Below, in pieces: positions 1 to 64,000 of a stretch of DNA of 64,000 nt (within the stretch, counting starts at the first letter, position 1; each line of letters begins with the position of its first letter). The stretch comes from Desulfurobacterium sp. TC5-1. Its GTDB lineage: Bacteria > Aquificota > Aquificia > Desulfurobacteriales > Desulfurobacteriaceae. The position numbers and the translations under genes are program-made. A model generated the notes under the pieces. That model made no database searches. It was not told where the DNA came from and saw nothing but the letters and a program-made list of their open reading frames with translations. The stretch lies in NCBI RefSeq assembly GCF_000421485.1, contig NZ_ATXC01000002.1, forward strand, positions 1 to 64,000. The letters are read 5' to 3'.

Positions 1-467
1 CCCGGTGACAGGAGTTTACACCCCGAAGGGCTTCTTCCTCCACGCAGCGTCGCTGGGTCAGGCTTGCGCCCATTGCCCAAAATTCCCCACTGCTGCCTCC
101 CGTAGGAGTCCGGGCCGTGTCTCAGTCCCGGTGTGGCTGGCCATCCTCTCAGACCAGCTACCCGTCGTAGGCTTGGTGAGCCGTTACCTCACCAACTACC
201 TGATGGGACGCGAGCCCATCCCAAGGCGGGAGCTTGCTGTGCAGAGGCCCCCTTTTCACACAGTCCATGCAGACCGTGCGCTTATGGGGTATTAGCCGGC
301 GTTTCCACCGGTTATCCCCCTCCTTGGGGTAGGTTGCTCACGCGTTACTCACCCGTTCGCCGGTCGCCAGCACGGGTTCCAAAGGAACCCGCCTGCTGCC
401 CCACGACTTGCATGTGTTAGGCACGCTGCCAGCGTTCGCGCTGAGCCAGGATCAAACTCTCCAGCAA
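1..467 (-). rRNA. rrs: 16S ribosomal RNA, 5' part (truncated by window edge)
   Basis: The reverse complement carries the universal 16S 5' signature (GAGTTTGATCCTGGCTCAG, 441-459) and, further in, the complement of the conserved ACTCCTACGGGAGGCAGCAG region near 91-110. Counting back eight bases from GAGTTTG by analogy with E. coli puts the mature 5' end near 467. Only about the first 467 nt are present and the rest runs off the left edge. The segment is clearly more G+C-rich than the protein genes, as expected for a thermophile. Open frames across it are artefacts. Confidence is very high for identity and moderate for the exact end. Confidence 0.97.
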
Positions 468-542
468 TATTTCATCGCTTTCAAGTTCTCTATCTCTAAG
501 CTCAATCTATACTTCAGAGTACGCAAGGCTCTATCTCGCGAA

Positions 543-605
543 CCTGCGGAACACCTCAATTAAAAGTTACCTCTCCAGGTAACCTGTATTTCCAGCTTCC
601 GCAGG
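543..605 (-). other. 16S leader hairpin
   Basis: An inverted repeat, CCTGCGGAA (543-551 on the plus strand) with TTCCGCAGG (597-605), encloses a second perfect repeat, GTTACC (566-571) with GGTAAC (578-583). In the transcript this folds into a long stem with an inner hairpin about 75 nt upstream of the mature 16S end. Such leader stems often pair with spacer sequence or serve as processing sites. The 3' partner of 16S is outside the window, so the role is inferred. Confidence 0.6.
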
Positions 606-623
606 CACACACCCCTTATTCTG

Positions 624-635
624 TTGTCAAAGAGC
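624..635 (-). promoter_or_regulatory. rrn boxA antitermination element
   Basis: Read on the minus strand the sequence is GCTCTTTGACAA, differing at one base from the boxA core GCTCTTTAACAA bound by NusB/S10 in bacterial rRNA leaders. It lies between the promoters and 16S, where boxA is expected. It contains a TTGACA hexamer that could be mistaken for a -35 box, but no -10 follows it. Confidence 0.75.
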
Positions 636-656
636 TTTTTTTCGGCGAGTGCTAAA

Positions 657-683
657 TTTATACCTTCAACTCACCAGTGTCAA
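657..683 (-). promoter_or_regulatory. rrn promoter P2 (proximal)
   Basis: A perfect minus-strand TTGACA (678-683) is followed by TATAAA (657-662) with a 15-nt spacer. The spacer is shorter than ideal, so this is the weaker of the two rrn promoters. It reads toward boxA and 16S. Confidence 0.5.
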
Positions 684-723
684 GCCCCATCCCGCTTCTG
701 CGGGTTCAAACCTGACGCGGGAA

Positions 724-752
724 AATATAGAAACTATGGCGATGCGTGTCAA
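724..752 (-). promoter_or_regulatory. rrn promoter P1 (distal)
   Basis: A minus-strand TTGACA (747-752) and TATATT (724-729) are separated by exactly 17 nt. It directs transcription into the 16S leader. It lies only a few bases past the stop codon of the TPR gene, so that gene ends right at the rrn promoter with no visible terminator between. A small hairpin, CCCGC/GCGGG (691-704), follows in the early transcript. Confidence 0.75.
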
Positions 753-756
753 GGGG

Positions 757-2007
757 TTATCTGCATTTTTTCCACATTTTCTCAAGGGAAATAACTTCTG
801 AAAGCCTGTTAACAGTTGCATAACAACGCTTTAACTGCTTTTCATTTTTTGAATGCTCAATGATGTATTTACACACTCTTCTTGCAGCAAAAATATAGCC
901 TTCCTCTTCCAGAACGTCGGAGAGGATCTCCAAAAGTTCAAATACTTCTTCTTCAGATAATAGATCAGACTTTAATATCCTTTTAGCAACATCAATAACG
1001 CATCGATTTCTATTCTGCTCCATACATATCAGGGCCAGCTCAATAAAGGCATCCATTATAAGCCATGAACTTTCTGCCGTATCTATAATCTCCATCAACG
1101 CTTCTTCTGCCTGATCAATCCTGCCCTTTTCTATAAGAAAATCCGCCAACATTCTCAGACTGTCTTCTTTTATAAAAGAGTCACTAACAGAAACAGCCTT
1201 TCTCATAAAGAATTCAGCTTTTTCATCATCACCCATCATTTCGTAAACAGTGGCAACACTTTGCAAGAGGTAGGGTGAGTCTGGATAGAGTTCCAAAGTA
1301 TCAAGTAAAAGAGACAGGGCCTCCTCTATCTTTGAAAGTCCCATCAAAACATCTACAAGTTTCTGACGAAGATCCACATTTTTTGGTTCTCTATTGCAGG
1401 CTTCCCTTAAAAGATCTTCTGCCTTTTCCATTTCTCCAATAAGCTGATAGAGTCTCGCACTCTCATAGAGAAACGAAGTTTTATTTATCCTTTCAAGACC
1501 CTGTTCAAGGATATGAGCTACCATATCGTAATTACCGGTAGAGTAATAGTGACCTGCAAGTTCAAGATAAGGATAGTCTAAAAAAGGAGAAACTGTCATT
1601 AAACTTTTAAGCACTTTAGCCGCCTCTTTTTTTAACCCCTGCCGTTTATAAAGTTTATGCAGTTCAACATAAATTTCAGGTTCAAATGGATTAAGATTTA
1701 TAGCCTCAAGAAGCGCCTCCCTTGCCTTAACATATTCCTTTCTCTTTATAAGGAAGTGACTCTTTTTAAGCTGCTCCTTTGACTTTATAGCCGCCTCAAG
1801 GAATCTCGCCTGTTCAAAGTATTCTTCCGCCTTTTCTTCATTTCCTATCCTTTCGTAAGCCTCTGCAAGGAGAAGAAAATACTCAACATCTCTTGAATAG
1901 GCTTTATGTTTTTCCAGCTCGGAAATAGCACGATGATATTTTTTACTCTCAATTAAACGACGCGCTTCTTTAATGACAGAATCTATTTCTTTCTTATAAC
2001 CTTTCAA
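757..2007 (-). CDS. tetratricopeptide-repeat protein
   Basis: The protein has about 416 residues and is almost entirely TPR-like helix pairs (recurring A-x-x-x-x-x-A and G-x-x-E-x-A-x-x patterns) from the N-terminus to roughly residue 370. It has no signal peptide or membrane span, so it is probably a cytoplasmic scaffold or adaptor. I recognise no specific family. A TTG at 2016 opens the frame, but the next in-frame TTG at 2007 sits 9 nt after AGGAG, so I prefer 2007. The gene is divergent from the ppiD-like gene. Its stop codon almost touches the rrn promoter. Confidence 0.85.
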   Translation of the reverse strand: MKGYKKEIDSVIKEARRLIESKKYHRAISELEKHKAYSRDVEYFLLLAEAYERIGNEEKAEEYFEQARFLEAAIKSKEQLKKSHFLIKRKEYVKAREALLEAINLNPFEPEIYVELHKLYKRQGLKKEAAKVLKSLMTVSPFLDYPYLELAGHYYSTGNYDMVAHILEQGLERINKTSFLYESARLYQLIGEMEKAEDLLREACNREPKNVDLRQKLVDVLMGLSKIEEALSLLLDTLELYPDSPYLLQSVATVYEMMGDDEKAEFFMRKAVSVSDSFIKEDSLRMLADFLIEKGRIDQAEEALMEIIDTAESSWLIMDAFIELALICMEQNRNRCVIDVAKRILKSDLLSEEEVFELLEILSDVLEEEGYIFAARRVCKYIIEHSKNEKQLKRCYATVNRLSEVISLEKMWKKCR

Positions 2008-2044
2008 ATGAAACAACTCCTGCTTGAGATATCTTCAATTTTAA

Positions 2045-2072
2045 AGTATAAATTTAATTCGAGAATTTTCAA
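2045..2072 (-). promoter_or_regulatory. candidate promoter of the TPR gene
   Basis: Minus-strand TTGAAA (2067-2072) and TATACT (2045-2050) are spaced 16 nt apart, about 40 nt upstream of the TPR start. It is a good match to a housekeeping sigma-70-type promoter. Confidence 0.5.
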
Positions 2073-2090
2073 TAGGCTGGAGGTTTATTA

Positions 2091-3398
2091 ATGCTTGCTA
2101 ATATCAGAAAAAACATGAAGTTATTTAGCATACCTCTCTGGATAGTAACTGCTTCTTTTGTTTTAACTATTTTCTTAGTATGGGGAAAAGGTTCTGTATC
2201 AGGACCGGGAACAAACGAAGTTGCGACCGTTAACGATAAAGCCATACCGGCAGATGAGTTTTATAGATTGGTTGACAGGTTAACTTCATCTGGAATGAAG
2301 GAAAAGCAGGCAAAATCCGAAGCACTCCGTCAGCTTTTGCTAAGAACACTTTTGCTTGATGCAGCGGAAAGAGAAGGATTAAAGGTAAGTGATGAGGCTG
2401 TCGCAGATAAAATAGAAAGCTTCCCTGCCTTTCAAAAGGACGGCAAATTCTCCGTGGAACTTTACAAAAAGTGGCTTCAGCAAAACCATATGCCTCCAGA
2501 AATGTTCGAAAATCAGATAAGAGAAGATCTACTAATAGAGAAGCTTCAAACAATTGTTGAAAATGTAGCATCAGTTACACCTACAGAGCTACAAATCTAT
2601 TACAAAGCTGTTTTTGGAAAAAGGAATTACAAGTATGAAATGTTTAACATAGAACCCTCAAAAGTTAAAGTGTCTTCAGAAGAAATAAAAAATTACTACA
2701 ATAAGCACCGCAATTTGTTCAAAGAAAATAAAGTAGTTATCGTTGCTGTTGAAATCCCAGCGAAAACGAAAAACGCAAAAGAGCTTGTTAAAAGAGCATA
2801 TGAACTTGCAAAAAAAGGGAAACTGTCGTCTTTTAATGAAATTAAACCGGTCATCGTTAAAGATAAAAACTTACTTAAAGACATCAACTCCAGAGGGGGT
2901 CTTTACGGCTATGTAGAAAAGCCAAACAAATTTATTATTTATCAAAAACAACAGAAAAGCAGAACCCTTTCATTAAAAAAAGCCAGGAGGGAAATTATAA
3001 ATCTGATTAAAAAAGAAAAAGCGGTAAAACTGGCATTCAGCAAGGCTGAAAAAGCAGCAAATAGCGGAAATTTAGATAAAGGAAAAGAGACGGGAGAAAT
3101 TAGCGGGAAAGAACTTGCAAAAAGGCTTGAACTAATAGACTTAAACGGCGAAATAACAGCAATGATAGTTAAAGGTAAAACCGGTAAAGTGTACGGTCCT
3201 TTCAAAACGCTTAAAGGATATGTGGTCGTGGAACCCATAACAGCAGCAACTGTTAAAAGCATGGATAAAGAAAAAGTCAAAACATTGAAGGAGTTCCTGC
3301 TTGGTGAAAAGCGTAAAGCAGCACTTCAATCATACATACAGTTCCTGCAGAACAAAGCCAAAATTCAGGTCAATCCAAGATTTTTTAAGGGAGAGTAA
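2091..3398 (+). CDS. PpiD/SurA-like periplasmic folding factor, membrane-anchored
   Basis: The protein has 435 residues. A single N-terminal membrane segment (about residues 13-31) is followed by a SurA-N/PpiD-type helical chaperone region (about 40-170, with the typical VNDKAIPADEFYRLV entry and the VTPTELQIYY segment) and a lysine-rich C-terminal half. Members of this family are held in the inner membrane facing the periplasm and assist outer-membrane and secreted protein folding. It is shorter than E. coli PpiD (623 aa), and I cannot find a convincing parvulin active site, so it may be chaperone-only. The start ATG has GGAGG 7 nt upstream. Only 2 nt separate it from yicC, suggesting co-transcription with yicC and gmk. 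Confidence 0.8.
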   Translation: MLANIRKNMKLFSIPLWIVTASFVLTIFLVWGKGSVSGPGTNEVATVNDKAIPADEFYRLVDRLTSSGMKEKQAKSEALRQLLLRTLLLDAAEREGLKVSDEAVADKIESFPAFQKDGKFSVELYKKWLQQNHMPPEMFENQIREDLLIEKLQTIVENVASVTPTELQIYYKAVFGKRNYKYEMFNIEPSKVKVSSEEIKNYYNKHRNLFKENKVVIVAVEIPAKTKNAKELVKRAYELAKKGKLSSFNEIKPVIVKDKNLLKDINSRGGLYGYVEKPNKFIIYQKQQKSRTLSLKKARREIINLIKKEKAVKLAFSKAEKAANSGNLDKGKETGEISGKELAKRLELIDLNGEITAMIVKGKTGKVYGPFKTLKGYVVVEPITAATVKSMDKEKVKTLKEFLLGEKRKAALQSYIQFLQNKAKIQVNPRFFKGE

Positions 3399-3400
3399 AC

Positions 3401-4270
3401 GTGAAGAGTATGACAGGCTATGGAAAAAGTGAAGCAAGCAATGACTTTATCACCGTTACGGTAGAAGTAAAATCTATCAACAGCAAGAATTTAGATTTGA
3501 GAATCAACCTTCCAAGAATTGTTAACAATCTTCTAAATAGGTTAAACAGTAAAGTGAAAGAGTACGTGAAAAGGGGAAAGGTCGATGTTTACATAAACTA
3601 TAAGCTGAGTCCCGACGTTGAAATTCCGGTAAGTATAAACTACTCAATGGCAAAAACCTATATAGACGCCATAAAGAAAATAGAAGGAACTTCTGGAAGA
3701 AAGATAGAGATAAATATGAGAGACCTCTTATCCATGCACGACATCTTCTCTAAAGAAGATATAGATATATCGGGAAGCGAAGAGGTCTTCATAGAGGCCC
3801 TTGAAAACGCCTTGATGCAGCTGGACGCAGAGCGTAAGAAAGAGGGTGAGAAGCTAAAAAAAGATATTGAAAGCAGACTAAAAAAAATAGAAGCAATCCT
3901 TCACGATATTGAGGAGAAGGCTAATTCCATAAATGAGAAAATCAAAGAACGCTTAACGGAAAAAGTTAAAAAACTGTTTGAACCAGATGATGAAGAAATC
4001 AGCAAAAGAATTGAGCTTGAGATAGTACTAATTGCTGAAAAGCAAGACGTCACAGAAGAAATTACAAGGCTTAAATCTCATATAAAGCGGTTTTATCAGC
4101 TTTTAAATGAAGATTTTTCAGGTAAAACGATGGATTTTCTATGTCAGGAAATGCATAGAGAAATAAACACATTGGGATCAAAACTGAAAGAGATAAATGC
4201 AACCGAATCAGTTTTGAAAATTAAAACAGAAATAGCAAGGATAAAGGAACAGGTCCAGAACGTGGAGTAA
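3401..4270 (+). CDS. yicC: YicC/YloC family endoribonuclease
   Basis: The protein has 289 residues, the usual family length, beginning MKSMTGYGKSE, the family hallmark, with an E-K-Q-D-V-T-E-E-I-x-R-L segment and the L-C-Q-E-M-H-R-E-I-N-T motif near the C-terminus. E. coli YicC and B. subtilis YloC are endoribonucleases involved in RNA turnover. Start is GTG, preceded by GGGAGAG. The stop codon abuts the gmk start with no gap. yicC-gmk neighbourhood is widely conserved. Confidence 0.93.
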   Translation: MKSMTGYGKSEASNDFITVTVEVKSINSKNLDLRINLPRIVNNLLNRLNSKVKEYVKRGKVDVYINYKLSPDVEIPVSINYSMAKTYIDAIKKIEGTSGRKIEINMRDLLSMHDIFSKEDIDISGSEEVFIEALENALMQLDAERKKEGEKLKKDIESRLKKIEAILHDIEEKANSINEKIKERLTEKVKKLFEPDDEEISKRIELEIVLIAEKQDVTEEITRLKSHIKRFYQLLNEDFSGKTMDFLCQEMHREINTLGSKLKEINATESVLKIKTEIARIKEQVQNVE

Positions 4271-4903
4271 ATGATGAAAGGACTTCTAATTGTTATATCA
4301 GCACCGTCCGGAACGGGAAAAACAACACTTGTAAACATGCTAATGAGATCTTTTCCCCAAATAGAGTTTTCCATATCGTGCACAACGAGAAAACCAAGAC
4401 CCGGCGAAGTTGATGGAAAAGATTACTATTTTATATCCCTTGAAGAGTTTGAGAGAAAAATAGAGAAGAACGAACTACTTGAATGGGCAGAAGTTTACGG
4501 GAACTTCTACGGAACACCAAAAGATAAAGTTTTAAAAGCGTTAAACGAAGGAAAAGATGTCCTTCTTGACATAGACACGCAGGGGGCTTTGCAGGTAAAG
4601 AAAAATTATCCGGAAGCGGTTCTGATATTCATACTTCCACCATCCCTAAAAGAACTTGAACGGAGACTGAGAAGCAGAGGAACGGAAGATGAGGAAACAA
4701 TTGAAAAGAGGTTACTAATAGCAAGAAGGGAATTAAGTCTTGCAACCAGATATGACTACATCATAATAAATGATAGGCTTCAAGAGGCTTTTGAAAAGCT
4801 TAAATCAATTGTAACTGCTGAAAGGTGGAAAACCCAAAGAGTAAAAGAGCACTTTTCCGAACTCATAAATGACAGAGAGATGCTCCAGCTGCTAAATACT
4901 TAA
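4271..4903 (+). CDS. gmk: guanylate kinase
   Basis: The protein has 210 residues, typical for Gmk, which converts GMP and ATP to GDP and ADP in the cytoplasm. The P-loop APSGTGKT is at residues 11-18. The GMP-binding region follows with S-x-T-T-R-x-P-R-x-G-E and the DYYF and EWAEVYGNFYGT segments. It directly follows yicC and ends 6 nt before the convergent secreted-protein gene. No hairpin terminator is obvious in that short gap. Confidence 0.97.
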   Translation: MMKGLLIVISAPSGTGKTTLVNMLMRSFPQIEFSISCTTRKPRPGEVDGKDYYFISLEEFERKIEKNELLEWAEVYGNFYGTPKDKVLKALNEGKDVLLDIDTQGALQVKKNYPEAVLIFILPPSLKELERRLRSRGTEDEETIEKRLLIARRELSLATRYDYIIINDRLQEAFEKLKSIVTAERWKTQRVKEHFSELINDREMLQLLNT

Positions 4904-4909
4904 TAACCG

Positions 4910-5374
4910 TTAGCGTGGCGGTACTAAAAGTTCTTTACGAACGTAGATAACTGTTGTTGTGTATTTTAGATACGGCTGTTTCAGAATAATAATCGTATTT
5001 CCATCTATAAACCTCACATACTTCGTTCCAACCACTGGAAGGTGAGAATAAATCACTTTATACTTTGAAACAAGTTGCCTGTAAAGAGAATCAAAATATG
5101 TTCGAGGATAAATCATTATTACTGACATTAGTAGCGACTTTTTATTAAAAATTGCCGTTACTTTTTCAATATACCTCAAACCGGTACTTTTAGGATTAAT
5201 CTCATAAACATCTACATCCATACCCGGTAAAGGTTTCTCCTTTACCATCTCATATTTACTTGCCATTTGAGAATAAGATGCCTTCCCAAGTTCAAAACCA
5301 AGAGGCTTAGGATCCGCAAACGATGGAGCTACAAAAGTAAAAACCAGGAAAAGTGCCACACAGATAACTTTCAT
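4910..5374 (-). CDS. small secreted protein of unknown function
   Basis: The protein has 154 residues. A clear Sec signal peptide (hydrophobic residues about 3-16, cleavage after the alanine near residue 20 in PSFA-DP) precedes a mixed alpha/beta mature part with many tyrosines and no cysteines. A mature length near 134 aa and beta-strand-like alternation suggest a small periplasmic domain. I do not recognise the family. It has its own promoter and a good SD (AAGGAGA), and ends convergent with gmk. Confidence 0.75.
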   Translation of the reverse strand: MKVICVALFLVFTFVAPSFADPKPLGFELGKASYSQMASKYEMVKEKPLPGMDVDVYEINPKSTGLRYIEKVTAIFNKKSLLMSVIMIYPRTYFDSLYRQLVSKYKVIYSHLPVVGTKYVRFIDGNTIIILKQPYLKYTTTVIYVRKELLVPPR

Positions 5375-5422
5375 TCTTTCTCCTTATAACGGTTAAAAAT
5401 AACCTTATAAACTATATTCAAA

Positions 5423-5451
5423 ATAATACCAATCGGTTAAGAAATTTTCAA
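5423..5451 (-). promoter_or_regulatory. promoter of the small secreted protein gene
   Basis: Minus-strand TTGAAA (5446-5451), 17-nt spacer and TATTAT (5423-5428) lie about 50 nt upstream of the start. A short hairpin, GGTTA/TAACC, falls in the leader near 5390-5405. Confidence 0.55.
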
Positions 5452-5572
5452 CAGCTTATCTTTTTATCCCCCTGCCATTTAATATCAAGAACATTTGCTG
5501 TCATTGAATATAGCGCTGCATTAGAAATTTAGCAAACAAAATCATTAAGAAAAACTTAAACAAAAATAAAAA

Positions 5573-5591
5573 CCCCCTGCAATGCAGGGGG
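5573..5591 (-). terminator. intrinsic terminator after tig
   Basis: The stem CCCCCTGC (5573-5580) pairs with GCAGGGGG (5584-5591) around a 3-nt loop. On the minus strand it is followed by a U-rich run. It lies 30 nt past the tig stop codon. Confidence 0.9.
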
Positions 5592-5620
5592 TAAAACAAC
5601 TTTCCAAACGTTAATTTTTA

Positions 5621-6913
5621 TTATTCCTTACTTTCCGCGTCAGCCTCTACTTCTTTAATTTCAGCAAGCTCAATAAGTTTATCGAGAGCCTTTTGCCTTA
5701 AAACATCCTGCCTTACCATAGGAAGAAGCCCTCTCTCTTCAAGAGATTGCCTTGCTAAAACAGTATCACCGCCAAAAGCCATATCCGCAAGTCTTTCTAT
5801 CTCTTTTTCAACATCTTCATCTGTAACCTCTATTCCTTCAAGCTCTGCAATCTTCTCAAGGAGGAGTTTAACCTTTACCGTCTTCTCTGCAGTAGGCTTA
5901 ACCATCTCTGCTATTGTTTGTGGTGAAATCTGCTTAACATCAACCCCAAACTGCGCAAGCCTCATTATCTGATTCTCAGCCTGGGCCTGTATTTCCATCT
6001 TAAGTAAAGACACGGGAACAGGGATATCCACCTTCTTAAGAAGTTCTTCAACTATCTTATCTTCAACCTCTTCCTGCTGCCTGTCCGCTTCAGCTTTTTC
6101 AAGATCTTCTCTTATCTTTTTCTTGAGGTCCTCAACAGATTCAGCACCAAACTTTTTGGCAAACTCATCGTTAAGCTCAGGAAGGTTCTTCGCCTTTACA
6201 GAAAGAACTTTGAACTTAAGCGTAACATCTTTTCCTGCAGCATCTCCATACTTTTCATCTTCTGCAGCTCTAAAGGAAACTTCACCTTCATCACCTCTCT
6301 TTTTACCTACAATTGCCTCATCAACTTCAGGCCAGAGCTGATTTTCTCCAGTAACAGCAACAACGTTACCGCTCTTCTCTTCACCATCAATAATCGCCGT
6401 GTATTCAAGCTCTACAAGATCACCTTTTTCTACAGGTCTGTCAACCTCTTCAAATTTAGCCTCTCTGTTTAAAAGAGATTCTACAACCTTCTCAACATCT
6501 TTATCAGTTATCTTTCTTACAGTTTTTGTAACCTTCACTCCTTTATAATCTTCAGGCTTAATATCAATTTCCGGTTTAACTTCGAAAACAACAACACAAT
6601 TTAGAGTGTTCTTCTTATCATCAAAGTTCAGCTCCTCTATTAGAGGTTCCGATATTACAGTTAAACCTGCATCCTTTATCGCACTGTCAAGCTCTTCTGG
6701 AACAAGAGCTCTTACAAGATTTTCTTCTATAAGATCCTTATACTGCTTCTTTATTATGTTTACCGGTGCCTTCCCGGGTCTAAAACCGGGAATCTTGGCA
6801 CTCTTCCTTATCTCCTTGCAGATCTCATTTACTTCCTTCTCAACTTTCTCAGGCTCAAAAGAAATTTTAGCCTCGTAAACAACTCCCTCTCTCTTGTTCA
6901 ACGTGCAAGCCAT
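5621..6913 (-). CDS. tig: trigger factor (ribosome-associated chaperone/PPIase)
   Basis: The protein has 430 residues, the normal length. The N-terminal ribosome-binding domain contains the signature IPGFRPGKAP (about residues 40-49). A FKBP-like PPIase domain follows around 150-240 (ring of V-x-K-G-D-x-V and VGKKRGDEGEV elements), and then the long helical C-terminal arms. It binds L23 at the exit tunnel and shields nascent chains. In many genomes tig precedes clpP/clpX, but here argG is upstream and nothing follows. The start has AAGGAGG 6-7 nt away. argG ends 13 nt upstream, so the two are probably co-transcribed. Confidence 0.96.
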   Translation of the reverse strand: MACTLNKREGVVYEAKISFEPEKVEKEVNEICKEIRKSAKIPGFRPGKAPVNIIKKQYKDLIEENLVRALVPEELDSAIKDAGLTVISEPLIEELNFDDKKNTLNCVVVFEVKPEIDIKPEDYKGVKVTKTVRKITDKDVEKVVESLLNREAKFEEVDRPVEKGDLVELEYTAIIDGEEKSGNVVAVTGENQLWPEVDEAIVGKKRGDEGEVSFRAAEDEKYGDAAGKDVTLKFKVLSVKAKNLPELNDEFAKKFGAESVEDLKKKIREDLEKAEADRQQEEVEDKIVEELLKKVDIPVPVSLLKMEIQAQAENQIMRLAQFGVDVKQISPQTIAEMVKPTAEKTVKVKLLLEKIAELEGIEVTDEDVEKEIERLADMAFGGDTVLARQSLEERGLLPMVRQDVLRQKALDKLIELAEIKEVEADAESKE

Positions 6914-6926
6914 TTATAGTTCCTCC

Positions 6927-8129
6927 TTAGGATTTTCTTCTAACTCTTCCGGCAACTTTCAAAGGTAAACTCCACACCTTAGTAAAGGCAGCTCCGGCCT
7001 TGTGATCAAAAGCATCTTTCGGACTATATGTTGCTAAGTCTTCAAGATACATAGACTTCTCTGCACTTCTTCCGACAACGGTGGCATTACCTTTGAAAAG
7101 CTTAAATCTAACTTTACCGGTAATAAGCTTAGCTATATTGTTATTAAATGCATCAAGGGATTCCCTCAACGTTGTGAACCACAATCCGTTGTAAACAACT
7201 TCTGCGTAAGGATGTTTGATGTGAGTAATCTTATAGTGATATGTGAATCTGTCAAGAACGATACTCTCAAGCTCATCATAAGCCCTTATAAGCATAAGAC
7301 CGGCAGGTGATTCGTAAACTTCCCTCGTTTTAATTCCCACCAGTCTGTTCTCAACCATATCAATTCTTCCGAAACCGTGCCTACCGGCAATCTCGTTTAA
7401 ATCCCATATAAGCTTCCACAGCTCAGAATAAACTTTTCCGTTAAGTGCAACAGGCGTTCCCTCCTTAAACTCAATCTCAACATACTCAGGCTCGTCAGGT
7501 GCCTTAAGTGGTGAAGTCGTAAGAACGAAAGCATCTTCAGGGGGTTCTGTCTCAAGGTCTTCAAGGGGACCCGACTCTATCGCAACACCCCATAGGTTTC
7601 TGTCGTAAGAATAGGGTTTTTCCTTAGTGGCTACAACGGGAATTCCATGCTTTGCAGCGTACTCAATCTCTTCATCCCTTGATTTAAACTCCCACTCTCT
7701 AACAGGTGCAAGAACTTCAATATCAGGATCAAGTGCCCAGACAGAAGCCTCGAACCTCACCTGATCGTTACCTTTCCCCGTCGAACCGTGAGCAACATAA
7801 TCGGCACCAACTTTGTGAGCAAGTTCAACAAGTTTTTTCGCTATAAGAGGCCTTGAAAGGGCAGAGAGCAAAGGATATTTACCCTCATAAAGAGCGCCAG
7901 CCCTCATCAAAGGCATGCAGTACTCTCTTGCAAACTCCTCTTTAATATCATCTATAACCGCCTCTACGGCACCGGCCATCCTGGCTTTCGGTTCTATCTC
8001 CGAAAGCTCCTCACCCTGACCAACATCAGCAGTGTAAGTTATAACCTCAAAACCTCTGTCTGTTAACCATCTAACTATTACAGATGTATCAAGTCCACCT
8101 GAATAGGCTAAAACAACTCTCTTTCCCAC
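6927..8129 (-). CDS. argG: argininosuccinate synthase
   Basis: The protein has about 400 residues. The N-terminal ATP pyrophosphatase P-loop reads LAYSGGLDTS. The STGKGNDQVRF and RHGFGRIDMVENR segments are characteristic. It condenses citrulline and aspartate with ATP to argininosuccinate in arginine synthesis. An upstream ATG at 8141 opens the frame, but its own codons form GGAGG. The in-frame GTG at 8129 lies 5 nt after this SD and gives the usual short N-terminus (GKRVVLAYSGG), so I choose 8129. argH is not in the window. Confidence 0.95.
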   Translation of the reverse strand: MGKRVVLAYSGGLDTSVIVRWLTDRGFEVITYTADVGQGEELSEIEPKARMAGAVEAVIDDIKEEFAREYCMPLMRAGALYEGKYPLLSALSRPLIAKKLVELAHKVGADYVAHGSTGKGNDQVRFEASVWALDPDIEVLAPVREWEFKSRDEEIEYAAKHGIPVVATKEKPYSYDRNLWGVAIESGPLEDLETEPPEDAFVLTTSPLKAPDEPEYVEIEFKEGTPVALNGKVYSELWKLIWDLNEIAGRHGFGRIDMVENRLVGIKTREVYESPAGLMLIRAYDELESIVLDRFTYHYKITHIKHPYAEVVYNGLWFTTLRESLDAFNNNIAKLITGKVRFKLFKGNATVVGRSAEKSMYLEDLATYSPKDAFDHKAGAAFTKVWSLPLKVAGRVRRKS

Positions 8130-8178
8130 AATCGCCTCCATAATTCAATGGTAGATGGTGAATTTTATACAAAATTCG

Positions 8179-8207
8179 TTGACATTTAAAGGCAGAATGG
8201 CTATATT
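8179..8207 (+). promoter_or_regulatory. promoter of tRNA(CAU) and the tilS-ftsH operon
   Basis: Plus-strand TTGACA (8179-8184), 17-nt spacer and TATATT (8202-8207) are a near-consensus promoter identical in both hexamers to rrn P1. The tRNA begins 17 nt after the -10. As I see no terminator before tilS, it may also drive tilS-hpt-ftsH-folE. Confidence 0.8.
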
Positions 8208-8223
8208 TGAAGCCATCAAAAGT

Positions 8224-8300
8224 GGCGACGTGGCTCAGGTGGTTAGAGCGGGCGGCTCATACCCGCCAGGTCGGTGGTTCGACTCCACCCGTCGCCACCA
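8224..8300 (+). tRNA. tRNA-Met (CAU), probably elongator
   Basis: A 77-nt cloverleaf with acceptor stem GGCGACG/CGTCGCC, A73 and encoded CCA. The anticodon stem GGCGG/CCGCC closes loop CTCATAC, giving anticodon CAU. G1-C72 pairing excludes initiator tRNA. Elongator Met and the TilS substrate Ile2 share this anticodon. The loop ending in C38, the variable region AGGTC and the A5-U68 pair resemble elongator Met from memory of other bacteria, so I favour Met over Ile2. The next gene is tilS, which keeps the alternative alive. Confidence 0.9.
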
Positions 8301-8321
8301 AATTTCCTTCCATCAGGAATA

Positions 8322-9659
8322 ATGAAAACAGAAGAGAAGGTTCTCTCTACCATTAAGAAGTTCTCTTTAATAGCACCAAATGACACAGTTCTCTGTGCAG
8401 TATCCGGAGGACCTGATTCGGTTGCACTTTTACACATATTAAAAAATTTTTCACAAACTTTAAACATAAAAATATACGCTGCTCACTTTAACCACAAACT
8501 TAGAGGCGAAGAATCAGACATAGATGAGATTTTTGTTAAAAACTTATGTCAAAAGTTGTCTATTCCCCTCATCGTGGGAAGCACCGATGTCAAAAGAATA
8601 TCTCAGGGAAAAAACGTTGAAGATACTGCAAGAAAAGAAAGATACAAATTTTTACAAGCAACAGCCAATAAACTAAAAGCCGATAAAATCGCCGTCGGAC
8701 ATACCGCATCTGACCTGTGTGAAACCATCATATTTAACCTATCTAAAGGTACTGGTATAAAAGGATTAAGGGGTTTTCTCCCAAAGAGGGATAATATAGT
8801 AAGGCCACTGTTTGAAATCACTCGTGAAGAGGTTGAAGAGTATCTTAAAAGCAACAACATACACTTTAGAATAGACTCTTCAAACTTTGATACAAAGTTC
8901 TCAAGAAACCTTATAAGGCTTCACGTAATACCGCACCTTAAAAGGATAAATCCTTCTCTAGAAAGAACATTCCTTAAAGAAGCCGAAACTTTCAGGGAAT
9001 TGGAAGATTTCATAGAAAACGAAACGGAAACAGCACTAAAACAGGGAATCTTTACAGAAAACAGCTTCTCAATCGATCTAAAATCACTATTATCCCTCCA
9101 TCCGTTCATGGCAAAAACCATCCTTCAAAAAGCATTTTCAAAACTTTCAGGTGAAACATTAAGCGCAAACAAGCTCAGTTCTATTATTAAACTCGCAAAA
9201 GGAAAAAAAAGCGGAAGTTTAAACTTAAAAAACGGTTTTAAGGTTCTAAAAACACAGACACACCTTATCTTATGTAGAAAAGATGACAAGAAAAGCTCTT
9301 TTCAGATTGAAATAAAAGAAATTCCTGCAAAGATAGAAACACCTTCAGGAACGTTTGAATTTCTTGAAGGCGGAAAGGGTGACTTTGAATTTTCAAAAAG
9401 TGAAATCAAGAAGAAGTTGTTCTTAAGAACAAGAAAAGGCGGCGAATGGCTCTCTTTCCCATACGGGAAGAAAAAACTTAAGAAGTTTTTTAACGAAAAG
9501 AAAATTCCTTTTAACATCCGTAACGCCATACCCCTCCTGGTTACAGGTGAAAATGAAGTCATATGGATTCCAGGTCTCTACAAAAAAACATATATTAAGG
9601 AAAGCAAAAAGAAAATATCGGTGAGGTATGAAGGTGGAATTGAAAATATTGATACCTGA
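8322..9659 (+). CDS. tilS: tRNA(Ile)-lysidine synthetase
   Basis: The protein has 445 residues. The N-terminal PP-loop SGGPDS is at residues 28-33, followed by the FNHKLRGEES element and a C-terminal TilS domain. It attaches lysine to C34 of tRNA-Ile2(CAU), switching its identity from Met to Ile; it is essential where AUA is read this way. The frame opens upstream inside the tRNA at 8274, but ATG at 8322 follows AGGA and restores the family N-terminus. It lies 21 nt after a CAU tRNA gene. The end overlaps hpt by 32 nt. The tilS-hpt-ftsH order is conserved in many bacteria. Confidence 0.95.
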   Translation: MKTEEKVLSTIKKFSLIAPNDTVLCAVSGGPDSVALLHILKNFSQTLNIKIYAAHFNHKLRGEESDIDEIFVKNLCQKLSIPLIVGSTDVKRISQGKNVEDTARKERYKFLQATANKLKADKIAVGHTASDLCETIIFNLSKGTGIKGLRGFLPKRDNIVRPLFEITREEVEEYLKSNNIHFRIDSSNFDTKFSRNLIRLHVIPHLKRINPSLERTFLKEAETFRELEDFIENETETALKQGIFTENSFSIDLKSLLSLHPFMAKTILQKAFSKLSGETLSANKLSSIIKLAKGKKSGSLNLKNGFKVLKTQTHLILCRKDDKKSSFQIEIKEIPAKIETPSGTFEFLEGGKGDFEFSKSEIKKKLFLRTRKGGEWLSFPYGKKKLKKFFNEKKIPFNIRNAIPLLVTGENEVIWIPGLYKKTYIKESKKKISVRYEGGIENIDT

Positions 9660-10158
9660 AGAAGAGATCAAGAAAAGACTTAAAGAACTTGGAAGGGAAA
9701 TCTCAGAAGCCTTCAACGGTGAAAAAGTTACAGCAGTGTGCATATTAAAGGGAGCTTTTATATTTACAGCGGACCTCATTAGAGAAATGAAAACGGAAGT
9801 TGAAGTAGAATTTATGAGAATCAAAAGCTACGACGGAATGGAAAAGAGAGAGGATAAACTTCTATACGATGTAGAATGTGACATAAAAGGAAAAAATGTC
9901 CTTATCATAGATGATATACTTGATACTGGTGGTTCTCTAAAGTTCGCAAAGAAAGAGTTGAAAAAGAGAGAACCCGCACAGCTAAAAACGTGCGTGCTTC
10001 TTGAAAAAGAGAGAGAGAAAGACTTCAAGGCAGACTTTGTAGGATTTAAAATACCTGATAAATTTGTTGTTGGATACGGACTTGATGTGAACGAACTCTA
10101 CCGAGACCTTCCATACATAGCAGTTGCAGAAAACGACAACATAAGGAGTGAAAGATGA
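9628..10158 (+). CDS. hpt: hypoxanthine phosphoribosyltransferase
   Basis: The protein has 176 residues. The PRPP-binding loop VLIIDDILDTGGS is at about residues 91-103, preceded by the V-C-I-L-K-G-A-F loop near 37-44. It salvages hypoxanthine (and usually guanine) to nucleotides using PRPP. ATG at 9628 gives a 32-nt overlap with tilS. Alternatives a few codons inside (GTG, TTG) would shorten the overlap slightly. The end overlaps ftsH by 4 nt (ATGA), so translation is likely coupled. Confidence 0.94.
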   Translation: MKVELKILIPEEEIKKRLKELGREISEAFNGEKVTAVCILKGAFIFTADLIREMKTEVEVEFMRIKSYDGMEKREDKLLYDVECDIKGKNVLIIDDILDTGGSLKFAKKELKKREPAQLKTCVLLEKEREKDFKADFVGFKIPDKFVVGYGLDVNELYRDLPYIAVAENDNIRSER

Positions 10159-12041
10159 ACCGGCTTCAAGATATTTTAAAAAGCGTAGCACTCTGGATAA
10201 CAATAGCTCTCCTTATGATAATAGCCTTCAACTTCTTCAGCTCACCACAGTTTACAAGACAGAACATCCCGTTTTCTACATTCCTCCAAGAGGTTGAAAA
10301 AGGTGAAGTTAAAAAGGTAACGATAAAAGGACAGCAGATAACCGGCATCACGAAAGAAGGAAAAGAGTTTGAAACTTACACGCCGTACTATCCAGACCTT
10401 GTTAAGCAGTTAACAGAAAAGAAAGTTGAAATAAACGTAAAACCTGAAGAGGGAAGTCCTTGGTACATAACTGTTCTCGTATCCTGGCTGCCTATGATAT
10501 TTTTAATAGTTATCTGGATAAGCATGATGAGACAGATGAACGCCGGCGGAAGCAAAGCACTTTCCTTTGCAAAAAGCAGGGCAAAAATATTTATAGACAA
10601 CAAACCCAAAGTAACATTTAAAGATGTGGCAGGTATTGATGAAATTAAGGAAGAAGTGGCTGAAATTGTTGAATTCTTGAGAAATCCCAAAAAGTACCAG
10701 CAGCTTGGTGGAAAAATTCCAAAAGGCATCCTCTTAGCAGGAGCGCCCGGAACAGGTAAAACCCTCCTTGCAAAGGCGATAGCAGGAGAAGCCAACGTTC
10801 CATTCCTGTCCGTCAGTGGCTCAGAATTTGTAGAGATGTTTGTTGGTGTTGGTGCATCAAGAGTAAGAGATCTCTTTGACCAGGCTAAGAAAAACGCACC
10901 GTGTATAGTATTTATTGACGAAATTGACGCAGTCGGCAGAAAAAGAGGTGCAGGATTCACAGGCGGTCATGACGAAAGGGAACAAACACTAAACCAACTC
11001 CTTGTAGAGATGGACGGTTTTGAAAGCAACGAAGGTATCATAGTAATCGGTGCAACAAACAGACCGGATATTCTTGACAGGGCACTGCTAAGACCCGGAA
11101 GGTTTGACAGACAGATTTACGTTCCTCTTCCAGACGTTAAAGGAAGACTTGAAATCCTCAAAATCCATACCAAGAACAAACCACTTGCAGAAGATGTTGA
11201 CCTTGAAGTTATTGCCCGTTCAACTCCAGGTTTCTCAGGCGCCGACCTTGCGAATATAGTTAATGAAGCAGCACTCATAGCTGCAAGAAAGGGACATGGA
11301 AAGATAATGATGGAAGATTTTGAAGAGGCAAAAGACAAAGTAACAATGGGAATTGAAAGAAAGAGCATGGTTCTAAATGAAAGAGAGAAAATAACAACCG
11401 CTTACCACGAAGCCGGACACACACTTGTGGCAAAACTTCTGCCAAATGCAGACAGGGTTCACAAGGTAACGATAATTCCCCGTGGAAAAGCTCTTGGAAT
11501 TACGCAGCAACTGCCAGAAGATGATAAGTACACTTACACCAAAGAATACCTCCTTGATAAATTATGCGTCCTGTTCGGTGGAAGAGTTGCCGAAGAAGTT
11601 GCCCTTGGAACAATATCAACCGGTGCTGGTAACGACATAGAGAGAGCAACTGAAATCGCAAGAAAGATGGTTGCAGAGTGGGGAATGAGTGAAAAGATAG
11701 GACCCATTGCCATAAAAATGAAAGAGCAGTTTGGTGAACCTACAGAAATAGTAAGTGAAGACCTCAAAAGATTAGTTGATAAAGAAGTAAAAAGGATAAT
11801 CACAGAAACTTACGAAAAGGCAAAAGAACTGATTACAAACAACTTTGAAAAGCTTGAAAATCTTGCTAAAGCTCTCCTTGAAAGAGAAACCTTAACAGGG
11901 GAAGAGATTGACCTTGCAATGAACGGGGAACTTAGCAGCGAAAAAAAGCCCCCTGAAAATCCAACACCTCCTCAAAACACAAACAGAAAAGAAGAGAAGA
12001 GAGATTTACCACCGGGCTTCAACCCTCAACTTGAAATGTAG
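10155..12041 (+). CDS. ftsH: ATP-dependent zinc metalloprotease FtsH
   Basis: The protein has 628 residues. Two N-terminal membrane spans (about 10-28 and 107-126) flank a small periplasmic domain. The AAA module has Walker A GAPGTGKT (196-203), Walker B FIDEID and the arginine-finger segment RPGRFDRQ. The zinc protease motif HEAGH starts at residue 418. It is a membrane-anchored hexamer that degrades misfolded membrane proteins and regulatory proteins. The C-terminal tail is rich in proline, lysine and glutamate and likely disordered. It is the central gene of the tilS-hpt-ftsH-folE operon. Confidence 0.98.
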
Positions 12042-12051
12042 TGGAGGAAAA

Positions 12052-12612
12052 GTGATAGACAAAAAGAGAATAGAAAGGGCTGTAAGAGAAATCCTCATGG
12101 CTATCGGTGAAAACCCTGAAAGAGAAGGGCTGAAAGACACGCCGAAACGCGTTGCAAACATGTACGAAGAGATTTTAGCAGGCTACGAAGACTCACCGGA
12201 AAACCACTCAGTTCTATTCAGCGAAAAGTACGACGAAATGATAATAGTTAAAGACATACCTTTTTTCTCAATGTGCGAACACCACATGTTGCCGTTCTTT
12301 GGAAAGATACATATAGCGTACATACCAAGTGAGGAAAAGGTTACAGGCCTCTCAAAACTCGCCAGAATAGCCGATGTTTACGCAAAGAGGCTTCAACTTC
12401 AGGAAAGAATGACAGAACAGATTGCCAATGCCATAATGGAAAAGTTTAACGCAAAAGGTGTAATGGTAATAGTTGAAGCTCAGCATCTCTGCATGATAAT
12501 GAGAGGCGCTAAAAAACCAGGTTCTTTTACCATTACAAGTGCAATTAAAGGTATATTGAGAAATGAACCCACAAGAACCGAAGCTTTATTTCTAATAAAG
12601 GGTGGAAGATGA
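12052..12612 (+). CDS. folE: GTP cyclohydrolase I
   Basis: The protein has about 186 residues, the usual type I FolE size. The zinc-binding CEHHMLPF motif (C75) and the later Q-H-L-C-M-I-M-R-G motif are intact. It converts GTP to dihydroneopterin triphosphate, the first step of folate synthesis. The frame opens with TTG at 12031 inside ftsH, but GTG at 12052, preceded by GGAGGA (12043-12048), is the better start although the spacing is short. The end overlaps the next gene by 4 nt. Confidence 0.95.
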
Positions 12613-13415
12613 GAAAACTGCTGATAGCAGTAATACCTGCAATTATAACCTCTTCGTGCATAACGGGAACACCTCAGGACAAGCCAAAACCTGCAGTGGC
12701 ACCGCCTATTCAGGAAACAAAGGCACTTTCGAAGAAAGAAAAGGCAGATGGTTTCTACAAAATAGGGGTTTCCTACTTGCAACTTGGTGACATTCCACTT
12801 GCACTTAAATACCTTTTTAAGGCAAAAGATTTAAATCCAGATGACCCAAAAATTTACAACATGATAGGGTATGCATTTTACGTTAGAGGTGATACAAAAT
12901 CGGCAGTGAAATATATACGTAAAGCTCTTGACATCGATTCTAACTTTTCTGAAGCCTACATGAATTTAGCAGCAATAGCTGAAGATGAAGGAAAAATAGA
13001 AGAAGCAAAGCAGTATTACCTTAAAGCCCTGTCTAACCCGTTATTTCTAAAACCTGAAGTTGCATATTACAAATTGGCTCTTATAGAAGAAAAAGAAGGA
13101 CACCTAAAAAAGGCAAAAAGATATCTTAATCTTGCAATAAGAAACAACCTTGACTTTGCACCGGCCTATGTGAAACTTGGTGAAATACTTGAAAAAGAAG
13201 GAAAAACCGAAGACGCAAAACTGCTGTACTATCAGATAATAAAGCGCTTTCCAGACATGCAGGAAGTGTACTATCGCCTCGGCATTATTTATCTAAACGA
13301 AAAAAATACACCCCTTGCAAAGAAATTCCTGATAAAATGTTATAAAATCAATCCTGACTCAAAATGGGGCATAAAAGCTCAAGAGGTGATAGCAAAATAT
13401 GGCCTTAAAGAATAA
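12609..13415 (+). CDS. TPR-repeat lipoprotein
   Basis: The protein has 268 residues. An N-terminal lipoprotein signal (MRKLLIAV..., lipobox-like TSSC with the cysteine near residue 17) precedes a short proline-rich linker and at least five TPR motifs (residues about 45-265). The arrangement resembles PilF/PilW- or NlpI-type outer-membrane TPR lipoproteins, which act as assembly scaffolds, but no pilus genes are nearby. It overlaps folE by 4 nt and the following gene by 17 nt, so it belongs to this operon. Confidence 0.85.
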
Positions 13416-14154
13416 ACTTCTAATAGTTATAGGTGTTTTTGCAGGATTAGCAGTTACATTTATGGCGGCCGTTTTCCTTTTCCTTTATAAGCCATCTTTC
13501 TTTTTATCCTTAATTTTTGGAAAAAAAGAAATTCCAATAGTAAAAAAACAAGAAAACACAACATTAACACAGAAAGAACTCTACCGACTGGAGGAAGTTG
13601 TAACAAAGAACCTATCAGAAATCAAAGAAGGCATCACACTGCACCCAGCTGTCGTTCTTAAAGTGACGCAGAACGGGAATCAAACAGAAGCTTATGTTCT
13701 TACAATATCTGAACTTGAATGGCCGTTTATAAAAACACTAATACAGGGCGGCATAACACTTGAAAATGCCAAACAAGTTTACAAATGTGGAAGTCTCTAT
13801 CTGATAGACTATGACATAACCGGCATGTGGGTACCGGCGGTTAAATCCGGACCATTCATAGATAAAGGAGTCATTGTCCCGGGGATGGATAACGGAGAAC
13901 CCCTCATTATGCCATTTTACGGAAACTGCACTCAAACCTCGGGGTTTGTCTTTAACAACTTTGGTGACTTTGCCGGCGTGTGCGTAAACGGCAAATTCGT
14001 ACCATCAAACTTTATAGAAACCTTAAACCCATCAACCTGTACACCCTGTCTAAAAGAAGAAAACGAAAATAAAACCATTTCCGCTGGCAACTCAACCAAC
14101 AGTACCAATCAAACTGAAAATAGCACCAATCAAACCGAGAATAGACAGAAATAA
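13399..14154 (+). CDS. membrane-anchored periplasmic protein of unknown function
   Basis: The protein has 251 residues. One N-terminal membrane span (about residues 8-29), a short basic linker, and an exported domain with six cysteines in the last 120 residues. These include a C-x-x-C (STCTPCL) that may form disulfides. It ends in a low-complexity Asn/Thr/Ser/Gln/Glu tail with a repeated STNQTEN-like unit. The segment GVIVPGMDNGEPLI near 155-168 is faintly like the serine loop of trypsin-fold proteases but lacks a catalytic serine. I regard that as weak. No family recognised. SD AGGTGA lies upstream within the TPR gene. Confidence 0.75.
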   Translation: MALKNKLLIVIGVFAGLAVTFMAAVFLFLYKPSFFLSLIFGKKEIPIVKKQENTTLTQKELYRLEEVVTKNLSEIKEGITLHPAVVLKVTQNGNQTEAYVLTISELEWPFIKTLIQGGITLENAKQVYKCGSLYLIDYDITGMWVPAVKSGPFIDKGVIVPGMDNGEPLIMPFYGNCTQTSGFVFNNFGDFAGVCVNGKFVPSNFIETLNPSTCTPCLKEENENKTISAGNSTNSTNQTENSTNQTENRQK

Positions 14155-14196
14155 AGTATAATTAAAATAAACCTGCCTATTCTAACGGGGAATTTA

Positions 14197-15069
14197 ATGA
14201 AGAAAAGTGAAGAAAACATCAGAGAATTTCAAGCGCTATTAGAAGCAGGAAATACACTGGAAGCCATTGAGCTTGGTGTGAAAATTCTAAATAAAAATCC
14301 AGCAAATACCTATATTCTTGACAGACTTCTCGATTTATTTTTCAGATCCGGAAAAGAAAAAAGCGGCATCAACCTGATTATAACCTTAGCAGAAAGAAAA
14401 TTCTCAGATGGATACCTTGATAGTGCTGAATCCCTATTAAAAAAAGGACTGAAGTACAAACCTGATAGTGTAGAAATGCGGAAACTTCTGTCAAAAATAT
14501 ACGAACAAAAGGGACTTTTTTATGAAGCTTTCCAGATCACATTTGAAGGATGGAAACTTGCCACTACTCATAAAGAAAAGGCAGTTATGAAAAAAGAAAT
14601 GATTCTCCAGTTAGAAAGATTAATAAACACTGCCGAAGAACTGAAAAAAAGAGATATAGAAAGTTTGCTTATATATTTCTCAAACCTTGCACGAAAATCA
14701 ATCGGCGCTGAAAGATGCAGTTTATACCTCTACAATGAAAAAACAGATGAACTTTGGACGAAACTTGCCCATGGAGTTGACAAAATAGTAATTCCTGCAG
14801 ACAAAGGTTTTGCGGGATTTACCTTTAAAACCGGAGAGCCGGTCATAAGCAATAACCCTTATGAGGATGAAAGATTTTACAGAGAAATAGACAAACAAAC
14901 AGGATACAAAACAAAAAACATAGCTACGGTTCCAATGTTTGATAAAAATGGAAAAGTTATAGGGGTTTTTCAGGCTATAAATAAAAAAGAGGGCTTTTCA
15001 AAAGATGACATAACCTTTCTCTCTTTTCTTGCCGAATACTTCGCAACCCTACTGGATGAAAACGTTTAA
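14197..15069 (+). CDS. TPR-GAF domain protein
   Basis: The protein has 290 residues and is cytoplasmic. The N-terminal ~130 residues are TPR-like helices. A GAF domain spans about 145-288, with typical S-I-G-A-E-R-C-S-L-Y-L and V-I-P-A-D-K-G-F-A-G-F segments ending in an F-S-K-D-D-I-T-F-L-S-F-L helix. GAF domains bind small ligands or act in signalling dimers, but there is no output domain here, so it may regulate a partner in trans. It is 42 nt downstream of the previous gene, and the tRNA-Arg promoter follows at once. Confidence 0.8.
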   Translation: MKKSEENIREFQALLEAGNTLEAIELGVKILNKNPANTYILDRLLDLFFRSGKEKSGINLIITLAERKFSDGYLDSAESLLKKGLKYKPDSVEMRKLLSKIYEQKGLFYEAFQITFEGWKLATTHKEKAVMKKEMILQLERLINTAEELKKRDIESLLIYFSNLARKSIGAERCSLYLYNEKTDELWTKLAHGVDKIVIPADKGFAGFTFKTGEPVISNNPYEDERFYREIDKQTGYKTKNIATVPMFDKNGKVIGVFQAINKKEGFSKDDITFLSFLAEYFATLLDENV

Positions 15070-15074
15070 ACAAC

Positions 15075-15102
15075 TTGCAACTGGGAAGATTTTGATTATA
15101 TT
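15075..15102 (+). promoter_or_regulatory. promoter of tRNA-Arg(ACG)
   Basis: TTGCAA (15075-15080), 16-nt spacer and TATATT (15097-15102) lie 15 nt before the tRNA. Confidence 0.6.
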
Positions 15103-15117
15103 TTACCTTCGGTACGC

Positions 15118-15194
15118 GCGCCCGTAGCTCAACTGGATAGAGCGTGGGACTACGGATCCCAAGGTTGCGGGTTCGACTCCTGCCGGGCGCGCCA
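15118..15194 (+). tRNA. tRNA-Arg (ACG)
   Basis: A 77-nt cloverleaf with acceptor GCGCCCG/CGGGCGC, discriminator G73 and encoded CCA (15192-15194). The anticodon stem TGGGA/TCCCA closes loop CTACGGA, anticodon ACG. A34 of this tRNA is the normal substrate of TadA, whose gene starts 73 nt downstream. Confidence 0.96.
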
Positions 15195-15266
15195 CTTTCC
15201 ATCATCCCTTCCCCTCAAACATTATCAATCATAAATTTTCTCTAAATCCCTCTAAAGGAATTTTCC

Positions 15267-15728
15267 GTGAAAAGAGATGTTGAATTTCTACTTGAAGCCT
15301 TAAAAGAAGCAGAAAAGGCATACAGATACGGGGAAGTCCCTATAGGTGCTGTAATCGTGAAGGATGACCGAATTATAGGAAGAGGATTTAACAGAAAAGA
15401 GTTTCTTCAAAAACCAACAGCCCACGCAGAAATCATCGCCATAGAGGAAGCTTCAAGAAGATTAAATTCCTGGAGACTTAACGATTGCACTTTATACTCA
15501 ACGGTAGAACCGTGTATAATGTGCTGCGGTGCCATCATTCAAGCCCGTATAAAAAGAGTAGTTTACGCCATTCCGGATCCAAAATTCGGGGGTGTTGAAA
15601 GTCTCTTCTCAACACTTTCCCATCCGGAAACAAACCACCGGGTTGAAACGGCAAAAATTTACATTCCGGAAGTGGAAATGTTGATGAAAAACTTCTTCAA
15701 AAATTTGAGAGAGAAAAAACGGGTATAA
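15267..15728 (+). CDS. tadA: tRNA-specific adenosine deaminase
   Basis: The protein has 153 residues. The zinc/catalytic motif HAE (H53, E55) and the P-C-x-x-C motif (C83, C86) of the cytidine-deaminase fold are intact. It deaminates A34 of tRNA-Arg(ACG) to inosine, allowing CGU, CGC and CGA decoding. Start is GTG with AAGGA 7 nt upstream. It lies directly downstream of its own presumed substrate tRNA and may be transcribed from the same promoter. Confidence 0.95.
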   Translation: MKRDVEFLLEALKEAEKAYRYGEVPIGAVIVKDDRIIGRGFNRKEFLQKPTAHAEIIAIEEASRRLNSWRLNDCTLYSTVEPCIMCCGAIIQARIKRVVYAIPDPKFGGVESLFSTLSHPETNHRVETAKIYIPEVEMLMKNFFKNLREKKRV

Positions 15729-15774
15729 TTTCTAACCAGCGAAATAAAAAAACTTAAAATAGAAGGAGGCTGCT

Positions 15775-16935
15775 TTGAAACCGATCAAAACAAGACTGCT
15801 AACCCCGGGACCGACAATAGTTCCCGAAAGGGTTCTTCAGGCAATGTCAGCCCACACGCTATATCACCGCTCACCGGAATTTAAAGCCATCTTCTCCGAA
15901 ACGATAGAAAGACTGAAAAAGTTTTTCAGAACCGAAAGAGACACGCTTATTCTAACAGCTTCCGGAACAGGTGCAATGGAAGCAGCCGTTGCCAACCTGT
16001 TTGCTCCCGGTGATAGCGCCGTCGTCGTGGTAGGCGGAAAGTTCGGAAAAAGGTGGAAAGAGCTCTGTGAAGCGTTTGGCGTCAAACCTGTAGTAATAGA
16101 ACTTGAATGGGGAAGAGCGGTAAAGGTTGAAGATATAAAGGAAGCAATAGAGAAAAACCCAAACGTAAAAGGTGTTCTTGTTCAAATATGCGAAACATCA
16201 ACAGGTGTTTACAACGATGTAAGAGCGATAGGTGAAATTACATCAAAATATGATGATGTGATATTAGTTGCTGATGGTATAACAGCTTTTGGTGTGTATG
16301 ACATTCCTGTTGATGACTGGAATATAGACGTTGCCATAACAGGTTCCCAAAAGGCTCTGATGACACCGCCTGGACTTGCCATTATTTCACTCAACGAGAA
16401 GGCTAAAAAGCGCCTTGAAGGGAAAAGGAGTGTCTATTACTTTGACCTTGCAAAAGAGATTAAGAATCAAGCAAAAGGACAAACTGCATACACACCAGCT
16501 GTAAACCTTATAGTGGGACTAAACGAAGCGCTAAAGATGATTGAAGAAGAAGGACTTGAAAATGTTGCCGAAAGGCACCGCATATTAGCAATGTGTGCAA
16601 GAGAAGGAATAAAAGCCTTAGGTCTTGAACTTTTATCAGAAGTGCCAGCAAACGGTGTAACAGCGGCAAAGGTTCCCGAAGGAATAGACGGGCAGAAGCT
16701 CGTTTCATGGATAAGGGAAAAGTTCGGAATCGTCATAGCCGGTGGACAGGATCACCTTAAAGGAAAAATCTTTAGGCTCTCCCACATGGGCTATGTTGAT
16801 ATCTTTGACCTTTTGACAGAACTTGAAGCTGTTGAGTTTGCCTTAACAAGGATGGGATACAGGATAGAGTATGGAACATCCGTGAAAGCGGCAATGGATA
16901 CATTCATAAAAGCCGTTCATAGAAGACCCGTTTAA
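15775..16935 (+). CDS. class V aminotransferase (alanine-glyoxylate/serine-pyruvate type)
   Basis: The protein has 386 residues. The N-terminus KTRLLTPGPT and H-R-S-P-E-F are typical of the SPT/AGT branch of PLP fold-type I enzymes. The PLP lysine is K193 in TGSQKAL, and the SGTGAMEAAV cofactor loop is present. It likely transaminates serine, alanine or glyoxylate; exact donors cannot be read from sequence. Start is TTG with AAGGAGG 5 nt upstream. It ends at a shared terminator facing the homocysteine-synthesis gene. Confidence 0.9.
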   Translation: MKPIKTRLLTPGPTIVPERVLQAMSAHTLYHRSPEFKAIFSETIERLKKFFRTERDTLILTASGTGAMEAAVANLFAPGDSAVVVVGGKFGKRWKELCEAFGVKPVVIELEWGRAVKVEDIKEAIEKNPNVKGVLVQICETSTGVYNDVRAIGEITSKYDDVILVADGITAFGVYDIPVDDWNIDVAITGSQKALMTPPGLAIISLNEKAKKRLEGKRSVYYFDLAKEIKNQAKGQTAYTPAVNLIVGLNEALKMIEEEGLENVAERHRILAMCAREGIKALGLELLSEVPANGVTAAKVPEGIDGQKLVSWIREKFGIVIAGGQDHLKGKIFRLSHMGYVDIFDLLTELEAVEFALTRMGYRIEYGTSVKAAMDTFIKAVHRRPV

Positions 16936-16942
16936 CAGCAAG

Positions 16943-16958
16943 GGGGCTTTAGAGCCCC
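16943..16958. terminator. terminator between convergent genes
   Basis: GGGGCT (16943-16948) and AGCCCC (16953-16958) form the stem, followed on the plus strand by TTTTT. It follows the aminotransferase stop codon. The reverse side has only a short A/T run, so it works mainly for the plus strand but could serve both. Confidence 0.8.
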
Positions 16959-16961
16959 TTT

Positions 16962-18176
16962 TTACTTTCTCTCGTCATACTCAATCTTCACGTCTGGCTT
17001 TGGTGCGGGAAGTCTTTCTGCAGGCCTTGAAATTTCAAACCTCCCCTCTTTTATCCAATCTTTCAAAATGTTTGCTATCTCCCTTGCCTTGTAGTAGGAA
17101 GAGAGAGGACACGTCTGAATCTTCTTGCCGTTTATCTCTATCTGTCCCTTCCTCAAGTCACCATAGTTAACATAAGCTATTGGCTCGACCGCTTCACCGC
17201 TCGGATAATCGGAAGAGTAGTCGTAAACAGGTGCAAGTATTTCGGAATCTTTAACGGAAGTGTAAAAAGCTATCCTCTCATTAAGTATAGGTATGGGAAT
17301 CCCGATCCCGACAAAGAGAGAAACACCGTAACCAATAATTGAAGCAGCCCTAATGAAATCGGTACTCATCTGCTTCATATCACCAACAGTCATTATGGTA
17401 CCGCTTCCCTCAACGGGCTGTCCTTTTTTGGTCCTCCTCACGCCAAAAGGTGCATGTTGCGTTCCATGGAAAGCGATATATCCAACCCCGCCACCCAGGA
17501 ATATCCGCGTCCCGATGCCTATCGTTTCAAAAAACGGATCATTGAGAAGCGGACTCAACTGTCCGGCACTTGAGTACGTGGCATTTCCCATGTTTGGACG
17601 AAGTATCCCCATATAGGTATAAATCGTTCTGGAAGATTTATTAACTGCAACGTTATAGTTCTGATAGCAGTTCCTTGGATTGCACAAGATAGCATCTCGA
17701 ACGGTTTTTATGTTAATAATCTTTTTAATCTCCCTCCTCGGATAACAATCGGTGCCGTAGGCATACGCCTCAAGTTCTATATCCTCACCTGCAATTAACT
17801 CTTCTATAACATGAGCACCTCCATACTCAAACCTACCGGGATAAACCTCGTTTCGAGGATCATTTTCAGGAAGGGCACTTGCTCCAATGTAAAGATCAAC
17901 AGCAGCAAGGGCACCGTAGGCAGGAACGCCGTTAAGGTAGATCTCTTCCATTTTCATTTTAGGCCTTGTATGACCTACATTCAAAAAGGCACCTGAAGAG
18001 CACATCGCACCGAAAGTACCTGTGGTAACAACATCCACTTCCTCGGCGGCTTTTACAACGCCCATCTCTTCAACAATTTCAATCATCTCTTCGGCGGTTA
18101 CAACAACCGCTTCGCCCCGCCTTATCTTTTCATTTATCTCTTCATAGGTTTTATTAACCTTAAACTGCTCTTCCAT
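16962..18176 (-). CDS. homocysteine biosynthesis protein (DUF39/HcyBio, aspartate-semialdehyde sulfurtransferase type)
   Basis: The protein has 404 residues and belongs to the DUF39 (HcyBio) family known from methanogens and anaerobic bacteria. It helps form homocysteine from aspartate semialdehyde and sulfide without O-acetylhomoserine. Recognisable features are the TTGTFGAMCSSGAFLN segment, an ILCNPRNCYQNYN cysteine region and the GGVGYIAFHGTQH glycine-rich segment. The frame opens at 18230, but ATG at 18176 follows GGAGAAG in the 13-nt gap after rimO. It shares an operon with dapA and dapB. The usual NIL/ferredoxin partner is not seen nearby. Confidence 0.85.
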   Translation of the reverse strand: MEEQFKVNKTYEEINEKIRRGEAVVVTAEEMIEIVEEMGVVKAAEEVDVVTTGTFGAMCSSGAFLNVGHTRPKMKMEEIYLNGVPAYGALAAVDLYIGASALPENDPRNEVYPGRFEYGGAHVIEELIAGEDIELEAYAYGTDCYPRREIKKIINIKTVRDAILCNPRNCYQNYNVAVNKSSRTIYTYMGILRPNMGNATYSSAGQLSPLLNDPFFETIGIGTRIFLGGGVGYIAFHGTQHAPFGVRRTKKGQPVEGSGTIMTVGDMKQMSTDFIRAASIIGYGVSLFVGIGIPIPILNERIAFYTSVKDSEILAPVYDYSSDYPSGEAVEPIAYVNYGDLRKGQIEINGKKIQTCPLSSYYKAREIANILKDWIKEGRFEISRPAERLPAPKPDVKIEYDERK

Positions 18177-18189
18177 AACTCTTCTCCGT

Positions 18190-19485
18190 TCACTCAATCG
18201 GTTCGGCGATAAGGTCAACATTACTGGCAAGTGCGGTTATCTGCGCATCAACAAATGTGCCCGGCTCATAATTTCCTTTCAAGTAAACTATCCCGTCAAC
18301 CTCGTACGCATTTCTGTAACTCCTTGCCTCAACATAACCTTCCATATCCTCCGCCGGACCGTCAACGATAAGTCTCAGCTTTTTACCGATGAGCTTTCTG
18401 TTGTTCTCCTCAAAGATGGAATACTGAACTTCCTCTAAAAAGTTAAGCCTCGAATCTTTAATATCCTCGGGAAGGTCTCCCATATTGTAAGCAGCAGTGC
18501 CCTCTTCTCTTGAGTACTTGAAAAAACCAACCCAGTCAAGCCTCTTCTCTTTTAGAAATTCAACAAGCTGCTCAAAATCCTCTTCCGTTTCAGAAGGGAA
18601 ACCAACGATAAATGTGCTTCTTAACGTAACATCCGGAATCTTTGTTCTTATCTTATCTACTAACTCATCTATGTATTTACGAAAATACTTTCTCCCCATT
18701 GAAAGCAAAACTTTATCCGTAACATGTTGAAACGGAACATCAAGGTAGTGAAGAACCTTTTCACTATTTGCGATGTAATCTATCAACTCATCGGTAATGT
18801 GAGAAGGATAGGTGTACATAAGTCTTATCCACTCAATTCCTTCAACCGTTTCAAGCTTTTTCAAAAGCTTCAGCAAACCGTTTTTCTCCTTCCTATCCAT
18901 ACCGTAGGCAGTCGTATCCTGAGCTATAACGTAAAGTTCTTTAACGCCTTTCTTAGCAAGAAGTCTTGCCTCTTCAATAATCTCTTCCTCAGGACGGCTC
19001 CTGTAAGGTCCCCTTATAAGGGGAATAGCGCAGTAGGTACAGTTGTTTGAACATCCTTCAGCAATTTTAAGATAGGCTATATGGGGTGGCGTGAGAATAT
19101 GTCTATAAAGAAATGGTTTTTCAGGTTGAAACTGTCTATCAAGTATCTTCTCAACACTCCTCTCAAGTTCATCAACACCTATAAAAACATCTACTTCTGG
19201 AAGCTCTTTTTTAAGTTCATCTCTGTATCTCTGATAGAGACATCCTGCAACAACAACCTTTTTCTCCGGGTCTCTTTTCTTCTCCTCAATAGCCGTTAGT
19301 ATCTCGTCTATAGACTCCTCTTTAGCAGGGGTGATGAATCCACAGGTATTAACGATAATAATGTCCGCATCCTCAAGGTTATCAACAAAAAGCACGTCCC
19401 CTGTGGCCTTTAAAAGACCTACCATATGTTCAGTATCAACAAGATTTTTGGGACATCCAAGACTTATAACGGCAACCTTTTTCAT
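18190..19485 (-). CDS. rimO: ribosomal protein S12 methylthiotransferase RimO
   Basis: The protein has 431 residues. The UPF0004 cysteines (C11, C48, C82) ligate the auxiliary cluster. The radical-SAM motif C-x3-C-x2-C (C145, C149, C152) follows, with a C-terminal TRAM domain. It methylthiolates the conserved aspartate of ribosomal protein S12. ISLGCPKNLVD at the N-terminus distinguishes RimO from MiaB. The start overlaps the hisA stop as ATGA, so it is translationally coupled. Confidence 0.95.
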   Translation of the reverse strand: MKKVAVISLGCPKNLVDTEHMVGLLKATGDVLFVDNLEDADIIIVNTCGFITPAKEESIDEILTAIEEKKRDPEKKVVVAGCLYQRYRDELKKELPEVDVFIGVDELERSVEKILDRQFQPEKPFLYRHILTPPHIAYLKIAEGCSNNCTYCAIPLIRGPYRSRPEEEIIEEARLLAKKGVKELYVIAQDTTAYGMDRKEKNGLLKLLKKLETVEGIEWIRLMYTYPSHITDELIDYIANSEKVLHYLDVPFQHVTDKVLLSMGRKYFRKYIDELVDKIRTKIPDVTLRSTFIVGFPSETEEDFEQLVEFLKEKRLDWVGFFKYSREEGTAAYNMGDLPEDIKDSRLNFLEEVQYSIFEENNRKLIGKKLRLIVDGPAEDMEGYVEARSYRNAYEVDGIVYLKGNYEPGTFVDAQITALASNVDLIAEPIE

Positions 19486-20210
19486 AAATCACCTTTCAGC
19501 TTTTTTATAACCGATTCAAAATCTATCGCACCCTCATAAAGTGCCTTCCCCGTAATAGCACCAACCACATTCGGAATTTTGGAAAGACGGATAACATCAT
19601 CTTCCGTAGCAATCCCACCGGAGGCTATGACTGGTTTTCTAACACTCTTTGCAAAGTTAGCCACCTCTTCAAAGTTTGGTCCTTCAAGAGTCCCATCCCT
19701 TGAGATGTCGGTGTAAACAAATCCCCAGATAGAGATATTCTCGTACCTTTTAGCAAAATCAACCGCTTTCAGATCCGTTTTCTCCACCCATCCCCTCGTT
19801 GTCATAAAACCATCCTTTGCATCAACACCTAAAACCATACCGCCCGGAAAGGTTTCAACCATCTCAAGGAAAAGTTCAGGATTTTCAACAGCAACAGTTC
19901 CAACGATAATTCTGTCAACGCCTATATCTTTTAAGGTCTTTACAGCATCTATAGTCCTGACACCTCCGCCAAACTGAACAGGTATGGAAAGTCTTTTAAC
20001 AATCTCTTCAACTATTCTAATATTGGCCGGGACACCATCAAAAGCTCCATCAAGATCCACAACGTGAAGCCTTGTTGCCCCTTTATCCTGCCACAGAAGT
20101 GCAGCATCAACAGGATTTTCAAAGTACTCCTTCACTGCATCGGCCCTTCCCCTGTAGAGCCTTACACATTTACCACCTTTTATGTCAACCGCAGGAATAA
20201 GTTCAAACAT
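19482..20210 (-). CDS. hisA: phosphoribosylformimino-5-aminoimidazole carboxamide ribotide isomerase
   Basis: The protein has 242 residues, a TIM barrel. The catalytic-aspartate strand IPAVDIKGG (D9), the VGVDAKDG-like strand LGVDAKDG and the paired phosphate sites QFGGGVR and ASGGI are present. It performs the Amadori isomerisation in histidine synthesis (ProFAR to PRFAR). It is in the dap-rimO operon rather than a his operon. Start ATG follows AAGGGAGG. Confidence 0.96.
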   Translation of the reverse strand: MFELIPAVDIKGGKCVRLYRGRADAVKEYFENPVDAALLWQDKGATRLHVVDLDGAFDGVPANIRIVEEIVKRLSIPVQFGGGVRTIDAVKTLKDIGVDRIIVGTVAVENPELFLEMVETFPGGMVLGVDAKDGFMTTRGWVEKTDLKAVDFAKRYENISIWGFVYTDISRDGTLEGPNFEEVANFAKSVRKPVIASGGIATEDDVIRLSKIPNVVGAITGKALYEGAIDFESVIKKLKGDL

Positions 20211-20220
20211 CTATCCTCCC

Positions 20221-21003
20221 TTAAATACCAAGAACATCAAACATAGTGTAAAGACCTGCCGGTCTTCCAAAAACCCACTTTGCAGCAACAACAGCACCTT
20301 TAGCAAAAGTCTCTCTGCTTGTGGCTCTGTGGGTTAGCTCTATCCTCTCGCCGGGTGTGGCAAAAAAGACCGTATGGTCTCCAACTACATCTCCCATTCT
20401 GGCTGCAAGGATACCTATCTCTTCGGGTTTTCTCTCTCCGACAAAACCTTTCCTGCCGTAAACAGCAACATCTTCAAGGTTTCTACCAACTGCCTCTGCT
20501 ATAACTTCAGCGAGCCTCATAGCAGTACCTGAAGGGGCATCTTTTTTAAACCTGTGGTGAATTTCAAATATCTCTATATCGTAGCCCTTATCCTTCAAGA
20601 CCCTTGCAACTTCACCAACAATTTTAAAGAGTATGTTCACACCAAGACTCATGTTTGGCGAAAAAACTACAGGAACGTTCCGGGCAATTCTTTCTATCTC
20701 TTTAACCTCTTCTGGCTTAAATCCCGTCGTTCCTATGACAAGTGCAACATTATTCTTTTCAGCTTCTTTCAAAAGTCCGAGAGTCGCAGGCGGAACGGTG
20801 AAGTCTATTACAACATCAGGTTTTTTATCAACTTCCGACAGGGATGAAACAAAACTTAACTTTTCGTCAAAAGGTTTTCCTATAAGTGGCGAATCTGGCT
20901 TCTCAAGAACTCCAACAAGCTCCATACCATCTTCAGCCTTAACAAGAGAAGAGATAAGCCTTCCCATTCTACCATTAGCACCATTAACAGCAACTTTTAC
21001 CAT
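20221..21003 (-). CDS. dapB: 4-hydroxy-tetrahydrodipicolinate reductase
   Basis: The protein has 260 residues. The Rossmann motif GANGRMG is at 8-14. The catalytic E-I-H-H-R-F-K and K-D-A-P-S-G-T-A segments are intact. It reduces the DapA product with NAD(P)H in lysine/diaminopimelate synthesis. An in-frame TTG precedes at 21006, but ATG at 21003 is well placed after GAGAGGTGA. It overlaps the stop of the globin-sensor gene by one base (TGATG). Confidence 0.96.
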   Translation of the reverse strand: MVKVAVNGANGRMGRLISSLVKAEDGMELVGVLEKPDSPLIGKPFDEKLSFVSSLSEVDKKPDVVIDFTVPPATLGLLKEAEKNNVALVIGTTGFKPEEVKEIERIARNVPVVFSPNMSLGVNILFKIVGEVARVLKDKGYDIEIFEIHHRFKKDAPSGTAMRLAEVIAEAVGRNLEDVAVYGRKGFVGERKPEEIGILAARMGDVVGDHTVFFATPGERIELTHRATSRETFAKGAVVAAKWVFGRPAGLYTMFDVLGI

Positions 21004-21935
21004 CAATCACCTCTCTTATACTCAAACCATTTAACAATACCGAAAACAATGCCCAAAATAAGGATTAACGCACCTATACCGAGCTTAAAAGAAACAGGTT
21101 TTGTATGTTCAAGAGAAAGAACAAGAGCCTCCCTGATGGTTGCAGCAAGCGCCACGCTAACGAACGCACTAACTGCAAGCTCTCCACCCATCATAAACTT
21201 TATCTCACTGTTGAGGAGCTCAAGAACAGTCCACAAGATAAGCAGATCACCAAGAGCAGATATCAGACCGTGAGAAAGATCTCCATGGAAGAAATGGGCG
21301 ACATCCATAACAAAGAGACCTGCCACCACAATGCCAAGAACCATCAAACCCAAAATAATTGCAACATCCATAACAAAGGCAAACTTTTTCGTAAACCTTA
21401 TAACAAACTTTTCGGCGGGATCTGCCTCAATGAACGTTCTCATTTCATGATCTATATAGAAAGAGAGCATAACAGAAAGGTGGAGGTCAAGAAGTTTTGA
21501 GAGAGAGCGGGTGTATTCCTCTATAAGAGTACACCCCTCACCTTTCTGTTCAACAAGCACCTTAACAATTCTCTTGGTGCAAAACCGTCTCACAAAATTC
21601 ATCATAGCTACGATAAGATTTGTAGGAATTCCAAGGTCAGCGTGAATCTTGGCAATTCTCAGTATGTAAGTAAGATACTCTGAATCATACTTACCAGAAA
21701 AGAGCTGCTCATACCAGTGAATAAGTTCATCCCTTATCTTTTTTAAATCATCTTCCGAAATGTATTTTGAAGCCTCATCATACTTTAAAAGCTGATTGGA
21801 AAAAGCCTCTGCAAATTCATCCTTAAAAGAGATAAGCATATGACCGATCTCTTTAAGGTTATCGACATCTTTTTTCCGAAACTCAAACTGATAGAGGAGA
21901 CGCTCCATATCTGCGTAACTTATCTGAACACCCAT
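21003..21935 (-). CDS. globin-coupled sensor domain fused to PsiE-like membrane domain
   Basis: The protein has 310 residues. Residues 1-165 look like a protoglobin/globin-coupled sensor domain. The F-helix region R-I-A-K-I-H-A-D-L-G-I-P matches the family pattern and supplies the proximal heme histidine, H98. The C-terminal 125 residues contain about four membrane spans. The region DLLILWTVLELLNSEI and V-A-L-A-A-T-I-R-E resembles PsiE, the phosphate-starvation-inducible membrane family. Expected behaviour is heme-based O2, NO or CO sensing linked to a membrane output of unknown activity. It lies between dapA (0-nt gap) and dapB (1-nt overlap), so it is co-expressed with lysine synthesis. Confidence 0.75.
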   Translation of the reverse strand: MGVQISYADMERLLYQFEFRKKDVDNLKEIGHMLISFKDEFAEAFSNQLLKYDEASKYISEDDLKKIRDELIHWYEQLFSGKYDSEYLTYILRIAKIHADLGIPTNLIVAMMNFVRRFCTKRIVKVLVEQKGEGCTLIEEYTRSLSKLLDLHLSVMLSFYIDHEMRTFIEADPAEKFVIRFTKKFAFVMDVAIILGLMVLGIVVAGLFVMDVAHFFHGDLSHGLISALGDLLILWTVLELLNSEIKFMMGGELAVSAFVSVALAATIREALVLSLEHTKPVSFKLGIGALILILGIVFGIVKWFEYKRGD

Positions 21936-22808
21936 TTAGAGCACCCCCTTCTCTTTCAGCATTTTCCTTATAATCTCCTCTTTCTCTGGCGTTGTCGGGC
22001 ACAGAGGCAACCTAAACTCTTTTTCCATCCTTCCCATCATTGAAAGCGCCGTTTTAACGGGAATAGGATTTGTATCAATAAACATCGTCTTATGCAGAGG
22101 ATAAAGATATAGATGAAGCCTTCTTGCCTCATCAATATCACCTTTTACAAAGGCTCTATACATTTTCACCATTCTGTCTGGAACAATGTTTGCCGTAACA
22201 GAAATCACACCTTTCCCGCCAACGGCAAGCAACGGATAAAACGTAAGATCATCACCTGATAGAACCTCTATCTTATCACCACAAAGGTTAACAATTTCGG
22301 TTGCGACATTCGTACTTCCAGTAGCCTCTTTAATTGCAACAATGTTTTCCATAACTGACAACCTTGCAACCGTTTCCGGAAGCATGTTAACACCGGTTCT
22401 ACCAGGAACGTTGTATAGAACAATGGGGATATCCACGGCTTCAGCAATTGCCTTAAAATGACGGTAAAGACCTTCCTGACTGGGCTTATTGTAGTAAGGT
22501 GTAATGAGGAGTGCTCCATCAGCACCTGCTTCTTTTGCGTAAGCTGTAAGTTCTATCGCTTCCTTGGTAGAGTTGGAACCTGTACCAGCTATAACTTTAG
22601 CTCTCCCTCTTACCTGGTCAATTGTAATAGCTATAACCTCTTCGTGCTCTTCATAGGAAAGAGTGGCGGACTCCCCTGTCGTTCCACAGGGAACGATGCC
22701 GTTCACACCGCCTTCTATAAGAAACTCTATATGCTCCCTCAACGCCCTTTCATCAACCCTTCCATCTTTAAAAGGGGTTGGTATGGCAACATGTATTCCT
22801 TCAAACAT
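21936..22808 (-). CDS. dapA: 4-hydroxy-tetrahydrodipicolinate synthase
   Basis: The protein has 290 residues, the standard length. The Schiff-base lysine K160 (ENIVAIKEATG), the catalytic tyrosine Y132 (LYNVPGRTG) and the CGTTGES loop near 41-47 are intact. It condenses pyruvate with aspartate semialdehyde, the committed lysine/diaminopimelate step. It is the first gene of the six-gene minus-strand operon. GGAGG precedes the start. It is divergent from thrC, which takes the other aspartate branch. Confidence 0.97.
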   Translation of the reverse strand: MFEGIHVAIPTPFKDGRVDERALREHIEFLIEGGVNGIVPCGTTGESATLSYEEHEEVIAITIDQVRGRAKVIAGTGSNSTKEAIELTAYAKEAGADGALLITPYYNKPSQEGLYRHFKAIAEAVDIPIVLYNVPGRTGVNMLPETVARLSVMENIVAIKEATGSTNVATEIVNLCGDKIEVLSGDDLTFYPLLAVGGKGVISVTANIVPDRMVKMYRAFVKGDIDEARRLHLYLYPLHKTMFIDTNPIPVKTALSMMGRMEKEFRLPLCPTTPEKEEIIRKMLKEKGVL

Positions 22809-22842
22809 TACCGCCTCCGAAAAATTAAAGCTTACTGGAATT

Positions 22843-22869
22843 TTAACAAATATAGAGTTTTTATATAAT
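22843..22869 (+). promoter_or_regulatory. candidate promoter of thrC-hisZ-purA
   Basis: TATAAT (22864-22869) has a possible -35 TTAACA (22843-22848) with a 15-nt spacer. The -10 is strong and the -35 is uncertain. The divergent dapA promoter must lie in the same 106-nt gap. Confidence 0.4.
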
Positions 22870-22914
22870 TCACTTCTGGAGCTGAAACGGGCTTGAAAAT
22901 GGAGGTAAAGTTAG

Positions 22915-23976
22915 ATGAAACTATGGAGAGGAGTAATAGAAGAATTCAGAGAATTTTTACCTGTAACAGAAAAAACGCCGGTTATAACACTAAGAGAAGG
23001 AAACACACCGCTTATAGAAGCTGACAACTTAGCTGCCGCAATTAATCCTGACATTAAAATATACCTTAAATATGAAGGTTTGAATCCTACCGGCTCTTTT
23101 AAAGACAGAGGAATGACCATGGCCGTCTCAAAAGCGATGGAAGACGGCGCGAAAGCCGTAATATGTGCCTCTACCGGTAACACCTCTGCTGCAGCTGCAG
23201 CGTATGCTGCAAAAGCAGGAATAAAAGCGGTAGTTTTAATACCCGAGGGGAAAATAGCCCTCGGAAAACTTTCACAGGCAGTAATGTACGGTGCAGAAGT
23301 AATTCAGATAAAAGGAAATTTTGACGAAGCTCTTGATATAGTTAGAGACATAGGAAAAAACTATCCCATAACAATTGTCAATTCAATAAATCCCTACAGA
23401 TTACAGGGACAAAAAACGGCAGCTTTTGAAATATGCGAACAGCTTGGAAGAGCACCGGATTTTCATTTTATTCCCGTCGGAAACGCAGGCAACATAACAG
23501 CTTATTGGATGGGCTACAAGGAGTATTACGAAGCTGGAAAAGTTCTATCCAAACCTAAAATGTGCGGCTGGCAGGCAGCAGGTGCAGCACCAATCGTTCT
23601 TGGACATCCTGTTAAAAATCCCGAAACAATAGCAACAGCTATTCGTATAGGAAATCCGGCCAGTTGGGAAGGAGCTGTAAATGCAGCAGAAGAATCTGGC
23701 GGTCTCATAGATATGGTAACTGACGAAGAGATTCTTGAAGCGTACAGATTGGTTGCAAGAACGGAAGGAATCTTCTGCGAACCAGCCTCTGCAGCATCAA
23801 TAGCAGGCGTAATCAAAGCCAACAGAGAGAAAAAACTCTTTTCAAAAGGCGACGTTATTGTCTGCACATTAACTGGACACGGTCTTAAAGATCCCGATAC
23901 GGCTATGTCAATGGGCGTAAAACCGGTTACATTGCCTGCTGATGAAAAAGAGATAGTTAAATATTTAGGATTTTAA
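22915..23976 (+). CDS. thrC: threonine synthase
   Basis: The protein has 353 residues, the short bacterial/archaeal class. The PLP lysine K63 lies in [10 protein letters not shown]. The ASTGNTSAA cofactor loop and the C-terminal [11 protein letters not shown] motif are typical. It converts O-phosphohomoserine to threonine. GGAGG lies upstream of the ATG. It is divergent from the dapA operon and upstream of hisZ and purA by short gaps. Confidence 0.97.
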
Positions 23977-23998
23977 AACCTTTAAATAAGGATGAAAA

Positions 23999-25276
23999 AT
24001 GAGAGAAACTGAGATTCCAAGAGGATTTAAAACACATCTGCCTAAAGAAGCCCTTGAAATAGGCCACATTTTTAAGAAAATGGAAGACGTTGCACAGCAG
24101 TGGGGCTACCTTCCCGTTGTTCCACCCACAATAGAGTACCTTGCAACATTTAAAAAGATAGATGAGCAGTTTGAAGAACTTGCCTTCAAACTTGTTGATA
24201 AACAGACCGGAAAGCTGATATCTGTCCGCCCGGACTTTACACCACAAATTGCAAGAATCGTAGCAGCATCCTTCAAAAACGAAGAACCACCTTTCAGGTT
24301 CTACTATAAAGGAAACATCTTTAGAGATACTAAGGGAAACAGAGAATTTCCTCAATTCGGTTTTGAACTTATCGGTGTAAATGACATAGAAGCTGATGCC
24401 GAAGTTGTAAGCATTATCGTTGACATACTCAGAAATCTGGGCCTCAAATCATTTCAGATTGACATAGGACACGTTGAATTTATAGATGGAGTTCTGGAAG
24501 AGATTAAAATTGAAAACGATGACAAGATGAGATTCATCAAACTCCTTTCCCATAAAGACCTTTCAGGTATAGAAATATTCATGGATGAAAACAACTTTGA
24601 AGAAGAAAGAAGAAAAAAGGTGGAAAAACTTCTGGAACTCTACGGAAAAGCTGAGATACTCGACACAGCTCTTGATATCTTCAGCAATGAAAGGGCAAAA
24701 ATAGCCGTATCAACATTAAAAGAGATGTTCGAAATACTAAAAACCTACGGGTTCGAAGGCAACATAATCTTTGACCTTTCAGAAAGAAGGGGTATGAAGT
24801 ACCACAGTGGCATAACATTCGAAATATTTCACCCCCTTTCAGGTATATCTCTTGGAAACGGCGGAAGATACGACAGTCTCGTTAAAAGTTTTGGGAGAAA
24901 TCTTCCAGCAACAGGAGCGGCAATCAGAATAGATCGCATATATCAACTCTTAAAAAGGAAAGAAACGCTTAACCTCCAACTTCCCTGTGATATTTATATA
25001 ATAGACATGAGGAAAGAACTGAAAAAGGCCTATGAAGTTGCAAAACTGCTCAGGAAAAAGGGATATAAGGTTGCAAGGGACATCGTTAAAAGACCTGTGG
25101 AAGCCTCAATAGATGTGGCCTTCAACAAAGGATTCAAATATGCTATAGTCCTCAATCCGCAGGATGAAAGCAACAGGGTAATCATAACGGGACGGAAGTT
25201 TAGAAAGGTAGTTAAGGAAGGCAAAACGATTGAAGAAACTGTAGAGAAGATAATAGAAAGCCTGGAGGAACATTAA
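23999..25276 (+). CDS. hisZ: ATP phosphoribosyltransferase regulatory subunit (HisZ), long form
   Basis: The protein has 425 residues and resembles the class II aminoacyl-tRNA synthetase catalytic core (HisRS paralogue). Motifs include SVRPDFTPQIAR, F-R-Y-Y-K-G-N-I-F-R-like, the RRGMKYHSGITFE loop and GNGGRYDSLV. HisZ pairs with the short HisG to form active ATP-PRT, the first step of histidine synthesis. Unusually, residues about 325-425 look like a HisRS-type anticodon-binding domain, which HisZ usually lacks. A divergent HisRS is therefore the alternative, but the altered R-G-M-K-Y-H loop favours HisZ. The stop overlaps purA start by one base. Confidence 0.8.
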   Translation: MRETEIPRGFKTHLPKEALEIGHIFKKMEDVAQQWGYLPVVPPTIEYLATFKKIDEQFEELAFKLVDKQTGKLISVRPDFTPQIARIVAASFKNEEPPFRFYYKGNIFRDTKGNREFPQFGFELIGVNDIEADAEVVSIIVDILRNLGLKSFQIDIGHVEFIDGVLEEIKIENDDKMRFIKLLSHKDLSGIEIFMDENNFEEERRKKVEKLLELYGKAEILDTALDIFSNERAKIAVSTLKEMFEILKTYGFEGNIIFDLSERRGMKYHSGITFEIFHPLSGISLGNGGRYDSLVKSFGRNLPATGAAIRIDRIYQLLKRKETLNLQLPCDIYIIDMRKELKKAYEVAKLLRKKGYKVARDIVKRPVEASIDVAFNKGFKYAIVLNPQDESNRVIITGRKFRKVVKEGKTIEETVEKIIESLEEH

Positions 25277-26565
25277 TGGCAACTCTTGGAATAGTAGGAA
25301 CCCAGTGGGGCGACGAAGGAAAGGGCAAGATTGTAGATATCCTTTCAGACAGGGCAGATATCATAGCAAGATTTCAGGGCGGTAATAACGCCGGACACAC
25401 CGTCGTAATAAACGGCAACAAGTACGTCCTTCACCTTTTACCCTCCGGAATTCTCCACGATAACAAAGTATGTGTCTTAGGGAACGGAATGGTAATAGAT
25501 CTTGAAGCTCTCATAAACGAAATAGAGTTCATAAAAAGAGTAGGTAAATCTGTAGAAGGAAGAATTCTCCTGTCTGAAAGAGCACACATAATACTTCCAT
25601 ATCATAAACAACTTGATGCTGCCTCGGAAGCTAAAAAAGGCGACGGCTCAATAGGAACAACACTAAAAGGTATTGGGCCTGCATACAGGGACAAGGCCGG
25701 AAGAATGGGTATAAGGGTTGCAGACCTTAAGAACCCGGAAACCTTTAAGAAAAGGCTTGTAGAAAATATTAAAGAAAAGAGCATAATCCTCAAGTATGTT
25801 TACGGCTACGAACCCGACTTAAACGCTGATGAAATATACACATCAACCATGCGTGCCTTTGAAAAGCTTGAACCTTTTGTGGCCGACACAATATCCTTTT
25901 TAAATAGAGCCATTGATGAAGGAAAAAACGTTCTTTTTGAAGGTGCACAAGCAACACTACTTGATATAGATGCAGGAACATACCCGTTTGTTACATCTTC
26001 AAACTCTTCGGCTTTAGGTATAGCTTCCGGAACAGGCATAAGCCCCAAGAAGATTCAGAAGGTAGCGGGAATTGCAAAAGCTTACACGACAAGAGTGGGA
26101 AGCGGACCCTTCCCGACAGAACTTGGCTGCCAGTTAGGAGAGCTTTTAAGGGCAAGGGGACACGAATACGGCTCAACAACGGGAAGGCCAAGAAGGTGCG
26201 GCTGGTTAGACCTTGTTGCTGTGAAATACTCTACAACAGTCAATGATCTTGATTCCCTTGTAATCACAAAACTTGACGTTCTTGATGCATTTGAAGAGAT
26301 AAAAGTATGTACCGGATACAGGCTAAATGGAAAAACCGTTGATAGTTTCCCATCAACAGTAGAAGAACTTGAATCTGTAAAACCAGTATATGAAACACTA
26401 CCGGGTTGGCATACAGAGACTACACATGTAAAAGAGTTTAATAAACTTCCGGAAAACGCAAAAGAATTCATTAAATTTATAGAAGAATTCATAGGAATCC
26501 CCGTATCACTTGTATCCACAGGACCTCAGAGAAGTGAAATTATATGTAGAACACCGCTGTGGTAG
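25276..26565 (+). CDS. purA: adenylosuccinate synthetase
   Basis: The protein has 429 residues, the usual length. The N-terminal GTQWGDEGKGK P-loop, NNAGHT and the GTTLKGIGPAY loop are intact. It joins IMP and aspartate using GTP, the first committed AMP step. It follows hisZ with a one-base overlap, GGAGG upstream, and ends just before the tRNA-Arg(CCU) promoter. Confidence 0.98.
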   Translation: MATLGIVGTQWGDEGKGKIVDILSDRADIIARFQGGNNAGHTVVINGNKYVLHLLPSGILHDNKVCVLGNGMVIDLEALINEIEFIKRVGKSVEGRILLSERAHIILPYHKQLDAASEAKKGDGSIGTTLKGIGPAYRDKAGRMGIRVADLKNPETFKKRLVENIKEKSIILKYVYGYEPDLNADEIYTSTMRAFEKLEPFVADTISFLNRAIDEGKNVLFEGAQATLLDIDAGTYPFVTSSNSSALGIASGTGISPKKIQKVAGIAKAYTTRVGSGPFPTELGCQLGELLRARGHEYGSTTGRPRRCGWLDLVAVKYSTTVNDLDSLVITKLDVLDAFEEIKVCTGYRLNGKTVDSFPSTVEELESVKPVYETLPGWHTETTHVKEFNKLPENAKEFIKFIEEFIGIPVSLVSTGPQRSEIICRTPLW

Positions 26566-26566
26566 G

Positions 26567-26594
26567 TTGAATTTAGAACAAAAAAAGCTATATT
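26567..26594 (+). promoter_or_regulatory. promoter of tRNA-Arg(CCU)
   Basis: TTGAAT (26567-26572), 16-nt spacer and TATATT (26589-26594) end 11 nt before the tRNA. The -35 begins right after the purA stop codon. Confidence 0.65.
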
Positions 26595-26605
26595 TCCTTA
26601 GTGCT

Positions 26606-26682
26606 GCGCCCGTAGCTCAGTAGGATAGAGCGCGAGATTCCTAATCTCGAGGTCGCAGGTTCGATCCCTGCCGGGCGCGCCA
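26606..26682 (+). tRNA. tRNA-Arg (CCU)
   Basis: A 77-nt cloverleaf with acceptor GCGCCCG/CGGGCGC, G73 and encoded CCA (26680-26682). The anticodon stem CGAGA/TCTCG closes loop TTCCTAA, anticodon CCU, reading AGG. Acceptor and D-arm are nearly identical to the tRNA-Arg(ACG) at 15118, suggesting a shared origin. Confidence 0.95.
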
Positions 26683-26934
26683 CTTCCTGTAAACATAAGT
26701 CCCGATTAAATTTTTAAAACCTCAAGCGATAGAATGTAACTTTCCAACTATAACCTATCGGCTTTCCTATCCAGCCTCACGGTTATTGGCTTTTCCGAAA
26801 AATTTTTCTAAATTTACGTTACACATTGAAACAGCGAAAACAAAAGGCCATTAATGATAACAATTTTCAATAAGCAGCAGAAATTGTTTAGAAAGAAAGT
26901 GAAACATCAATAAGCGAAATACAGGGAAGGCTTT

Positions 26935-27501
26935 ATGGAAAAGTTTGATCCTTCAAAACTGAGAAAACTAAGGAAGAAAAAAAATCTAACTCAAGAAGAG
27001 CTGGCAGAAATACTGGGAGTACATCCGGTAAGTTATGCAAGGTGGGAATCAGGATTGAGGGAGCCAAAAGCCGAATATGTTATAAGACTGGCCAAAATTC
27101 TTGGCACTTCCCCAGAATATTTTTTTAAGGAAGAACAAAACATAGAATATAAAATCAATAACAGAAAAATTGAGAAAATTGAATTTCCACACTACCCAGA
27201 AGGGAATATTCCATATCAGGCTTTATGGATAGAAATTAAAGAGGACTTATGCAACGTAGTGAAAGCCGGTGACATACTATTAGTGGCCAAAGTGCCCCTG
27301 AAGTCTCTTAAAAATGGTGAAAAAGTTCTGATATCAAAAGAAGGAAAAAAAGAAATAAGAAGATATTTCATGAAAGAAGGTACAGTTTTCCTAATCCCGA
27401 TGAGCGATTCAGAAGAAATTATAATCCTTGATAAAGAAAAGGCCTCTGAAATGGAAAAACATCTATACTTAATACTTGGAAAGTATCAGCCTTTAAGGTA
27501 A
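26935..27501 (+). CDS. XRE-family regulator with S24-like C-terminal domain
   Basis: The protein has 188 residues. Residues about 9-60 form a clear Cro/C1 helix-turn-helix (LTQEELAEILGVHPVSYARWE). Residues 90-180 resemble the LexA/C1 S24 fold, with V-K-A-G-D-I-L-L-V at the place of the usual GDSM-x-P-x-x-x-x-GD region. The catalytic serine is not present at that point, so self-cleavage is doubtful and the domain may only dimerise or bind ligand. It stands alone, 250 nt downstream of tRNA-Arg(CCU). No phage genes are visible. The 26683-26934 gap holds no gene I can support. Confidence 0.85.
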   Translation: MEKFDPSKLRKLRKKKNLTQEELAEILGVHPVSYARWESGLREPKAEYVIRLAKILGTSPEYFFKEEQNIEYKINNRKIEKIEFPHYPEGNIPYQALWIEIKEDLCNVVKAGDILLVAKVPLKSLKNGEKVLISKEGKKEIRRYFMKEGTVFLIPMSDSEEIIILDKEKASEMEKHLYLILGKYQPLR

Positions 27502-27612
27502 AACAGTTCAAATAACCTGTGCTTTATAGCTAAATCCAGTAGTTGCTTTCTATCTTTTTTTATCGCTAAAAAGATGTATAATGCAATATAATTAAAAATA
27601 GGGGGGCTTAAA

Positions 27613-28926
27613 ATGATGGCGCTCGGGCAAACCATTGATATATCAAAATTTCTGCTTGCCATATCCTCAATGAACGGCCTCTCTGACCCGGCGATAAATA
27701 ACCACAACTACAGAGTTGCTTTTATATCTTATCTAATAGGTAAAGAAATCAGTTTTTCCAATGAGTTCTTGTACAACCTGTTAGTTGCAGGATTACTACA
27801 CGACATAGGTCTTCTGCTCGTCCACATAAGAGAAGATGTTGCTCTTCTCAAAAATCCTTCTGCTAAAGAAACAAGAAAAGTTCATCTTCATGCGGAAGTA
27901 GGGTACGAGCTCCTGAGAAAATTTCCCTATTTTTCAAAAATAGCTAAAATTGTCAAGTACCATCACTATTCATATCAGGAAGCTATTGAGAATAAAGACA
28001 TACCTTTTAGTGCTGCAATAGTCAATCTGGCCGACAGAATAGATATTTTCATAATAAACAACGCAGATACGGAACAGCCATACTCAAACATTTCAAGAGT
28101 TTTACCAAAATTGGAAAAATTCTTGAAAAGGCAAGAAGGGAAAATATTCAGTCCAAAGCTGGTAGATATATTCCTCCAGAAAGTATCCCATCAGGAAGCG
28201 TTTTGGTACGAAATATTAAATGAAAACTGCCTCAAAGAAAGTCTCGAACGCCTCTTAAAAAGTTTTGATAATAAATTACCTTCTGAAGCGTTTTACGACC
28301 TCTCACAGATGTTAGCATACCTGATAGACTTTAAAAGTCCTTTTACAGCAACCCACTCTTCCGGCGTAGCTCAAACAGCTGCTTCACTTGCAAGTTTTTT
28401 CAAATTTACATCTCCCGACCTGAAAAAAATAAAAATAGCAGGACTGCTTCACGATATAGGAAAAGTGGCCATACCCCTTTCCATTCTGGAAAAACAGGGC
28501 AAGCTAACAGAGGAAGAGTTTAACATAATGAAATCTCACGTATTTTACAGTTATAAAATAATATCCAGACTTAACGTGGACAACGATATAATAGAGTGGG
28601 CTTCTTACCACCACGAAACTCTGGACGGAGAAGGATACCCTTTCAGGTTAACGGCAAAAGAACTTTCTCTCGGTTCAAGAATAATGGCTGTTGCAGATAT
28701 CTTCACAGCTCTGCGAGAAGACAGGCCTTACAAGAAAGGATTACCTCCAGAAAGGGCAATATCAATAATAGATGAGCTTTCTAAAAAGAAAAAGCTGGAC
28801 AAGAGAGTTGTAAACGTCTTAAGAAAAAATCTCAGCAACATAAGTATGCAGGTTGAAGAGTCTCAAAAACGTGCAAAAGAGCTTTATCACGAATTAAGAG
28901 GAATCGTCTCCATGTACAAAGAATAA
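27613..28926 (+). CDS. two-HD-domain protein, second HD-GYP type
   Basis: The protein has 437 residues, cytoplasmic. The first HD domain (about 45-150) has L-L-H-D-I-G, the downstream H-A-E and K-Y-H-H residues. The second (about 235-395) has GLLHDIGKVAIP and the HHETLDGEGYP signature of HD-GYP c-di-GMP phosphodiesterases. The likely role is cyclic-dinucleotide turnover or another metal-dependent phosphodiesterase reaction. There is no sensor or receiver domain, so the first HD domain may be regulatory. It stands alone. A G-rich SD precedes ATG 27613. Confidence 0.85.
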   Translation: MMALGQTIDISKFLLAISSMNGLSDPAINNHNYRVAFISYLIGKEISFSNEFLYNLLVAGLLHDIGLLLVHIREDVALLKNPSAKETRKVHLHAEVGYELLRKFPYFSKIAKIVKYHHYSYQEAIENKDIPFSAAIVNLADRIDIFIINNADTEQPYSNISRVLPKLEKFLKRQEGKIFSPKLVDIFLQKVSHQEAFWYEILNENCLKESLERLLKSFDNKLPSEAFYDLSQMLAYLIDFKSPFTATHSSGVAQTAASLASFFKFTSPDLKKIKIAGLLHDIGKVAIPLSILEKQGKLTEEEFNIMKSHVFYSYKIISRLNVDNDIIEWASYHHETLDGEGYPFRLTAKELSLGSRIMAVADIFTALREDRPYKKGLPPERAISIIDELSKKKKLDKRVVNVLRKNLSNISMQVEESQKRAKELYHELRGIVSMYKE

Positions 28927-29038
28927 CACCATCCTGAAGACAGCTCTAAATAAAACCCCAGCTTAACTGTAAATTTTTGCTATAATACCTTCCACCTTTT
29001 GCTTGTTATCTCCTTCTACCGTTTTTCGGAGGTTAAAG

Positions 29039-30556
29039 ATGCTTTTTAAAAAACCACAGGTGGCATTCTATCCCTTCATGGTTTTAAGGGATCCTGACAG
29101 ATGTGTCAAATGTAAGTCCTGCGTTGACCAGTGCACATTTGACGCAACTTACTATGATGAAGATTACGACAGGATTATGAACCGTAACGAAAACTGTGTT
29201 AACTGCAAAAGATGTGAAGCATTCTGCCCAACAGATGCCATAAAGGTCGTCCCAAACCCTTCAACATTCCATCCAGATGCTAACTGGACACCTGAAGCAA
29301 TTAGAGACATTCACGTCCAGATGCTCACAGGCGCCGTTATTCTCACATCCACAGGAAACGACAAACCTTACAGAAACTATTTTGACCACCTTCTCCTCGA
29401 TGCATGTCAGGTAACAAACCCATCAATTGACCCGTTAAGAGAACCGATGGAACTAAAGACCTTCTTAGGAAGGAAACCTGACAGGTTAGAATTTGAAGAA
29501 GATGAAGTATCCATAAAAACAACTATTGGAAAACAACTTGAACTTGAAATACCCGTTCTATTCTCTGCAATGTCCTACGGTTCTATCAACCTCAACCTTC
29601 AAAAAGCAATGGCAATAGCAGCAGAGGAAAACGGAACATATTGGAACACAGGTGAAGGTGGACTTCACAAAAGCCTTAGAAAGTATAAAGATTGCACAAT
29701 CGTTCAGGTAGCGTCAGGAAGATTTGGAGTTGACATAGATTATCTTGAAACTTCAGCGGCAATAGAGATTAAAATTGGACAGGGTGCAAAGCCGGGAATC
29801 GGCGGACACCTGCCAGGTGAAAAGGTAAACGAAGGAATTGCAGAAACAAGGATGATTCCAGTTGGTGCGGATGCTATCTCTCCGGCACCTCATCATGACA
29901 TATACTCTATTGAAGACTTAAGACAGTTAATTTACGCACTCAAAGAGGCGACAAACTACGAAAAACCCGTATCTGTAAAAATCGCAGCCGTTCACAACGT
30001 TGCTGCAATTGCAACCGGTATTGCCCACGCAGGTGCCGATATTATAGCGATAGATGGCTTCCGGGGCGGAACAGGTGCAACACCAAAATCCCTGAGAGAC
30101 TACGTTGGTATCCCAATAGAACTTGCAATTGCAGCAGTTGATGAGAGATTGAGAAAAGAGGGATTAAGAAACAACGTATCACTAATAGCAGCCGGTGGAT
30201 TCAGAAATCCTATCGACGTACTTAAAGCGATAGCCCTCGGTGCAGACGCTGTCTACATAGGTACTGTGGCTCTTCTTGCAGCCGGATGTACACAGTGCCA
30301 GCAGTGTCACACCGGTAGATGTGCATGGGGTATTACAACAAACGACCCGAAGCTTGCAAAGAGGCTCAACCCGGATATAGTTGCTGAAAACCTGTCAAAC
30401 CTTTTAAGAGCGTGGAAACATGACATCAAAGAGATGTTGGGTGCCATGGGAATTAACGCAATTGAAAGTATAAAAGGCAACCGACTTCGCCTTAGAAGCG
30501 TCGGCCTGACAGAGCAGGAAAATAAAATCCTGGGCGTTCTGCCCGCTGGAATGTAA
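29039..30556 (+). CDS. archaeal-type glutamate synthase, FMN/synthase subunit
   Basis: The protein has 505 residues. The N-terminus has two 4Fe-4S motifs (CVKCKSCVDQC and CVNCKRCEAFC, about residues 20-65). The rest is a GltB FMN-binding TIM barrel with G-E-G-G-x-H, GQGAKPGIGG and AIDGFRGGTGATP, plus the C-x-x-C-x-x-C cluster CTQCQQCHTGRC near 420. It forms glutamate from 2-oxoglutarate and ammonia passed from the glutaminase subunit. The frame opens at 29003, but ATG 29039 follows CGGAGG. An extended -10, TGCTATAAT, lies about 55 nt upstream. It is the first gene of a five-gene split GOGAT operon. Confidence 0.93.
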   Translation: MLFKKPQVAFYPFMVLRDPDRCVKCKSCVDQCTFDATYYDEDYDRIMNRNENCVNCKRCEAFCPTDAIKVVPNPSTFHPDANWTPEAIRDIHVQMLTGAVILTSTGNDKPYRNYFDHLLLDACQVTNPSIDPLREPMELKTFLGRKPDRLEFEEDEVSIKTTIGKQLELEIPVLFSAMSYGSINLNLQKAMAIAAEENGTYWNTGEGGLHKSLRKYKDCTIVQVASGRFGVDIDYLETSAAIEIKIGQGAKPGIGGHLPGEKVNEGIAETRMIPVGADAISPAPHHDIYSIEDLRQLIYALKEATNYEKPVSVKIAAVHNVAAIATGIAHAGADIIAIDGFRGGTGATPKSLRDYVGIPIELAIAAVDERLRKEGLRNNVSLIAAGGFRNPIDVLKAIALGADAVYIGTVALLAAGCTQCQQCHTGRCAWGITTNDPKLAKRLNPDIVAENLSNLLRAWKHDIKEMLGAMGINAIESIKGNRLRLRSVGLTEQENKILGVLPAGM

Positions 30557-30567
30557 GGGGAGAGACC

Positions 30568-31035
30568 ATGGAGCAGAAACAGCAGAAGAAAAAGAGAAGA
30601 AACCTTTACAAGGTTTATCCCATAGAGGAAAACTGTATCTCCTGCAGGTACTGCGAGGTTGCCTGCACTATGGTTCACAGTGAATCAAAAGATCCCATTA
30701 AGGCCTATAAACTTGAAGATCTTTTGCCGAGACCAACCGTTGAGGTGGAAGGTCCTGTTTCCCTATCTGTGATGTGTAGACACTGTAAACACCCGTTTTG
30801 CCTTGACGCCTGCATATCAGGTGCTATCTGGCAGGATAAAAACGGTGTTGTTCACCTTGACGAAGATGTGTGCGTTGGATGCTGGAGCTGCGTTTTAGTG
30901 TGTCCTTTCGGTGCAGTTCATCCACATCTTAATAAAAGACACTCTTTCAAGTGTGACCTCTGTGAAGGGAGAGATTTCCCCGCATGTGTTGAAGCATGTC
31001 CAAACAGAGCGCTCGTTTACGACAGGGAGAGGTGA
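30568..31035 (+). CDS. 4Fe-4S electron-transfer subunit of glutamate synthase
   Basis: The protein has 155 residues, HycB/NrfC-like, with four cysteine clusters: C-I-S-C-R-Y-C-x3-C, C-R-H-C-x4-C-x3-C, CVGCWSCVLVCP, and C-D-L-C with a C-x3-C near the end. Such proteins move electrons between a reductase and its partner. Here it should link the FAD protein to the FMN synthase subunit. It is 11 nt after the synthase gene and 2 nt before the FAD gene. Confidence 0.9.
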   Translation: MEQKQQKKKRRNLYKVYPIEENCISCRYCEVACTMVHSESKDPIKAYKLEDLLPRPTVEVEGPVSLSVMCRHCKHPFCLDACISGAIWQDKNGVVHLDEDVCVGCWSCVLVCPFGAVHPHLNKRHSFKCDLCEGRDFPACVEACPNRALVYDRER

Positions 31036-31037
31036 AA

Positions 31038-32336
31038 ATGAAATATGTAATAGTAGGCAACAGTGCTGCAGCAGTAGGCTGTATAAACGGCATTAGAAAA
31101 GTCGATAAAGAAGGCGAAATAACCGTTATCACCTACGAAAAGGAAGGTTGCTACTCAAAGCCAATGATAGCCGATATTCTCGTTGACCTTCCTGAAGAGA
31201 AACTTATCTACAAAGGTAAAAAGTTCTTTGAACAGAAAAACGTAAGAGTGTTACTTGGAACAAAGGCAATAAAGATTGATCCAGAGAAGAAAGAAGTCGT
31301 TCTTGACACCGGAATAGCTGAAAACTACAACAAACTTTTAATCTCTACAGGTGCAAAACCGTTTGTACCTCCAATCAAAGGCAGCGAAAAAGAAGGCGTC
31401 TTCACATTTACAGAGTTATCAAAAGCAAAGGCCGCAAAAGAGTACATAACAAAAAACGGCATCAAAGACGTTGTTGTAATTGGCTCCGGTTTTATAGGTC
31501 TTGAAGTTGCCTACTTCCTGAGAAAGAAAGGAATAAACGTTTACGTTGTGGAACTTCTCAACAAGGTACTTGGAAAAGCACTTGACAACAGGGGCTCTGA
31601 AATCGTAGAGAAAATAATGAGAGATATCGGCATAAACTTCTTCTTTGAAGATACTGTAGAGGAAATCCTTGGAAACGAAAAAGTAGAAAGCGTAAAACTT
31701 AAATCCGGAAAAATTATTAATGCTGAAATGGTAATCGTTGCAATAGGTGTTAGACCGAACACAGAACTTGCCCAAACAGCAGGAATAAAAGTAAACCGCG
31801 GCATTGACACAAATCTGTTCATGGAAACATCCATCCCGGATATATATGCTGCTGGAGACTGTGTAGAAAACATAGACATTACAGACGGTACAAAGAAAAA
31901 TCTTCCCCTCTTTCCCCTTGCCTTTGAACAGGGACTTGTTGCTGGACTTAATATGGCTGGAAAGAAGATGAAATATCTGGGCGGACTGCCTCTCAACTCA
32001 TTAAAATTCCTTGAAGAGGTTCCGGTCCTCAACGCAGGCATCGTGGAACCACCGGACTCAACATACGAAGTCCTCGTAAACGATAGGTTCGAAAAGAGGG
32101 GATACTACCGAAAAGCTATAATTAAAGATAACCGCCTTGTAGGCTTTGTTGCCATAGGAGAAATTGACCGCGTCGGTATTCTCACAGGTATTATCAGACA
32201 GAAACTTGACGTATCAACGTTTAAAGAAAAGCTGGTTGATATAGACTTTGGTCTTGTTCACCTTCCAAAGAGCTGGAGAGAGGCAAGAATCCAGCAGGAT
32301 AAAACAGGCTATAACGACTGGAGGCCCGAAGAATGA
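31038..32336 (+). CDS. NAD(P)H/FAD oxidoreductase subunit of glutamate synthase
   Basis: The protein has 432 residues of the pyridine-nucleotide-disulfide reductase class. FAD-binding Rossmann element VIVGNSAAAVGCINGIR at the N-terminus, a second VVVIGSGFIGLEVAYFLR for NAD(P)H around 150-167, and the IYAAGDCVE motif near 270. It probably feeds electrons from NAD(P)H through the ferredoxin-like subunit. The frame opens at 30996, but ATG 31038 follows GAGAGGTGA. No redox-active CXXC of disulfide reductases is seen. Confidence 0.9.
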   Translation: MKYVIVGNSAAAVGCINGIRKVDKEGEITVITYEKEGCYSKPMIADILVDLPEEKLIYKGKKFFEQKNVRVLLGTKAIKIDPEKKEVVLDTGIAENYNKLLISTGAKPFVPPIKGSEKEGVFTFTELSKAKAAKEYITKNGIKDVVVIGSGFIGLEVAYFLRKKGINVYVVELLNKVLGKALDNRGSEIVEKIMRDIGINFFFEDTVEEILGNEKVESVKLKSGKIINAEMVIVAIGVRPNTELAQTAGIKVNRGIDTNLFMETSIPDIYAAGDCVENIDITDGTKKNLPLFPLAFEQGLVAGLNMAGKKMKYLGGLPLNSLKFLEEVPVLNAGIVEPPDSTYEVLVNDRFEKRGYYRKAIIKDNRLVGFVAIGEIDRVGILTGIIRQKLDVSTFKEKLVDIDFGLVHLPKSWREARIQQDKTGYNDWRPEE

Positions 32337-33451
32337 TGAGTTACTCTGAAATGTCTGGCTGCGGTCTCGCAGGTTTTATTAACAGAGACGGAAAAAGAGT
32401 CTCTGGAAAAGACATCTTTGACTCTATAACATCCATGAAGGAACGTGGAAACGGTATGGGTGCCGGCTACGCCGCATACGGTATCTATCCGGATATGGCC
32501 GAATACTACGCATTCCACGTTATGATGGACAGCATGGACATAGCAACCGAAATTACGGCTGTTTTAAATAGATTCTTCCACATCGTCAAAAGCGAAATGA
32601 TACCTACAAAGAGCGTCCCATCCCTCTACAAAAAGACAACGCCCCCTGTATTTTACAGATACTTTGTAACACCAAGGGAAGATGTGAAGCTTCCCCTTGA
32701 AACAGAAGAAGACATGGTTGTAAGAGCGGTGATGACCATCAACGAAAATGTAAAAGGTGCCTACGTAATTTCCAGCGGTAAAAATATGGGGGCTTTCAAA
32801 GGTGTAGGCGAACCGGATGAAATTGGTGAATTCTTTGAGATAGATCAGTATGAAGGATACATATGGATAGCTCATACCCGCTTTCCGACAAACACTCCAG
32901 GTTGGTGGGGAGGTGCCCATCCATTTACGCTACTTGATTGGTCAATAGTCCACAACGGAGAGATAACCTCTTACGGAACGAACAAAAGGTATGTTGAAAT
33001 GTACGGTTACAAGTGTACACTGCTCACCGATACAGAAGTTGCAGCCTACATCTTTGACCTTCTCTTTAGAAAACACAAACTCCCAATAAAGGCAACTCTA
33101 ATGGCAATTGCTGCACCTTTCTGGAAAGACATTGAATACCTGAAAGAGAAAAAGCTTAATAAAGTTGCAGAAATGGCTAAGAAGATAAGAGAAATCTACT
33201 CTTCCGCAATGCTAAATGGACCATTCGCAATGCTCTTTGCCTACAAAGACGGTCTCATAGGATTCAACGACAGGATAAAACTTCGTCCTTTCGTTGCGGC
33301 AATTAATGGTGACACCGTATATATGGCAAGCGAAGAGTCAGCTATAAAGGTTATCTGCAAAAATCCAGAAAAGGTGTGGATGCCAAGAGCCGGGGAACCG
33401 GTTATCGCACTTATGAATTACTGTAAAGACGGCATCTGCCACCCGGGATAA
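32333..33451 (+). CDS. class II glutamine amidotransferase subunit of glutamate synthase
   Basis: The protein has 372 residues. The Ntn-type glutaminase motif C-G-L-A-G-F with downstream H-T-R-F-P-T-N, G-G-A-H-P-F and V-H-N-G-E-I are all present. It releases ammonia from glutamine for the synthase subunit. The catalytic cysteine must become N-terminal. It is residue 10 from ATG 32333, which has GGAGG 8 nt upstream, so a short propeptide like that of GltB or PurF is implied. It overlaps the FAD gene by 4 nt. Confidence 0.92.
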   Translation: MMSYSEMSGCGLAGFINRDGKRVSGKDIFDSITSMKERGNGMGAGYAAYGIYPDMAEYYAFHVMMDSMDIATEITAVLNRFFHIVKSEMIPTKSVPSLYKKTTPPVFYRYFVTPREDVKLPLETEEDMVVRAVMTINENVKGAYVISSGKNMGAFKGVGEPDEIGEFFEIDQYEGYIWIAHTRFPTNTPGWWGGAHPFTLLDWSIVHNGEITSYGTNKRYVEMYGYKCTLLTDTEVAAYIFDLLFRKHKLPIKATLMAIAAPFWKDIEYLKEKKLNKVAEMAKKIREIYSSAMLNGPFAMLFAYKDGLIGFNDRIKLRPFVAAINGDTVYMASEESAIKVICKNPEKVWMPRAGEPVIALMNYCKDGICHPG

Positions 33452-33472
33452 CATCTTATAAGAGGTAGGAAA

Positions 33473-34267
33473 ATGGAAGTTAAACAGCTTAACGAAACAA
33501 CCTATGAGATAAAGTGCGGGACAGCCCACTACAGAATCGTTAACGCAAAGATAAAAGAGTTAGTTAAAAACGGTGCTGAAAAGATAATACTCAGAGAAGT
33601 TTACGGACAGAGGTACATAGGAACGGGAATAAAAGAACCTGTAAAAATAGAGATTCACGGAACCGCTGGAAATGACCTTGGAATATTCCTTTACAACCCG
33701 AAGATTGAAGTTTTCGGAAATGCCCAGGACTGCGTCGGCAACACAATGATGAAAGGAGAAATCATCGTAAGAGGCCATGCTGGTGACGTTTGCGGATATG
33801 GAATGAGAGGCGGAAAAGTCTATATAGAAGGAGACGTAGGCTATAGAGTTGGCATACACATGAAAGGATACAAAGAGTTCGTCCCAACATTTATCATAGG
33901 CGGAAAAGCTGGCAATTTCTTCGGTGAATACATGGCAGGTGGAAAACTCATACTTTTAGGACTCAACAGAAAAAGCGGTGAAGATATCGTAGGTGACTAC
34001 TGCGCTACAGGAATGCACGGTGGAGTCATATACGTTAGAGGTGAAGTACCTAAAAGGTATCTTGGTAAAGAGGTGAAAATTTTCGAAATAGACGACAAAG
34101 ATAGGGAGATACTTGAAACAGAACTTAAAGGCTTTGCTAAAGCGTTCAATTTAAGTGTTGAAGAGATAATGTCAGAACCTTTTACAAAAATCGTTCCCGT
34201 AAGCGCAAGACCTTACGGAAGAATGTACGCCCACAGATGGGGAATAGCAAGCGGAATAATAAAGTAA
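33473..34267 (+). CDS. glutamate synthase GXGXG-domain subunit
   Basis: The protein has 264 residues. A right-handed beta-helix of repeated G-x-x-G-x-x-x-G turns (for example G-N-T-M-M-K-G, G-Y-G-M-R-G-G, FFGEYMAGGK and TGMHGGVIYVRG) corresponds to the C-terminal GXGXG domain of GltB. It is a structural subunit that packs glutaminase and synthase domains together. It is the last gene of the operon, ending at a hairpin. Confidence 0.93.
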   Translation: MEVKQLNETTYEIKCGTAHYRIVNAKIKELVKNGAEKIILREVYGQRYIGTGIKEPVKIEIHGTAGNDLGIFLYNPKIEVFGNAQDCVGNTMMKGEIIVRGHAGDVCGYGMRGGKVYIEGDVGYRVGIHMKGYKEFVPTFIIGGKAGNFFGEYMAGGKLILLGLNRKSGEDIVGDYCATGMHGGVIYVRGEVPKRYLGKEVKIFEIDDKDREILETELKGFAKAFNLSVEEIMSEPFTKIVPVSARPYGRMYAHRWGIASGIIK

Positions 34268-34276
34268 ATATTCTTT

Positions 34277-34296
34277 AAGGCGGGCATCCCCGCCTT
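34277..34296 (+). terminator. hairpin terminator after glutamate synthase operon
   Basis: AAGGCGGG (34277-34284) pairs with CCCGCCTT (34289-34296) around a 4-nt loop, 10 nt past the stop codon. The 3' U-tract is poor (TTATAC), so termination may be partial. Confidence 0.65.
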
Positions 34297-34472
34297 ATAC
34301 AAGCCTTATCCAGACCTTTATGTCAGCAGGTTTTCAAAATGCACACAGTTTTGGCTGTGAACAAAAGCATATTAATCAAACCTATCCTTTCTTAACATTC
34401 AATGCATAGAATTTTATAGAACGACTTGATATACTATCCATACGAAAAAGTTTGTTGTCTTAGAGAGGACAT

Positions 34473-35411
34473 ATGGAAGGGAAAAATAGACTTTATATAG
34501 GTGACAGGCTATTCCAAACCCTCGCATTCTTATCAACGGTTATTATTGTAGTATCTCTTTTTGCCATAGGTGTCACTCTCTATAAAGAGGCAGCTCCTGC
34601 TATCCACAAATTTGGAATTATTAACTTTATAAAGTCTCCCGATTGGAATCCGCCAATGGATGAGTTTGGCGGACTACCGGCAATCTACGGAACAATTGTC
34701 AGCACTATTATTTCTATTGTTCTTTCAGTCCCCGTAGCAATTGGAATTGCCATCTTTTTAACAGAAATAGCACCAGACAGGCTTAAATCACCCATCGGCA
34801 TAGCAATAGAACTTTTAGCAGCCATTCCAAGTATCATCTACGGTATGTGGGGACTTTTCTACTTTGCACCTTTTGTAAGGGACCGCCTTCAGCCGATTAT
34901 ACATGCAACTCTCGGGAAATTGCCCGTTATCGGTGAATGGTTCTCCGGATTTACTCCCGGGATAGGCCTGCTTACTGCTTCTTTAGTCCTTGCCGTCATG
35001 ATTCTACCTTTTACCGCAGCAATAGCAAGAGATTCCTTCAACATGGTCCCGCCTATTCTTAAAGAATCTGCCTACGCATTAGGCGCAACAAAGTGGGACG
35101 TTATGAAAGATGTCGTTCTACCTTACGCAAAGTTAGGTGTTATAGGCGGTATTATTCTATCCTTAGGCAGAGCCATGGGTGAAACGATGGCAGTAACCTT
35201 TGTTATGGGAAACCAGCCGGTAATTCCCCAATCAATACTTCAACCTGCAACATCAATAACAGTTACTCTTGCAAATGAATTTGCTGAAGCAGATACAAAA
35301 ATATATCTATCCAGCCTCTTCTTCCTCGCACTCATACTTTTTGTTATGAGCTTCATCGTAATAGCCATAGGAAAGTTTCTCTTCCTCAAGAAAGTTGAGA
35401 GAGGTAGATAG
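34473..35411 (+). CDS. pstC: phosphate ABC transporter permease PstC
   Basis: The protein has 312 residues with about six membrane spans. The binding-protein-dependent permease EAA-like loop E-S-A-Y-A-L-G-A-T-K-W-D-V and PstC-specific IPSIIYGMWGLF are present. It forms the inner-membrane channel with PstA. No pstS lies upstream; the 205-nt gap before it holds no gene, only a weak AT-rich promoter-like region (TTGATATACTAT near 34430). No clear Pho box was found. The stop overlaps the pstA start by one base. Confidence 0.95.
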   Translation: MEGKNRLYIGDRLFQTLAFLSTVIIVVSLFAIGVTLYKEAAPAIHKFGIINFIKSPDWNPPMDEFGGLPAIYGTIVSTIISIVLSVPVAIGIAIFLTEIAPDRLKSPIGIAIELLAAIPSIIYGMWGLFYFAPFVRDRLQPIIHATLGKLPVIGEWFSGFTPGIGLLTASLVLAVMILPFTAAIARDSFNMVPPILKESAYALGATKWDVMKDVVLPYAKLGVIGGIILSLGRAMGETMAVTFVMGNQPVIPQSILQPATSITVTLANEFAEADTKIYLSSLFFLALILFVMSFIVIAIGKFLFLKKVERGR

Positions 35412-36253
35412 TGGACGCCTTTAAAAAGAGAAAAATCGTTAACAACATTGTTCTTATACTCTCAACATTAGCGGCATTGTTCGGCATTCTTTGGCTTGTA
35501 TGGATATTAGGGACCCTTGTATATAAAGGCGGGGCTACCTTATCATGGCAGGTATTCGTCGGAAATCCTCCTGCCCCGGGAGACAATACAGGAGGCTTAA
35601 AGCACGCAATAATAGGTCAAATTTTAATCGTGTCCATAGCAGTAATAATCGGTGTTCCCATAGGTATCTTAGCCGGAACTTTCCTTTCCGAATACGGAAA
35701 AAACAGCAGACTTGCAAATATAGTAAGGGACATTTCTGACATCCTCATGAGCGTTCCTTCAATCGTAATAGGTACGTTTGTTTATGCAATTTTAGTTGAA
35801 CCTTTTGGACATTTTATGGGTATTTCCGGTTCTGTTGCCCTTGCAATTATGATGCTTCCCATAATAGTTAGAACAACTGATGATATGTTAAACATGGTTC
35901 CAAGAGAACTCAGAGAGGCAGCATATGCCCTTGGCGCAACAAAATCCAAAGTAATTACCTCCGTTGTTTATAAAGGTGCCATAACAGGTATCATAACGGG
36001 CGTGATACTTGCCGTTGCAAGAATTGGTGGTGAAACGGCTCCACTTCTCTTTACATCCTTTAACAACAACTTTTTGACATACAACGTTTTTCAGCCCATG
36101 GCGTCACTTACAGTAACGATGTACGATTACGCCATGAGTCCTTACGAATACTGGCAGAAACTTGCCTGGGCAGCAGCCATAATACTCACATTTGGCGTTC
36201 TTGCTCTTAATCTCATAGGTCGTGCCATAGCCAAGTGGAAATTTAAAAAATAG
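35411..36253 (+). CDS. pstA: phosphate ABC transporter permease PstA
   Basis: The protein has 280 residues with about six membrane spans. The permease loop R-E-A-A-Y-A-L-G-A-T-K and the segment LSEYG...DILMSVPSIVIG are typical of PstA. It is the second channel subunit. Start is GTG, overlapping the pstC stop. Confidence 0.95.
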   Translation: MDAFKKRKIVNNIVLILSTLAALFGILWLVWILGTLVYKGGATLSWQVFVGNPPAPGDNTGGLKHAIIGQILIVSIAVIIGVPIGILAGTFLSEYGKNSRLANIVRDISDILMSVPSIVIGTFVYAILVEPFGHFMGISGSVALAIMMLPIIVRTTDDMLNMVPRELREAAYALGATKSKVITSVVYKGAITGIITGVILAVARIGGETAPLLFTSFNNNFLTYNVFQPMASLTVTMYDYAMSPYEYWQKLAWAAAIILTFGVLALNLIGRAIAKWKFKK

Positions 36254-36268
36254 TAATCGGAGGGTGTT

Positions 36269-37048
36269 TTGAGTTATATAGCTGAGATAACCGAACCGGC
36301 AAAGATTGAGGTAAAGAACCTTAACTTCTACTACGGTGACAAACACGCACTTAAAAACATCTCTTTTAAAGTGCCGGAATTAAAAGTTACAGCCCTCATC
36401 GGACCTTCCGGATGCGGTAAAACAACACTGCTGCGGTGCTTTAACAGAATGCATGACCTTTATCCCGGAAACAGATACGAGGGTGAAATTATCTTCGATG
36501 GAACAAACATCTTAGACAAGAACATAGATCTTATCAGGTTGAGAAGTCGCATCGGTATGGTTTTTCAAAAACCCACCGCATTTCCAATGAGCATATTTGA
36601 TAACGTAGCCTACGGCCTGAAGTTGAAAGGAATAAAAAATAAAACTGAACTTGCCGATAGGGTGGAAAAGGCGTTGAAGGACGCTGCTTTGTGGGAAGAG
36701 GTAAAGGATAGATTGAACCAACCTGCATCTGGACTTTCTGGTGGTCAGCAGCAGAGATTATGCATAGCAAGAGCAATAGCCGTTGAACCGGAAGTCCTCC
36801 TCTTTGACGAACCAACATCGGCACTTGACCCAATCTCCACGATGAAAATAGAAGAGCTTATTACCTCCTTAAGAGGAAAATTAACCATCCTAATTGTAAC
36901 CCACAACATGCAGCAGGCTGCAAGGGTTTCTGATTACACGGCATTTATGTACATGGGAGAACTTATTGAATTCAATAGAACGGATCAGATATTCGTTAAA
37001 CCACACGAAAAACTTACTGAAGACTACATCACAGGCCGTTTTGGATAA
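36269..37048 (+). CDS. pstB: phosphate ABC transporter ATP-binding protein PstB
   Basis: The protein has 259 residues. Walker [13 protein letters not shown] signature LSGGQQQR, Walker [14 protein letters not shown] and the PstB-specific R-C-F-N-R-M-x-D-L segment are intact. It powers PstCA. Start is TTG, preceded by GGAGGG. It ends at a strong terminator, so phoU is not in this operon. Confidence 0.97.
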
Positions 37049-37050
37049 TA

Positions 37051-37073
37051 AAAAGGGGCATTTCGCCCCTTTT
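37051..37073 (+). terminator. intrinsic terminator after pstB
   Basis: AAAAGGGGC (37051-37059) and GCCCCTTTT (37065-37073) form a stem with a 5-nt loop and T-rich tail, 2 nt after the stop codon. Confidence 0.9.
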
Positions 37074-37153
37074 AAGATTTTGATAAAACTTGCACTTTTA
37101 GAAAACAATAAATATATTTACCTCCGTGGTGCAGATTTTTTACGGAGGCTCCA

Positions 37154-37453
37154 ATGAGAGCTGAAAAGTTTTTCTATTCACTCCACTTAATAACAGCCAT
37201 TACCATCCCTATTTTTGTCCTTGTCCACCTTCTTGTTATGCACACACCATTTACCTTCGTATATGCTTTATATCCATCATGTCCGTACGCATTTTGTCTC
37301 TTTGTAACGGCCATGGTTTATCACGGCATGTACGGCATAAGAGGTTGGTTCGTTGAAAAGATGGGACATATAAAAGCAGCTGATATTGCATTCATCACTG
37401 CGGGCATCTTTTTATGCATTCTCCTTAACGGATCAATTTTAGGGTATTGGTAA
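37154..37453 (+). CDS. small three-span membrane protein, SdhC/D-like
   Basis: The protein has 99 residues with three predicted membrane spans (about 8-30, 40-58, 75-97). H-L-L-V-M-H near 25-30 and Y-H-G-M-Y-G-I-R-G-W-F-V-E near 56-68 recall the heme-b and quinone region of succinate dehydrogenase/fumarate reductase anchors (H-x-x-x-G-x-R). No sdhA or sdhB is adjacent. It lies between the pst terminator and dnaE with its own SD (CGGAGG). Assignment as a b-type cytochrome anchor is inference. Confidence 0.7.
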   Translation: MRAEKFFYSLHLITAITIPIFVLVHLLVMHTPFTFVYALYPSCPYAFCLFVTAMVYHGMYGIRGWFVEKMGHIKAADIAFITAGIFLCILLNGSILGYW

Positions 37454-37590
37454 ACTATTTCATCCGCAAGCCCCCCTTACCCAAACCTTTCAGACGAACC
37501 AGAATTTTTTTGTCAACTTAAATTTAATGCCTACCTGAGGGGAAAGTTATAATTTAAGTGGAAGATAGAAAAAGCGGAGGAGACATTTAA

Positions 37591-40500
37591 ATGGTAGGCA
37601 AAGGCGATTTCGTTCATCTTCACCTTCACTCTCAGTACTCGATTCTTGACGGTGCCATAAAGATAAAAGAGATGGTTAAAAAGGCCAAAGAACTTGGCAT
37701 GCCCGCTGTTGCCGTTACAGATCATGGCAACATGTTCGCGTCCCTTGAACTTTACAATACATGTAAAGAAGAAGGCATAAAACCGATAATCGGACAGGAA
37801 TTTTACATAGCAAAAGGCTCCCGATTTGACAGAAAAGAAGCGGGAGAGAAAGGAAGTTACCACCTTGTGCTTCTTGCCAAAAACGAAACCGGCTTAAAAA
37901 ACCTCATGAAGTTAAGCTCCATTGCCTTTATAGAGGGATTTTATTACAAGCCCCGCATAGACAAAGAAGTTCTTGAAAAGTACAGCGAAGGACTTATAGC
38001 AATGTCTGCCTGCATCCAGGGAGAAATACCCCTCCTTTACCTCAAGGGACAGTACGAAGAAGCCGAAAAGGCGGCAAAGTGGTACAAAGACCTATTCGGT
38101 GAAGACTTCTACCTCGAGCTTCAAGACCACGGAATGAGAGAACAGAAAAAAGCCAACAGAGGCCTCATAGATATAGCGAAAAAGTTAGACATAGAACTCG
38201 TGGCGACAAACGATGCCCACTACCTTAACAAAGAGGACTGGGAAGCCCACGATATTCTTCTTTGTATTCAAACAGGAAAAAAACTCAACGACGAAAAAAG
38301 AATGCGCTTTCCGACAAAAGAGTTTTACTTTAAAAACGGCGAAGAAATGTTCAGACTGTTCAAAGAAGTTCCCGAAGCCATAACAAACACGCTCAAGATA
38401 GCGGAAAAGATAAACGTTGAAATAAAAAATGACGGCTATCATCTGCCAAAATACAAAGTTCCGGAAGGATACACTTACTCAAGTTACCTAAAAGAGCTTG
38501 CAGAAAAAGGTCTTGAAAGAAGATTCAAAGAACTCGGAATAAAAGACGGAGAAACCAAAAGACAGTATAGAGAAAGGCTCTACTACGAACTTAAAATCAT
38601 AGATAACATGGGATTTCCGGGATACTTTCTTATTGTCTGGGATTTTATCAACTGGGCAAAGAAAAACGGCATACCTGTAGGACCGGGAAGAGGTTCGGCA
38701 GCAGGCTCACTTGTTGCCTATGCTATAGGCATAACGGACATAAACCCTTTAAGGTTTAACCTTCTGTTTGAAAGATTCCTCAACCCGGAAAGGGTAACAA
38801 TGCCCGATATAGACGTCGACATCTGTCAGGACGGAAGAGACAGAGTTATCCAGTACGTAAGGGAAAAATATGGAAACGACAAAGTTTGCCAGATTATCAC
38901 CTTTGGAACACTGAAACCAAAAGGCGTAATAAGAGACGTGGGAAGAGTTCTTGACATTCCTTACGGAGAAGTTGACAGAATAGCAAAACTTATTCCCGAT
39001 GACGCCAAAACAATTGAAGACGCAATAGAGAAAGCACCAGAACTGAAAGAACTTATAGAGAGTAACGAACTTTATAAAAAGATGGCGAAAATCGCCTCAA
39101 AACTTCAGGGATTAACAAGGCAAACCGGCGTACACGCTGCCGGTGTCGTTATTACACCAGAAACACTGACAAACTTCATTCCTTTAGCAAGGAGTAAAGA
39201 TGGAGACATAACCACCCAGTACGAAATGGGACAGGTTGAAAAGTTAGGTCTCCTTAAAATGGACTTTTTAGGACTAAAAACCCTTACCATCATTGATAAA
39301 ACCATAAAACTTGTTGAAAAGACAAGAAACGAAAAGGTTGACCTGAAAACACTTCCCCTTGATGATGAAAAGACCTACAAACTGCTTCAGGAAGGAAACA
39401 CCGTAGGCGTATTCCAGCTTGAATCACCGGGTATGAGAAACCTGATGAAACGACTAAAACCAGAATCTATAGAAGACATCGTCGCTCTCGTTGCCCTTTA
39501 CCGTCCAGGACCTCTCAACTCAGGAATGGCTGAAAGTTATATAAAAAGAAAACACGGTCAGGAACCAGTCGATTACATCTTCCCGGAACTTGAACCTTAC
39601 CTAAAAGAGACATACGGTCTCTTCATCTATCAGGAACAGATAATGCAGATAGCAAACGTTCTTGCCGGTTACTCACTTGGAGAAGCTGATCTCTTGCGCC
39701 GTGCAATGGGTAAAAAGAAGAAAGAGATAATGGAAGAGCAACGTTCCATATTTGTAAAACGTGCCGTTGAAAAAGGTTATCCAAAAGACAAAGTAGAAAA
39801 GCTGTTTGACGATATTGCAAAGTTTGCAGAATACGGATTTAACAAATCTCACTCCGCCGCTTACGGATATCTTGCCTACGTTACTGCATACCTAAAAGCC
39901 CATTACCCTCAGGAACTCATGGCAACAATGATGTCCATAGACTATGACAACGCCGATGAGATAGTTAAACTCATAAAAGATTGCAGGGAAAACAATATTG
40001 AAATACTGCCACCTGACGTAAACAAGAGCGGCGCCAAGTTTACAATTGAGAATGGTGCAATACGGTTTGGACTGGCAGGGATAAAAGGCGTTGGTGAAAA
40101 AGCTGCAGAAGCCATAGTAGAGGCAAGAGAAAGAGAAGGAGAGTTCACAGACCTTTACGACTTCTGCGAAAAAGTGGACATGAGACAGGTAAACCGAAAA
40201 GTTCTTGAAGCACTTATAAAAGCGGGGGCTTTTGATTCTACAGGATATAACAGAGCAACCCTCCTTGCAACACTTGAAAAGGCAATGGCAGCAGCTCAGA
40301 GCATTCAGAAAACTAAAAACAAAGGCCTAATGAGTCTGTTTGGAGACGAATCTTCAGTTATACAGAAAGAGTATGTTGAAACAGACGAGTGGCCTGAAAG
40401 GATAAAGTTAGAGTACGAAAGGGCAGCTATAGGATTCTACTTATCCGGGCATCCTCTATTAGAGTATCAAGCACTTGTTCCCTTGCGCCTTGATACATCT

Positions 40501-41028
40501 TCTCATAAGAGCGAGTGGAAAGACGGACAGGAGGTTACCATAGCTGGTGCCATAACCTCCGTTAAAACTAAAAGAACCCAAAGAGGAGAAATGTGGGCAA
40601 ACATTGAAATAACAGACCTCGAAGGTGTTCTCAATGTCCTTGTATTCCCAAACGTTTTCAAAGAATCGGCAGAACTTCTAACAGAAGGTAACGTTGTCAT
40701 AGTGAAAGGAACTGTAAGAGAAGAAGAGGGAAGCATATCCATAATAGCCAGAGAAATTGGACGCTTTGAAAAGAAACTTTCTGATGTTATAAACAGAATT
40801 GTCCTTAAAATTGATGATACAATCTTTTCCGAAGAATTTTTAGAACGGTTAAGAGAATTCTTAGAAACAAACAGTTCTCCTGATGGAAAACCGGTAGTAA
40901 TTGAACTTGAAACAAACGGATACATAATACAGTTGCAAACACATCCAGACTTTGCAATACCGGTTGATGCGGCTATTTTAAGAAGCCTTAAAAAGATGAT
41001 AGGTGAAGAGAGGATAAAAATCCTTTGA
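37591..41028 (+). CDS. dnaE: DNA polymerase III alpha subunit
   Basis: The protein has 1145 residues, the DnaE1-type length. The N-terminal PHP domain starts with HLHLHSQYSILDG and includes TDHGN and the N-D-A-H-Y element. The polymerase palm has P-D-I-D-V-D-I (catalytic aspartates) and GPGRGSAAGS. A C-terminal OB fold begins near residue 985 (TIAGAITSVKTK). It is the replicative polymerase. CGGAGGAG precedes the start, and a TATAAT-like -10 lies near 37545. It is followed by accA after 10 nt. Confidence 0.98.
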   Translation: MVGKGDFVHLHLHSQYSILDGAIKIKEMVKKAKELGMPAVAVTDHGNMFASLELYNTCKEEGIKPIIGQEFYIAKGSRFDRKEAGEKGSYHLVLLAKNETGLKNLMKLSSIAFIEGFYYKPRIDKEVLEKYSEGLIAMSACIQGEIPLLYLKGQYEEAEKAAKWYKDLFGEDFYLELQDHGMREQKKANRGLIDIAKKLDIELVATNDAHYLNKEDWEAHDILLCIQTGKKLNDEKRMRFPTKEFYFKNGEEMFRLFKEVPEAITNTLKIAEKINVEIKNDGYHLPKYKVPEGYTYSSYLKELAEKGLERRFKELGIKDGETKRQYRERLYYELKIIDNMGFPGYFLIVWDFINWAKKNGIPVGPGRGSAAGSLVAYAIGITDINPLRFNLLFERFLNPERVTMPDIDVDICQDGRDRVIQYVREKYGNDKVCQIITFGTLKPKGVIRDVGRVLDIPYGEVDRIAKLIPDDAKTIEDAIEKAPELKELIESNELYKKMAKIASKLQGLTRQTGVHAAGVVITPETLTNFIPLARSKDGDITTQYEMGQVEKLGLLKMDFLGLKTLTIIDKTIKLVEKTRNEKVDLKTLPLDDEKTYKLLQEGNTVGVFQLESPGMRNLMKRLKPESIEDIVALVALYRPGPLNSGMAESYIKRKHGQEPVDYIFPELEPYLKETYGLFIYQEQIMQIANVLAGYSLGEADLLRRAMGKKKKEIMEEQRSIFVKRAVEKGYPKDKVEKLFDDIAKFAEYGFNKSHSAAYGYLAYVTAYLKAHYPQELMATMMSIDYDNADEIVKLIKDCRENNIEILPPDVNKSGAKFTIENGAIRFGLAGIKGVGEKAAEAIVEAREREGEFTDLYDFCEKVDMRQVNRKVLEALIKAGAFDSTGYNRATLLATLEKAMAAAQSIQKTKNKGLMSLFGDESSVIQKEYVETDEWPERIKLEYERAAIGFYLSGHPLLEYQALVPLRLDTSSHKSEWKDGQEVTIAGAITSVKTKRTQRGEMWANIEITDLEGVLNVLVFPNVFKESAELLTEGNVVIVKGTVREEEGSISIIAREIGRFEKKLSDVINRIVLKIDDTIFSEEFLERLREFLETNSSPDGKPVVIELETNGYIIQLQTHPDFAIPVDAAILRSLKKMIGEERIKIL

Positions 41029-41038
41029 GAGGGACAAA

Positions 41039-41986
41039 ATGGCAGTTTTGTTAGAATTTGAAAAGAAGGTAGAAAGACTGAGAAGAAAAATAGAAGAGTT
41101 GAAAGAAAAAGGGAAACACGACCCGCAGGTGATTAGAGAGATAGAAGAGAAATTTCAAAAAAAGATTGAAGAGTTTTACTCCAACCTTACGCCGTGGGAC
41201 AAGGTGCTTCTGGCAAGGCATCCTGACCGTCCCCACGCTATTGATTTTATAAACAACGTTTTCGAAGAGTTTATTGAGCTTCACGGCGACAGACACTGCG
41301 GCGACGGAAAGGCAATCATTGCTGGATTTGCATACTTTAAAGGCATTCCTGTATGTGTCATAGCCCAGGAAAAGGGAAGAGATACAAAGGACAAAATAGC
41401 AAGAAACTTTGGAATGCCAACACCTGAAGACTACAGAAAAGCCCTCCGAGTCATGAAACTTGCAGAAAAGTTTGGAAAACCAATAATCACGTTAGTTGAC
41501 ACCCCCGGCGCATTTCCGGGAATTGAAGCAGAAGAACACGGGCAATCAGAAGCCATAGCAAGGAACCTTCTTGAAATGTCCAGGCTGAAAGTCCCCGTTG
41601 TAAGCGTTGTAATTGGTGAAGGCGGAAGTGGTGGTGCTCTGGCCATAAGTGTTGCTAACAGACTTTTAATGTATGAAAACGCTGTTTACTCGGTAATATC
41701 ACCGGAAGGATGCGCCGCAATACTGTGGCAGTCACAAGACAAGGTTAAGGAAGCTGCCGAAGCTCTAAAGCTAACATCCAAATACCTAAAAGAGTTAGGA
41801 ATCATTGATGACATAATACCTGAACCTCTTGAAGGTGCTCACAAGGACTACAAATTCACATTCCAGAAATTTGAGGAATATGTGAACAAACACCTTAAAG
41901 AGCTGTTAAAAATGAGCCCGGAAGAGCTTAAAAAAGATAGATATAGAAAATTTAGAAAGATTGGCAGCTATCAGAGTCAGGAGTAG
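41039..41986 (+). CDS. accA: acetyl-CoA carboxylase carboxyltransferase alpha subunit
   Basis: The protein has 315 residues, the usual length. Typical segments are P-W-D-K-V-x-L-A-R-H-P-x-R-P, the G-D-R-x-x-x-D-G-K-A-I-x-G loop, T-P-G-A-F-P-G and GEGGSGGALAI. It transfers carboxyl from biotin to acetyl-CoA with AccD in fatty-acid synthesis. It lies 10 nt after dnaE; dnaE-accA adjacency is common. The stop is 5 nt before the rpsB promoter -35. Confidence 0.97.
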   Translation: MAVLLEFEKKVERLRRKIEELKEKGKHDPQVIREIEEKFQKKIEEFYSNLTPWDKVLLARHPDRPHAIDFINNVFEEFIELHGDRHCGDGKAIIAGFAYFKGIPVCVIAQEKGRDTKDKIARNFGMPTPEDYRKALRVMKLAEKFGKPIITLVDTPGAFPGIEAEEHGQSEAIARNLLEMSRLKVPVVSVVIGEGGSGGALAISVANRLLMYENAVYSVISPEGCAAILWQSQDKVKEAAEALKLTSKYLKELGIIDDIIPEPLEGAHKDYKFTFQKFEEYVNKHLKELLKMSPEELKKDRYRKFRKIGSYQSQE

Positions 41987-41991
41987 CTCTA

Positions 41992-42020
41992 TTGACTGTA
42001 TAGTCAATTTCCAATATATT
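41992..42020 (+). promoter_or_regulatory. rpsB operon promoter with overlapping palindrome
   Basis: TTGACT (41992-41997), 17-nt spacer and TATATT (42015-42020). The -35 is half of an inverted repeat, TTGACT-GTAT-AGTCAA (41992-42007), which could be an operator, though it may be fortuitous. Confidence 0.75.
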
Positions 42021-42036
42021 ACCAACGACAACTCAC

Positions 42037-42097
42037 CTTCCCTGATTCGGAGAGGGGTGCCCTAACGGGTTCTCTCCGAAGACGACGGGATGGGAGG
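42037..42097 (+). ncRNA. structured 5' leader of rpsB-tsf (candidate autoregulatory element)
   Basis: A 9-bp perfect stem TTCGGAGAG (42046-42054) with CTCTCCGAA (42072-42080) carries an inner CCC/GGG hairpin. It is enclosed by a possible outer helix CTTCCC (42037-42042) with GGGAGG (42092-42097). It sits between the promoter and the rpsB SD. Ribosomal protein S2 represses its own operon through leader structures in E. coli and other bacteria. An analogous role is likely here but I cannot match it to a named RNA family. Confidence 0.55.
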
Positions 42098-42121
42098 CTA
42101 AACCAGAAAACAGGAGGAAAG

Positions 42122-42976
42122 ATGTCTGAAGAGATCAGAAAAGAAGAACAGGCAGAAGAGCAGAAAGTAGAAGCGACAGAGCAGGAAGAAACACAGGAAG
42201 AAACATTCAAGCCAAGACCAAAAGGCTCAAGAATCACAATGAAAGAACTTCTTGAAGCCGGGGTTCACTTCGGTCACCAGAAAGAGAGATGGAACCCCAA
42301 AATGAAGAGGTTCATCTTCACAGAGAGAAACGGTATCCACATTATCGACCTTCAAAAAACTCTCAAGTACTTTGATGAAGCTTACGACTACGTTGCCGAC
42401 TTAGTGGCAAACGGCGGAACAATTCTTTTTGTCTGCACAAAGAAACAGGGACAAGACATCGTAAAAGAAGAAGCCGAAAGATGTGGCATGTTCTACATTA
42501 ACAAGAGATGGTTAGGTGGAACAATTACAAACTTTGAAACTATCAAGAAGAGCATTTTCAAACTTAAAATGCTCAAGAAGATGGAAGAAGAGGGCATCTT
42601 TGAAAAGCTCCCCAAGAAAGAGGCTATGAAGCTTAAAAGAAAGAAAGAGAAGCTTGAGAAGTACATCGGCGGAATTGAAAACATGAAAAGAATTCCTGAC
42701 GCCCTCTTCATCGTTGATGTGGTAAGGGAAGAAAACGCCGTTACAGAAGCAAGAAAGGCAGGTGTTCCTATCGTTGCCCTCGTTGACACAAACGCCGACC
42801 CTGACCTTATTGATTACCCAATTCCGGCAAACGACGACGCCATTAGAGCAATAAGACTTCTCACGTCAAGAATCGCAGATGCTGTCCTTGAAGGAAAGAT
42901 GAGAAGAGAAGCTATAAAGCTTGCCGAAGGCGAAGAGGCTATTGAAGAAGCTGAATTCGTTCCAGAGGAGGAATAA
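42122..42976 (+). CDS. rpsB: 30S ribosomal protein S2
   Basis: The protein has 284 residues. The S2 core begins near residue 40 with [15 protein letters not shown] and contains R-W-L-G-G-T-I-T-N and V-D-T-N-x-D-P. It has an additional acidic N-terminal extension of about 35 residues, rich in Glu/Gln/Lys, and an acidic C-terminus. ATG follows AGGAGG. It heads the conserved rpsB-tsf-pyrH-frr operon. Confidence 0.97.
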
Positions 42977-42978
42977 TA

Positions 42979-44890
<1,912 letters not shown>

Positions 44891-44901
44891 GGGAGGTGAA
44901 A

Positions 44902-45078
44902 ATGGCTCACGTAATTGACCAAGAAGGATGCATCGGATGCGGCGCTTGCGCTTCTGTATGTCCTACAAACGCTATTCACCCAACAGATGATGGAAAGTAC
45001 ACCATTGCTGCAGAAGAATGTATCGACTGCGGCGCCTGCGTTGAAGTGTGCCCAACAGATTGCATCAGTGCTGAGTAA
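44902..45078 (+). CDS. 2[4Fe-4S] ferredoxin
   Basis: The protein has 58 residues, a clostridial-type ferredoxin. Two C-x2-C-x2-C-x3-CP motifs (C-I-G-C-G-A-C-A-S-V-C-P and C-I-D-C-G-A-C-V-E-V-C-P) are present. It is a cytoplasmic low-potential electron carrier, possibly for reductive carbon fixation. The frame opens with GTG at 44896 inside the SD, but ATG 44902 is 2-3 nt after GGGAGGTGA and is the sensible start. It is the last gene of the operon before a terminator. Confidence 0.93.
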   Translation: MAHVIDQEGCIGCGACASVCPTNAIHPTDDGKYTIAAEECIDCGACVEVCPTDCISAE

Positions 45079-45090
45079 TAGCCTGAAAGC

Positions 45091-45110
45091 AGGGGGATTT
45101 TATTCCCCCT
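45091..45110. terminator. bidirectional terminator between ferredoxin and HEAT-repeat genes
   Basis: AGGGGGA (45091-45097) and TCCCCCT (45104-45110) form the stem, followed by a T-rich run on the plus strand. The HEAT gene ends 12 nt away on the other strand. Confidence 0.85.
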
Positions 45111-45121
45111 TTCTCTTTTTT

Positions 45122-46300
45122 TTAACCCTTAGCTTTAGCAATAACTTTATAGAGATTATCTTTTACATCGTCAAGGATTTCATTGTTGTAAACCTTTTGT
45201 AGAACTGAAAGGTTCTTTTTCAAAATATCTTTATTAAACATCAAAAGCATTTTTGCAGCTTGAAGTCTTAAAGAATCGTCGTTATTAAAATCTGAAACAA
45301 TCCCCAGCAAATACTTTACACCTTCGGGACAGCTCAATCTCCCCTCCGCCCACATAGCAGCACTCCTAACAGACTCATCAGGCGAAAAGAGAAAATCCTT
45401 TACAAGGGAGCAGTATCTCCTGTTTCCTGAATTTCCTATGTAGGTAAGTGCGGAGGTTAAAATAATCGTATCATTATCATTCAAAAAAGGCTTTAAAAGT
45501 TTCGAAGATATCTTTCTATTCTTAACAAAAGGAAGCCTTAAAGCAAGACGCCTCTTTATATCTTCATCAGATATAGCAGATAGAAACGTGTCTATATCAG
45601 GATTTTTGTCATAGGTAAGTATAACTTCAAGTGCCTTTGCCTTCACTTTAGGATCTGTTTCGGTACCAAGGTTCTCCTCTATCCTTTTCAAAACAGCTTC
45701 GGAAGGGCTGTGCGTCAAGTAGTAAGAAATGGCCAGAAATCTCAAGTCAGAATCTTTCGAACCAAGATACTTAGATACACCCTTCACACTATCCCTTCTG
45801 AAATAAAGGGCAAAAAGAGCCGCCTTTACCTCATCTCTATTCCCAATTTCAATAACCTTCTGTAACTCTTTACTACAGATGTCATATTTAGCAAGGCCTT
45901 TAATAGCCACCACCCTTAAATTCGAAGGATAGTTACCATTTAAAACCTGACAGAAGAGCTTACCGGCCCTTCCGTCAGAAAATGAAAAGAGGGAAATTAA
46001 GACAGCTTCTCTCACATCCTCTGCTTTTTCTTTTTTAAAAGCATCAAGCAGACAGTTAAGAGCTTCTGCACTATTTCCGTAATACCCAAGACCTTCTGCT
46101 GCTGCTTTTCTAACCTTTTCACTCTTATCCTTTAAAAGAAGCTGACAGAAAGGTTTAACATAAACAGGATCTTTTGTCCTTGAAAGGTAAAAAACTGCCA
46201 GTACTCTATCCTGAGGATCTTTAGCATTCAAGTTAAAAGGCGCTGCAAAAGCTGACATTCCCATCATTAAAACGGACAAAACCGCAATAAACCTTTTCAT
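45122..46300 (-). CDS. secreted HEAT-repeat protein
   Basis: The protein has about 392 residues. A Sec signal peptide (MKRFIAVLSVLMMGMSAFA, cleaved before APF) precedes about nine HEAT-like helical repeats with recurring K-V-R-K-A-A-A-E-G-L, D-V-R-E-A-V-L and S-V-R-S-A-A-M patterns. It is probably a periplasmic scaffold. Upstream in-frame starts exist at 46312-46315, but ATG 46300 has GGAG 6 nt before it and starts the signal peptide cleanly. It is tightly linked to the SurA-like gene and ends at a shared terminator. Confidence 0.8.
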   Translation of the reverse strand: MKRFIAVLSVLMMGMSAFAAPFNLNAKDPQDRVLAVFYLSRTKDPVYVKPFCQLLLKDKSEKVRKAAAEGLGYYGNSAEALNCLLDAFKKEKAEDVREAVLISLFSFSDGRAGKLFCQVLNGNYPSNLRVVAIKGLAKYDICSKELQKVIEIGNRDEVKAALFALYFRRDSVKGVSKYLGSKDSDLRFLAISYYLTHSPSEAVLKRIEENLGTETDPKVKAKALEVILTYDKNPDIDTFLSAISDEDIKRRLALRLPFVKNRKISSKLLKPFLNDNDTIILTSALTYIGNSGNRRYCSLVKDFLFSPDESVRSAAMWAEGRLSCPEGVKYLLGIVSDFNNDDSLRLQAAKMLLMFNKDILKKNLSVLQKVYNNEILDDVKDNLYKVIAKAKG

Positions 46301-46311
46301 ATACAACTCCA

Positions 46312-47016
46312 TCACTTATCAAGTTCTTCATCGATTTTTTCAAGTAGTTTTTTGTTGAGAGTAACCCCATACTTTTTCCAAAGAGATTCCCCAAATTCCT
46401 GGGCAACCCGCATTCTCTTCTCTTTCCTTATCAGATTAACGAGCTCAACCTTGGATATAACCTTCATTTTGGGATGCTTTGGATCCTTCTTAAAACCATA
46501 TTCACCCTTATGAGCTTCCATAAAATTAGCTATATCGTCAGAAGTCACTTTAAGATAATCAGCAAGCTCCATATTCAGATAAGCCTTTTTAAGATATCTT
46601 AAATAAACAGCTTTCTTAAGCCTTTTTCTTAACTTTTCAGCCTCCTGTTTTGTAATCTTTTTCTCTTTTAAAAGCCCATCAACATAACGGTTTATCTCTT
46701 TATACTTCCTTTCTATATCTTTTCCATACCTTTTAAAATACGATGTTTTTTCAACACCGCTCTTTTCAGCTTCATGGGTTAGTATCTTTTCAAATGTTAA
46801 AGCTTTCGTGGCATCGATAAGGTCCGCTAAAGTAAAGTACCAGTTACCTTTACCAACCTCCGACAACTTCTCCTCTTTATACTTTTTATAATAGCTTTTA
46901 ATCTCAGAAACCGTCACACAGAGATTATCAAACTTCGTAGTAGCAACACACTCTGCCGCATAAATATTTCCTGAGAAAACAAAGATAGAAAAGATAATTG
47001 AAAGGAACAGTTTCAT
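46312..47016 (-). CDS. secreted SurA/PpiC N-domain-like protein
   Basis: The protein has 234 residues. A signal peptide (cleavage near residue 20, IYAA-EC) precedes a highly charged helical domain. The L-A-D-L-I-D-A-T-K-A-L-T-F-E-K-I-L segment and V-T-S-D-D-I-A-N-F-M-E-A-H-K-G-E-Y resemble the chaperone part of SurA/PpiC proteins. No parvulin domain follows, so it would be a chaperone without isomerase. It carries two cysteines just after the signal peptide. An intrinsic terminator lies 21 nt upstream of the start in its leader. It is downstream of the cytochrome genes. Confidence 0.75.
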   Translation of the reverse strand: MKLFLSIIFSIFVFSGNIYAAECVATTKFDNLCVTVSEIKSYYKKYKEEKLSEVGKGNWYFTLADLIDATKALTFEKILTHEAEKSGVEKTSYFKRYGKDIERKYKEINRYVDGLLKEKKITKQEAEKLRKRLKKAVYLRYLKKAYLNMELADYLKVTSDDIANFMEAHKGEYGFKKDPKHPKMKVISKVELVNLIRKEKRMRVAQEFGESLWKKYGVTLNKKLLEKIDEELDK

Positions 47017-47037
47017 AGACTACCTCCATTAAAAAAG

Positions 47038-47054
47038 TGCGGGACAGACCCGCA
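47038..47054 (-). terminator. terminator or attenuator in the leader of the SurA-like gene
   Basis: Minus strand TGCGGG-TCTGT-CCCGCA followed by CTTTTTT. It is a complete intrinsic terminator ending about 15-20 nt before the ATG of the next gene, with the SD GGAGG just after. Either a second terminator of the cytochrome operon or an attenuator. Confidence 0.8.
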
Positions 47055-47112
47055 TAAAAGTCTATTCAAAAGTTAAATCATACAAAACCCAAGACGGAAA
47101 TTAAACTAAAAA

Positions 47113-47131
47113 GGGCGGGATAATCCCGCCC
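47113..47131 (-). terminator. intrinsic terminator after octaheme cytochrome gene
   Basis: GGGCGGGA (47113-47120) and TCCCGCCC (47124-47131) form an 8-bp stem, followed on the minus strand by TTTTTAGTTT. It lies 7 nt past the stop codon. Confidence 0.9.
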
Positions 47132-47137
47132 TAAAAT

Positions 47138-48688
47138 TTACTCTATGTGATGCGTCTCTTTATAAGCTTTAAGCTTTTCTTCATAGCTCTTAATCCATGG
47201 CACATACTTGCTTACATAGTCTGCACCAAGTCTTGGCGTTACACTGTCCTCAAGCCACTCAACAAGTTCAGTTGAAGCTTTAAATGCACCATCCCACCAG
47301 ATGTAACCCGGTGCATAGTGGAACATGGCAATCTCTGTAGGTCTAACTGCCATAGCACCGATGTTCCTGACTATTTTTCTATCAATAGGTGTTGCAAGTC
47401 CCTCTTTCTCAAGTTGTTTCTCAACATCAAAGGCGATTCTCCTCAGGTTATCAAGAAATCCGATGGAAAGGTCACCACCGACAAAGCAGTTTGCCGCCCA
47501 CTGTTTACTATGGCACTGGGTACATACCGCGAAAGCCCTTTTCCTGTTTTCAAGACCATCGGTAGGATACTTAACAGACGGCAGTGCCGGGTGAGGTTTA
47601 CCGGGTTTCCTTACAAATACAAGCTTCCACATTCCCAATTTCCACTTACAGATAGATGCCGGGTTGTGGGTCGGTGCATAAACCATCTTATCACCTTTAA
47701 AGACAGCACCCATGTGACAGCTATCACACGTTGGTGCGAAGTAATCAACACCGGCCTTCAGGATAGGTTTATCAAGATTCCACTCATTAAACTGTGAAAG
47801 GAACATTGCACCGTGCATGGATTTTCCAAACATCTCATAGTTTGGATGGTCTTCAGACTCGTGACATCTTCCGCACGCACCTATACCTGCCCTTACAATT
47901 TTCAACCTGAAGCTGTGGAACGGATGGCAGGCCGCACAGTTTCCAATGCTTCCATCAGGGTTAATCGTTCCAGCACCCATCATTGGCCAGGTTCTAAAGT
48001 CAAAGACAACCCTATCTTTTGTCTTCTTCACTATGCTGATTTTAGTTCCGTGACATGAGTAACATCCCCAGTTTGCAAAGATTTTAACAACAGCACCTGC
48101 CTCTGGAGCCGGGGACTGAAGCTCTTTTGGTACACCGGCGTAAATCCAGACAGGGTCATTAACAATGTCTTTCCACGTTGACTCACCGTAAGTGTTCTGA
48201 TGAGGAATTCTTTTTGTGGCTTTCCATCCAAGAGCCTTAAGAACAATAACAGCAAAGTTGCCGCCGGCTTTTGCCTCTGCCTTCTGAGCAATTAACCCAG
48301 AGTGAGCGTGAATGGAAGCTGTGTACTCTTTAACAATTTTCGGATGACACTTGGCGCAACTTTTAGGTGTAACAAGTGTAGAAATTATAAAGCCGTGATG
48401 TTCATAAGCTGCCGGGTTGCTCCTGTCAGACTTATGACACTCGTAACATCCAACTTTAAACCTGTAGTGAGCTGATCTTTTCCAGTCGTTTACAACAAAC
48501 TGTGTCTTTTTAATGTGGCACTCTATACAGGCCTGACTTTCCTTTGAAAAAGCTTCTTTCGTTGATGTATAGAACATTCCATCAACACCGGGCTTTTCTG
48601 TTGCTGCGTGGGACGGAACAGCAAATACGGATGATGAAAGACAAAATCCTATTCCAAGAAGCGTTACCGCTTTCATAAGACTTCTCAT
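47138..48688 (-). CDS. octaheme c-type cytochrome, hydroxylamine oxidoreductase (HAO) family
   Basis: The protein has about 516 residues. A Sec signal peptide (cleavage near SHAA-TEK) precedes eight CXXCH heme motifs: CIECH, CYECH, CAKCH, CYSCH, CAACH, CGRCH, CDSCH and CTQCH. The eight-heme count, size and the C-terminal helical region match HAO-family proteins. In Campylobacterota and Aquificota such proteins with a NapC-type partner are proposed to reduce nitrite or hydroxylamine to ammonia. It is periplasmic. Of the first two ATGs the second (48688) has the better spacing after GGAGG. It follows the tetraheme gene by about 20 nt. Confidence 0.9.
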   Translation of the reverse strand: MRSLMKAVTLLGIGFCLSSSVFAVPSHAATEKPGVDGMFYTSTKEAFSKESQACIECHIKKTQFVVNDWKRSAHYRFKVGCYECHKSDRSNPAAYEHHGFIISTLVTPKSCAKCHPKIVKEYTASIHAHSGLIAQKAEAKAGGNFAVIVLKALGWKATKRIPHQNTYGESTWKDIVNDPVWIYAGVPKELQSPAPEAGAVVKIFANWGCYSCHGTKISIVKKTKDRVVFDFRTWPMMGAGTINPDGSIGNCAACHPFHSFRLKIVRAGIGACGRCHESEDHPNYEMFGKSMHGAMFLSQFNEWNLDKPILKAGVDYFAPTCDSCHMGAVFKGDKMVYAPTHNPASICKWKLGMWKLVFVRKPGKPHPALPSVKYPTDGLENRKRAFAVCTQCHSKQWAANCFVGGDLSIGFLDNLRRIAFDVEKQLEKEGLATPIDRKIVRNIGAMAVRPTEIAMFHYAPGYIWWDGAFKASTELVEWLEDSVTPRLGADYVSKYVPWIKSYEEKLKAYKETHHIE

Positions 48689-48709
48689 CATTACCTCCCT
48701 TGCCTCAAA

Positions 48710-49243
48710 TTACTTTTGAGCTACCGCGCTCTTTGAAAGCATCGCTTCAATTTTCTCTTTGAAGTAATCACCGTGCCCTACACCGTGGTGGCAGTCGATA
48801 CAGGTCTTGTCAGTTTTACCCTCTTTATACTTCTCATGCATAACGTTATCTGATAGAACCTTGTGACATCCCTTACATGAAGACTCGTATGTATAACGAT
48901 TTCTCTCTTCAAGGTTCTTAACCCAATCAAATTTCTCGGGCCCCGTTATATGTCCGACAGCATCTTTAACTGCCGCTCTGGTTTTAACAAATAGATATAC
49001 AACCACATTAGCGTTATGGGGCATATGACAGTCTACACATGAAGCCTTACACGCCCCGGCAGACCCGCTAAGTGGTCCGTGAGCATTCTCTTCCCAGGTA
49101 TCGTAGGCAAACTTCATTTCGTGGCAGGAGGCACAGAACTGCTCGGTAGAAGAATACTTAACTCCCTGTGCCACCAACAGAGAGATAAAGAGTCCCAAAA
49201 CAAGCCCCCCTGCACAGATGAGAAACGGTTTTTTAGCAGACAT
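48710..49243 (-). CDS. NapC/NirT-type tetraheme cytochrome c, membrane-anchored
   Basis: The protein has 177 residues. One N-terminal membrane anchor (about residues 7-26) and four CXXCH motifs (CASCH, CVDCH, CKGCH, CIDCH) match the NapC/NrfH/CycX quinol dehydrogenase family. It should take electrons from the quinone pool and pass them to the octaheme protein. It is the first gene of the minus-strand operon. GGGGG precedes the ATG. Confidence 0.92.
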   Translation of the reverse strand: MSAKKPFLICAGGLVLGLFISLLVAQGVKYSSTEQFCASCHEMKFAYDTWEENAHGPLSGSAGACKASCVDCHMPHNANVVVYLFVKTRAAVKDAVGHITGPEKFDWVKNLEERNRYTYESSCKGCHKVLSDNVMHEKYKEGKTDKTCIDCHHGVGHGDYFKEKIEAMLSKSAVAQK

Positions 49244-49543
49244 TTAATCCCCCTTCGTGCAGGTTCTTTTAAAAACCTTAATTCTTTATTAACAAACCCT
49301 ATCAGACAAACCCTGAACCGTACATTTTTACCCCTCCCTTATTTTTGTTTACATTTTTAAATGTACAACCTGCTATTATCACCGTCAAGTGGTGAAAAGA
49401 TATTTTAAAATCAATAATTTTATTGATAACCGTTATCGCTTGAACAACGGTCTTACAAAAGAAAGATTCTCCTCTGTCTGAAAATGAACTTAAAGTAGTA
49501 TAATTATTGGCTACTGAAAGCTTATAAAAGCGGAGGACTTAAA
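49244..49543. promoter_or_regulatory. divergent promoter region with three palindromes
   Basis: This 300-nt gap between the tetraheme gene and ileS has no ORF I can support. It contains a 16-bp palindrome TACATTT-TT-AAATGTA (49350-49365), a second TCAATAA-TT-TTATTGA (49411-49426), and GATAAC-C-GTTATC (49425-49437) overlapping the second by two bases. All three are good candidates for dimeric regulator sites upstream of the cytochrome operon. None exactly equals a known FNR (TTGATNNNNATCAA), Rex or Fur box, although the second and third contain TTGAT-like and GATAA-like cores. Confidence 0.6.
49477..49504 (+). promoter_or_regulatory. candidate ileS promoter
   Basis: TATAAT (49499-49504) is a perfect -10 about 40 nt upstream of ileS. 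The -35 is weak (TCTGAA at 49477-49482, 16-nt spacer). Confidence 0.45.
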
Positions 49544-52351
49544 ATGTCAGAGGAGAAGAGAGATTACAAAGAGACACTGAACCTTCCAAAAACATCGTTC
49601 CCTATGAGAGGTAACCTTCCAAAAAAAGAGAAAGAGATACTCAAGAAGTGGGAAGAGATAGACCTTTATCAAAAAGTACTGGAAAGGAAAGATAAAAACA
49701 AAAAGTACGTCCTCCACGACGGACCACCATACGCAAACGGACACATTCACATAGGTCATGCTCTAAATAAGGTTTTAAAAGACATCATCGTAAAGTCAAG
49801 AGCAATGGCAGGATACTTCACGCCTTATGTCCCCGGCTGGGACTGCCACGGTCTGCCTATCGAAAGAGCTGTATTTCAGAAGCTCAAAAAGAGAAAAGAC
49901 GAAGTTGACCCAGTAGAGGTAAGAAAAAAGTGCCGGGAATACGCTGAAAACTGGATAAAAATTCAAAAAGAAGAATTTATAAGACTCGGTGTAATGGGTG
50001 ATTGGAAAAACCCTTACATAACGATGAAGCCACGCTATCAGGCAGACATTTTAAGAGAACTTGCGAAATTCTACGGCAAAGGACTCGTCTATAGGGCCAA
50101 AAAACCCGTTTACTGGTGTCCTAACTGCACAACCGCCCTTGCAGAGGCAGAAATTGAATACAAAGACGAAACTTCAAAGTCCATATATGTAAAGTTTGAA
50201 ATAAAAGATGAAAACTTTCCGGAAAAGAGCTATTTCGTAATATGGACAACAACACCGTGGACTCTTCCTGCAAACGTCGCCGTTATCCTCCATCCAGAAC
50301 TTGAATATCAACTGCTCAAAGATGAAAAAACGGGCGAGTATTACATAATAACAACCACTCTGGTAAAAGAGTTTGAAGAAAAAACAGGGAAAAAGCTAAC
50401 ACCTGTTAAAACCTTTAAAGGCAAAGAGCTTGAGAAAGTAAAATACCAGCATCCATTCGTAGATAGAGAAGGCTTCGCCATACTGGCAGACTTCGTCTCC
50501 GACGAAACGGGAACCGGTGTGGTTCATAGTGCACCCGGTCATGGTGAAGAGGACTACATAGCGGCAAAAGGTTATGACCTTCCAGTACTTGCACCTGTTG
50601 ACGATTATGGAAGATTTACAGAAGAGGCACCGGAGTGGCTCCACGGCATCAAGATATGGAAGGCAAACGATATTATCATAGAAAAGTTAAAGGAAAGTGG
50701 TCACCTCCTGCTTGTCGAAGAGATAGTCCATTCCTATCCTCACTGCTGGCGGTGTAAAAAACCTGTAATCTTCAGGGCAACACCTCAGTGGTTTATCGCC
50801 CTCGATAAAGGTGAACCCACACTTAGAGAAACAGCCCTTTCAGAGATTAAAAAGGTTAAGTGGATTCCTGAATGGGGAGAGATAAGAATCAGCAACATGG
50901 TTGAGCAGAGACCCGACTGGTGCATTTCAAGACAGAGAATATGGGGTGTTCCAATTGTTGCATTCTACTGCGAAAAGTGTGGCAAGCTTATCGCAACAAA
51001 AGAAATAGCCGATCACGTTGCAGATATTTTTGAGAGAGAAAGCGCCGATGCCTGGTACGAAAAAGAGGCAAGAGAACTTCTGCCCGAGGGATTTACATGT
51101 CCAGAGTGTGGCGGTACAGAGTTTAAGAAAGAAATGGATATCCTGGATGTATGGTTTGACTCCGGAAGTTCTCATGCCGCTGTCCTTGAGAGGAGAGAAG
51201 AACTTTCATGGCCTGCAGATATGTATCTTGAAGGCTCAGACCAGCACAGAGGCTGGTTCCAGGCAAGCCTCCTTGAATCCTGCGGAACAAGGGGAAAAGC
51301 TCCGTATAAATCAGTTCTAACACACGGCTTCACCCTTGACCAACAGGGAAGGAAAATGAGCAAATCCCTCGGAAACGTTATTCCACCTCAGGATGTCATA
51401 AAACAGTTTGGCGCTGACATCCTCAGACTCTGGGTATCAAGTGAAAACTTTACAGAAGACGTAAGAATTTCAAACGAAATCCTTAAACAAATAGCTGATG
51501 TTTACAGAAAGATAAGGAACACAATGAGATTTATACTTGGGAACCTGAACGACTTTGATCCTGAAAAGGACACTGTCCCATTCAACGAAATGGAAGAGAT
51601 AGACAGGTGGGCACTTACAAAGTTTTCCGACCTTAAAAAAGAGATTATTAAACATTACGAGGACTTTAAATTTAACAGAATATATCGCTTGGTATATAAC
51701 TACTGTGCAACAGAACTCAGCGCAACATATCTTGACATTCTTAAAGACACACTTTACTGCGAACTTCCCGACTCTAAAAAGAGGAGAAGCGCGCAAACCG
51801 CAATTTACATAATCATAAGAGAACTCACAAAACTTCTCGCACCCATACTATCCTTTACGATGGAAGAAGTCTATTCTCATATCCCGGGAAAGAAAGAGGA
51901 ATCGGTATTTATCGAAGAGTTCAAAGGCGAAATCCCAGAAGAGAGAGAACTCCTTCCCGTTTGGGAAAAACTTATAAAGGTGAAAAGTCTCGTAAACAAA
52001 GCTACGGAAACGGCAAGAGCTGAAAAATTAATTGGCCACTCCCTTGAAGCTGCAATAACGGTCTATGCAGACGGTGACCTTTACCAGCTCCTTAAAAAAT
52101 ACGAAAATGAGCTTCCGTACATTTTCATAACATCAAAGGCAACCGTTAAACCGATCGAAGAAGCACCAGAAACAGCCATAGAAGATGCTGAAATAATAAA
52201 AGGAGCAAAGGTCAGCTTAAATAAAGCACCCGGTAAAAAGTGTGAAAGGTGCTGGATGTACTCAGAAGATGTTGGAAAAGATCCAGAATATCCGGACGTA
52301 TGCCCGAGGTGTGCCGCAGTCTTAAAGAAGATAGATAGCAGGGGGGAATAA
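49544..52351 (+). CDS. ileS: isoleucyl-tRNA synthetase
   Basis: The protein has 935 residues, close to the E. coli length. The class I HIGH motif is G-H-I-H-I-G-H-A-L near residue 66, the editing domain has W-T-T-T-P-W-T-L-P-A-N, and KMSKS is G-R-K-M-S-K-S-L-G-N near residue 605. The C-terminal zinc site (C-E-R-C-W...C-P-R-C) marks the bacterial type 1 enzyme. CGGAGG precedes the ATG. Its last codons and stop lie inside its terminator hairpin. Confidence 0.98.
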   Translation: MSEEKRDYKETLNLPKTSFPMRGNLPKKEKEILKKWEEIDLYQKVLERKDKNKKYVLHDGPPYANGHIHIGHALNKVLKDIIVKSRAMAGYFTPYVPGWDCHGLPIERAVFQKLKKRKDEVDPVEVRKKCREYAENWIKIQKEEFIRLGVMGDWKNPYITMKPRYQADILRELAKFYGKGLVYRAKKPVYWCPNCTTALAEAEIEYKDETSKSIYVKFEIKDENFPEKSYFVIWTTTPWTLPANVAVILHPELEYQLLKDEKTGEYYIITTTLVKEFEEKTGKKLTPVKTFKGKELEKVKYQHPFVDREGFAILADFVSDETGTGVVHSAPGHGEEDYIAAKGYDLPVLAPVDDYGRFTEEAPEWLHGIKIWKANDIIIEKLKESGHLLLVEEIVHSYPHCWRCKKPVIFRATPQWFIALDKGEPTLRETALSEIKKVKWIPEWGEIRISNMVEQRPDWCISRQRIWGVPIVAFYCEKCGKLIATKEIADHVADIFERESADAWYEKEARELLPEGFTCPECGGTEFKKEMDILDVWFDSGSSHAAVLERREELSWPADMYLEGSDQHRGWFQASLLESCGTRGKAPYKSVLTHGFTLDQQGRKMSKSLGNVIPPQDVIKQFGADILRLWVSSENFTEDVRISNEILKQIADVYRKIRNTMRFILGNLNDFDPEKDTVPFNEMEEIDRWALTKFSDLKKEIIKHYEDFKFNRIYRLVYNYCATELSATYLDILKDTLYCELPDSKKRRSAQTAIYIIIRELTKLLAPILSFTMEEVYSHIPGKKEESVFIEEFKGEIPEERELLPVWEKLIKVKSLVNKATETARAEKLIGHSLEAAITVYADGDLYQLLKKYENELPYIFITSKATVKPIEEAPETAIEDAEIIKGAKVSLNKAPGKKCERCWMYSEDVGKDPEYPDVCPRCAAVLKKIDSRGE

Positions 52352-52361
52352 TCTTCCCCCC
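52341..52361 (+). terminator. terminator overlapping the ileS stop codon
   Basis: GGGGGGAA (52341-52348) and TTCCCCCC (52354-52361). The ileS stop codon TAA (52349-52351) is in the loop. A short T-run follows. Confidence 0.8.
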
Positions 52362-52390
52362 TTTACTAACCTTCGCTCAAAGGAGAAGCC

Positions 52391-53065
52391 TTGAGTTTTT
52401 ACAGAGTTAAAGATCTTCCTGAATCCGATCGTCCAAGAGAAAAGCTCCTTAAATTGGGTGCCGAAAACCTGACAGACGCTGAAATAATTGCCATACTTCT
52501 TAGAACAGGTATTAAAGGGAAAAATGTAATAGATCTTGCAAGGGAAATCCTCATTCGGTTCGGCGGAATAGAAGGTATATCTGAAGCCTCAGTAAGAGAA
52601 CTTTCCACCTTTAAAGGATTGGGAAAGGCAAAAGCAATAACATTGAAAGCAGCCATCGAAGCAGGAAGAAGAGCAGGCAAACTGAAAAAAAAGAGAAAGA
52701 TAAACTCACCTGAAGCTGTCGTTAATCTTCTTGAACATCTCAGATATGAAAAGGTAGAAACGTTCGGTATATTAACACTAAACACAAAAGGAGAGCTTAT
52801 AAACATCCATACAGTTTCAAAAGGTGGGGTAAACTTTGCACACATCGAACCTAAAGAGGTCTTCCATCCGGCAGTAAAGGATTTAGCCGTTGCTGTTATC
52901 CTGTTTCACAACCATCCATCAGGAAATCCTGAACCTTCAACAGACGACATAAAAGTAACCAGAAAAATCGTTCAGGGAAGCGAAATTTTAGGTATAGAAA
53001 TCATTGATCACATCATAATAGGAAGAGACAGATTTTTCAGCTTTAAAGAAAATCACCTGATTTAA
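52391..53065 (+). CDS. radC: RadC family JAMM/MPN-domain protein
   Basis: The protein has 224 residues. The N-terminal helix-hairpin-helix region (G-L-G-K-A-K-A near 80) is followed by the JAMM metalloprotease-like motif HNHPSGNPEPSTDD near residue 176. RadC proteins are widespread; the molecular function is unsettled (once linked to DNA repair). Start is TTG with AGGAGAAG upstream. Its 3' end overlaps the convergent nuclease-like gene by 23 nt. Confidence 0.95.
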   Translation: MSFYRVKDLPESDRPREKLLKLGAENLTDAEIIAILLRTGIKGKNVIDLAREILIRFGGIEGISEASVRELSTFKGLGKAKAITLKAAIEAGRRAGKLKKKRKINSPEAVVNLLEHLRYEKVETFGILTLNTKGELINIHTVSKGGVNFAHIEPKEVFHPAVKDLAVAVILFHNHPSGNPEPSTDDIKVTRKIVQGSEILGIEIIDHIIIGRDRFFSFKENHLI

Positions 53066-53729
53066 TCAACTCTTCCTTCCCCGCAACTAACAGATTCTTA
53101 TAACCGTAAGCTTCTAAGAGCTCTTTTATATATTCCGTCGCGAAACTCCCATCAAGTCCTGTACAGAAGGCAAATGTCCTTTGCCCACATTCCCTCGCAA
53201 CTTCATTTAAAAACCCAAGTTTCCTGCCCTTCTTTGTCCTCTTGAACAGTGGATCCCGCCACTGACGAATCATATTTGCCTTACACTCGTGAATCTCAAG
53301 TCCTTCAGGTCCTGAAAAAGCGACATCTATTTCTTTGTCAGAAATCTTCACCCTCCCTCTATATAGTCTGCACTGATTTAGACGCCTAACTTTACCTTTT
53401 AAACGAATTGCACCCCTCTTAGAAAGGACAACCTCAAGAAAATTACCTCTCCGCGTGTCTGTTCTTTTGATAAAAAAAGATTTCAACACATTCAGCAATT
53501 CAACTGCGGCTGAAAAAGAGATTAACCCTGCATCGTAACACTCCCTTACCGTATGAAAAATCCTCTCGGCTGTTATCCTTTCTGAATCTGTAGGCCGGTA
53601 GGTATTAATAAGAACAAAAATACAGGATTTAACTTCCGGATACCTTTTCATAAAACGGAAAAGCCTTTCCATCTCTTTAGAAATAAGCAACCTGTAACTC
53701 TTTCCTTTCCTGCAAGAACACTTCTTCAT
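53043..53729 (-). CDS. PD-(D/E)XK nuclease-like protein
   Basis: The protein has 228 residues, no signal or membrane span. The C-terminal half has a restriction-endonuclease-like signature: E-I-D-V-A (D135) then, after a short hairpin, E-I-H-E-C-K-A (E148, K150). The layout recalls D-x(n)-E-x-K active sites as in DUF1887/Card1-type nucleases and DNA-repair nucleases. E99 may be a further metal ligand. The N-terminal half is basic (C-x-C and many K/R) and may bind nucleic acid. It overlaps the sirtuin by 4 nt and radC (convergent) by 23 nt. Assignment is from motif only. Confidence 0.7.
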   Translation of the reverse strand: MKKCSCRKGKSYRLLISKEMERLFRFMKRYPEVKSCIFVLINTYRPTDSERITAERIFHTVRECYDAGLISFSAAVELLNVLKSFFIKRTDTRRGNFLEVVLSKRGAIRLKGKVRRLNQCRLYRGRVKISDKEIDVAFSGPEGLEIHECKANMIRQWRDPLFKRTKKGRKLGFLNEVARECGQRTFAFCTGLDGSFATEYIKELLEAYGYKNLLVAGKEELIKSGDFL

Positions 53730-54535
53730 ATATTTTTCACCTCTTTAAGAATAGAAGGTAAAACTTTAGCAGCAGAACCTCTAAAAACAAAATCACACTG
53801 TTTTGAAAGAAAGGTTTCCTCAGGATTAACTTCAACCAAAACAGCACCGGATTCCTTCGCAACTATTGGAAGTGAAGCTGCAGGCTGAACAAGAGCAGAA
53901 GTCCCGACAGAGAAAAAGAGGTCCGAACCTTTAGACACAGAAAAGGCTTGAGACAAAACATCTTCAGGAAGAGCTTCCCCAAACCATACGACACCAGGAC
54001 CAACAAGCTCACCGCACACAGGACAGACAGGGAGAGAGTCTTCAGAAAGTCCTTTCAGTATTTTCTCCTTAAAATCACTTTCTGAAAGATTCTTTAAAAA
54101 GCACTTACTGGCAATTGGAAAAATCTCAGAAAACCGCTCCTTACTGTAAAATGCACCACAGAACCTGCACTTTCCCTCAAAAATATTACCGTGAAGCTCC
54201 AAAACTTTTACAGAACCTGCCTCTTCGTGAAGTCCGTCAACATTTTGAGTAACAACTATAACTTTTCCGCTAAACAATTTTTCAAACTCAGCAATCGCAG
54301 TATGTCCGGGGTTTGGCTGAGCCTTAGCAATGAGCCACATACGGTAAAGGTACCACTTCCAGATCTTCAAAGAGTCATTTAAAAACGCCTCAAACGTAGC
54401 AAGTTCAGCCGGTGAATACCTGTTCCAGAGACCATCCTTTCCCCTAAACGTAGGAATTCCACTCTCCGCGCTTATTCCAGCACCTGTAAAGAAAACAATT
54501 CTCTTAGCGTTTCTTATCAGACGGCTTAATTCCAT
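53726..54535 (-). CDS. NAD-dependent protein deacylase, Sir2 family
   Basis: The protein has about 269 residues. Motifs are TGAGISAESGIPTFRG (from about residue 17), TQNVDGLHEEAG, the catalytic histidine in E-L-H-G-N (H115), and a structural zinc site C-R-F-C ... C-P-V-C. It removes acyl groups from lysines using NAD. All catalytic residues appear intact. An insertion between the zinc pairs makes it slightly longer than CobB. The frame opens at 54586, but ATG 54535 gives the normal N-terminus. It is enclosed by two overlapping genes in one operon. Confidence 0.93.
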   Translation of the reverse strand: MELSRLIRNAKRIVFFTGAGISAESGIPTFRGKDGLWNRYSPAELATFEAFLNDSLKIWKWYLYRMWLIAKAQPNPGHTAIAEFEKLFSGKVIVVTQNVDGLHEEAGSVKVLELHGNIFEGKCRFCGAFYSKERFSEIFPIASKCFLKNLSESDFKEKILKGLSEDSLPVCPVCGELVGPGVVWFGEALPEDVLSQAFSVSKGSDLFFSVGTSALVQPAASLPIVAKESGAVLVEVNPEETFLSKQCDFVFRGSAAKVLPSILKEVKNI

Positions 54536-55037
54536 CTTTATACCTTCCGACAAACCGCTTAGATTGTAAAATTTTAAAGCTATCATCGTCCTTTTTCAAA
54601 ACAGCTTCATATAAGGCATCCCTTCCCAGAACATACCTCACAACAACTGTGTCGCCTCTATCCTCTTCGGCAACAATCTTAACTTTCCGGTTTCCTAAAA
54701 TAGAGCTATCCGCACCTACCATAAACCTCAAAGCCCCATACACGAGAGAAAAACGCAGAATAAAACTGAAAACAACAACAGAAATAATAAAAAGAAACAG
54801 CAGTTTTCCGCTCTCCATAACTCTCCTTAAAAAGGCAACGAGGAAAAATCCACGCCGGGAGAAAATGAAGGAGAAAATGAAAAGTGCAGCAACTAAAAAA
54901 ATAGGGACAAGAGAAACCTTTGAAGAAGCGGCAGAAAAATCCCAACATCTAACAGCGTCAGAAAGTTTCCCATCTTTTAAAAGTTCCAGGTAAAATTGAA
55001 AAAAGTCAGCAGCAGCCCCTGATAAAAGAGAAAACAT
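54504..55037 (-). CDS. two-span membrane protein of unknown function
   Basis: The protein has 177 residues. Two or three membrane spans between about residues 42 and 105 (S-L-V-P-I-F-L-V-A-A-L-F-I-F-S and L-F-L-F-I-I-S-V-V-V-F-S) are followed by a soluble basic tail of about 65 residues rich in valine strands. No family recognised. It overlaps the sirtuin start by 32 nt, so the two are probably co-translated. Confidence 0.65.
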   Translation of the reverse strand: MFSLLSGAAADFFQFYLELLKDGKLSDAVRCWDFSAASSKVSLVPIFLVAALFIFSFIFSRRGFFLVAFLRRVMESGKLLFLFIISVVVFSFILRFSLVYGALRFMVGADSSILGNRKVKIVAEEDRGDTVVVRYVLGRDALYEAVLKKDDDSFKILQSKRFVGRYKDGIKPSDKKR

Positions 55038-55096
55038 TTTAATCCTCTAAAGAGATTTCTCCATACAACCATTATATTAAAACGGTTGCAGTTTGA

Positions 55097-55183
55097 TGGT
55101 GCCCGGGGCGGGATTTGAACCCGCACGGTGTTGCCACCACAGGATCCTGAGTCCTGCGCGTCTGCCAATTCCGCCACCCGGGC
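55097..55183 (-). tRNA. tRNA-Leu (CAG)
   Basis: An 87-nt class II tRNA. Acceptor GCCCGGG/CCCGGGC, A73 and encoded CCA (complement of 55097-55099). The anticodon loop CTCAGGA gives CAG, reading CUG. A long variable arm with the stem GGTG-GCAA-CACC confirms leucine class. Confidence 0.95.
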
Positions 55184-55221
55184 AGAAATAGATTGTCTTT
55201 AATTGTTATTGATGAGATAGA

Positions 55222-55250
55222 AATATAAGAAATCTTTTTTTTCAAGGCAA
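55222..55250 (-). promoter_or_regulatory. promoter of tRNA-Leu
   Basis: Minus strand TTGCCT (55245-55250), 17-nt spacer rich in A, and TATATT (55222-55227), about 40 nt upstream of the tRNA. Confidence 0.6.
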
Positions 55251-55297
55251 CCAAAAGAGAATCATATATAATGAAACCATCCGTAAGGAGGTGACAG

Positions 55298-56008
55298 ATG
55301 ACAGAGAAAATCGTAATCCTGTACGACAATAGAGCCGCCGAAGGATTAATTCCGGACTGGGGATTTTCAACCTTTATAGAAGGGGAAACAAACATACTGT
55401 TTGACACAGGTGCAAAAGCTGAAATACTCGAAAAAAACGCCGCCACACTCTCCATAAATCTATCAGATATAGACGGTATATTCATCTCTCATAACCACTG
55501 GGATCATACCGGCGGACTTAAAACCGTCACAGAAAAAGCTCCCCATGCGGACATATTCGTCCCCGAAAGCGATGCAGAATTTTTTGAGGAAGAAGTTGGT
55601 GAAAAAGGCATCGTCATACCTGTCGAAGATCCAACAGTCATAGCACCTGAAATCTTCTCAACCGGCATGATGCCTACAGGAATGAGAGATCCTGCCTTTG
55701 AACACGCTTTAGTAGCAAAGACAGAGAAAGGAAGTATTTTGGTAACGGGATGCTCTCATCCAGGAATAGAGAGAATAGCAGAAGAAGCTGTACGACTCTC
55801 TGAAGAAAAACTCTACATGATAATTGGCGGCTTTCACCTTTACAAAAAAGATGAAACAAGCATAAAGAAAATCGCTGAAAAACTGATGGATTTTACAGAA
55901 TTTGTTGCCCCCTGCCACTGTACGGGAAACAGCGGGATAGAGGTTTTCAAAGAAACATTTAAGGATAGATTTATTGACTGCAGGGCGGGAACCGAAATCG
56001 CTTTTTAA
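55298..56008 (+). CDS. metallo-beta-lactamase-fold hydrolase (COG1237-like)
   Basis: The protein has 236 residues. The metal motif S-H-N-H-W-D-H-T-G-G is near residues 66-75, and later metal ligands sit in T-G-C-S-H-P-G and the G-G-F-H-L and P-C-H-C-T-G segments. The arrangement resembles proteins annotated as 7,8-dihydropterin-6-methyl-4-(ribofuranosyl)aminobenzene phosphate synthase, but substrate cannot be read from sequence. AAGGAGGTGA precedes the ATG. ffh follows after 12 nt. Confidence 0.88.
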   Translation: MTEKIVILYDNRAAEGLIPDWGFSTFIEGETNILFDTGAKAEILEKNAATLSINLSDIDGIFISHNHWDHTGGLKTVTEKAPHADIFVPESDAEFFEEEVGEKGIVIPVEDPTVIAPEIFSTGMMPTGMRDPAFEHALVAKTEKGSILVTGCSHPGIERIAEEAVRLSEEKLYMIIGGFHLYKKDETSIKKIAEKLMDFTEFVAPCHCTGNSGIEVFKETFKDRFIDCRAGTEIAF

Positions 56009-56020
56009 GATGGAGGAGAA

Positions 56021-57367
56021 ATGTTTGACGCACTTGCGGAAAAGATACAATCTGCAATAGGCAAAATAGCAAAAAAGGGAAGAATAGATGAAGAGACTCT
56101 TAACAAAGGGTTGAGAGAGATAAAGCTTGCACTACTTGAAGCAGATGTAAACTACAAAGTTGTTTCAAACTTTATAAAAGAGATTAAAGAGAAAGCTTTA
56201 GGAGCCAAAGTAACAAAAGGGGTTACAGCCGTTCAGCAACTTGTAAAGATAGTTCACGACGAACTTGTAAAAGCCTTAGGTGAAAAAGCTGAACCGTTGA
56301 ACCTTAAAAGCAAGCCTTCAGTGATCCTACTTATAGGTCTTCAGGGTTCAGGTAAAACCACAACATCTGCAAAACTTGCAAAACTACTCAAAAAGCAGGG
56401 CAAAAAGGTTCTACTTACCTCCGTTGACATATACAGACCTGCTGCCATGCTTCAGCTTAAAAAACTTGGCCAGCAGATAGGTGTTCCGGTATTTCTTGAA
56501 GAGAACGAAAAAGACGCAGCAAAGATTGCAGAAGATGCACTTAAAAAGGCAAAGGAAGAGAACTACGACGTTCTCATAGTTGATACAGCAGGAAGACTTC
56601 ACATAGACGAAGAGATGCTTAAGGAGGCAAAAGAGATAAAAGAAAGAATCAAACCTGATGAGGTGCTCTTTGTCTCCGACGCCATGACAGGACAGGAAGC
56701 CGTAAACATAGCAAAAGCTTTTGATGAAAACGTCGGTATGACAGGTATCATCCTCACAAAGCTTGATTCTGATGCAAGGGGTGGTGTTGCACTCTCCGTA
56801 AAAGGCGTAACAGGCAAACCGATAAAATTTGCCGGCGTCGGTGAAAAGATAGACGACTTTGAACCGTTCTATCCTGACAGGGTGGCATCAAGAATTTTAG
56901 GAATGGGTGACGTTGTAAGTCTTGTAGAAAAGGCACAGGAAGTGATAGATGAAGAAGAAGCCATCTCCATGCAGGAAAAACTTTTATCCGGCGAGTTCAC
57001 ACTTGAAGACTTTAAGAAACAGCTTGAAATGATACAGAGAATGGGACCTATAAAACAGCTTATAAAGATGATTCCGGGACTTTCCAGCCAGAAGATGCTC
57101 AAGCAACTTGACAAAGCAATAGACGACAAAAAACTTAAAAGGATTGAAGCTATCATAAATTCCATGACACCGGAAGAGAGGAGAAACCACGCAATTATAA
57201 ACGCCAGCAGAAAACGAAGAATAGCGAGAGGAAGTGGCACAAGTGTCAAAGATGTCGATGCCCTTTTGAAGCAGTTTGCACAGGCAAAAATGATGATGAA
57301 ACAGATGAAAAAGATGCAGAAAAAGATGGCCAAAAAAGGCGGGAAATTCCCCTTCCCATTCATGTAA
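56021..57367 (+). CDS. ffh: signal recognition particle protein Ffh
   Basis: The protein has 448 residues. An N-domain of helices, a G-domain with GLQGSGKTTTSAKLA near residue 106, D-T-A-G-R-L and T-K-L-D-S-D-A-R-G-G, and a methionine-rich M-domain from about 300 that ends in a K/M-rich tail. It binds signal sequences and 4.5S RNA and targets ribosomes to the membrane. It is followed by rpsP and khpA, the standard neighbourhood. Confidence 0.98.
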   Translation: MFDALAEKIQSAIGKIAKKGRIDEETLNKGLREIKLALLEADVNYKVVSNFIKEIKEKALGAKVTKGVTAVQQLVKIVHDELVKALGEKAEPLNLKSKPSVILLIGLQGSGKTTTSAKLAKLLKKQGKKVLLTSVDIYRPAAMLQLKKLGQQIGVPVFLEENEKDAAKIAEDALKKAKEENYDVLIVDTAGRLHIDEEMLKEAKEIKERIKPDEVLFVSDAMTGQEAVNIAKAFDENVGMTGIILTKLDSDARGGVALSVKGVTGKPIKFAGVGEKIDDFEPFYPDRVASRILGMGDVVSLVEKAQEVIDEEEAISMQEKLLSGEFTLEDFKKQLEMIQRMGPIKQLIKMIPGLSSQKMLKQLDKAIDDKKLKRIEAIINSMTPEERRNHAIINASRKRRIARGSGTSVKDVDALLKQFAQAKMMMKQMKKMQKKMAKKGGKFPFPFM

Positions 57368-57433
57368 GGTTGTATTAAATTACGATTGGTATAAAATTAC
57401 CTTTTACAAAACTGTCTTTAAGGAGGAGAGAAG

Positions 57434-57664
57434 TTGGTAAAGATAAGACTCAAGAAAGTAGGAAGAAAGAAGCTTCCAGTCTATAAAATTGTTGTTGCCG
57501 AAGGTATGTCAAAGAGAGACGGAAAAGCGGTAGATATCCTTGGAACTTACAACCCTAAATCAAAAGAACTTCAAATTGACGTTGAAAAAGTAAAAGAATG
57601 GATTGCTAAAGGAGCTCAGCCAACTGAGAGGGTTGCTGCACTTCTAAAGCAAGCTATCCAGTAA
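57434..57664 (+). CDS. rpsP: 30S ribosomal protein S16
   Basis: The protein has 76 residues. K-I-R-L-K-K-V-G-R-K-K-x-P-x-Y-K-I-V-V near the N-terminus and L-G-T-Y-N-P are diagnostic. Start is TTG, with AGGAGGAG (57421-57428) upstream. It lies between ffh and khpA. Confidence 0.97.
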   Translation: MVKIRLKKVGRKKLPVYKIVVAEGMSKRDGKAVDILGTYNPKSKELQIDVEKVKEWIAKGAQPTERVAALLKQAIQ

Positions 57665-57685
57665 TACTGGAAACGGGAGGCGACC

Positions 57686-57925
57686 ATGTCTGCAGTAAAA
57701 GAGTTAGTTGAGTGCATCGTTAAAAAGTTAGTTGACAACCCGGATGCTGTAAACGTTGTTGAAACGGAAGGAGAAAGAACTGTAATTATCGAACTGAAGG
57801 TTGACCCTAAAGACCTCGGCAAGGTTATCGGCAAACAGGGAAGAACTGCAAAAGCAGTAAGGACATTAATCTCTTCAGTTGCTGCAAAGAGCGGTAAAAG
57901 AGCAGTCCTTGAAATAATAGAATAA
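57686..57925 (+). CDS. khpA: KhpA-type KH-domain RNA-binding protein
   Basis: The protein has 79 residues, a single KH domain with the G-x-x-G loop I-G-K-Q-G-R-T near residue 51 and conserved V-x-V-x-x-x-x-G-E entry. KhpA (YlqC) forms a dimer with KhpB and binds RNAs. GGGAGG precedes the ATG. Typical rimM and trmD do not follow; the operon ends at a hairpin. Confidence 0.94.
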
Positions 57926-57928
57926 GAA

Positions 57929-57956
57929 ATCTTCCCGGTTCTTTCGCCGGGAAGAT
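57929..57956. terminator. terminator between khpA and the chemoreceptor gene
   Basis: A 10-bp stem ATCTTCCCGG (57929-57938) with CCGGGAAGAT (57947-57956). The U-richer flank is on the minus strand, so it serves the chemoreceptor gene as much as khpA. Confidence 0.8.
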
Positions 57957-57969
57957 AAACTTTTCACTT

Positions 57970-60696
57970 TTAAACCTTAAACCTGTTTAGCTCTTCTTCA
58001 AGTTCCTTAATCTTTTCAGAAACTCTGGTTATTCCCTCAACCACTTCTTTTAAATCATCCACATTTCTTGTGGCTATCTCTGCAACCTCCTTTACCGTCT
58101 TAGCAACCTCTTCTATAGACTCAGATTCTGACTTCGCCTCTTCAGAAACCTTAACTACAATCTTTTCGAGCTCTTCCATCGACTCTTTTATGTTTTCAAA
58201 AGCCCTTGAAACGTTATCTATAACCTTCTCTCTTATATCTTTGTTTATGTTGGAAACTGTCGCCTTTATCTGATCCGTAGCAGAAACAACCTTCTGAGCC
58301 AGCTTCCTCACCTCGTCAGCAACTACGGCAAAACCTCTACCAGCTTCACCTGCCCTTGCAGCTTCAATGGCAGCGTTGAGAGCAAGAAGGTTCGTCTGAG
58401 TTGCTATCTGGAAGATAATCTCAACAATCGAACCCAATTCCTTCGTTCTTTCATCAAGAAGCTTCTTAATTTCATCAATAATACTCTCCGCTTCGTCAAC
58501 TATCTGTAAGTTTTTAGAAGAAAGCTTGTTAACTTCAAGAACTTCCCCCGCAAGATCAGCTATATCCTTTGAGGTCTTCTCTATAGAGCCAGAAACTGCG
58601 TTGGTCTTATCAGTTTGATAAAGAATCTTCTCCATTACTTCTGAAAGACTATCAACCTTGTTTTCAAGGAGAACTACCGCCTTCTTAAGCGTATCGATAG
58701 ATAGACCTATAGACTTCCCAAGAGATTCAATACCTTTATTGAACGATACAGCTATCTCTTTCAGGTCACCCTTAAGTTCATCTTCATTCATCCTTACCAT
58801 AAGATTACCACCTGCAAGTTTACGAGTAGCAAGGAGAAGAGAATCTCTTATGGTAAGGAAAGTATTTTGAATACCTACAAGGGCATCCTTCAGGGTTTTC
58901 AAAGATTCCGGGAATTTTGAATCGTCAAGCTCAACACTTAAGTTTCCACTCTCAAGCTCATTAACAAACCTGTTTATTTCCCTGATTATGTTTCTCATCG
59001 TGAGAGCAAATGTATTTGCCGCCTCCCCAACTTTTCTTAAGTCTCCCTTGAACGATTCAACATCTATTTCCTGCTGTATATCAGCCTGCTCTAAGATAGA
59101 GGCAAGTGTATCCATGGCCTTCTTTATGTCGTTAGAAGCAAGATTTATATTCTTTACAATAGACTTAAGTTCCCCTGGCAGTAGTGTTTCGTCGTATGTC
59201 TTAAACTTCGCATCTGCAAGATCTTCAGCCATTTTATTGACTACATCAACAACCTTCCTGAAGTTATCAACTATCTCTGATAAACCGTGAACAATCTCCC
59301 TGTATCTTCCCTCAAAACCTTTCTCATTTACAGTCACATCCAATCTACCGTTAGATAGACTCTCCGTAACAAGATTCATTTCAGACATAAAAGCCTTCAG
59401 TGTTTCAACTATTTTTTGTAGATTCCTCTCAAGAACTTTAAAGTCTCCCCTGAACACACTCTTACTCGTTGAAATTTCAAAATCACCTCTTGAAATTTTC
59501 TCAGAAACTTTATCGACTTCGGAAATTACACTTTTAAAAGTTCCTATCAGTCCATTAATCAAACGCTTCATTTCGGCAAATTCATCATTACCTGAAACGT
59601 CATCCATTGAAACCTTTAAATTTCCCCTGTTAATGGTTTCAAGCAGCCCTTTTATCTCATTTGTTGAATTAAGTATCTTCCGTCTCAAAACGGCAACAAA
59701 CATCAAAACCAACAAAAGACCGACGACAAGAGATAAAGATACAATCATCTCCTTCTTTGCATCCATGGAAAAACTTAACGTCCTTTTTTTCAGAAGACCG
59801 AGATACTCATCTTGAAACCTTTTTAAAACCTTCAAAAAGTCTGTGTAAATCTGGAAAACCTGAAGAGGCTTATATGCGGCAAGTTCCTGATATCTTTCAC
59901 CGTCTATTATCTTTTTTATTTCTTTAACCCTGTTAAATTCAGGTGTTGTCTGTATAGAACGGAATCTCTTTTTTAATTCGTTAAAAGAAAGCGTATCAAC
60001 GACTCCTCTCAAAACCTTCTCTTCGTCGTTTACAGTTTTATAAAAGGCAAGCAGCGCTTTCGGTATTGTAGCGTTTGCACCATGAGAATTTACGTAAGAA
60101 GCAATACTTGATGCAAGAGCTCTTTCAACACCAAAAGTATCTTTGTACTTCAGGAAAAGGTTAAAAGCAACAAGGTCTCTTTCAAAAACAGTATCCTTTA
60201 GTTCTTTCTCGGCCAGCTTGTGAATGTTACCTCTCACTTCATCAATATAGCCTGTATAAGCCGTTAAAACATCTATGTTGGAAGCATTTCCACTGTCAAC
60301 TTCCTGCCTCAATTTTTTGAGCTCCATCGCGGAAACTTTATGCACATCGTCAGATGAAAGATAATGAGAAACAACATACTGAAAATCTTTAATATCCCTG
60401 TCCACTTTCTTCCTCTGGGATAAAAGCTTCATATATACAGGAGAAGTTTTATCTCTGTTTTGAGTAACAAAAGCCGTTGATAACCCTCTCTCAACAGCAA
60501 GGTCATGGACAAGTTTTGCAACTGATTCAACCATGGGAAAATGAACTTCCATTATCCTGGCAGGAGCATAAATCTTCCTGTAAACTTCTCTTGCCTGCCT
60601 GCCAAGCACCATAACAGCGGCAAAAATAGGAATAAATACAACAACAAGAATCTGTCTGCTTACCTTTTCCATGCCAAGCTTTTTTAAAAAGCCCAT
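57970..60696 (-). CDS. methyl-accepting chemotaxis protein with NIT sensor and poly-HAMP chain
   Basis: The protein has 908 residues. N-terminal span (about 15-32), then a periplasmic helical domain of about 280 residues. The segment [12 protein letters not shown] and, later, [13 protein letters not shown] match the NIT nitrate/nitrite-sensing domain. A second span lies near 315-340. Then about six to seven repeated HAMP-like units of 45-50 residues (recurring G-N/D-L/F-x-V and D-E/F-x-x-L motifs). The MCP signalling tip [20 protein letters not shown] is intact. Likely nitrate/nitrite chemoreceptor. No CheA, CheW or adaptation genes are nearby. Confidence 0.93.
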
Positions 60697-60766
60697 TGAC
60701 CGTCCCCCAATTCATAAAATATTAATGATATTACTATCGGTAATTTCCCAGGCAATTTTATTGTAA

Positions 60767-61765
60767 TTATAGCAGCTGCCCTCCTTTCCTTAAGGAAGAG
60801 TAAAGAGAAGAGAGTATAAAAACAAGAGCCGTCAAACTTATAACCACCTCAGGAATTGAGAAGAATAGTTCAAGCAGCATCATTATCCCTAAACCACCGA
60901 TACCCCAGTGAGCTCCGTGTTCAAGATAGGGAAGATGCTGTAACCTACCGGTATCCACAAAATAAACGGTAAGTGAACGAAGGATAAAAGCACCGACAGA
61001 AAGGCCGAGAGTGATAATTATGAGATTCTGGCTTATAGCAAATGCACCAACCGTTCCATCAAGCGAACAGGAAGCATCTAAAAGCTCAAGATAGAGAAAG
61101 CTTGCCCAACCGCTGTCTCCTGAAAAGTAATCTTTCTTTTTAAAATACTCAATAGCATTTTTAACAAAATGAACAATTTCAAAAAGGAGAACTCCCAAAA
61201 TCATGGCAAGCGTGATGTTTTCCTGCTGCTTTAACAAACCAATTACAAAAACAATAGCAAGGGCAAAAATAAGTTTTATCTCTCCTAACCTTGCAACTTT
61301 TGAAGCTCCCTCTTCAAAAAATTTTATCCAGTGAAGATTCTTCCCAGCATCAAACAACCAGTTTATAAATACCATCAAAAGAAAAGAACCGCCAAAAGCA
61401 AGGATAAGCGGTTCTGCATGCTCAAGATGCTCCGCATAAATGGCAGGATGCTTGAAAGCTATATCTATCGTTTCTTTAAAAGAAATCCCGGCAGTGAGAG
61501 AAACTATCAAAACAGGAAAGAGAAACCGCATGCCAAACACAGCCGTAAGAATCCCCCAAGTAATAAACCTTTTCCGCCACTTTGGTGTCATCGTAGCTAA
61601 GACAAGAGCATTCATAACAGCGTTGTCAAAGGAAAGAGAAACCTCAAGAAACGAAAGAAGCGTCCCCTCAAGAACACCTTTTATTCCCATATAGGCAAAT
61701 TCAATTATCCAGCTTATGAGAAAAATAATTCCAAACTCAACAAGCAACTTCTTAAATCTACCCAT
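60767..61765 (-). CDS. DUF475/TerC-superfamily membrane protein
   Basis: The protein has about 332 residues with eight or nine membrane spans. The segment L-E-V-S-L-S-F-D-N-A-V-M-N-A near residue 40 is the DUF475/TerC signature (aspartate and asparagine in a transmembrane helix). A later S-C-S-L-D-G-T-V-G-A-F-A-I repeat resembles it. TerC-like proteins are proposed metal exporters; function here is unknown. The frame opens with TTG at 61777, but ATG 61765 has GGAGAG 4-5 nt upstream. Confidence 0.88.
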   Translation of the reverse strand: MGRFKKLLVEFGIIFLISWIIEFAYMGIKGVLEGTLLSFLEVSLSFDNAVMNALVLATMTPKWRKRFITWGILTAVFGMRFLFPVLIVSLTAGISFKETIDIAFKHPAIYAEHLEHAEPLILAFGGSFLLMVFINWLFDAGKNLHWIKFFEEGASKVARLGEIKLIFALAIVFVIGLLKQQENITLAMILGVLLFEIVHFVKNAIEYFKKKDYFSGDSGWASFLYLELLDASCSLDGTVGAFAISQNLIIITLGLSVGAFILRSLTVYFVDTGRLQHLPYLEHGAHWGIGGLGIMMLLELFFSIPEVVISLTALVFILSSLYSSLRKGGQLL

Positions 61766-61897
61766 ACTGCTCTCCAAACATAAACTGCCAGTGTCCTATA
61801 ATAACACAAATGGAATAGGTCCTTTAGGATTTCCCAATACAGAAGAAGGGTGTGCTATAATCTATCATAGTCTATCAAAGAAAATTAAGGGGAAAAG

Positions 61898-62065
61898 ATG
61901 GCTAAAGAATGGCGATGCACAATATGTGGTTACATATATAATCAGGAGAATGGTGATCCTGAAAACAGCGTGCCTCCAGGAACACCATTTGAGGCAATTC
62001 CTGATGAATGGGTGTGCCCAATATGTGGGGCATCAAAAGACAAATTTGAACCGTTAGAGGAATGA
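61898..62065 (+). CDS. rubredoxin
   Basis: The protein has 55 residues. It has the paired iron motifs C-T-I-C-G-Y (C7, C10) and C-P-I-C-G-A (C40, C43), with the conserved Y-x-P-x-x-G-D-P-like and F-E-x-I-P-D-E-W-V-C region (here Y-N-Q-E-N-G-D-P). It is a cytoplasmic one-electron carrier, often linked to oxygen or superoxide detoxification. An AAGGGGA SD precedes the ATG. The stop overlaps the next gene (GAATGATGA). It is too short to be caught by a length-limited ORF search. Confidence 0.95.
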
Positions 62066-63039
62066 TGAAAGTTTTACTCATAAGACTTTCTTCAATAGGG
62101 GACGTTATACTTATCTCTTCTGTTTTTAACGCACTCAAAAAAGCCGGAGCGGAAATTGACATACTAACAGATAAATCCATAGCCCCCATATTCGTGCCCG
62201 ATACCCGCATCAGAAAGGTCATGGGCGTCAACAAAAACAGACTATCATTTCAGGCTATAAAAGAGTTAGCGGATAACCTTAAAAAGGAAAACTACAACTA
62301 TGTTTTTGATTTACATAACATCCTGAAAACGCGGTTACTTTCAAAGTTTTTACCTTTTAAAACCATACGGTACAACAAACAGTCCCTCTGGCGAAGAGAG
62401 GTAATATTCTTCAAGTTTTTAAAAAGGAAAAAGCAGCTTTTCATCCCTGAACTTTATGCAAAAGCCGTCAGAAAAGCCGGTATAGAGGTCGAAGAAAATC
62501 CCACCCCGGAAATATTCATTCCTGAAGAAACGGAATTACACATATCAAGACTTTTACCCCACAAAAAATTTGTTGTAATCGCACCGGGAGCCAGATGGGA
62601 AGGTAAAGCTTACCCAATAAGGAAGTACAAGCGAATTGCACAGATATTGAGAAGGGTTGGTTTTGAGGTCGTTACAGTCGGCGGAAAGGAAGATGTGGAA
62701 GCCGGTATGGAAATAACGGGCGCTTACAATTTGAACTTCTGCGGAAGATTAACCCTCCTTGAATCAATGGCGGTAATAAAGCAGGCCGAATTCGTCATAT
62801 CCAACGACTCCTCTGCAGTTCACATGGCAAGGGCTGTAAAAACAAAAGTAGCAGTTATTTACGGTGCAACCCATCCATGTTTTGGATTTGCTCCCCTTGA
62901 ATCCGAAGGAACCGTAATAAGGAAAGAACTCCCTTGTAACCCGTGCTCTCTCCACGGGAAGGTTAGATGCGAACACCTCAAGTGCCTTGACATACCGCCA
63001 AAAGAGGTAGTTACAAAAGCACTCCAAATGATATCGTAA
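62065..63039 (+). CDS. glycosyltransferase family 9 (heptosyltransferase-like)
   Basis: The protein has 324 residues. GT-B fold with N-terminal V-L-L-I-R-L-S-S-I-G-D-V-I, V-I-A-P-G-A-R-W and the C-terminal S-N-D-S-S-A-V-H-M-A-R-A donor site (ADP-heptose-like). It likely adds a heptose or related sugar to lipopolysaccharide core. Two ATGs (62062, 62065) are possible, and the second has the better SD spacing. It ends at a terminator. The partner LPS genes are not in the window. Confidence 0.9.
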   Translation: MKVLLIRLSSIGDVILISSVFNALKKAGAEIDILTDKSIAPIFVPDTRIRKVMGVNKNRLSFQAIKELADNLKKENYNYVFDLHNILKTRLLSKFLPFKTIRYNKQSLWRREVIFFKFLKRKKQLFIPELYAKAVRKAGIEVEENPTPEIFIPEETELHISRLLPHKKFVVIAPGARWEGKAYPIRKYKRIAQILRRVGFEVVTVGGKEDVEAGMEITGAYNLNFCGRLTLLESMAVIKQAEFVISNDSSAVHMARAVKTKVAVIYGATHPCFGFAPLESEGTVIRKELPCNPCSLHGKVRCEHLKCLDIPPKEVVTKALQMIS

Positions 63040-63040
63040 A

Positions 63041-63059
63041 GGGGCGAAAAAGACGCCCC
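63041..63059. terminator. terminator between glycosyltransferase and transporter
   Basis: GGGGCG (63041-63046) with CGCCCC (63054-63059), loop of seven A/G. It begins right after the glycosyltransferase stop. It lies also 8 nt beyond the convergent transporter stop, and may serve both. Confidence 0.75.
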
Positions 63060-63066
63060 GGACTTA

Positions 63067-64000
63067 TTATTTAAAAAAGACAACAGTAAGAATCACAAAA
63101 GTCGTAACAAGAACAGGAATTGAATACTTTATTATATATCCAAAGAAAGAAGGCATCTCAACGCCCTGTTCCCTTGCGATAGAAGCAACCATAAAATTTG
63201 GCGCATTTCCAATATAGGTAATTGCACCAAAGAAAACGGCACCTGCAGAAATAGCCTCAAGATATATAGAATGTGTCGCTATCAATTTATGGACAGCAAC
63301 CTTAACAGGAACACCCGGATAAAACTTCCCAAGAGCTGTCATTAAAAATGTAAGGTATGTTGGTGCATTATCAAGGAAAGAAGAAAGGGAACCTGTAGCC
63401 CAGAAATAGTGGTAAGGTTCGGAAAGCATATGGATCAACCCACCTGCCGGTCCATGTTCACCAGCTTCAAGAATTTTAAGACACGGAATCATCGCAATAA
63501 AGATACCTATAAATAGGATAGCGACCTCTTTTATTGGAAACCAGGTAAACTCGTTCTTTTCTCTTACCATCGGTGGCGTTAAAAGAATTGAAAGAACCGC
63601 AAGAACGACGAGAATCAAGTCCCTCAAAACATCCTGTAGATGAAGATGCACCCCAAAAACACTTATCTGAGGGAGATGTACAATGCCGCTTAAGAGAACA
63701 GCCCCCAAAACGCCTATAAGAAACAGAAAATTAATAGAACCAAGAATTTCAAACTTCTCATCACCTATCGGAATGGTCGTTTTATCTTCTTTTGCATAGT
63801 AATAAGAATCAACTGCAAAAAAGATACCAAGAACAATCAACACAGCTGTTATCCATATCGGAATAAGCCTTAGAGTGAAGAAAAAGGGAACCCCTTTTAG
63901 AAAACCAAGAAAGAGAGGCGGATCACCAAGAGGCGTCAAAGCACCACCAATATTTGCGACTAAGAAAATGAAGAAAACAATAACAAACGTTTTATACTTT
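63067..64000 (-). CDS. NhaD/CitMHS-like ion transporter, 5' end missing
   Basis: The visible part is about 311 residues and truncated at the right edge. The frame stays open from 63939 to 64000 and reads F-L-V-A-N-I-G-G-A-L-T-P-L-G-D-P-P-L-F-L-G-F. That is the typical conserved region of the NhaD/CitMHS (arsenical pump-like) ion transporter superfamily, so the real start is beyond the window. At least eight membrane spans and a second T-Y-I-G-N-A-P-N-F-M element near the end suggest an Na+/H+ antiporter or dicarboxylate/ion transporter. Substrate undetermined. Confidence 0.88.
   Translation of the reverse strand, partial: KYKTFVIVFFIFLVANIGGALTPLGDPPLFLGFLKGVPFFFTLRLIPIWITAVLIVLGIFFAVDSYYYAKEDKTTIPIGDEKFEILGSINFLFLIGVLGAVLLSGIVHLPQISVFGVHLHLQDVLRDLILVVLAVLSILLTPPMVREKNEFTWFPIKEVAILFIGIFIAMIPCLKILEAGEHGPAGGLIHMLSEPYHYFWATGSLSSFLDNAPTYLTFLMTALGKFYPGVPVKVAVHKLIATHSIYLEAISAGAVFFGAITYIGNAPNFMVASIAREQGVEMPSFFGYIIKYSIPVLVTTFVILTVVFFK

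Follow-up and report, generated by a model that had tools for sequence, protein, structure and literature searches.

A protoglobin-PsiE fusion encoded between dapA and dapB in Desulfurobacterium, probably a membrane-anchored sensor of the GsGCS type

Introduction

Between dapA and dapB of Desulfurobacterium sp. TC5-1 lies a gene whose product seems to join a globin to a membrane domain. What would such a protein sense, to what would it pass the signal, and does its place among genes of diaminopimelate synthesis have any bearing on its role? The original prediction, made from the letters of the window (the whole stretch of 64,000 nucleotides that we analysed), was a heme sensor with a membrane protein as output, co-expressed with the dap genes, perhaps with an undescribed response to O2, NO or CO tied to cell-wall or phosphate status; the architecture itself might already have been catalogued.

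To our knowledge, PsiE has no known activity. GsGCS is a globin-coupled sensor whose output domain is described as transmembrane and without a known function. The structure of its globin (PDB 2w31) was reported by Pesce et al. in 2009 (as cited in PMC4476040).

Results

The gene is packed between dapA and dapB

We firstly give the features of the locus:

21003..21935, minus strand: protoglobin-PsiE fusion gene, 310 aa (open reading frame, Pfam matches and orthologues)
21936..22808, minus strand: dapA, 290 aa, immediately upstream
20221..21003, minus strand: dapB, immediately downstream
21943..21950, minus strand: ribosome-binding-like AAGGGGGT, within the tail of dapA and 7 bases before the ATG (motif read by eye)

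The gene, called gcs below, had been predicted without a strand. It is on the minus strand, with its start ATG at 21935 and its TGA stop codon at 21005-21003, and comprises 310 codons. Since 19 genomes of its family have orthologues, it is not a chance open reading frame. The tight packing that had been noticed is indeed there: the stop codon of dapA (21938-21936) is flush with the ATG of gcs, with a gap of 0 bases, and the stop codon of gcs has one base in common with the ATG of dapB (21003). Such packing supports co-transcription of gcs with dapA and dapB.

The protein joins a protoglobin fold to a four-helix PsiE domain

Three parts were delimited in the protein:

21441..21914, minus strand: Protoglobin domain, residues 8-165 (PF11563, E 1.3e-20; AlphaFold2 model; Foldseek matches to 5ohe, 5ohf and 2w31)
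21384..21428, minus strand: helical linker, residues 170-184, from the globin H helix to TM1 (AlphaFold2 helices 135-169 and 173-217)
21027..21359, minus strand: PsiE domain, residues 193-303 (PF06146, E 1.3e-16)

Both profile searches confirmed the domains that had been proposed, with scores far above the curated Pfam cut-offs (74 bits against 25 for Protoglobin, 61.3 bits against 23.9 for PsiE). When the sequence was searched against the PDB, the best match was the globin of Geobacter sulfurreducens GsGCS, 2w31 (E 1.4e-13). Two further matches were 7o0i, which carries an anti-anti-sigma factor annotation (E 1.3e-8), and the AfGcHK globin 5ohe (E 1.2e-7). An AlphaFold2 model was built on a 41-sequence alignment (mean pLDDT 79, pTM 0.51); with such a pTM, the placement of the globin half relative to the PsiE half is uncertain. 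By Foldseek, the N-terminal half of this model matches the heme-bound sensor domains of AfGcHK and GsGCS with TM scores of 0.86-0.89 (target length) and an rmsd of 2.0, as expected for the proposed globin fold. The protein thus has the parts of a globin-coupled sensor, that is, an N-terminal protoglobin fold with a histidine at F8 and a C-terminal output domain, PsiE, attached by a helical linker. AfGcHK shares the sensor fold and the proximal histidine (His99 in AfGcHK), but its output is a histidine kinase, whereas here it is a membrane domain.

Hydropathy and the model agree on four hydrophobic helices after the globin (about 188-211, 222-243, 253-274 and 283-304), in line with the four or so spans first counted, and together with the above-cut-off PF06146 match they place the C-terminal half in the PsiE family. 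From the even number of spans, both termini are predicted to be cytoplasmic. In the model there is almost no break between helices 135-169 and 173-217, so that the globin H helix would lead via a short linker into TM1.

The PsiE half modelled alone reached a pLDDT of 82, and this model had no match at E<=0.001 either in the PDB or in a viral model library. Structural matches to GPCR and Orai proteins were rejected as ordinary helix bundles. With the PsiE sequence profile only chance matches were obtained in the PDB, as was also the case in an NCBIfam search, and a PADLOC search gave no match.

The architecture is widespread and of the GsGCS class

In a sample of 41 Aquificota, whose domain structure was taken from the alignment, 30 carry the full-length fusion, five (all of one genus) the PsiE part only, and six neither. 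A genome scan also found the fusion in Nitrospirae, in Muproteobacteria and in three archaeal genomes of Hydrothermarchaeota/Pyrohabitans. In samples whose phylum labels are those of their centre records, it is present in about 49 of 395 genomes around a Desulfobacterales record (about 12%, Desulfobacterota), in about 49 of 198 around a Nitrospirae record (about 25%, Nitrospirota) and in 2 of 299 around a Muproteobacteria record. Homologues with the Protoglobin and PsiE layout match the window protein from end to end.

One of these relatives, L162, has 300 aa and is composed of Protoglobin and PsiE according to Pfam. Its residues 4-159 are 64% identical to the 2w31 globin, and from these two facts we assign the class to that of GsGCS; the window protein shares this layout of two domains and the size of about 300 aa. 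The architecture is therefore common in several phyla and not new: the suggestion that it might be undescribed did not survive, since it is widespread and its class includes the solved Geobacter globin. In the open-access literature we found no paper that names protoglobin and PsiE together; it seems that the name of the output domain, rather than the architecture, has been little discussed.

The three Hydrothermarchaeota copies (L085, L087 and L088) have a histidine at B10 and lie near Aquificaceae sequences in the tree, which suggests transfer between domains. In addition, a protein from a record titled Gammaproteobacteria MAG 128 (L069, QOAS01000125.1) falls within an Aquificota clade, the sister family f5 described below; the label or the binning of this MAG is probably wrong.

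The proximal histidine is kept but the distal pocket is altered

Two codons of the heme pocket are considered here:

21642..21644, minus strand: H98, the proximal heme histidine position F8 (aligned to H93 of 2w31)
21798..21800, minus strand: S46, at B10, which is Tyr in most homologues (alignment to 5ohe and column counts)

The histidine of the RIAKIH motif had been proposed as the heme ligand, and it does align with His93(F8) of 2w31. The F8 position is His in 96 of the 105 aligned sequences, and H98 is kept in all the sequences of the window's family that we examined; W74, Y87, G102 and N113 are kept as well. A ferrochelatase is encoded in the window's own genome, so heme should be available. 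Judged from these residues, binding of heme by the window globin is likely.

The distal side differs from both solved relatives. GsGCS has a Tyr at B10, as does AfGcHK (Tyr45), and Tyr45 of AfGcHK is important for O2 recognition (PMC8697598); the window protein has Ser46 there and lacks the distal Tyr of O2-sensing globin-coupled sensors. In its two congeners the residue is Phe and Leu, and the Tyr is retained in the other genera of the family. The near-invariant His-Tyr pair that follows helix F, in the FG region, is replaced by Asn-Leu (N106 and L107). GsGCS is in addition bis-histidyl through His66(E11), where the window protein has Leu71; as E11 is His in only 10 of the 105 aligned sequences, this residue does not define the class. 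From this pocket, tight binding of O2 as in AfGcHK appears unlikely, and NO, CO or redox state are possible inputs. With the B10 Tyr and the FG pair replaced in the window's genus, the handling of ligands may have changed or disappeared.

A sister family, f5, is joined to the window's family (f1) with full support in the tree, and in all six of its protoglobin-PsiE proteins (L066-L071) F8 is Phe, for example in the sequence ERFVDVG of L070. Heme may thus be dispensable in this clade. We considered heme deficiency as the origin of the histidine loss and rejected it, because all seven f5 genomes encode a ferrochelatase. AhbD of the alternative heme synthesis (TIGR04545) had no match above the cut-off, which we count neither for nor against heme. 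The Pfam globin match is still strong despite the Phe in both f5 proteins tested (L066 and L071). Elsewhere, a protoglobin-PsiE protein (L048:3557-4447) has a Tyr at F8, which is His in its close relatives; possibly a single lineage is giving up or replacing its heme ligand here.

These changes bring in another reading, in which the globin of the window's genus is becoming heme-independent: the fold and H98 would be kept, gas sensing would be gone, and the domain would serve PsiE for dimerisation or protein docking, by analogy with the heme-free globins of the RsbR type. The loss of the B10 Tyr in three species of the genus and of the F8 His in a sister family that makes heme speak for it, whereas the conservation of H98 in the examined members of the family and the retention of the four other residues speak against it. 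The behaviour of the PsiE half bears on it too.

PsiE is the better conserved half and can stand alone

Two charged residues lie within the membrane helices:

21219..21221, minus strand: Glu239, TM2 (invariant, 104/104; Glu also in E. coli PsiE)
21132..21134, minus strand: Arg268, TM3 (invariant, 104/104; Arg also in E. coli PsiE)

The 104 sequences are those that reach these positions. A profile comparison with E. coli PsiE (b4030) gave E 9.4e-5 with an hhalign probability of 59% and put the TM2 Glu and the TM3 Arg in register, but the E. coli protein stands alone without a globin. In nearly all clades the globin is less conserved than PsiE. The globin-to-PsiE distance ratio is 2.2-3.9 in f1 and f5, where the globin thus outpaces PsiE two- to fourfold in its evolution, and 0.9-1.3 among members of the two remaining Aquificota families. 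Most of genus g11 has lost the globin and retains PsiE, and in two loci (L099:4983-5783 and L102:4605-5405) PsiE follows a shortened, degenerate globin without an F helix; these two may be steps from the complete fusion to a lone PsiE. PsiE, being more conserved, carrying the invariant Glu and Arg and persisting without the globin, is the likely output and able to stand alone.

The fast globin and its decay or absence in these loci add to the case for a heme-independent module, but a high ratio, 4.0, is also seen in the GsGCS-like clade, and there the globin does bind heme (2w31). We consider this reading of the window protein a serious rival, though a doubtful one. Its wider form is a little more doubtful again. 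Here an ancestral heme sensor would have become a heme-independent membrane regulator that retains the PsiE output, both in the Desulfurobacteriaceae-like family and in the sister family of the latter; one line would have lost the tyrosine that holds O2, the other the proximal histidine. If true, it would be a second, membrane-bound case of heme loss by a globin, like RsbR, and the window protein would be an intermediate.

The same data bear on a chemical role at the membrane, such as scavenging of NO or O2 or storage or transfer of heme, in which the heme protein would have PsiE as a plain anchor. Protoglobins do bind gases and a four-helix anchor would be sufficient; however, a mere anchor does not fit with PsiE being the better conserved half, with in-membrane charges common to stand-alone PsiE, nor with its persistence without the globin, and no reductase partner is adjacent. 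We find this role improbable.

Several f1 and f5 genomes also have a second protoglobin, which lacks PsiE and whose open frame spans about 200-230 aa (G007:C1:121765-122199, G016:C35:169-612 and G132:C71:23412-23855).

The dap position is confined to one family

The order dapA-gcs-dapB is found in 9 of the 10 loci of the window's family (Desulfurobacteriaceae), and in the tenth (L038:4659-6537) dapA is separated from gcs by two extra genes, of 422 and 206 aa. In other families and phyla the neighbours are unrelated. We observed purH-gcs-purD in six Nitrospirota loci, ndk-gcs-rlmN in five Desulfobacterota loci, secA and a gene for an AAA protein beside gcs in six Hydrogenothermaceae loci, hypD-gcs in four loci, and cysS and ubiD in three each. 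In an Aquificaceae locus (L049), gcs lies about 5 kb from a member of the dapA family, which we regard as a coincidence. What the neighbourhoods share is housekeeping expression and no pathway.

The tightly packed order shared across genera of the family would agree with a sensor of gas or redox state that is dedicated to the synthesis of diaminopimelate or the cell wall and targets DapA and DapB or their expression. However, the order of the whole dap block is conserved, thrC, hisZ and purA included, and there is no evident route from a four-TM protein to two soluble enzymes. The unrelated neighbours outside the family remove the main support for such a role, which we hold to be very unlikely; the dap position seems to be an accident of gene order. 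The survey thus leaves the proposed tie to cell-wall synthesis unsupported. The suggested link to phosphate status came solely from the name of the E. coli relative: E. coli psiE is induced by phosphate starvation and controlled by PhoB and CRP (PMC4415409), and this regulation says nothing on the window gene.

Discussion

We propose that the protein is probably a membrane-anchored globin-coupled sensor of the GsGCS type, which would switch PsiE via the helix that enters TM1, with an uncertain ligand. Of the original prediction, the heme-type sensor with a membrane output, co-transcribed with the dap genes as judged by the packing, is retained, and its being undescribed and the cell-wall and phosphate roles are not. 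The proposal builds on the domains, the conserved histidine, the predicted fold, the continuity of the helices, the conserved charges, the spread of the fusion and its variable neighbourhoods; from these we infer the heme binding, the dimerisation, the coupling through the helix and any output, as follows.

The cytoplasmic protoglobin would hold heme at H98 and would dimerise, probably through its G and H helices, like other globin-coupled sensors. A change at the heme, either a gas ligand or the redox state of the iron, would shift the H-helix bundle, and this movement would pass along the nearly continuous helix into TM1 of the four-helix PsiE domain, where it would alter the arrangement around the in-membrane Glu239 and Arg268. 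Most likely PsiE would then act as a membrane effector, a small permeation path or a protein-binding switch, rather than as an enzyme; this output is a guess, since the domain has no significant match to any solved structure. The position between dapA and dapB would provide steady housekeeping expression without a specific functional link.

The presence of gcs in at least seven unrelated housekeeping neighbourhoods makes operon position a poor guide to its function. Among close relatives the heme residues are lost by degrees while PsiE stays unchanged, and these natural mutants allow input and output to be told apart. Finally, as the globin would be switchable with CO, NO or redox, this widespread fusion of a sensor with PsiE may offer a way into the function of PsiE.
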